Source: a virus
Direction: 5' to 3' (one strand)
Virus record (IMG/VR): IMGVR_UViG_3300023175_000184
Location: 1 to 25,235 of that record
DNA length: 25,235 nt
In this document: in pieces, positions 1 through 25,235 of the stretch
How positions within the stretch are numbered: the first letter of the stretch is position 1
How the letters are laid out: every line of letters begins with the position of its first letter
Notes under the pieces: generated by a model
Told to the model about the DNA's origin: nothing
What the model saw: only the letters and a program-made list of their open reading frames with translations
Databases searched by the model: none
Program-made: the position numbers and the translations under genes

Positions 1-522
1 TGGTTTAGTGATAGTGGCAGAATGTTTGGGAGTTGCAGTAAAGAAGAAGGAACGATCTGCAAGAGCACTGAAATACTCAACGGCAGGAAAAAAGTTCCGC
101 TTCACACTATTGTGTGCTTCGTCGAAGTAAATAGTGTCTGCAAAAACATTTGCAGATTGTACACGACGCAGCGAATTGTAGGTGGTAAAGATAAGACGTG
201 GTGCATCGTTGTTCTTCTCCCACCAACCACGAATCTCATGGGGTTTGGTAGAAGAATAGTGATGGGTCTCACCACTATGAACGTGCATCACATTTACATC
301 AGTGATGAACTCAAGAAACTCAGAAGAGAGTTGCTCAGCAAGCATAATGCGAGGAGCAACAACAATAAAGGTAGGATTCTTGCCGTGCAATGCGTTCATC
401 AACATGCGGCAATCTTCAATCATGCAGATAGTCTTACCACCACCCGTAGGGACGATGATCTGACCTTTATCATTCACCAGCATGGCATCCAGAGCACGTT
501 GCTGATGGGGTCGCAGTTGCAT
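1..522 (-). CDS. SF2 DEAH-box helicase, N-terminal part (runs off left edge)
   Basis: The minus strand reads open from an ATG at 522 to the window edge (174 codons, no stop). The protein shows the first helicase lobe in order: a Q-motif-like LRPHQ at residues 3-7, Walker A PTGGGKT at 25-31, motif Ia (VVAPRIMLAEQ) at 54-64, DEAH at 134-137 and the motif III sequence TATP at 162-165. These place it in superfamily 2, nearest the type III restriction/UvsW-like DEAH helicases, which use ATP to unwind or translocate on nucleic acid. It begins straight at the helicase core and so lacks the extra N-terminal domain of T4 UvsW. That makes it more likely a second phage helicase than UvsW itself. An AAGGAAAG stretch about 8 nt upstream is a fair ribosome site. 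The C-terminal lobe lies outside the window. Confidence 0.88.
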   Translation of the reverse strand, partial: MQLRPHQQRALDAMLVNDKGQIIVPTGGGKTICMIEDCRMLMNALHGKNPTFIVVAPRIMLAEQLSSEFLEFITDVNVMHVHSGETHHYSSTKPHEIRGWWEKNNDAPRLIFTTYNSLRRVQSANVFADTIYFDEAHNSVKRNFFPAVEYFSALADRSFFFTATPKHSATITKP

Positions 523-553
523 TAGGTGTCTTTCCTTGTTGAATACAGTATAA

Positions 554-578
554 CCCCCCAGGAGGGCATCCTGAGGGG
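554..578 (-). terminator. Possible hairpin between ParB-like gene and helicase
   Basis: AGGA (560-563) and TCCT (569-572) flank a 5-nt loop. CCCC just outside can pair with GGGG (575-578) across a two-base bulge. The hairpin sits in the 80-nt gap between two codirectional genes. No T-run follows on the minus strand, so it may be an attenuator, an RNA-processing site or a chance structure. Confidence 0.3.
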
Positions 579-602
579 TCTGGTGGACGGTTTAGCGTAC
601 TG

Positions 603-1697
603 TCACAGGTGAGGGTAGTAATCCAAGAAATCAACGAGTTGAGGTGCTTCTTCACCATCAAGTTGATCTACGACATAAACTTCACCAGGAAGATTCTCTA
701 CACCTTTCCGAGGAAGATCAATACCACCACCAAAGAAAGACGGCAACTGAGAGTTGATAACATCTGCTGCAAATAGACGATAGCTATCATAGGCAAGATT
801 GCAATACTCCACTACCTTAGTGAAAAGATCTTCACGGTCCTTACGAACACCACGAGCAGTAGTTGACTTGCTGCGGATGAGAACACGGACAGACTTGCCA
901 AGTGCTTCCGCTTCCCAGATGTGACGCAAAAGGTCCCAAGCATAACGCTTATTATACCGAGGATCTGTTACCATGACATGAAGAAGAGTTCCGTCCTTGT
1001 CTACTTGGTTATCACCAAACTGTGGCAATGTGTCAACATACTTGCTAAAGTCTTCGTCAGTGCAGTGCTTGGTCATGGAAATTGGACCATCTTCATCCTC
1101 ATCATATCCAAGAATCTTGTTCTCGATAGAGGTAATAGGACCGACGTGATTATACCTTTCGTTGACTCCAGCAAGGTCAAGGAGACCACGAACAATATCG
1201 ATATCAGTATGATCGAAACCCTGGATCTTACAGACAGTCAAAACAACATGAACAAAGTGTTCTTTCGTTGCGTTGGTAGTGCCATCCACATTAAAACGGA
1301 TAGCAGCAAGGATTAAAACAGACTTGTCATCAAGACAATCCCACTCATCAGAAGAAACACGAACATACTCTACTGCAGGAACCCTCTTGATTAACAGCGA
1401 TTCTGCTGCACTCTTGCTATGACGACGATCAATAAGTTCGCAAGAACCATTGATATTGATAAAGGGAAAGGGCCATGCACCAACATCCCAACCACGTTTC
1501 ATTGATGCAGTAAGAGCATCAACATTTCCGTGCTCTTTTGAGGTTCCCCGTGCCTCATTAAGGGTGGAGAGAAGTGAAAAAGTGCTCTTCATACTGAACT
1601 CTATGGAGCGCAGTAATGGAAAATTGTAAAGGGGATCATCATCACGATCCACTTTCAATTTCTTGAGAAGGTCATCATTAAAAGGAAGGCGTTTCAT
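603..1697 (-). CDS. ParB-like-domain protein, function unknown
   Basis: A 364-aa protein when started at the ATG at 1697, which has GGAG nine bases upstream; a start at 1748 would add 17 residues but has a weaker ribosome site. Residues about 70-113 resemble the ParB/sulfiredoxin N-terminal fold: a hydrophobic strand with a turn (FININGSCELID), then DRRHSKSAAE, then a hydrophobic VPAVEYVRV strand. In ParB-like nucleases and CTPases this pattern reads 'G..ELIDGHHR..AA....VPV'. The usual Gly-His before the Arg is replaced by Arg-Arg-His. The rest (about 250 residues, acidic patches, a DEDEDGP segment) is not recognised. It is the first gene behind a consensus sigma70 promoter, so early expression is likely. 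DNA binding, CTP binding or nuclease activity are all possible, and none is shown. Confidence 0.72.
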   Translation of the reverse strand: MKRLPFNDDLLKKLKVDRDDDPLYNFPLLRSIEFSMKSTFSLLSTLNEARGTSKEHGNVDALTASMKRGWDVGAWPFPFININGSCELIDRRHSKSAAESLLIKRVPAVEYVRVSSDEWDCLDDKSVLILAAIRFNVDGTTNATKEHFVHVVLTVCKIQGFDHTDIDIVRGLLDLAGVNERYNHVGPITSIENKILGYDEDEDGPISMTKHCTDEDFSKYVDTLPQFGDNQVDKDGTLLHVMVTDPRYNKRYAWDLLRHIWEAEALGKSVRVLIRSKSTTARGVRKDREDLFTKVVEYCNLAYDSYRLFAADVINSQLPSFFGGGIDLPRKGVENLPGEVYVVDQLDGEEAPQLVDFLDYYPHL

Positions 1698-1774
1698 TAG
1701 GGAATACTCCAAATAATAATCGCTGACTAAGCAACGATTAATGAACATCTGACCAGTTGCCTGATCATGTGGTT

Positions 1775-1804
1775 ATTATAGCAGGGTTGGTCCGAGACTG
1801 TCAA
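1775..1804 (-). promoter_or_regulatory. Consensus sigma70 promoter (early)
   Basis: Reading the minus strand, TTGACA (1804-1799) and TATAAT (1780-1775) are both perfect consensus hexamers separated by 18 bp. A TGC precedes the -10, which makes it an extended -10 as well. Transcription would start near 1768, giving a leader of about 70 nt to the ATG at 1697. It points at the ParB-like and helicase genes and marks the boundary with the late genes upstream. Confidence 0.85.
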
Positions 1805-1832
1805 CAGGGTAGACCGATAAAGGTTCCTTATG

Positions 1833-1864
1833 GGTCTCTGAGTAATCCTTAAGATACTCTGACC
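1833..1864 (-). terminator. Candidate hairpin at end of late transcript
   Basis: GAGTA (1840-1844) pairs with TACTC (1855-1859), and outer GGTC (1833-1836) pairs with GACC (1861-1864) across a small internal loop. It lies about 30 nt past the stop of the Cys-rich protein gene and just before the early promoter, where a terminator would be expected. No U-tract follows, so Rho-independent termination is unproven. Confidence 0.35.
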
Positions 1865-1893
1865 AACCTTAGCAAAGGTATTCTAGTGGAATA

Positions 1894-2325
1894 TTATTCC
1901 CCTGTCAAGTCATCACCAAATTCTTCGTAATCCTTTAATCTTTGTTCATATTCTTCAACGGGAACCATTTTCCCATTTGGCAATCTTTTGATGTAGTAAG
2001 GAGTTTCCTCATTGAATGTTGCCTCTGCACCATTAGCTAACCATTCTTTGAATAGTGAATCATCTGTGCCCCATTTACCTACGGGACATGTTTCATAACT
2101 CATTACTGCCTTCGCTCTCAAATAGCAACCACACTTAGTGCATCTCTCTTGTGATGCATCAAAGAACTCACATGCTTTACATATCTCAAGTCTTGCAAGT
2201 TGAGTTTCTCTGGGTGCTAATAGTCTATTACCTTGAACCGCACGAGATACCAATTCGTGGAAAGATGATCCAAAGTTTTTAACCTGTTCACCTAAAGATG
2301 GATATTGTTGATTTTCTTCAGTCAT
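1894..2325 (-). CDS. Cys-rich zinc-ribbon-like cyanophage protein (DUF6171-like)
   Basis: A 143-aa protein. Six cysteines at residues 49, 52, 62, 65, 67 and 80 give the pattern C-x2-C-x9-C-x2-C-x-C-x12-C, ending in CPVGKW. This matches the small zinc-ribbon-like domain of cyanophage proteins I recall as DUF6171, and metal binding is inferred from the paired CxxC motifs. The N-terminal 45 residues look helical and the acidic C-terminus (EEYEQRLKDYEEFGDDL) may be a short helix. The ATG at 2325 lies two bases after the TGA of the oxygenase gene, so translation is probably coupled; a TTG at 2331 is an alternative start. The role is unknown. Its place after the oxygenase and fiber genes suggests it is made late. 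Confidence 0.8.
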   Translation of the reverse strand: MTEENQQYPSLGEQVKNFGSSFHELVSRAVQGNRLLAPRETQLARLEICKACEFFDASQERCTKCGCYLRAKAVMSYETCPVGKWGTDDSLFKEWLANGAEATFNEETPYYIKRLPNGKMVPVEEYEQRLKDYEEFGDDLTGE

Positions 2326-2327
2326 AA

Positions 2328-3002
2328 TCAAGAGGATAGTTTCAAATAATATGTATCTAAGATATTGATACGATCTGGCACAACATTGAAAGCGAGAGTT
2401 ATTCTATCTCCATCACCACTTTCTTCTACACTATGAGTCAAATAACTGGGGAAGAGAACTACATCACCTGCTTTTACATTCTTTAGATCAATATATCCTG
2501 AGTTGTAGTCTGTCGTTCTACCTGGACCATCATGTGCAAGGAAGAAAGTATCACCACGCTCTGGTCTCCAAAATGTGGTTGCAGGAGCATTTTCTGGCAT
2601 TTGAAGATATACAACACCAGAGATTACTGAGTTACCATGATTATGTTTGTATTGCCATCCTCCCTTCTTCATTATATTTCCCCACAAACCAATGATGTTC
2701 CAATTAAGGGAATCATCACCCATTAATTGGAATCCAAAGTCACGAATGTGTGGAGATAACTTCTTACATAAGTTATCAATCTCTGGACCTTGAAGCGAGT
2801 CTACCGCACCAGTATGTGTTAAATCTTTTGAACTTTGATTAGGTAGTAATTGATCACAATTTTCTACCTGTTCGATTAACTTATTACGTTCTTCTTCCGT
2901 AAGCACACCACCGACAAACCCAACGGGTGTCGGAAACAAATTAAAAATGTTCATAATACAGTTTGGTTCCGCAAGTAACGTCTTAATTCTCTGAATGTTC
3001 AT
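2328..3002 (-). CDS. 2OG-Fe(II) oxygenase family protein
   Basis: A 224-aa protein with the double-stranded beta-helix pattern of small phage 2-oxoglutarate/Fe(II) oxygenases. A His-rich strand HNHGNSVISGVVYLQ (from residue 120) holds candidate first iron ligands H120 and H122. FPSYLTHSV carries the distal His190, and R200 in GDRITLAFNV is the likely 2-oxoglutarate-binding Arg. The acidic iron ligand is not obvious. Such enzymes hydroxylate protein side chains or other substrates using O2, and the target here is unknown. The ATG at 3002 is chosen because a late promoter motif ends 20 nt upstream, the same spacing seen at other late genes here. An internal ATG at 2954 (MNIFNLFPTPVGF) resembles the start of many relatives and is possible. 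It lies just after the adhesin gene. Confidence 0.88.
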   Translation of the reverse strand: MNIQRIKTLLAEPNCIMNIFNLFPTPVGFVGGVLTEEERNKLIEQVENCDQLLPNQSSKDLTHTGAVDSLQGPEIDNLCKKLSPHIRDFGFQLMGDDSLNWNIIGLWGNIMKKGGWQYKHNHGNSVISGVVYLQMPENAPATTFWRPERGDTFFLAHDGPGRTTDYNSGYIDLKNVKAGDVVLFPSYLTHSVEESGDGDRITLAFNVVPDRINILDTYYLKLSS

Positions 3003-3022
3003 AATAAAGGTTGACGTAAAAA

Positions 3023-3030
3023 TATTTAGG
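3023..3030 (-). promoter_or_regulatory. T4-type late promoter motif CCTAAATA
   Basis: The minus strand reads CCTAAATA 20 nt before the oxygenase ATG at 3002. It resembles the T4 late -10 element TATAAATA recognised by the phage sigma factor gp55. The TAA is also the stop codon of the adhesin gene. There is no Shine-Dalgarno in the short leader. Confidence 0.55.
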
Positions 3031-5380
3031 GAACGTTATCGAGATACTTAATTACGACAATACCTTGAGTTGCGTTAACTGGACTTCCATGATTCTGTCC
3101 ACTAGGTCTTCTTCCTCTTCCATATTGTCCTGGACCCATAGCACCTTGCGTGACAGATACACCGCAATCAGGACCATTACAGTTGCTAGATTCACCAGCG
3201 GAACCACCTCCACCAGAACCAAAGTATTCATTAGATCCACTGATTCTCACGTTAATTTGTAATCCAGCACCACCTGTTCCACCTGTTGCATTATATGGAC
3301 CAGTGCTGCAATCATTATCACCACCACCAGGATATGCCTTCCAGCATACACCACCACTTCGTGAACCACCTCCACCATTAGCAGAGGCACCACCACCTCC
3401 ACCATAAGCTTCAGGTCCATGAACCTGAATAGAGTTACCACCAGGACCCCTGGCAGGATATACAGTGTTACTTACTTCATTTCCAGACTCATTACCAGTA
3501 CCATCATAAACAATGATGTTACCACCCTGAGAACTAGAAGATGTTGCACCAGAGGCACTCAAACTAAAGGTAGTTCCATCAACGTGAGAGATAGAAGATG
3601 TACCATTATTAGAACCAACGCTAACATTATATCTTCCACCAGTTAGTGTAAGAAGTTGACGATATTCGACACGTCCACCTCCACCACCACGTCCACCATC
3701 AACACTCTGACTACCACCACCAACTACAAGTAGGTCAACACGTTGAGTCTTAGCGACTGACATTTCTGTCGATCCGACACTAGTAAACTCCCAAACTTGT
3801 TGAGTGCCAGCGAATCCGACTGTTGCGTTTGCCGATGTTGTGAATCCAAATGTAGGTTCTGGAAGAATACCTGTAACAATACCTGCTATGAATCCAGATA
3901 AACCATAGGCACCCGTGATTGCATAACCAGGTTGTCCACCACTACCAGGACCAAGACCTCCAGCTTGAGGTGCAAGTCCCTCATAAGAACCACTACCAAA
4001 TGCAGTAATTTGTGCAAAACTACCAGCGGCATAACTAACTGCTATTTGATATATTTCATAAGTCTCATATGGATCTACAGATACTGTTGGAACAAAAATA
4101 GTGCCATTGTAACCAAAACCAGTTCCTGAAGAGACTACACTACTATCAGATGTTTTTCTAATTTGAGTAACTTGGTATAGAGAACCAGGTGTACTACCAC
4201 CCCAAAAATAATTTACTGTAGCCCCAATTTCTGTATATCCAGTGATACCACTTTCAACAACACCTTGTCTAATATCATTCTCTCTTTGAGTTGTGAATGT
4301 GTAGGATATTGGTCCAGAAAGATAAGTGCCAGCGGTCGTTCCAATACCTGTTGCAGCTGCAAATTCACCCATCTCTCCTGCTTGACCGTAATCACCACCC
4401 GCTCCACCTGCTCCACCTGGAGTTCCTGGACCACCACCATAACTATCAGTCAAACCAGGTTCGCTTGGTTCACTTCCCTCCCTAGAACCTGATGGATAAT
4501 CTCCACCTGTTGCTTTACCACCAGCACCACCCAGTCCACGAATACCACCATCAGATGTTTTATAGTTGGGAGTTTGACACTCACAAAGGTCCTGAAAAGG
4601 AGCCCATGTATAACACCGAGCAAGGAAAGAACCCGAACCAAATCTACCACAGTTTGCATTGCCGCAACCTTTACCACATAAAAATTGATTAACACTATAT
4701 CCACTCAGATACTGAACTCCAGTACCATTTAATCCATCTTCTCCTGCTCCACCACCTCCACCACCTGCTTTAATCGCACCAGTTTCACTAACAGCAATTA
4801 GAGCAGCAATACCTAAATTATTGATAATGTCTAGAGCGGCACCACCATCTCTGCCAGGGTCTGCAGTTCTATCTGGAGATCCATCCAGACCTGCTCCACC
4901 ACCAGTTCCACCACACCCTAAAACCTGACCATCAACAAAGATTCTAAGATTATTATATCCACCAGAGATACTTAAAGCGGCAGTGCTAGTATCATCTGAT
5001 GAGATAGTACAATTTGTTGTAATAGCAACTGTCTTCCGAATATTGTTAGTTTGTTCTGATCCAAACGCTAAGTTTGCAAGGTCAACTTTTTGACCAGAAC
5101 CACTAATCTCTAGTTTTAATTCTCTTACAGCACCAATGAGATCCAAAGGTCCCATTGTTCCTGTTGATTTGATTCCAGCATTGTAAGTTGTTACACCAAT
5201 AATAGGATCATATGGGTCAGATCCTACACCGACAGTATAATCTAAGAAGCAAGATCCAAAAGAAACTGGTTGGTTTGGTTCAAAGAACCCCAGTGTCTTC
5301 ATATCACGAAAGGAGAATCCACCAGCGGTAGATACTCCTGTAAAAAGTTGATTGACGATAGGAGTGATATTAAGTGCCAT
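3026..5380 (-). CDS. Glycine-rich tail adhesin / fiber protein
   Basis: A 784-aa virion-type protein, very likely host-facing. Residues 1-150 form a non-repetitive, probably attachment, region. After that come several long Gly-rich blocks (GGTGGGAGLDG, GGGGGGAGEDG, GGPGTPGGAGGAGG, GGGGGRVEYRQ) typical of Gly-rich phage adhesins that fold as polyglycine-II helix sandwiches. The segment around VVGGGSQSVDGGRGGGGG, followed by LTGGRYNVSVGSNNG, matches the phage Gly_rich_2-type domain. There is a cluster of eight Cys in the CGKGCGNANCGRFG region, with further Cys pairs near the C-terminus (GGVCWKAYPG, SSNCNGPDCG). The gene starts two bases after the stop of the VGIGT fiber gene, so the two are cotranscribed. 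It could be the tip adhesin that sets host range. Homologues are expected to vary strongly. Confidence 0.8.
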   Translation of the reverse strand: MALNITPIVNQLFTGVSTAGGFSFRDMKTLGFFEPNQPVSFGSCFLDYTVGVGSDPYDPIIGVTTYNAGIKSTGTMGPLDLIGAVRELKLEISGSGQKVDLANLAFGSEQTNNIRKTVAITTNCTISSDDTSTAALSISGGYNNLRIFVDGQVLGCGGTGGGAGLDGSPDRTADPGRDGGAALDIINNLGIAALIAVSETGAIKAGGGGGGAGEDGLNGTGVQYLSGYSVNQFLCGKGCGNANCGRFGSGSFLARCYTWAPFQDLCECQTPNYKTSDGGIRGLGGAGGKATGGDYPSGSREGSEPSEPGLTDSYGGGPGTPGGAGGAGGDYGQAGEMGEFAAATGIGTTAGTYLSGPISYTFTTQRENDIRQGVVESGITGYTEIGATVNYFWGGSTPGSLYQVTQIRKTSDSSVVSSGTGFGYNGTIFVPTVSVDPYETYEIYQIAVSYAAGSFAQITAFGSGSYEGLAPQAGGLGPGSGGQPGYAITGAYGLSGFIAGIVTGILPEPTFGFTTSANATVGFAGTQQVWEFTSVGSTEMSVAKTQRVDLLVVGGGSQSVDGGRGGGGGRVEYRQLLTLTGGRYNVSVGSNNGTSSISHVDGTTFSLSASGATSSSSQGGNIIVYDGTGNESGNEVSNTVYPARGPGGNSIQVHGPEAYGGGGGASANGGGGSRSGGVCWKAYPGGGDNDCSTGPYNATGGTGGAGLQINVRISGSNEYFGSGGGGSAGESSNCNGPDCGVSVTQGAMGPGQYGRGRRPSGQNHGSPVNATQGIVVIKYLDNVP

Positions 5381-5382
5381 TT

Positions 5383-6939
5383 TTAGACGTTAGCCCATGA
5401 AGAACCATTAAAGTATCGAACCTTGCCTGTGGTGCTGTTATAAAGAATCGCTCCTTCAATTTCATATTGCGAATCAAGAGCATTTTCTTCCGTGGATGTG
5501 AACACTGGAAGAATCAAAGGTCTCTTTGCATATTGCATGTCAAGAGCACTTCTCGCAACTGTTGTACCAATACCAACATTTGCGCTTTGTGATCCATCTG
5601 AACCAGCACCAGGACCAGGGAATACAGTATCATTGTAGATAGAGTTAGTATCTACAATGCTGTTATCGTAGATACTGGTTCCAATAAATGTATTTTGTCT
5701 AACTAAAGCTGTACCACCTAATAAATCAAACTTACCAAGTGGAATACTTGTTCCGATGCCAACACTTCCATCAAAAACAGCATTTCCGACAACATCTAGA
5801 GGTTGATTTGCATTATCTGAGGAACCAACTTTTAGATTAGAGGTTGCCTCAAGGGTGTTAATCTTTGCATCATTGAATGTGGATACACCTGCAGTAAAGT
5901 TAATAGCACCAGAAGTGATTACCGCAGAGTTAATAAGCAATCCACCAACATTTAGAGTAGTTGGTGTCAGAGTTCCCTGAACTGAAGCATTTCCAGTAAC
6001 ATCTAAAGCAACTCCACCTGCAGGTGTAGCAGCTCCAATTGCTAATTGATCTAAGATAGCAACATCACCCTCAAAGGTTGAGATGCCAGAACTTGTCAAC
6101 TGGAATGGTTTTAATGAAGACGAAGATGATGCGATACTGGTAACAACCATCTCTGGATCATCTGTGGTTCCAGCAGCAACTCTTGCTTGAGATGCCAAAC
6201 CATCTAGGGCACCAATAAATTTGGTTCCTGTTACAATTCCACCAGCATCCGCTTGGAAAGCAACACCAACCGAAAGACTACTGGTAGCAGTAACAAATCC
6301 AGTGATAGATGCAGACGCTCCAACAATACTACCAACCTCAATATCAGGTGTGTCTTGTATTCCTGATGCACTGGTTGCTGTAGTGGCAAAGGCAGCAGTT
6401 CCATCTAAATCACCTGAAAAGGTGAAAGCAGTCATTACACCAGATGGACCATCTACTCTAATACGATTTCCGATCTGTAAGGTTGAAAGTGGATTAGTCG
6501 TCGCAATACCAACATTGCCTTGTGCATAAATGCTGGTAAATCCAAGTCCTACATCAACATCAAGCCACTGAGATGTTGGGAGGTTAAGTAATGATCCACC
6601 ATCACCATAGTATGTGACAGCAGTTACACTACCAGCGGCACTAATTGTTACACCAGTTGTACCAACACCGACCTGGAATGTTGCCTCAGGAACAGAAGTT
6701 CCAATACCAACAGAGTTACCAAGACCAACGGTAAACCCATCAGCAATCGTAGTAACTCCGCTAATATTAACAGAGGTAACATCAAGATTACCAGAGATAA
6801 GTGTGTTACCTCTTACATCTAATGTATCTCTTGGAAGGGTTGAACCAATACCAACGAAACCATTAGACGATACAATATCATCTGTATCAACCTGAATACC
6901 GTCTCTAAAATTAACAACGGTCTTAAAATTACTAGGCAT
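5383..6939 (-). CDS. Tail fiber shaft protein with VGIGT repeats
   Basis: A 518-aa protein built of repeated beta elements of the type 'VGIGTs.P...LdV.Gn': VGIGSTLPRDTLDVRGN near the N-terminus, then SVGIGTSVPEATFQVG, NVGIATTNPLSTLQIG, LAIGAATPAGGVALDVTGN, SVGIGTSIPLGKFDLLGG and NVGIGTTVARSALDMQ. Such repeats form trimeric fiber shafts, often ahead of S74 chaperone domains. The C-terminus (GAILYNSTTGKVRYFNGSSW) is a small beta module commonly found at fiber tips. No S74 domain is present in this gene; the one in the neighbouring 1738-aa protein is separate. A late promoter motif lies 22 nt upstream of the ATG. It is probably a structural tail fiber or whisker component. Confidence 0.82.
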   Translation of the reverse strand: MPSNFKTVVNFRDGIQVDTDDIVSSNGFVGIGSTLPRDTLDVRGNTLISGNLDVTSVNISGVTTIADGFTVGLGNSVGIGTSVPEATFQVGVGTTGVTISAAGSVTAVTYYGDGGSLLNLPTSQWLDVDVGLGFTSIYAQGNVGIATTNPLSTLQIGNRIRVDGPSGVMTAFTFSGDLDGTAAFATTATSASGIQDTPDIEVGSIVGASASITGFVTATSSLSVGVAFQADAGGIVTGTKFIGALDGLASQARVAAGTTDDPEMVVTSIASSSSSLKPFQLTSSGISTFEGDVAILDQLAIGAATPAGGVALDVTGNASVQGTLTPTTLNVGGLLINSAVITSGAINFTAGVSTFNDAKINTLEATSNLKVGSSDNANQPLDVVGNAVFDGSVGIGTSIPLGKFDLLGGTALVRQNTFIGTSIYDNSIVDTNSIYNDTVFPGPGAGSDGSQSANVGIGTTVARSALDMQYAKRPLILPVFTSTEENALDSQYEIEGAILYNSTTGKVRYFNGSSWANV

Positions 6940-6961
6940 CGTCTACACAGACCTTTTTATC

Positions 6962-6969
6962 TATTTATT
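6962..6969 (-). promoter_or_regulatory. T4-type late promoter motif AATAAATA
   Basis: AATAAATA on the minus strand ends 22 nt before the ATG of the fiber gene at 6939. Its internal TAA is the stop codon of the 1738-aa fiber gene, so promoter and stop share bases. Confidence 0.7.
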
Positions 6970-9900
6970 GTTGTGGTTCTTGTGGTGGTTGCTGTGGTGG
7001 ATAGGGATATGGATATGGTGGATAAGGATATGGATATTGTGGCATTTGCATTTGCGTAGGATTCCTAGGTGCATTAGGACTTCCCATTTCAATAGCTTCC
7101 ACTCTACCAATCAAGTCTTTGATAGCTTCAATCATGACGGGAGTCAGACCCTCATAACGAACCTTTTTAACACCATTCTTATCTTCAACAACAAGTTCGG
7201 GGAATTCTTTCTCAACTTCTTGTGCGATTACACCATAATCAATCTGCCCTTCTTTATTCTTACCTGCTTTCTCATTCCAAACAAACATGTTACCACTCAG
7301 AGTCTTCATCTTCTGATCTGGTTTAGCAATCTGTTGAATCCTATCTTTCAGATTCTTATCAGATGGGAAGAAAGCAGTGATGTTTCCAGTTACATATAAA
7401 TCACCATCAACAGATAGATCTGTTGTAACACCAACAGATGAACCCATACCAGCACCAACAAGGAACTGACCGCTAGCAACATCAACTTTATTGGATGCAT
7501 CTACAGCAATGCGAACATTACCAAATGTTGGAGTGATACCCAAAGCTGCAGTTGGGTCAACCGTGAATCCTCCTGCAAGAGTAAGATTGCCGTTGATAGT
7601 TACATCACCATCATTGGTAACTTCACCACCAAATCTTACTGGACCATCAAAGTTGCTGAGGATGTTGTTGTTCTCACCACCTTCAACAGAAATGCTGTTA
7701 GTAACAACAACTTCTTCAAATCTTTCACTAGTCGTTGAACCTTCCGCTCCAGTTACGGTTGGAACAGGAACATTAAATGTCTCTTCTTGTCCAGTGAAGG
7801 AGTTAATCTTCTTGTTACCAATGTAGAAGTCACCATCGTTGTTAAGACCAGTGTAAACAACAATACCACCACCTCTATCTTGTGCCTGTGATAGATATTC
7901 TTCCAGATCAGAGAGAGTTCTTGTCTGAACTTGTGGCAGACCTGTTGAGTAGTTACCAGGACCATAACCAAGATATTCAAAGGTATGACCAGATGCTCTC
8001 AGAATAGAGTTTCTTCTCAGTTCTACGGGTAGTGGTTGAATTTTACTAATTCTTGCACCAGCTGGATGAGAAACAGCTCTCGTACCGAACATAGCACGAA
8101 CAACCGTAATCTCGTCACTACTTACACCACCAAGAGAGGAACTTACGACTCTCATGATCTCACGACCTATCTGAACATAATCACCAAGAGCGAATCTTCT
8201 GGTCGTCGAGTTATTAACATTAGGGAGTTTAATCGCTGTTGCAACGTTGGTCAGTTCATTTACAATTTGATCATGAATACCAGCATAGATTGCGAAGAAT
8301 CTACCACCATTATCCTCAGTGATTGAGGTGTCCTGGTCATTAGCTTCTAAAGCATGTCTGTAGACATAGTATGGGGAAGTTACTTCATCCGTAGTAACTG
8401 CACTAAAGGTATGAATACCAACTCTTTCACGAACAGTGAACTCACCTAATCTACCATCACTTTGGTTAAGTAATTCGAATTTATTACCAACAGCCAAGTC
8501 ATGTGGATTAGCACAGACAAAGGTAGTAATACCACTCGGTGCATCATATTGAGAACTAGAGATGGTAACAGCAACACCAACATTGTAGACAAAACTATTA
8601 GGTAGAATCTCTGGATCAGTTGCTGTCTTAGCAAGAGCAATCTGTACATTACCGTTAACCTCAGCAATTCTATAGTGCTTGCTAGCGGTAGATCCAACAC
8701 CAGTTACTTGAACTACATCACCATCATTAACTGCCAGTGTTGTTGTTCCAATGCCAACATCACCACCAATACTTTCAATATCAAGTGTAGTGATACCAGA
8801 AGTATATCCTGAACCAGGGTTGATGATATCAACAGCAGCAACCACACCACCAGATACCAATACTTTAGCAGTAGCACCCTGCCATACAGCAGTGCCACCA
8901 TTAAACAGTTTTACATTATAATATGTGCCATCAGCGTAGGATGTAGTGTTATCTGTAATGGTGTTAATACCAAGAACACCATTGTATCCATGCCTTCTAT
9001 CAAAGGTGAGTGTGGCAATACCAGCAGTGGAAGAAACCGTGCTAACCTCTTTACCAATCTTGGTTTTCTTGAAGAGACTATCAATCGTGTTTCTAGAAAT
9101 ACTCTTCTCCTGCTCGTTTGTTACAACTTCACCAACTGGTGCTCTCTTAGCATAAGAGGTAGCAGCAGGAGGGTTAGAGTGTGCGTTATCTCTATCAAAC
9201 TGAGGATAGTAATCCTCAACATTTGGTTTATACTTTTGTGCAGTGAATTCAACTTCAGGTGCATAATCAGCATCTAAGAGTTCAAGCAGATATTGTCCAT
9301 CAGATTTGTCCCTTTCATAAGTCGAAACAACTGTACTTCTATAGATGAAGAAGTTGGACTGCAAATCATTTCTCTCAAATCTTGGAAGAGAGAGGTTACG
9401 ATCACCAGTTGTATCAGTAAATGTGCCAGGGTTATGAACAACACCATCAGTGTCAGTAACATCAGTGGTAAATGTCATGTCATCACTGATACCAGCAACG
9501 GCAAACTTACCATTGTATCCACTGTTAGCAGCACCGACAGTGTTTGTATCACTCTTAATATTAGTGAGGATAACCTTATCACCAACATCTAGTCCATGAG
9601 GAAGATCCGTTCTGATTGTTACTGTGCTACCAGATGCAGAGCATGTAGAAATGAAACTGTGATTTCTATCATAGAGAACATCTGCTCTCTGCAATGATGT
9701 GGCAGTAGCGTAATCTGTCTGAGCAAATCCAGTCTGAGAGGAGAGTTGGAGAACATATCCCTGTCTAGGATCTCTAGAGTCCTGAGATTCCTTAGGAATT
9801 ACATAGTTGACACGATAAATCTTAGAGTCAAGACCTCTAGTGTCATCACGTCTCTTGACATATGATCTAGGAGTTATAGCATCAGTAAATGTAGAAAGAC

Positions 9901-12181
9901 CAACATAGATATCATTGTTGGTATTGACGTGAACAAACCAGTTGTTTGATTCAGTATCGTATTGAATTGGGTGACCAATATCACCAGCAATTTTGTCACT
10001 CACTCTACTGCGAATAACCAAAGCTGCTCCACCATAAATGGTGATTTCATTATCATTCAGAGCATCAGAGAAAGAAGAAGCAACTTTAATCTCAGTAGCA
10101 GAAACTCTGATGGCATAGTATGTTCTATGTGGTTCTATTCCTTCTGGAAGGTCACCAGTTTGACTAATGATTCTGATAGATTCACCAGTTACTAAACCAA
10201 TATCACTTGCGATTGTCAGTTCATTATCAGTTGGTCCAGAAGTAACATCTGCTTCTTTAATACCAGACTTAGATCCATAAGCGACAGTTGCTCCTACACC
10301 CACAGAATTAGTAGGCATCTGAATTGTAGCAGTCAGAGTACCAATTCCTGTTGAACCTGGAAGGAATAAAGTCTCACCATGTCTGCCACCAATCTTAAAT
10401 CCCTGTGTCAGATATGTGGGAAGAATATCCTGGTCAGACTGACCAGAGAGATACAAATGACTAGAGATGCCAGCATTTAGAGTCTTGTTGACATCAATTT
10501 GAAGCCAACTTACTTGCTTCTCTCTTGCATTAATTTCTTTTGGAGTAATGATATTGGTGATGAATCCTTGATCATCACGATTAAATGCTGCTGCCTTGAA
10601 TCCATCAGCAACCAGAGCAATCTGACCGAAGTTAGAGTTGGAGTTGGTGATAGATGCGTCAGCACCACTTAATGCTTCGAAGTGCTTATTGAAACCAATA
10701 GCGAACACCGAAACGATCTGGAATACAGCATCGTTGCTCAACTTAACGTGGGTAGTTTCCCATCCACTTCTATAGACAGCATCAGAGTCTAAGTGATAAA
10801 CAGTGGCACTGTTAGTAGAACTAGATCCACCAGACAAATCACCACCAGTTACTTTAGTGTATACAATACCATCATATAATCTAGATAGTTCGTTATATTT
10901 TACAAAAGCTCTATCATCTTTCTGCAGAGAGATTGCAGTGAACTGTGCCAAAACGATAGATCTGAAACCAGTACACTTACCACCATCACCATGAAGACCC
11001 TGCATACCCCAAACGGATCTGAGTGATACGTTAAAGATGTATGGGGAAGCACCACTAACTGTATCAGACTCAATGGTTACAGTAGCATTGGAAGAGTCTG
11101 GAGTTGCAATCAAGTTCTGTGGGAAACTTGGCAACTGATATGTAAATGAAGTGTCACTAATTACAGATGTGACAAATGCAGAGATGTTATAATTGGATAC
11201 ATTAACACCACGAATCTTGACTGGAGTTCCTGTAGTGAATCCGTGTGGGTTTTGTGTTGTTACTGTTACTTGTGCTGTGGGTGTTGCACCATCACCAGCA
11301 AACATCGATGTAACAACGGCAGCGTCTACACCAAGAGCACCAACGATTTCATATTCTGCTCTTTGCTTATCAAAATCACCTTGCTCATTTGGCCATTGGA
11401 ATGAAACAGGACGACCAGATGATGCCTGGAAAGCATGAGTCAGCTTGTAATAATACATGCTGAGGTCAGTCAAACCACTGTATCCTGTTACATCATTTAC
11501 ACCATCAGCAAACTCAAAGGCAGAGAGTTTGTGGTGAGAGAAGGTAGGGAGTGATCTATTAGTAGTATCAAATGTGGCAGGGTCGGTGTAAACCAACTCA
11601 TTATCTTGACCATCAAGGAAGGTGAACTGCCAGAAATAGCAACCACCAGTGATTCTCAGAATAGCAGACTGATTTACATTCTCATCTGTTGGGTTTGGAA
11701 CATATTTTGGTCTGATTCTGGTCTTTCTCAAATCCATACCAACGATGGATGTACCTCTAGGTACAATGCAACCACCGTTGACACTGTTAAACTTATAAAG
11801 AATATTATCTTCTTGAGTTAAATCAAAGTTGGATGTAAGTGTAAGATTGAGAGTCGATGTAGCGTCTGTTTCTGATCCAGCAGGGCTAACTACTTTACCA
11901 ATACCACCTACATTTCTGATTGCAAATCCTGGTCTATTATCAATAATATGATCACCAGGATATAACAGGATAGTTGTTCTGTTAAAGAGGTCGTTGTCCT
12001 TTCCTCTTACATATGAAAATCTAGCAGACTCAAGGAGTGCCCTCTGAATAGTCTTAAAAGGTTGTGTCAGAGAGTTACCCTGATTTTCAATACTGTCAGT
12101 AGCATCAAGATCATTAGGATTTACATAAAGGATACGTCCTTGTGTGTTCTTAATGAAATTATCTAACTTACTAAGAGGCAT
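6965..12181 (-). CDS. Large beta-helix tail fiber with C-terminal S74 chaperone
   Basis: At 1738 aa this is the largest protein of the window. The N-terminus has the opening of a right-handed beta-helix: PFKTIQRALLESAR at residues 41-54, then LLYPGDHIID at 72-81. At least three copies of a small beta module follow, marked by PHGF/PHGL/PHDL plus 'G..v.l', near residues 309, 860 and 1226. Near residue 1608 SDKNLKDRI begins a peptidase S74 (intramolecular chaperone of endosialidase) domain, including GVIAQEVEKEFPELV and YEGLTPVMIEAIKDL. In known S74 proteins this domain trimerises, folds the fiber and then cuts itself off before the Ser-Asp. Unusually, a Pro/Tyr/Gln-rich tail of about 37 residues follows the domain. 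It is transcribed from a late promoter 29 nt upstream and is probably a tail or baseplate-attached fiber. Confidence 0.88.
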   Translation of the reverse strand: MPLSKLDNFIKNTQGRILYVNPNDLDATDSIENQGNSLTQPFKTIQRALLESARFSYVRGKDNDLFNRTTILLYPGDHIIDNRPGFAIRNVGGIGKVVSPAGSETDATSTLNLTLTSNFDLTQEDNILYKFNSVNGGCIVPRGTSIVGMDLRKTRIRPKYVPNPTDENVNQSAILRITGGCYFWQFTFLDGQDNELVYTDPATFDTTNRSLPTFSHHKLSAFEFADGVNDVTGYSGLTDLSMYYYKLTHAFQASSGRPVSFQWPNEQGDFDKQRAEYEIVGALGVDAAVVTSMFAGDGATPTAQVTVTTQNPHGFTTGTPVKIRGVNVSNYNISAFVTSVISDTSFTYQLPSFPQNLIATPDSSNATVTIESDTVSGASPYIFNVSLRSVWGMQGLHGDGGKCTGFRSIVLAQFTAISLQKDDRAFVKYNELSRLYDGIVYTKVTGGDLSGGSSSTNSATVYHLDSDAVYRSGWETTHVKLSNDAVFQIVSVFAIGFNKHFEALSGADASITNSNSNFGQIALVADGFKAAAFNRDDQGFITNIITPKEINAREKQVSWLQIDVNKTLNAGISSHLYLSGQSDQDILPTYLTQGFKIGGRHGETLFLPGSTGIGTLTATIQMPTNSVGVGATVAYGSKSGIKEADVTSGPTDNELTIASDIGLVTGESIRIISQTGDLPEGIEPHRTYYAIRVSATEIKVASSFSDALNDNEITIYGGAALVIRSRVSDKIAGDIGHPIQYDTESNNWFVHVNTNNDIYVGLSTFTDAITPRSYVKRRDDTRGLDSKIYRVNYVIPKESQDSRDPRQGYVLQLSSQTGFAQTDYATATSLQRADVLYDRNHSFISTCSASGSTVTIRTDLPHGLDVGDKVILTNIKSDTNTVGAANSGYNGKFAVAGISDDMTFTTDVTDTDGVVHNPGTFTDTTGDRNLSLPRFERNDLQSNFFIYRSTVVSTYERDKSDGQYLLELLDADYAPEVEFTAQKYKPNVEDYYPQFDRDNAHSNPPAATSYAKRAPVGEVVTNEQEKSISRNTIDSLFKKTKIGKEVSTVSSTAGIATLTFDRRHGYNGVLGINTITDNTTSYADGTYYNVKLFNGGTAVWQGATAKVLVSGGVVAAVDIINPGSGYTSGITTLDIESIGGDVGIGTTTLAVNDGDVVQVTGVGSTASKHYRIAEVNGNVQIALAKTATDPEILPNSFVYNVGVAVTISSSQYDAPSGITTFVCANPHDLAVGNKFELLNQSDGRLGEFTVRERVGIHTFSAVTTDEVTSPYYVYRHALEANDQDTSITEDNGGRFFAIYAGIHDQIVNELTNVATAIKLPNVNNSTTRRFALGDYVQIGREIMRVVSSSLGGVSSDEITVVRAMFGTRAVSHPAGARISKIQPLPVELRRNSILRASGHTFEYLGYGPGNYSTGLPQVQTRTLSDLEEYLSQAQDRGGGIVVYTGLNNDGDFYIGNKKINSFTGQEETFNVPVPTVTGAEGSTTSERFEEVVVTNSISVEGGENNNILSNFDGPVRFGGEVTNDGDVTINGNLTLAGGFTVDPTAALGITPTFGNVRIAVDASNKVDVASGQFLVGAGMGSSVGVTTDLSVDGDLYVTGNITAFFPSDKNLKDRIQQIAKPDQKMKTLSGNMFVWNEKAGKNKEGQIDYGVIAQEVEKEFPELVVEDKNGVKKVRYEGLTPVMIEAIKDLIGRVEAIEMGSPNAPRNPTQMQMPQYPYPYPPYPYPYPPQQPPQEPQQ
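6977..7040 (-). repeat. Tandem GGATAT-type repeat coding Pro-Tyr tail
   Basis: On the plus strand, short units of the form GGATATGGATATGGTGGATAA recur imperfectly. Read on the minus strand they encode alternating Pro-Tyr-Pro-Tyr-Pro-Pro at the very end of the S74 fiber. The region is prone to slippage, so repeat number may vary between relatives. Confidence 0.7.
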
Positions 12182-12210
12182 CTTCTTGCATCATAGACAT
12201 TGTTCTGACC

Positions 12211-12218
12211 TATTTAGA
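12211..12218 (-). promoter_or_regulatory. T4-type late promoter motif TCTAAATA (to large fiber)
   Basis: TCTAAATA on the minus strand ends 29 nt before the ATG of the 1738-aa fiber at 12181. It forms one arm of the inverted repeat at 12210-12228. Confidence 0.6.
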
Positions 12219-12219
12219 C

Positions 12220-12227
12220 AATAAATA
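12220..12227 (+). promoter_or_regulatory. T4-type late promoter motif AATAAATA (to plus island)
   Basis: AATAAATA on the plus strand ends 21 nt before the ATG at 12249. It is the only promoter-like motif seen for the plus-strand island. No Shine-Dalgarno is evident in the leader. Confidence 0.65.
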
Positions 12228-12248
12228 GAGCTGCCTTACTGTATTTCC

Positions 12249-12539
12249 ATGGCTCAGACACCTGTTAAAAAGGATGAAAAAGCCAAAAAGGAAAGGTTTG
12301 ATTGGGCAGATGATGGTCTGTCCGCTTTGGTGCGTGTCGTTATTCTATCTTGGTCAGCAGCAATTCTTACACTTAATTATGTAACTATTCCTGGCTTGCA
12401 ACAGAAACAAATTGATCCCACTTTCATTGCCTCCGTTTTTACTGGAACTTTAGCGACTTTTGGGGTTCAGACAGCATCTAAGAAAAAAGATGAAAAAGAA
12501 TCCAAACCAGAGGAGAAAAAAGATGCAAAAGTTGATTAA
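12249..12539 (+). CDS. Small two-helix membrane protein, holin candidate
   Basis: A 96-aa protein with two hydrophobic segments (about residues 24-48, LSALVRVVILSWSAAIL..., and 57-75, TFIASVFTGTLATFGVQ). A Lys-rich N-terminus and a strongly charged Lys/Glu C-terminus flank them. Small size, two transmembrane helices and a charged tail are typical of class II holins, which open the inner membrane for lysis. Holins cannot be identified from sequence pattern alone, so this is an inference. It is the first gene of the plus-strand late island, 21 nt behind a late promoter motif. The next gene starts inside its last codons, so the two are translationally coupled. Confidence 0.75.
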   Translation: MAQTPVKKDEKAKKERFDWADDGLSALVRVVILSWSAAILTLNYVTIPGLQQKQIDPTFIASVFTGTLATFGVQTASKKKDEKESKPEEKKDAKVD

Positions 12540-12783
12540 TGCTCTCGCAGTATTGTCTTTTTTAGGCACTGCTGGTATAATCGGGGGAGGGGTATATGTG
12601 TATCTTACAAAGGATGCACTAATTGATTCGGCAAAGAAACAAGTTACTGAAGCTGCAACTGAAGCAATTACAGAAGCACTGCCAGGTATGCTTGATGCTG
12701 CTATTCCTGCATTACCTAGTGCTACTGGTGGTGCTATTCCTAATACTCCAAGTACATCTGGATCTGCTATTCCAAGTTTATGA
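12523..12783 (+). CDS. Membrane-anchored small protein with Pro/Ser-rich tail
   Basis: An 86-aa protein. The start is the ATG at 12523, chosen because AGGAG lies seven bases upstream and the resulting N-terminus (MQKLINALAVLSFLG) is a clean membrane anchor. Residues about 5-28 are hydrophobic, followed by an amphipathic Ala/Thr/Glu helix (KKQVTEAATEAITEALPG) and a low-complexity Pro/Ser/Gly/Ala tail with repeated AIP (AAIPALPS, GAIPNTPS, SAIPSL). The N-terminus could be an uncleaved signal anchor placing the tail in the periplasm. It overlaps the gene before it by 17 nt and the next by 4 nt (ATGA). The function is unknown; I recall similar short proteins in cyanophages. Confidence 0.78.
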   Translation: MQKLINALAVLSFLGTAGIIGGGVYVYLTKDALIDSAKKQVTEAATEAITEALPGMLDAAIPALPSATGGAIPNTPSTSGSAIPSL

Positions 12784-13472
12784 AAAAGTTTTTATTTGGA
12801 CTCCTGGGCATCAGTATCGTAAACACTGCTGCCTTAGGAGTTGTGGCTCTCTCTTCTAACGCTTCTGAAGAGAAAATTACTAAAGGATTTTACAGCATGG
12901 ATGCTATGGGTTGTATGCTCGTTAGAGAATGCACCAAAGATGTTCGACAAATTAAAAGCATCAAGGATATTAAGTCTGAGTATCCAGATTCTGATTATTC
13001 TGCTATTAGTGAAGAGTTTGATGCAATGCTACGCTCCCTTGATAAGATCGGAGTTAAAGTTTTTTTAGGAGCAGAGAGGTATTTCCCTGTGGATCACCGC
13101 GGTGTCTATCATACCGTAGGGAATAACTTCTTCCTGAATGATGGATTCATGCATCGGCAGAGTGTTCTAATGGCAGTCATGCGTCATGAAGGATGGCACG
13201 CTGCACAAGATTGCATGGCAGGTTCTATCAAGAATAACCTGCTTGCAATTATTAGGAACGAAGAAGATGTTCCTATGATTTGGAAAGAGTTAGTCAAGAG
13301 AACTTACCCTGCTCATGCACAACCCTGGGAAGCAGAAGCAACCTGGGCTGGTCGCACTGAAGGCATGACACAAAAAGCACTTGAATCTTGTGCTCGTGGC
13401 ACAATGTGGACTGATTATGAACCAACTCCTATGACTCGTGAGTGGTTAAAAGAGAATGGATTTATCGATTAA
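12780..13472 (+). CDS. Secreted zinc metallopeptidase-like protein (HEGWH)
   Basis: A 230-aa protein with an N-terminal signal sequence (about residues 1-29, MKKFLFGLLGISIVNTAALG...). The core holds HEGWH at 136-140 within VMRHEGWHAAQDC, a zinc-binding HExxH motif with Glu137 as the expected catalytic base. About 45 residues further, PWEAEATWAGR offers Glu184 or Glu186 as the third zinc ligand, the gluzincin arrangement. Cys at 45, 51, 144 and 204 could form disulfides in the periplasm. A secreted protease or peptidoglycan-linked hydrolase acting on the host envelope fits best; the substrate is unknown. It is coupled to the gene before by ATGA and overlaps the next by 17 nt, so it belongs to the same late operon as the holin candidate. 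Confidence 0.82.
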   Translation: MKKFLFGLLGISIVNTAALGVVALSSNASEEKITKGFYSMDAMGCMLVRECTKDVRQIKSIKDIKSEYPDSDYSAISEEFDAMLRSLDKIGVKVFLGAERYFPVDHRGVYHTVGNNFFLNDGFMHRQSVLMAVMRHEGWHAAQDCMAGSIKNNLLAIIRNEEDVPMIWKELVKRTYPAHAQPWEAEATWAGRTEGMTQKALESCARGTMWTDYEPTPMTREWLKENGFID

Positions 13473-14178
13473 TGAGATAAACATCAGGCAACAGCAAATA
13501 CCAAACGTGGAGGTGTGGAGCATAGGTCTCCCACCTCCTATCATTCCGCCTGTTCCAAGAGTAACACAACAAATTGGTGTTCCTATCATCCAAATGCCTG
13601 GATGTGTAGAGACACACAAAGACGGACAACGTAATAAGAATCTAGCAGAAGATGATCCCAACGGTATCGTCACTCATTGTGACGCTGGGATACCAACATA
13701 TGATGCAATGGATTACACTCCAGAGCAATTAGTTATCACTCAGAGCGCACCTGTAGAGCCTGTAAAAACAGAACAACCACCAACGGAAACCCCACCACCG
13801 CCAGAGGTGCCATCACAAAAGATACCACCAGTTCCCAAATTGGAAAATAAATCTGAGGAACAGGTATGTCAGTGGTATAAAGAACTATTAGCAAGTGATC
13901 CACGATGTATAGAACCAACGTTTACCGAAAAATATTTACCACCTCTTGACCTTGTAACCACAACTGCATCCATTGCATTTGTTGCAACAAGTTCTGCTAT
14001 CTTTGCTAAACCGATTGCAGATCTTCTGCTCAAAGTAGTTAAACCCACTGTCAAAAAGATTATGAAAAAGATTACTACTTTGCGGAAGAAGAAGGTCGTG
14101 CGGGAGTCTGTAAAGGACCGCCGAGATCAGCAGCGGATCCGCTCACACGCTGTGAGGAAGCTGAAGGGGCTGGAATAG
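13456..14178 (+). CDS. Pro-rich membrane protein with basic tail
   Basis: A 240-aa protein. The N-terminal half is rich in Pro, with PPPIIPPVP at 26-34 and, at 109-128, PTETPPPPEVPSQKIPPVPK. Cys sit at 50, 75, 138 and 151. A hydrophobic stretch at about 164-195 (LDLVTTTASIAFVATSSAIF) is followed by about 45 strongly basic residues, which by the positive-inside rule should be cytoplasmic. That places the Pro-rich half in the periplasm, an architecture reminiscent of TonB-like or spanin-like envelope-spanning proteins; this is inference only. It starts inside the end of the metallopeptidase gene (17-nt overlap, no strong ribosome site). Its last 104 nt are antisense to the end of the secreted protein gene on the other strand. 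Confidence 0.78.
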   Translation: MDLSINEINIRQQQIPNVEVWSIGLPPPIIPPVPRVTQQIGVPIIQMPGCVETHKDGQRNKNLAEDDPNGIVTHCDAGIPTYDAMDYTPEQLVITQSAPVEPVKTEQPPTETPPPPEVPSQKIPPVPKLENKSEEQVCQWYKELLASDPRCIEPTFTEKYLPPLDLVTTTASIAFVATSSAIFAKPIADLLLKVVKPTVKKIMKKITTLRKKKVVRESVKDRRDQQRIRSHAVRKLKGLE

Positions 14179-14821
14179 TGTGTCTATGTGGTGGAATAAC
14201 TCCTGGAGGATTCTTCAATACCACATCTGCACATATTCTATAGAAAGGACTCCGTGGATGGAACACAATACCTTTTTGTGCCAACTCACCACACTTAGTT
14301 AATCTCGTAAGTTCAAACTCTAATCTACGATTAGCAAGGATTTGGTCTCTTAAAGCGTTATGTTTTGTTGCTGCTTTTCGGCAGAGTTCTTGTGCTTCTT
14401 TGTCTAATGGTTTTGACCATGTAGCAGAAACACCAATAGACAGATTATAAGTATCTTTCTGTGCGGTTCTAGTAGGAACGTGATATAAAATATCTCCTGG
14501 ATTATCCATCAATCCATCTTCATCCAAGTCGCTCATATCATAGACTGGATCCATATAATATGGTTCAAATGGTTTCTGGAAAGAACTACTTCCAGTTACA
14601 AATGGTGTGACGTTTAGTGTGCTTCCTTGACACGAGATTCCATCACCATATGTGTTGGTAATATATGGACCTTGAAGGACCTGGATTGCTTGGTTGGTGA
14701 CTGAGCCTGAGCTATTTGCGATCGGACTTGCCGTTGCACTTACACCCCCGACAGTCTCTGCATTTACAGGGGCACTGACACCCGCACTCAGGACAAGTAG
14801 TAGACATAGTTTCCTCTTTAT
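14075..14821 (-). CDS. Secreted protein with Ca-binding-like loop; start codon unclear
   Basis: The frame encodes a clear signal peptide (KRKLCLLLVLSAGVSAPVNA, then ET), yet no ATG, GTG or TTG lies at a sensible place. The natural first residue falls on ATA at 14821, giving 248 aa; the only in-frame ATG, at 14989, lies deep inside the preceding gene and would bury the signal peptide. The mature part has conserved-looking IQVLQGPY and ISCQGSTLNVTPF segments, and a DLDEDGLMD loop (residues 98-106) fitting the DxDxDGxxD calcium pattern of EF-hand and dockerin loops. A helical Cys-containing region (Cys 147, 176 and 196) and a Pro/Ser-rich tail follow. It is the last of three exported proteins in this minus-strand run. 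Its 3' end overlaps the convergent plus-strand gene by 104 nt. The function is unknown. Confidence 0.72.
   Translation of the reverse strand: MKRKLCLLLVLSAGVSAPVNAETVGGVSATASPIANSSGSVTNQAIQVLQGPYITNTYGDGISCQGSTLNVTPFVTGSSSFQKPFEPYYMDPVYDMSDLDEDGLMDNPGDILYHVPTRTAQKDTYNLSIGVSATWSKPLDKEAQELCRKAATKHNALRDQILANRRLEFELTRLTKCGELAQKGIVFHPRSPFYRICADVVLKNPPGVIPPHRHTIPAPSASSQRVSGSAADLGGPLQTPARPSSSAK
14132..14156. repeat. Palindrome plus hairpin in convergent gene overlap
   Basis: AGCGGATCCGCT (14132-14143) is a perfect 12-nt palindrome. Overlapping its last two bases, CTCACA-CGC-TGTGAG (14142-14156) is a perfect 6-bp stem with a 3-nt loop. Both lie where the two convergent genes overlap. The position would suit a bidirectional transcript end or processing site, but no T-run follows on either strand. 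Confidence 0.5.
14712..14807 (-). CDS. Nested 31-aa cysteine-rich ORF (doubtful gene)
   Basis: An ATG at 14807 with AGAGGAAACT directly upstream (good Shine-Dalgarno spacing) opens a 31-codon frame. It encodes MSTTCPECGCQCPCKCRDC followed by RGCKCNGKSDRK, with nine Cys, metallothionein-like in spacing. It is nested out of frame inside the signal-peptide region of the 248-aa secreted protein. It may be a real overlapping microgene, a translation-coupling device or chance; the hydrophobic frame around it is certainly coding. Confidence 0.3.
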   Translation of the reverse strand: MSTTCPECGCQCPCKCRDCRGCKCNGKSDRK

Positions 14822-15270
14822 TGCATGAAAATACTTGTTGTATCCGTTATGGATTGTATTTCCGTCGTTCTTTGAATAATCGTTTGATTGCTCATGCCAG
14901 GTCCTTGATACGTCTCTGTGAACTGAAACGCTGCTCCTGGTGTTGTTATTGACCAACTCGGTCTGCTTTGCAGATTTAATCCAGTCCATGTCGAAGTCAC
15001 GCCGTTTGATGAAGTAGATTGATTGGAAGTAGAACTCGGAGAAAGACCACTCGATGGAGTTACATTAGTTCCCGTTACAGTATACTGATAACCAGTACTA
15101 TAATCGATAGAATTAATAGTTTCTGTTACTTTACTCGTCGTTTCTGTGTGACTCGTCATCGAGCCCTGAGTGAAGTTTGGCACAACGGGGACTGCCAGGG
15201 CAGTGGCAGTTGTACTCAGGATTACTCCCACACTCGTCGCAATATACCAAATTGTCCTTCCAGAAGTCAT
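14818..15270 (-). CDS. Secreted Ser/Thr-rich protein, function unknown
   Basis: A 150-aa protein with an N-terminal signal sequence (SGRTIWYIATSVGVILSTTA, then TALA-VP) and a mature part very rich in Ser, Thr, Asn and Gln (TSHTETTSKVTETINSIDY, SPSSTSNQSTSSNG). This looks like an extended beta-rich surface or virion protein. I recall similar proteins in many cyanomyoviruses but know no function. The ATG at 15270 has the best ribosome site in the area: AAGGAG, seven bases upstream. The final codons ATG CAA TAA overlap the apparent start of the next exported protein, so expression of the two is probably coupled. It lies 15 nt after the other Thr/Ala/Gly-rich secreted protein. Confidence 0.8.
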   Translation of the reverse strand: MTSGRTIWYIATSVGVILSTTATALAVPVVPNFTQGSMTSHTETTSKVTETINSIDYSTGYQYTVTGTNVTPSSGLSPSSTSNQSTSSNGVTSTWTGLNLQSRPSWSITTPGAAFQFTETYQGPGMSNQTIIQRTTEIQSITDTTSIFMQ

Positions 15271-15285
15271 AATGATCTCCTTGGA

Positions 15286-15774
15286 TCACTTGATCAGAAG
15301 CTCACTTACGAATTGCCCTGTAGCACTTGTACCAGCTCCACCAGCGGTCAAAGTCATAGCACCAGCAGAGGTAATAGTACCTGCCAGAGTTCCAGCAGTA
15401 CCAGCAGCATTGCTAGTCATAGAACCAAAGTTACCAACATCACCTACACTAGGAGCAGAAGTTGGAACTGCATCTGCTTGAGTATAAGAAGCAGAATAGG
15501 AAAAGGCAGCACCATTGGTAGCCTGAGTGGCAGAAATATTGCCAGGTGCCATAACACCACTGGTGATTGCACCAGTGGAGATGGTGCCAGCAGTCGTGCC
15601 ATCGGTGGTATCTACACCGTTCCCAGATACGCTATATGAAGAACCAATTCTTGTTGCTTGAGTAGCAGCAGAGTTGACAGTTAATTGTACACTGGAGCTC
15701 AATTTATGTGTAAGATCGGCATGTGCGGGTGCCGCCATCAGAATCATACCAAAAAGCAATGCTAGCTTTTTCAT
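15286..15774 (-). CDS. Secreted Ala/Thr/Gly-rich protein
   Basis: A 162-aa protein starting MKKLALLFGMILMAAPAHA, a classic signal peptide with AHA cleavage before DLTHKLSSSVQL. The mature chain is low-complexity Ala, Thr, Gly and Ser with few charged residues (TAGTISTGAITSGVMAPGN; TAGTLAGTITSAGAMTLTAG). That suggests a repetitive beta structure on the envelope or virion. The ATG at 15774 is chosen because it begins the signal peptide; the frame reads further upstream into the tRNA-Leu, where it cannot be coding. A late promoter motif ends 23 nt upstream and there is no Shine-Dalgarno. It leads the run of three exported proteins. Confidence 0.8.
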   Translation of the reverse strand: MKKLALLFGMILMAAPAHADLTHKLSSSVQLTVNSAATQATRIGSSYSVSGNGVDTTDGTTAGTISTGAITSGVMAPGNISATQATNGAAFSYSASYTQADAVPTSAPSVGDVGNFGSMTSNAAGTAGTLAGTITSAGAMTLTAGGAGTSATGQFVSELLIK

Positions 15775-15797
15775 ATCGTAGATAGAACTATCACGGC

Positions 15798-15805
15798 TAT
15801 TTAGC
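15798..15805 (-). promoter_or_regulatory. T4-type late promoter motif GCTAAATA
   Basis: GCTAAATA on the minus strand ends 23 nt before the ATG at 15774, in line with other late genes here. It immediately follows the T-run trailing the tRNA-Leu, so late transcription restarts just past the tRNAs. Confidence 0.55.
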
Positions 15806-15810
15806 AAAAA

Positions 15811-15895
15811 TAGGACGAGAGGGACTTGAACCCTCACGATCGTAGTGATCAACAGATTTTAAGTCTGGTGTGTCTACCAATTCCACCACCGTCCC
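15811..15895 (-). tRNA. tRNA-Leu (UAA)
   Basis: An 85-nt class II tRNA. Acceptor stem GGGACGG pairs with TCGTCCT (G-U at both ends). The D-arm GTGGAATTGGTAGAC is typical of Leu. The anticodon loop CTTAAAA gives TAA. There is a long variable arm (TGATCACTACGATCG), and the T-arm is GAGGG-TTCAAGT-CCCTC. CCA is not encoded. A T5 run directly follows. Confidence 0.95.
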
Positions 15896-15898
15896 ATA

Positions 15899-15972
15899 TC
15901 GGAGTGACAGGATTCGAACCTGCGACCCCCCGCTCCCAAAGCGGATGCGCTACCAAACTGCGCTACACTCCG
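15899..15972 (-). tRNA. tRNA-Pro (UGG)
   Basis: A 74-nt cloverleaf. Acceptor CGGAGTG pairs with CACTCCG, the D-arm is GCGC-AGTTTGGTA-GCGC, anticodon stem TCCGC/GCGGG encloses TTTGGGA (anticodon TGG), and the T-arm is GCAGG-TTCGAAT-CCTGT. CCA is not encoded. It lies only 3 nt from tRNA-Leu, so both are probably processed from one transcript. Its 5' end overlaps the stop codon region of the small gene at 15963-16139. Confidence 0.95.
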
Positions 15973-16139
15973 TAATCTAAGTATTCCTCATAAGGAACAA
16001 GGCACATTGTTTTGTTGTTGTGCTCAAACATAAAAGTAATGTTTTCACGATGGCAAAGATCAACGATAAACTCAAAATGTTCTTCGAGTTCTTTACTCGT
16101 GATATTGATAGGTGGGTGGGTGGAAGTGACAGTATTCAT
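15963..16139 (-). CDS. 58-aa hypothetical protein overlapping tRNA-Pro
   Basis: Starts at the ATG at 16139, inside the preceding 52-aa gene in another frame (overlap 47 nt). It ends with a TAG that lies within the tRNA-Pro acceptor and D-arm region. The protein (MNTVTSTHPPINITSKELEE, then HFEFIVDLCHRENITFMFEH, ending CLVPYEEYLDYGV) has a plausible alpha/beta pattern; the IVDLCHRENITFMFE and CLVPYEEY blocks resemble small cyanophage proteins I recall. No function is known. The coding frame has normal residue composition, which supports it being real. Confidence 0.65.
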   Translation of the reverse strand: MNTVTSTHPPINITSKELEEHFEFIVDLCHRENITFMFEHNNKTMCLVPYEEYLDYGV

Positions 16140-16251
16140 TGAACGTAATTTTCATTTCTTTCCAAGATAATCCACAATGCTCTGCTGCTTTTGGAACATT
16201 CCACTTAGCAGTGAAGAGTTTCTCCATTGCTTCTCTAGTCTTTGGTCTCAT
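16093..16251 (-). CDS. 52-aa conserved small phage protein
   Basis: Starts at the ATG at 16251, sharing ATGA with the stop of the 65-aa gene before it. The protein, MRPKTREAMEKLFTAKWNVP followed by KAAEHCGLSWKEMKITFNEY and CHFHPPTYQYHE, has a helix-turn-helix-like pattern (WNVPKAAEHCGLSWKEMK) resembling the recognition helices of small DNA-binding proteins. I recall very similar tiny proteins in cyanophages, so it is probably a real gene. DNA binding or host takeover is only a guess. It is expressed from the extended -10 promoter at 16469, together with its neighbours. Confidence 0.75.
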   Translation of the reverse strand: MRPKTREAMEKLFTAKWNVPKAAEHCGLSWKEMKITFNEYCHFHPPTYQYHE

Positions 16252-16445
16252 ACAGTAACTGGGTCCAAGTAATAAAGGTTTGCTTCGTCATCTTCCAAAG
16301 CATACTTTACGACAGAGAGAACGTCCATGAATTGTTCGGTCGTTTCACATGTCAAGCTTTGCTCCTCACCAAGGTTGCTGAACATTTTGAAAGACTTGGA
16401 GCATACGTCAACTAAGACGCTTTCAACATACTCTTCGGTATCCAT
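16248..16445 (-). CDS. 65-aa acidic hypothetical protein
   Basis: Starts at the ATG at 16445 with GAGG seven bases upstream. It is a 65-aa, strongly acidic protein (MDTEEYVESVLVDVCSKSFK ... YALEDDEANLYYLDPVTV) predicted to be mostly helical, with two Cys. No family is recognised. It is the first gene of a tiny operon leading through the 52-aa and 58-aa genes into the two tRNAs, and is linked to the next gene by an ATGA overlap. Its promoter resembles a host sigma70 site, so it is probably made early although it is surrounded by late genes. Confidence 0.72.
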   Translation of the reverse strand: MDTEEYVESVLVDVCSKSFKMFSNLGEEQSLTCETTEQFMDVLSVVKYALEDDEANLYYLDPVTV

Positions 16446-16468
16446 GCTGTTGCCTCGGTTACCCTGAT

Positions 16469-16477
16469 ATTATAGCA
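16469..16477 (-). promoter_or_regulatory. Extended -10 promoter TGCTATAAT (early)
   Basis: TGCTATAAT on the minus strand is a perfect -10 with the TGn extension, identical to the -10 of the promoter at 1775. The -35 position is poor (TTGGTC at 18 bp). The start point would fall near 16462, about 17 nt before the ATG at 16445. Confidence 0.65.
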
Positions 16478-16481
16478 CAGA

Positions 16482-16979
16482 TCAGTCACCAAGACCAACC
16501 AGGTTTAAGAAAGTATCCAAAAGACCCATACCACCCTTGGTTTTAATATTAGTATCTTGAGCTTTTAATTGAACATCAAATCCTTGCACATTAACAGATC
16601 TGGTCATATCATTACCAAGTTGAATCTTCTGTGCCAATACACTGAAAGTACCAGGTGTTTCAATAAAAATATTCTTTCCTTTAAGTTGTAAGTTTCCTTT
16701 ATCAGCATTAATTGTGATGCTACCTTTGGAAGCATAGATTCTAATGTCAACACCATCGGGTTCATTCTTAGAACCACCAACAATCTCAGTTGTTCCTTCG
16801 TTAGTAATTCTCAGAAGACCATTGGCAGCTAAACTCTGTGTGAAAATACTACCATCTGGAGTCTCACCGATGATCTTAAACATCTCGGGTCCAGACTGAC
16901 CTTCTTGTGGATTGTTTACGTCAATCTTGAAAGACTTTGATCTAGCGTCAACGTCTCTTTTGCTATAATCTTTTGACAT
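16482..16979 (-). CDS. Beta-helical spike candidate (gp5 C-terminal-like)
   Basis: A 165-aa protein. After about 30 residues it becomes a run of short alternating beta strands with turns of about 8 residues (VDIRIYASKG, SITINADKGN, LQLKGKNIFI, ETPGTFSVLA, QKIQLGND), the pattern of the triple-stranded beta-helix at the tip of T4 gp5 and VgrG spikes. This would make it the membrane-puncturing needle beneath the OB-domain protein encoded upstream. A Gly-rich hydrophobic end (GGMGLLDTFLNLVGLGD) follows. Its ATG overlaps the TAA of the 499-aa gene (TAATG), so the two are translated together. The structural role is inferred from pattern and position; direct similarity to gp5 is not obvious. Confidence 0.65.
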   Translation of the reverse strand: MSKDYSKRDVDARSKSFKIDVNNPQEGQSGPEMFKIIGETPDGSIFTQSLAANGLLRITNEGTTEIVGGSKNEPDGVDIRIYASKGSITINADKGNLQLKGKNIFIETPGTFSVLAQKIQLGNDMTRSVNVQGFDVQLKAQDTNIKTKGGMGLLDTFLNLVGLGD

Positions 16980-18478
16980 TATTCGATACAGTCGATGACT
17001 TCTTGAAGTTGTTTCTCTACTACAGGCAGAGAATTGATAAGTGGTTTGATTCTTGCACCACTACCAGTCTTTGTATTTACATTAAGAGCAGGAAGTTCAT
17101 TAACAGGAGTGACTCTATTAATCCTTGCATCTATAATTATACCATCTTCGATGGTGAGATCAAAGCCATCTAAAGTATCATCATCACCAAATCCAGAACC
17201 ACCATTTTCAATGACGGCACCTACAATACCAAGTGGGATGTCTTCATCTACTGGATAATTTATACCACTAGAGATCATGGTAATAGATGTTACCTCACCC
17301 TTCTCATTAATATTTGCCTTAGCAAAGGCACCTCGTCCCAATCCACAACTATCACTGATAGTAACAAACGGTGCCGTCTTATATCCAGAACCTCCACTAA
17401 GAAGATCTACACCAACAACACTACCAACCTTACTAACTACGTCGCTTAGTCCCTCAGTGTTATCAACAATTCCACCAAGAATTGCTTTACCTGCTGCACC
17501 TACACCTCCACCACCAAAGATGGTTATCTTAGGTGCTCCACATGCTAAAGGATTGCCAGTGTAGCAACTACCATTAGCGTTTACAATGCCACTATCATTA
17601 AGAGTTGTTCCATCACCAAAGATATCCCATTGACCAAATTGTCTTTGGAAATCATTGGATAAGTTTGAAGCACCCTTCGCAATACTCAACTTAGCTAAGA
17701 TTTTACCAACATCGGGTGGTTCTTCCTCATCTTCTTCTCCTGTGCAGAATCCACCACCAACAAAGTATCCTTTAACAGTTGGGCAGTTCTTAGACTCATT
17801 GCATTGAAACAAACCACCAATGGCACTGATAGCATCAACGGCACCCAGAAGAAAATCAACAATCTTAAAAGCAGGAGAGATGATTTTATCAAGTGGTCCT
17901 AGAAGTGCCGTTACACCATCAGCAATTTGATCAATGATTGGATTAATAAATGCACCCGTAAATTGTTCTGCAGCACAAGAAGCGAAGTTTTGAATCTCAC
18001 CAACCATATTGGAGAGAAGATCAACGGCAGTATCAAACAAACCACTAATGATTTTATTCATCAGACAAACCATGCCTTTGATGAGTGCCTGAACTGCTGG
18101 TTTTAGAGCAACAATAGATGGCAGTGCCAATCCACCAGTGGATGCTAAAAGTGATGCAACTCCTTGTTGTATTAATTCCTTTAACTTCTCCGTCAGTCTA
18201 TTCATCAAAGATCCGACCAGCAGACCTCCTAACTCCTTCAGAATACCTGCGGCTGCTTGTACTTCATTTCCAATGTTTCCAGCAAAAGCAAGGACTTTCT
18301 TCGCATCTTTCAGAAAGTTCTTAACAGTATTGGTAATCTCACTTACAGGATCAGTTTCACAACCTGCAACTTTTACACAAGTTCCATTGGATTGATTATC
18401 GTCTCTACCAAGGCTGGGGTTTTTACCAGGATCATATTCACCCTCTGGGCATAGATATAGTAAAGATGCTGTTGACAT
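16979..18478 (-). CDS. 499-aa baseplate/virion structural protein
   Basis: A mixed protein. Residues about 40-215 are a series of hydrophobic or amphipathic helices (KVLAFAGNIGNEVQAAAGIL, then further segments) with several Cys. After an acidic linker (GEEDEEEPPDVG) the second half has beta modules of the 'GGSGY...P.V.i...G.G..A.A' type (LLSGGSGYKTAPFVTIS; AVIENGGSGFGDDD), seen repeatedly in marine phage virion proteins. It lies between the OB-domain protein and the spike candidate, so it is probably part of the hub or spike. Cotranslation with the spike (TAATG) supports that. A CATAAATA motif sits only 5 nt before its ATG, which would give an almost leaderless late transcript. No named T4 counterpart is recognised. 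Confidence 0.72.
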   Translation of the reverse strand: MSTASLLYLCPEGEYDPGKNPSLGRDDNQSNGTCVKVAGCETDPVSEITNTVKNFLKDAKKVLAFAGNIGNEVQAAAGILKELGGLLVGSLMNRLTEKLKELIQQGVASLLASTGGLALPSIVALKPAVQALIKGMVCLMNKIISGLFDTAVDLLSNMVGEIQNFASCAAEQFTGAFINPIIDQIADGVTALLGPLDKIISPAFKIVDFLLGAVDAISAIGGLFQCNESKNCPTVKGYFVGGGFCTGEEDEEEPPDVGKILAKLSIAKGASNLSNDFQRQFGQWDIFGDGTTLNDSGIVNANGSCYTGNPLACGAPKITIFGGGGVGAAGKAILGGIVDNTEGLSDVVSKVGSVVGVDLLSGGSGYKTAPFVTISDSCGLGRGAFAKANINEKGEVTSITMISSGINYPVDEDIPLGIVGAVIENGGSGFGDDDTLDGFDLTIEDGIIIDARINRVTPVNELPALNVNTKTGSGARIKPLINSLPVVEKQLQEVIDCIE

Positions 18479-18483
18479 AACGT

Positions 18484-18491
18484 TATTTATG
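18484..18491 (-). promoter_or_regulatory. Late promoter-like motif CATAAATA
   Basis: CATAAATA on the minus strand contains the TAA stop codon of the OB-domain gene and ends 5 nt before the ATG of the 499-aa gene. A T4-type start site would fall at or next to that ATG, so it is either a leaderless promoter or a chance match. Confidence 0.35.
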
Positions 18492-18984
18492 CGGAAGATC
18501 TAGCATTATTTTGTCTATACTGTTGCACAGCACTTTTTTCTCTCTGAGTTTCTGCTATTTGAGACGCTCCACCCTTTCCACCAAAGTTTCCCTTTGTGGG
18601 TTGTGTTGTCACACCACCCTGATCACCACCAGATGCTCTCGTAAGATCTTCTGTCTTAACATAGTCATTGTATTTAATGAGAGATGTTCTAGCTAAGACA
18701 CCAAGAATGACTCCAGTTTGATTTGCAGGAGAGTCAGTATGTAAACCAAATACCATGTCTCCATCACTGAGATTTACAGATCTCATTCTTTCACCATCTC
18801 CAGAACTTGCTGTCAAAGGAAGAACACAATCAAACATTCTCAATTTCTGAGGTTCTTTGATAAGCGAAGGATCATCAATACCAACCCTAAGGACACGGTA
18901 TCTTACACCATGTCCCTCTTGTTTGACGTTTTGATTTTCGTCAACAACTATCTGACCAAAGAAATATGATGGATACTTGTTCAT
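18487..18984 (-). CDS. gp5-type OB-fold baseplate hub protein, no lysozyme
   Basis: A 165-aa protein. Residues about 5-105 line up with the N-terminal OB domain of T4 gp5: YFFGQIVVDEN corresponds to FVGVVEDRMDP, then VRYRVLRVGI, then the VLPLT strand, then GDMVFGLHTDSPANQTGVIL matching the 'G..V.G......NG.vLG' end of the domain. The remaining 60 residues are Gly/Gln/Ser-rich and probably unstructured. In T4 the OB domain is fused to a lysozyme and a beta-helix; both are missing here. The start is the ATG at 18984, which shares a base with the TGA of the 71-aa gene (TGATG). It should sit on the gp27-like hub and start the spike. Confidence 0.75.
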   Translation of the reverse strand: MNKYPSYFFGQIVVDENQNVKQEGHGVRYRVLRVGIDDPSLIKEPQKLRMFDCVLPLTASSGDGERMRSVNLSDGDMVFGLHTDSPANQTGVILGVLARTSLIKYNDYVKTEDLTRASGGDQGGVTTQPTKGNFGGKGGASQIAETQREKSAVQQYRQNNARSSA

Positions 18985-19199
18985 CAATCCTCGTAGATTC
19001 TACACTCTAGAGCTTCTGGATTTTCATCACAATACATCTCAAAAGCACTGGGATCATGATGATCCTCTGGATGTGCCTCATGATATTTCTCCAGATGTTC
19101 TAATTCATCTGCAGTATGACGACGTTGTTGTGGTGAAAGTGTTGGATCTTGAAGGATTTCTTTATCCTTTTCGATATGATCTTCAATAGATTTTTCCAT
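18984..19199 (-). CDS. 71-aa conserved hub-locus protein
   Basis: A small, highly charged, probably all-helical protein: KDKEILQDPTLSPQQRRHTA, then DELEHLEKYHEAHPEDHHDP, ending CDENPEALECRIYED. It has seven His and two Cys near the C-terminus, so metal binding is conceivable. I recall similar short proteins in other cyanomyoviruses. The gene is locked between the gp27-like hub (TAATG) and the gp5-type protein (TGATG), which points to a role in hub assembly, perhaps as a chaperone or minor component. No function is established. Confidence 0.75.
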   Translation of the reverse strand: MEKSIEDHIEKDKEILQDPTLSPQQRRHTADELEHLEKYHEAHPEDHHDPSAFEMYCDENPEALECRIYED

Positions 19200-20548
19200 T
19201 AATTTGCCTCTTTTCTTTTTTGATCTCTTACCAAAAGTACAGAAGAATATGCTCTCTGCATATCAAAAGCATGACAGACAGCGGCTACAATATATAGCCC
19301 AGCATCGTCTGAGTCAATAATACCATCTTCAAATGAACACTCTGTTCCTTCCTCCTTTCTTTTAATATCCAGTTTAACAGAACTACCTGCAATTAGGGAG
19401 GTATTACAGGGAACCGACATACTGATCATTTCACCAAACAGACCAGTATATCTTGCTTTTGCAACTGCCTTTGAATCAAATGGGTTGTTTGCAGACTGAC
19501 AAATGTCCTCTGGGAGTCTATAAAACATACCATAGTTCTCTAACTTAGTAGCACCCCAAGCTTGTTTTCCAAAATCGGCAACATCTGCAACCTTTACAGA
19601 TCCGTTTTCAAAAGTGGTGAAATTGGTTTCAAATGTTATTGGTCCAGTTGCAGCCCAGTCATATGTAATGGGGTCCATCACAATAGGATTCACAGGACGA
19701 GATCCATCACTTCTATTTTGATTCTTTATGATCCAGTTATTTGTCTTTTTAGTAATACTAATCACTGTTCTTGATGCGAGATCAAGATTATCAATACCTG
19801 GATTTATTCCATTATATTGATATTCATATGGTTTTCTTTCAATAGCAGAATTTTTACCACTCATACCTTCTTCTATTAATCTATCAATAGATTTGAAGTG
19901 GTGACCAAATTTTGTTTGGTAGAAGAAAAAACCAGCACTCTTATTATATGCAGACTCGGATGCTATTCTCATAATTGATGGGAAAGTATCATCTTTCTTT
20001 TCATCACCAAAACTGATACTAAGAGTATTAGTAGCTTGATCTATAAATTCAATATCTCTATTGAAGTTTGCTTTGAAAACTGTATTTGCAATTTGTGAAG
20101 CGGGACCTTTTTTCTCACCCTTGATTTTATTTACATTTTCTAAAGTTTCTTTCCAAGAACTCTCTAATTTTAATCTAAAAGCCTCTGCAGTTTTACTGGA
20201 AGATCTATTATCAGGTGCCTCAACATACATCTTGATTTTTTGAAGACCAGCATTCTTATCATCATTATTAGCACTAACAAAATCCTTGACGGTGATTGTG
20301 ACAACCTCACCACCAGCAATGTATAGTTGTTCCAGCAATTTAATGTTGGAGTATTGATTCAAAATTGCCATAGTGGCAGTTGTATTTGGTGATAAAACAG
20401 TTTCGTAATAATAAAACTCAGCAACAAAAGGTGTCAGATCAAAGTCTGCCACATCTCCAACTATCTCGGACTTTGAACCATTCTGAAGCTTATATCTTGG
20501 TGTAATTGTAATCTTTTCGATTTTACTGCTAGTTACTGGATTGTCCAT
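19199..20548 (-). CDS. gp27-like baseplate hub protein
   Basis: At 449 aa it is slightly longer than T4 gp27 (391). The pattern along the chain fits the gp27/gpD hub fold. An N-terminal beta domain reads LTPFVAEFYYYETVLSPNTT..., comparable to the gp27 segment on tube-like strands, followed by GGEVVTITVKDF. There is an insertion of about 40 residues with GEKKGPASQ. A region FPSIMRIASESAYNKSAGFF corresponds to the gp27 helix preceding FVFVWQD. A C-terminal beta-barrel follows, containing 'LIAGSSVKLDIKRKE' and 'GLYIVAAVCHAFDMQRAYSS', very like the barrel ending of hub proteins. A gp5-type gene follows shortly after, as expected. It would form the trimeric adaptor between tube and spike. Confidence 0.72.
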   Translation of the reverse strand: MDNPVTSSKIEKITITPRYKLQNGSKSEIVGDVADFDLTPFVAEFYYYETVLSPNTTATMAILNQYSNIKLLEQLYIAGGEVVTITVKDFVSANNDDKNAGLQKIKMYVEAPDNRSSSKTAEAFRLKLESSWKETLENVNKIKGEKKGPASQIANTVFKANFNRDIEFIDQATNTLSISFGDEKKDDTFPSIMRIASESAYNKSAGFFFYQTKFGHHFKSIDRLIEEGMSGKNSAIERKPYEYQYNGINPGIDNLDLASRTVISITKKTNNWIIKNQNRSDGSRPVNPIVMDPITYDWAATGPITFETNFTTFENGSVKVADVADFGKQAWGATKLENYGMFYRLPEDICQSANNPFDSKAVAKARYTGLFGEMISMSVPCNTSLIAGSSVKLDIKRKEEGTECSFEDGIIDSDDAGLYIVAAVCHAFDMQRAYSSVLLVRDQKRKEAN

Positions 20549-22032
20549 TATTCGAATGTATCTCCTGGAGTTACGCTTCCATCAACACTGACTACTTCAA
20601 TTTTAATTGTAGAAGCAGCAGCAAAAGCTGCAGCCTTTTCTTTATTTCTAATTTTTGAAACATCAATTGGTATTTCTCTATCTATGGTAATTTTTTTCTT
20701 AGGTGACTCGGCTGCCAAAGTATCTGCTCTTTCTATTGTGGATGATCTATCTACTTGCATAGAAGCAGGTAAAGCTCCATCACTTGCAGTGGACCCAGCG
20801 GCACCGTGAGCAATTAATACTCCACCACTACCCATAATTTCTGCCATTCTACCACCACTACTGCTCTTGTCAGTAATAAGATCTCCAGTAGTAAGTGGGA
20901 ATACACTGGCAGTTCCTGGTTGACCTGGAATTGTTAATGGTTTTCCTGGTTCTTGCTCTTGAATATCAATACCACCTTGTGTTCTTCCTGGTTGAGTATG
21001 AGCAATTTGTTCTGCATTAATTAAAGATCTCAGTTCTGAGTCCGACATTGCTTTGGTAGCATATTTTTTCACGTTACCAAAATAAACTGTGGATCCTCTT
21101 TCAAGCATTAATCTAACTGCTTTGAATGCTACTGCCCTGGCTTTTGCATAACCTTGTGCGTCATTTGTTGGAGGACTTAAGTGGAAGTGTGTAGCATACT
21201 CACCCTCTCTACCAAAACCAGAACCACCTTGAATGAATCCTTTTCCACCAATCATTGGTGTCACTGGCAATACTGGAGGTGCTTTACTTGTTTGTCCTTC
21301 ACCAGGATCTTGTCCACTTAGTTGAGCATATTCCTTTACCGTAGACTCGATGGCTTCATCTTCTTTCATTCCACCTTTGATCTTCTTACTGGCATCTGTA
21401 TGCATACCAATAAGACCCATAATCATATCCTTTGCTCTTTCAGGAAGATCCTTAATAAATTTCATGATCGATTCGATCATTCCACTGATCATGTCACGAA
21501 CTTTTGTTTCTTCACCTTCACCAAGATCTTTGTTCTGAGTTATCTTACCAAAAAGTGATCCTACTGCGTTTGAGATATTAATCGCAAAACTCTTTACTCC
21601 ACCAAAGAATCCATCCAACTTCTTCATGAACTCTTTGGCTTTTGACATGAATGTCTTAACTGCCTTTATGATCTTTGGCAGTGCCTTAAGCATCCAACCA
21701 AGAAGAGTGAAACTAAAGAATAAAACAATTCTATTGAGGAATCCACCAAGTCCACCAGTGATAGGACCGTCTAACGCTCTTTCTGGTTTGCCAAAGTATT
21801 TCTTAGAATTGAATGATCCAGCAGCTTTGCCTTGCTTCTTTTCTAGTTGTCCTTCACGTTCTTCCTTACGTTTCTGTTCCTTTAACAGACCCTCTTGAAG
21901 TTTTAATTGTTTTTGTGATTTCTCAGTTGTTTTTCTATTATTAAGTAGAGTTTTGCGGATAGCTCCTGTGTTTTTACGAACAGAACCTAAGCTATTCGAT
22001 AATGATGTGAATACTTTTGCTTCTATTAACAT
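20548..22032 (-). CDS. Coiled-coil, tape-measure-type tail protein with M23-like C-terminal half
   Basis: A 494-aa protein. Residues 15-70 are a Lys/Glu/Gln-rich coiled coil, and 93-122 a hydrophobic GGLGGFLN...FFSFTLLGW segment shared with the next-upstream protein. Amphipathic helices run to about 215. From about 265 the character changes: GREGEYATHFHLSP (HFHL at 282-285), then RTQGGIDIQ at 350-358, GTASVFPLTTGDLI and VLIAHGAAGS (His409). These pieces look like the HxH, (H)xGIDI and 'G.pV.a...G.V' elements of M23/LytM peptidases, but in permuted order and with Gln where the His ligand would be. A peptidoglycan-related or degenerate domain is therefore suspected. AGGAG nine bases before the ATG supports the start. 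It is likely an inner-tail or hub component. Confidence 0.65.
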   Translation of the reverse strand: MLIEAKVFTSLSNSLGSVRKNTGAIRKTLLNNRKTTEKSQKQLKLQEGLLKEQKRKEEREGQLEKKQGKAAGSFNSKKYFGKPERALDGPITGGLGGFLNRIVLFFSFTLLGWMLKALPKIIKAVKTFMSKAKEFMKKLDGFFGGVKSFAINISNAVGSLFGKITQNKDLGEGEETKVRDMISGMIESIMKFIKDLPERAKDMIMGLIGMHTDASKKIKGGMKEDEAIESTVKEYAQLSGQDPGEGQTSKAPPVLPVTPMIGGKGFIQGGSGFGREGEYATHFHLSPPTNDAQGYAKARAVAFKAVRLMLERGSTVYFGNVKKYATKAMSDSELRSLINAEQIAHTQPGRTQGGIDIQEQEPGKPLTIPGQPGTASVFPLTTGDLITDKSSSGGRMAEIMGSGGVLIAHGAAGSTASDGALPASMQVDRSSTIERADTLAAESPKKKITIDREIPIDVSKIRNKEKAAAFAAASTIKIEVVSVDGSVTPGDTFE

Positions 22033-22033
22033 A

Positions 22034-23680
22034 TCACAAGACTCCTAAAAGAATATAAGTGCTCTTAGCATATTGCAAGAAGGCATTTTCCGTGTCAAAG
22101 GGAGAAATTCCTATACCATCAACAGGAACTGCTGCGATATCATCATCAGATTCAGTGGCAACAGGATTAATATTGAAATTAAACTCAATGTCAGAGACGG
22201 TGTTTGCCAAATTATTAAATTGTTCGGTAACACCTGCTTTGAAATTGTCCATCATTGAGACGACGTTCTGCAATGGTGTCTCTACCATATCACCAACAAA
22301 ATTCAGTCCTTTTCTTATGACAAACGCAGTTTGAGCTTCTGTTAAAGATTCTGGGAATAACTGATCTGATGTAATCCCAAGCTTAGTTTTCAACATCTCC
22401 TGCTGCTCGGGATTCAACTGATTGAACATTGTAGAAACAATATTCCGAGCGTGCTTCATGTTATTCTGCTCTGCAGATGCTTGACTCTCTAGGTATTTGA
22501 TGTAAGATTCTCTTGTGTTGAATCTTTTACCACCCTCTCTTCTAGAAGTAAAGGTTGCTTGAGCTCTGACTCTTTCTATATCTTTTTGTTTTCCTTCAAA
22601 GGCATTCTTTGCTCTATAGTATTCCTTATAAGCAGCACTAATTCTATTTCCAGTTAGTTGATCCGTGATATCTTTTCTCTGTTTTTCGGTGAGACCAGCG
22701 AGTGCTTTCTGTTCTTTGATTGCCTCTCTATTAACCTGCTCCATCTCACCAGTTTCTACAATTTTCCCATCCTTATCTTTTCTATAGGTTTTAAACTCTT
22801 CATCAAATTTGGTGGCGGAACTTAACAATGTACTGATGTCAGTAGCACTATAAAGTTTATCTCCTATCTTGTAGAACTGATCATAATATTTTTCTCCCTT
22901 AGTAGCCGTTCTCGGGTTACCTTGTACCAACTCAAGACCAAATTTTCTGCCCGTCGCAGCTTGTTCGTTCAAAATCCTTCTAACTCTTTCTCTTGCTCTT
23001 TGACCAGGATCTAATCCATCCATTCCTCTCTCAAAGAGTTCCATAAGACCTACACCTGCACCAACAGCAAGCAAAGCCTTCCAAGTTATGGGATTAAGTA
23101 GAGCACCCAGAACAATTGGAATAGTTCCAATCAATGTTCCCAATGCGGTGAGTAATAATGGCAGACCAAATTGCAGAGCAGCAATGACACCACCAATGAT
23201 TGCCAATGTCTTAAGAATTTTTGGGACCCACTCTTTTAATTGTTTTTTCTTCTTTTCACCATCCTGATCAAACCACTTCATTACACCCTTCGAGAACCAT
23301 CCTATAAAGGTGATTGTAAAGAATTTAATGAATGGTTTTAGAAAACTAAAAAGTCCACCAGTAATCTTCTTGGCAGTATTTTTTAATCCTCTTATAATAT
23401 TTTTTCCTACCGTTTTAGTGGTCTCAATCGCATTTTCAGCACTAGCTTTTACTGCACTCTCTCTTTGTATTCTCTTTTCTCTCTGTTCTGTTTGCTGTTT
23501 CTTGATAGTGAGAGCGTTCTGCTGTTGCAGTAACTTATTAATTGATACTAAGTTTTTATTGATTGCATCTACCGTCTTCAAAAGAGTCGTAGTGTCTTTT
23601 GGAGAAAAACGGCGCATTCCTTTAAACGATGCTGCTCCACCAGATGTGCCTCGTCTAAAAGAACTTGCCGTAATTGCCAT
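22034..23680 (-). CDS. Probable tape measure protein (gp29-like in role)
   Basis: A 548-aa protein, close to T4 gp29 (590). The N-terminal 40 residues are Ser/Gly-rich; 32-92 are a coiled coil (Lys/Gln/Glu-rich); 108-137 carry the shared GGLFSFLK...FFTITFIGW motif; 154-215 are strongly hydrophobic (LAIIGGVIAALQFGLPLLLT, LLNPITWKALLAVGAGVGLM). A long charged helical region follows, then an acidic C-terminus. Long helices with a central membrane-like segment are the hallmark of tape measure proteins. It sits directly after gp26 and the 60-aa protein, the usual place for a tape measure behind its chaperones. Its ATG overlaps the stop of the 60-aa gene (TAATG). Sequence similarity to gp29 itself is not evident. 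Confidence 0.65.
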   Translation of the reverse strand: MAITASSFRRGTSGGAASFKGMRRFSPKDTTTLLKTVDAINKNLVSINKLLQQQNALTIKKQQTEQREKRIQRESAVKASAENAIETTKTVGKNIIRGLKNTAKKITGGLFSFLKPFIKFFTITFIGWFSKGVMKWFDQDGEKKKKQLKEWVPKILKTLAIIGGVIAALQFGLPLLLTALGTLIGTIPIVLGALLNPITWKALLAVGAGVGLMELFERGMDGLDPGQRARERVRRILNEQAATGRKFGLELVQGNPRTATKGEKYYDQFYKIGDKLYSATDISTLLSSATKFDEEFKTYRKDKDGKIVETGEMEQVNREAIKEQKALAGLTEKQRKDITDQLTGNRISAAYKEYYRAKNAFEGKQKDIERVRAQATFTSRREGGKRFNTRESYIKYLESQASAEQNNMKHARNIVSTMFNQLNPEQQEMLKTKLGITSDQLFPESLTEAQTAFVIRKGLNFVGDMVETPLQNVVSMMDNFKAGVTEQFNNLANTVSDIEFNFNINPVATESDDDIAAVPVDGIGISPFDTENAFLQYAKSTYILLGVL

Positions 23681-23862
23681 TATGCTGCGCCGTTAGCCTG
23701 TTGTTGTTTTAACTTTTCATCTTCAAGATATTGTTGAAGCAACGTAATGTAAATCTCCCTCTCCCAAGGGATCATATCTTCAAGCTCCGTCAAAGAGTAT
23801 TTATGGTGCTGTATCAAGGCAAAGTTGATTTTATAGTATGACTCAAGATTTTCATGAGCCAT
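23680..23862 (-). CDS. 60-aa tail assembly chaperone-like protein, possibly made mainly by frameshift
   Basis: The chain (MAHENLESYYKINFALIQHH, then KYSLTELEDMIPWEREIYIT, then LLQQYLEDEKLKQQQANGAA) has the 'YY...fal...H.ys..ELe.MpWwEre.Y' signature found in short proteins encoded just before phage tape measure genes; T4 gp51 plays an analogous hub-catalyst role, but similarity is unproven. The ATG has no usable Shine-Dalgarno (only TAGGT one base away) and is inside a predicted stem. The frame is -1 relative to gp26, and a slippery site joins the two, so part or all of the product may be the C-terminal domain of a gp26 fusion. It is coupled to the tape-measure-type gene by TAATG. Confidence 0.75.
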   Translation of the reverse strand: MAHENLESYYKINFALIQHHKYSLTELEDMIPWEREIYITLLQQYLEDEKLKQQQANGAA

Positions 23863-23877
23863 ACCTAGCTGAAAAAA
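23839..23877 (-). promoter_or_regulatory. Programmed -1 frameshift signal joining gp26 to 60-aa ORF
   Basis: On the minus strand the last sense codons of gp26 read AGT TTT TTC AGC TAG, so T-TTT-TTC (23877-23871) is an X-XXY-YYZ heptamer in the correct phase. Nine bases later a 7-bp stem (23861-23855 with 23845-23839, one G-U, 9-nt loop) follows. Slipping by -1 continues as Gln-Leu-Gly-Met-Ala-His into the 60-aa frame with no stop between. In the -1 frame a TGA at 23892-23890 lies just upstream of the heptamer, so the shift window is tightly bounded. Confidence 0.75.
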
Positions 23878-24581
23878 CTTGCTAACCCTTCAAGAACAAC
23901 ATCACTTTCAACACCTGTATTTGGATTTCTAACCTTCACAGTATGAGAAAGTTTTGGCATTGTAGTAAAAAACTTTTCAATAGACTGGAATTGAGTAGAT
24001 CCTAAGTTTTCAATAAATTCTACCAACTCTTTGTGTGTATGGTCAGTGCCAGCCCAAGACTCTTCTTCGGTATAAATTTGATCAATGCAATTAGCGATCA
24101 TGTCAAAAGACTGTTCGATTTCCGCATCACCCTCGACAAAATTACTCTTGACAAATTCATTCAAAGATGGATATCTCATCTTCATGAAATATTGGTCATC
24201 TAATTGAACAGTGGTACTATGTTCTGGATCTTTTTGAACCTGAATATCACTTAGAGCAATTGTCACGGGAACCTGAGTGTCATTATCATCAGGACATGTC
24301 AAGAGAACATCCACAGATTCACCAACAGACTTACCACGAATATTGAGAAACAGATACTCAATATCAAATGTAGATAGTTTTTCTACTTTAATACCTCTTG
24401 TCAAGATACAGTTTGAAATTACCTGTTTAACTGCTGTGGCAATTTCTTTTAAATTTTCACTCTCCATCGCAATGATAAGAAGTTTCTCTTCCTTGACCAA
24501 GAAAGGTCTATATTTTATCTTCCTATCAGATGAGGGTAAAGTCAACTCATATGTAGGAGCATTAATCTTTGGCAGTGTCAT
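23865..24581 (-). CDS. 26: T4 gp26-like baseplate hub / tail assembly protein
   Basis: A 238-aa protein of the T4_baseplate (gp26) type, about the T4 length. The N-terminus LPKINAPTYELTLPSSDRKI, followed by KYRPFLVKEEKLLIIAME, is the characteristic opening of this family. FLNIRGKSVGESVDVLLTCPDDN is a typical central block, and a helical half follows (MIANCIDQIYTEEE..., FIENLGSTQFQSIEKFF). In T4 gp26 is needed to assemble the baseplate hub. In related phages the equivalent gene before the tape measure acts as a tail assembly chaperone, which fits this position. Transcription starts from a late promoter motif ending 25 nt upstream of the ATG at 24581. Its 3' end carries a -1 frameshift signal that would extend it into the 60-aa ORF to give a 300-aa form. 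Confidence 0.85.
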   Translation of the reverse strand: MTLPKINAPTYELTLPSSDRKIKYRPFLVKEEKLLIIAMESENLKEIATAVKQVISNCILTRGIKVEKLSTFDIEYLFLNIRGKSVGESVDVLLTCPDDNDTQVPVTIALSDIQVQKDPEHSTTVQLDDQYFMKMRYPSLNEFVKSNFVEGDAEIEQSFDMIANCIDQIYTEEESWAGTDHTHKELVEFIENLGSTQFQSIEKFFTTMPKLSHTVKVRNPNTGVESDVVLEGLASFFS

Positions 24582-24606
24582 AACAAACTCAAAGTTTTAT
24601 TTTTTT

Positions 24607-24614
24607 TATTTATT
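24607..24614 (-). promoter_or_regulatory. T4-type late promoter motif AATAAATA
   Basis: AATAAATA on the minus strand ends 25 nt before the gp26 ATG and contains the TAA stop codon of the upstream tube-fold gene. An A-rich stretch follows. Confidence 0.7.
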
Positions 24615-25235
24615 CATCTTTTTTGAAGGTAATGAACTCACCTCTTTGATTGAAAGCTTGTCTCAATGACTTGGAATAACTATCCATTGCACCGAAGATA
24701 TATCGATCATACTCAAATGTAACAGTCACTTCTAATACTCTAGACGCATCATAAGAGACCTGAGTAGATGCAACGTTCTTTGGATATGCGCCTAAGAAAT
24801 TATATTCAATACCATTCTTGTGATCTCTGTCATATTTGATCAGTCTCAGTCTATCACACTTATAGGCATCTGGATACTTAACTCTATAATAGTAATTCTT
24901 TTGATCAAAATCAACACCATCGGTAGTATTTGATCCACTCAAAATAAACTCTTGCCAAAGTTCAAAAAACTTCTGAACTCTGTATTCATAGTCAACATAA
25001 AAACGCATTGTTACAGGTTGAAACTGTCTCCTGTAAGCAAAGTTTTCGGTTACACCTGGAAATTGATCTCTGGCAGGTGCAGAAGCAATTTGTGTGCCAG
25101 GGATTTGTGCCTGACGACAGTATTCACCTAAGTCCCTTTTAATAAAGTCTGTTGTTACGCCACGTTGTCTCAAGTAAGTAGACAACTGACCAAGTGCCTC
25201 AATTCCTTCAAAACGAACTTTGTAGTGAGAGGTCT
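24610..25235 (-). CDS. Tail-tube-fold protein (gp48/gp54 or gp19 type), 5' end missing
   Basis: The frame is open to the right edge, so the N-terminus lies outside the window: upstream of a TTG at 25185 it continues as TSHYKVRFEGIEALGQ without a stop. At least 208 residues are present. The order of elements resembles the tail tube fold: YCRQAQIPGTQIAS, an acidic/Gly loop (ARDQFPGVTENF), then FQPVTMRFYVDYEYRVQKFF with a following FELWQEFI helix ('..v..tF.vd...r...f..W'), and a paired beta end (EYNFLGAYPKNVASTQVSYD, RVLEVTVTFEYDRYIFG). The same fold occurs in T4 gp19 (tube) and in the tube-initiating baseplate proteins gp48 and gp54. Placement before gp26 and the hub genes favours a baseplate tube protein. 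The exact identity is not resolved. Confidence 0.72.
   Translation of the reverse strand, partial: TSHYKVRFEGIEALGQLSTYLRQRGVTTDFIKRDLGEYCRQAQIPGTQIASAPARDQFPGVTENFAYRRQFQPVTMRFYVDYEYRVQKFFELWQEFILSGSNTTDGVDFDQKNYYYRVKYPDAYKCDRLRLIKYDRDHKNGIEYNFLGAYPKNVASTQVSYDASRVLEVTVTFEYDRYIFGAMDSYSKSLRQAFNQRGEFITFKKDE

Follow-up and report, generated by a model that had tools for sequence, protein, structure and literature searches.

The end of gp26 and the frame that adjoins it

The locus described here raised the question of how a 60-aa frame overlapping the end of a gp26 homologue is expressed, whether as a protein of its own or as an extension of gp26. The window (the whole stretch of 25,235 nucleotides that was analysed, whose record is a 25-kb virus fragment) carries both frames on its minus strand, with the following elements at their junction:

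23865..24581, minus strand: gp26 homologue, predicted short tail assembly chaperone (TAC-N), 238 aa (Pfam T4_baseplate, E 1.7e-75; phrog_150, E 3.9e-83)
23680..23871, minus strand: −1 frame extension, predicted C-terminal domain of the long chaperone (phrog_634, E 1.3e-27; three-helix model; profile match to the T4 gp51 C-terminus)
23871..23877, minus strand: slippery heptamer T TTT TTC, in phase (codon reading; kept in relatives)
23865..23867, minus strand: gp26 stop codon TAG, passed by a −1 shift, its last G being the first base of the downstream stem

The 3′ codons of gp26 were read on the minus strand as GCA AGT TTT TTC AGC TAG, and the heptamer T TTT TTC thus falls in the phase of gp26, 10 nt ahead of its stop, in agreement with a sequence-only reading that preceded this analysis. 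The same reading had described a short, bounded overlap of the two frames, and the −1 frame was indeed found to be open at the gp26 end only from 22 nt upstream of the stop, from where it runs on to 23680. When the −1 frame was translated across the junction (...ASFF-QLG-MAHENL...), the conceptual product was 300 aa long, as compared to 238 aa without a shift. In several relatives the extension is annotated as gp51 or as baseplate hub assembly catalyst; three named phages (S-CAM1, ACG-2014d and S-CAM8) have it without an annotated gene, and in Melnitz-2, HTVC008M and Syn19 the annotated start is an ATG deeper inside the extension. From the comparisons described below, we consider it highly probable (about 0.93) that a programmed −1 frameshift near the end of gp26 makes a short and a long tail assembly chaperone.

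The genes on both sides of the two frames were assigned as follows:

24610..25185, minus strand: tail tube protein gene, 191 aa, directly upstream of gp26 (Pfam Phage_TTP_2, E 1.9e-10; phrog_45 tail tube, E 4.7e-32)
22034..23680, minus strand: candidate tape measure protein, 548 aa, directly downstream of the extension (position, size and hydropathy)

Hydrophobic 19-aa windows of the 548-aa ORF start at residues 151-180, and no profile link was obtained between this tape measure candidate and T4 gp29. In HTVC008M the next-but-one gene past the extension is annotated as putative tail tape measure. Elsewhere among the tail genes of the window, a 71-aa gene at 18984-19199 (minus strand) carries a CP12 domain (Pfam CP12, E 3.3e-14), CP12 being a Calvin-cycle regulator of a kind known in cyanophages. 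The adjacent ORFs 18487-18987 and 16979-18478 (minus strand) match positions 23-121 and 201-658 of the 932 positions of phrog_1922 (baseplate hub subunit and tail lysozyme), as would be expected had one gp5-like gene been split in two.

A slippery heptamer is kept at the end of gp26

In-phase heptamers of the form X XXY YYZ were counted over the 21 ORFs of the window taken as genes (23,571 bases), and 11 were obtained, two of them TTTTTTC. The gp26 heptamer starts 13 nt from the end of its gene, the next nearest of the 11 being 106 nt away from its own, and the fold that follows it was the strongest of all (z −5.7; next −2.3). The frameshift signal of gp26 is far above chance.

For comparison, a set of 278 sequences (277 loci and the window) was assembled, from which T4 (L081) and a Krischvirus (L091) were dropped for having no gp26 match, together with five sequences without a closed stop. 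Removal of duplicates by 240-nt context reduced the remaining 271 to 208 distinct gp26 ends, and 125 representatives were chosen greedily below about 85% identity, 123 of them with enough downstream sequence. Protein similarity served to find the loci, which are close-to-moderate relatives, and named phages were hand-picked from hit lists, so that both samples are non-random.

In the window and its best 80 IMG/VR relatives, TTTTTTC was present at the same place with an open −1 extension without exception (81/81; in L016 and L017 the extension is open only as far as the contig end). The sequence-only reading had suggested that the heptamer and the −1 register be compared across gp26 loci, and the outcome was in its favour: the heptamer was found in phase in 205 of the 208 distinct gp26 ends (TTTTTTC in 191, TTTTTTT in 14), and the extension domain lay in the −1 frame in 201/208, in the +1 frame in one (S-SCSM1, L082), and was not found in six. 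These six were L016 and L017 (contig end), L144 (fused), and L090, L276 and L277 (Stenotrophomonas-phage type); in L090 and L276 the −1 frame is open for 55 codons that were not recognised by the extension profile. No heptamer was called in three of the 208, namely L144, L175 (in which gp26 stops prematurely) and L277 (with five T), and these were left out of the codon counts; L276, the near-identical sister of L277, has six T. In L144, near 3200-3230, gp26 and the extension are read in one frame (SFWLGMAHVDL), which may be a genuine fusion or else an error of assembly.

The place of the heptamer was nearly constant: of 123 representatives, 119 have it 10 or 7 nt ahead of the stop, and the remaining four have it at −13, −16 or −31. 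The first Phe codon at the site was TTT in every one of the 205 sequences counted, as compared to 1514 of 2188 Phe codons farther upstream in the same genes, and amino acids alone therefore do not account for TTT at the site.

When named phages were scanned by script, TTTTTTC or TTTTTTT was obtained in phase in 18/20, the hosts in this set including Synechococcus, Prochlorococcus, Pelagibacter, Methylophilales, Sinorhizobium, Stenotrophomonas, Pseudomonas, Aeromonas and Vibrio. Reading by eye gave TTTTTTC for Desulfovibrio phage 7757 and TTTTTTA for Pseudoalteromonas XG4. Two remoter gp26-like genes, those of Vibrio VAP7 (L285) and D506 (L286), had the −1 extension and no in-phase X XXY YYZ heptamer; VAP7 carries GTTTTTC near 2225-2245, resembling the GTTTTT motif reported for Vandenendeviridae, and the D506 site lies near 2075-2095. 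S-SCSM1 (1475-1510) keeps the heptamer with its extension in the +1/−2 frame, a case that counts against the simple model since a single −1 slip cannot reach that frame; an indel, a sequencing error or a different recoding event is possible there.

A Shine-Dalgarno-like sequence precedes the heptamer

Upstream of the heptamer, a further element was recognised in the window:

23886..23891, minus strand: Shine-Dalgarno-like GAAGGG, possible upstream stimulator, with a distance of 8 nt between its last G and the heptamer; a weaker version of the GAGGG of the relatives

Among the 125 representatives, GAGG starts at −14 in 93. GGAGG occurred in 45/125 as compared to a mean of 10.1 and a maximum of 18 in 200 within-gene synonymous codon permutations, and GAGGG or GGAGG in 93/125 against 41.2 permuted (maximum 53). 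Likewise, the Glu of a Glu-Gly pair ahead of the site was encoded by GAG in 92 of 105 representatives and in 911 of 2846 cases upstream. The enrichment of GAGG goes beyond codon usage. In a 2016 review (PMC5009743), Shine-Dalgarno sequences that stimulate −1 shifts are described as acting at 9-14 nt, with dnaX and its 11-bp stem as the example; the GAAGGG of the window is weaker than the form of the relatives and, at 8 nt, lies just under this range.

The downstream stem covaries in part of the family

Downstream of the heptamer, the best fold was the following:

23835..23865, minus strand: 11-bp stem-loop with a 5-nt spacer to the heptamer and arms at 23855-23865 and 23835-23845 (−15.6 kcal/mol, z −5.5; covariation)

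The sequence-only reading had drawn a 7-bp stem after a 9-nt spacer with an ATG inside it; the position of the ATG within the stem was confirmed, and the length and spacer had to be replaced by the 11 bp and 5 nt given here. An alignment of 70 sequences was prepared from the window and those 69 of 123 representatives whose 3′ arm contains CAT or CTT, a selection that favours the stem, and in it the 11 pairs were formed in 86.2% of cells as compared to 80.2% after shuffling (0/500). In the same 70 sequences, with shuffles that keep relatedness, the covariation score was 0.208 against 0.112 shuffled (0/500) and at most 0.099 with the partner slid, and 41 cells were changed on both sides against 14.4 shuffled (0/500). 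There was no excess of pairs with any double change (3 vs 3.0 shuffled, 352/500), and the number of further pair types, a weaker measure, did not stand out (14 vs 10.9 shuffled, 13/500). Since the count of double-change pairs was not raised, the signal of the stem comes mainly from pairs 21-35 (UA, GC, AU), 20-36 (CG, UA) and 19-37; pair 21-35 was UA in 34 of the 70 sequences, GC in 14, AU in 9, GU in 6, UG in 1 and unpaired in 6. The synonymous third base of an alanine codon in the −1 frame was also seen to track the opposite arm, GCT occurring with GAG, GCG with GCG and GCA with GTG.

A comparison of the stem across relatives, also proposed with the sequence-only reading, had a divided outcome: the stem covaries in the 70 selected sequences (mean fold z of the stem group, −3.30), but the other 54 of 123 representatives fold weakly (mean z −1.04; four control windows, −0.71 to 0.08). 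Because these 54 fold only slightly better than shuffled sequences, other lineages appear to have other stems or none. RNAalifold gave no structure on the 70-row alignment nor on large alignments; a 7-bp stem came out for a subset of 58 sequences that had been picked because their 3′ arm contains TCAT. The single Rfam match, of the hairpin to mir-1302, was far under the gathering score.

gp26 and its extension resemble the two parts of T4 gp51

An AlphaFold model of gp26 was obtained with a pLDDT of 87.8, and its residues 1-86 matched the HK97 tail assembly chaperone (2ob9) best, with a VIA-align Z of 8.1 over 84 residues (rmsd 4.1), a value at the edge of what is meaningful, since by the notes of the program a Z of 7 to 8 can reflect a common arrangement. 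The next matches were 3fgx (7.9) and 3klu (7.0), both of which we take to be TAC-like structures, followed by 5ir0 (5.2) and a remainder at or below 4.1. Foldseek returned nothing significant for the same model (best E 0.51, 2ob9 at E 2.3), and the gp26 profile had no meaningful match among PDB sequences. The model of the extension consists of three helices, for which no convincing match was found among PDB folds; the extension had no hit at Pfam cut-offs either, and a search of NCBIfam gave nothing useful.

Profile comparisons were more informative. The gp26 profile matched T4 gp26 (E 1.3e-19) and, at hhalign E 3e-9, the N-terminal region of T4 gp51, whose C-terminus was matched by the extension profile (E 6.7e-6); 25 of 27 extension sequences also matched phrog_150, the profile of gp26, at its C-terminal end. 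Judged by these profiles, T4 gp51 has the appearance of a gp26-like chaperone to which the 60-aa tail is already attached in the same frame. Separate, divergent genes on opposite strands encode gp26 and gp51 in T4, Krischvirus Aragogtheria and Aeromonas Aes012; the frame beside gp26 in the window is unlike T4 gp51 in being the extension only. One gp26 place was found in the record, and since this is a 25-kb fragment, a gp51-like gene may lie outside it. The simplest account is that T4 gp51 would be the long chaperone as one chain and T4 gp26 the short one, in an evolutionary direction that we infer.

Three of these observations count in favour of a frameshifted chaperone: the model of gp26 has the HK97 chaperone as its best structural match, at a borderline Z, gp26 comes after the tail tube gene, and T4 gp51 resembles gp26 N-terminally and the extension C-terminally within one frame.

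Other ways of expressing the extension

The alternative that survives best, though very unlikely, is translational coupling, in which ribosomes would terminate at the stop of gp26 and reinitiate at a nearby ATG, giving a separate 60-aa protein, with Phe-Phe merely coding. An ATG is indeed available in the window, 2 nt past the gp26 stop, and among 205 distinct relatives an ATG was found within the first ten −1 codons in 129, with only GTG or TTG in 18 more and two too short to be read; in nt-1 the annotated ATG overlaps the gp26 stop, and several database records have two genes annotated. Yet 56 of the 205 had none of these codons there, and among the 123 representatives, where ATG was counted in 83 and only GTG/TTG in 7, the remaining 33 (S-SCSM1 included) lacked all three near the beginning of the −1 frame, for which reason separate initiation is disfavoured. 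Where a start is absent, its position is usually taken by a hydrophobic residue, as in ALSH for GMAH. The 60-aa ORF was said in the sequence-only reading to lack a ribosome site of its own, and by eye we likewise saw none well placed before the ATG. In the relatives, about 24 nt separate the end of the Shine-Dalgarno-like sequence from the ATG position, which is too far for ordinary initiation, yet the sequence fits the range of −1 stimulation. Coupling also sits poorly with a heptamer fixed at codon level and with T4 gp51, which holds both parts in a single chain, and a peptide spanning ASFFQLGMAHENL would be incompatible with it.

Transcriptional slippage is less probable still. RNA polymerase would add or drop a U in the T6 run and so give edited mRNAs, and the homopolymer of six or seven T, as well as the difference of one T between the near-identical contigs L276 and L277, would suit such a mechanism. 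T6 is a short run for transcriptional slippage, however, and slippage would need neither codon phase, stem nor Shine-Dalgarno-like element, yet all of these are conserved; the seventh base of the heptamer, moreover, was C in 191/205.

Least probable of all is a broken gene or sequencing artefact, a formerly single gene split by an indel, for which the L144 contig with both parts in one frame and the one-chain form of T4 gp51 could be cited, and which is refuted as a general explanation by the recurrence of the same phase and heptamer in 205/208 distinct sequences and 18/20 script-read named phages.

None of these three alternatives was retained as the main explanation.

Proposed mechanism and comparison with known systems

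The programmed −1 frameshift preferred here takes as its basis the sequence elements, their conservation and a fold likeness that were observed above. Most ribosomes would stop at UAG and release the short chaperone of 238 aa. A fraction of them would move back by one base at U UUU UUC and continue through the stop, so that 63 residues, made up of a three-residue linker and the 60-aa frame, would be appended to give the long chaperone of 300 aa. Slipping is probably made more frequent by the upstream Shine-Dalgarno-like sequence and the 11-bp stem, as it is in dnaX. With lambda gpG/gpGT as the model, the part shared by both products would be the one that binds the tape measure protein, and tail tube subunits would be recruited by the extension.

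The heptamer of the window, T TTT TTC, differs from that of lambda G/GT, which is GGGAAAG, and the stem and Shine-Dalgarno-like element of the window resemble dnaX rather than lambda. As described in the 2016 review (PMC5009743), lambda gpG/gpGT is like the window in that a −1 slip near the end of the chaperone gene gives a minor long form, and in that the chaperone gene follows the tail tube gene and precedes the tape measure gene (presumed as such here). The same source describes for E. coli dnaX an upstream Shine-Dalgarno sequence, a slippery heptamer and a downstream 11-bp stem, as in the window family; dnaX differs in its heptamer, A AAA AAG, and in that its shift yields a shorter product. 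For the chaperones of Vandenendeviridae and Andersonviridae, PMC12846349 describes a conserved poly-T near the TAC-N end and a −1 extension that lies before the tape measure gene and is annotated separately, much as in the window; these belong to other myovirus families and have the motif GTTTTT. T4 is different again, having gp26 and gp51 as two genes with both parts in gp51, where the single gene of the window would give both products.

A −1 frameshift that joins gp26 to the 60-aa frame, as put forward in the sequence-only reading, is strongly supported by the comparisons made here, but not the accompanying claim of novelty, that none had been described for the gp26 locus of T4-type phages. 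The 2022 study by Vladimirov, Gautam and Davidson names in its title a mechanism other than frameshifting, and its T4-like chaperones are presumably the gp26 and gp51 families, in line with the profile match obtained here. As summarised in the PRFect paper (PMC10885494), that study (Virology 566:9-15) deals with some T4-like phages that have, without frameshifting, a short gene and a fused long gene. In PMC12846349, poly-T sequences are called known −1 signals in the TAC-N genes of T4-like phages, with Vladimirov et al. (2022) cited, and in the 2016 review (PMC5009743) the G-T frameshift is given as widely conserved with T4 listed as an exception. Among the matches listed in the open-licence literature, no title on a cyanophage gp26 frameshift was found. 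Frameshifting of the −1 type in phage tail chaperones is thus already known as a general trick, to which the window adds a probable instance; the covarying stem and the Shine-Dalgarno-like element come from the present analysis.

Meaning for T4-like phages

It is possible, though we regard it as rather doubtful, that marine T4-like phages set the ratio of their chaperones by a full dnaX-like cassette, made up of the Shine-Dalgarno-like element, U UUU UUC and the covarying 11-bp stem, with a high slip rate of perhaps tens of percent as compared to the 30:1 of lambda, and that the T4 lineage replaced this cassette by a duplication of gp26 with the long form fixed as gp51. The covarying stem and the upstream element render the chaperone ratio testable by mutation. 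The gene pair that is annotated in many marine phage records as baseplate hub subunit and hub assembly catalyst is better read as one frameshifted tail assembly chaperone, a reading that also offers a simple account of T4 gp26 and gp51. If the T4 lineage did replace such a cassette by duplication, the T4 hub assembly genes 26 and 51 would be two outcomes of an ancestral frameshift, made permanent.
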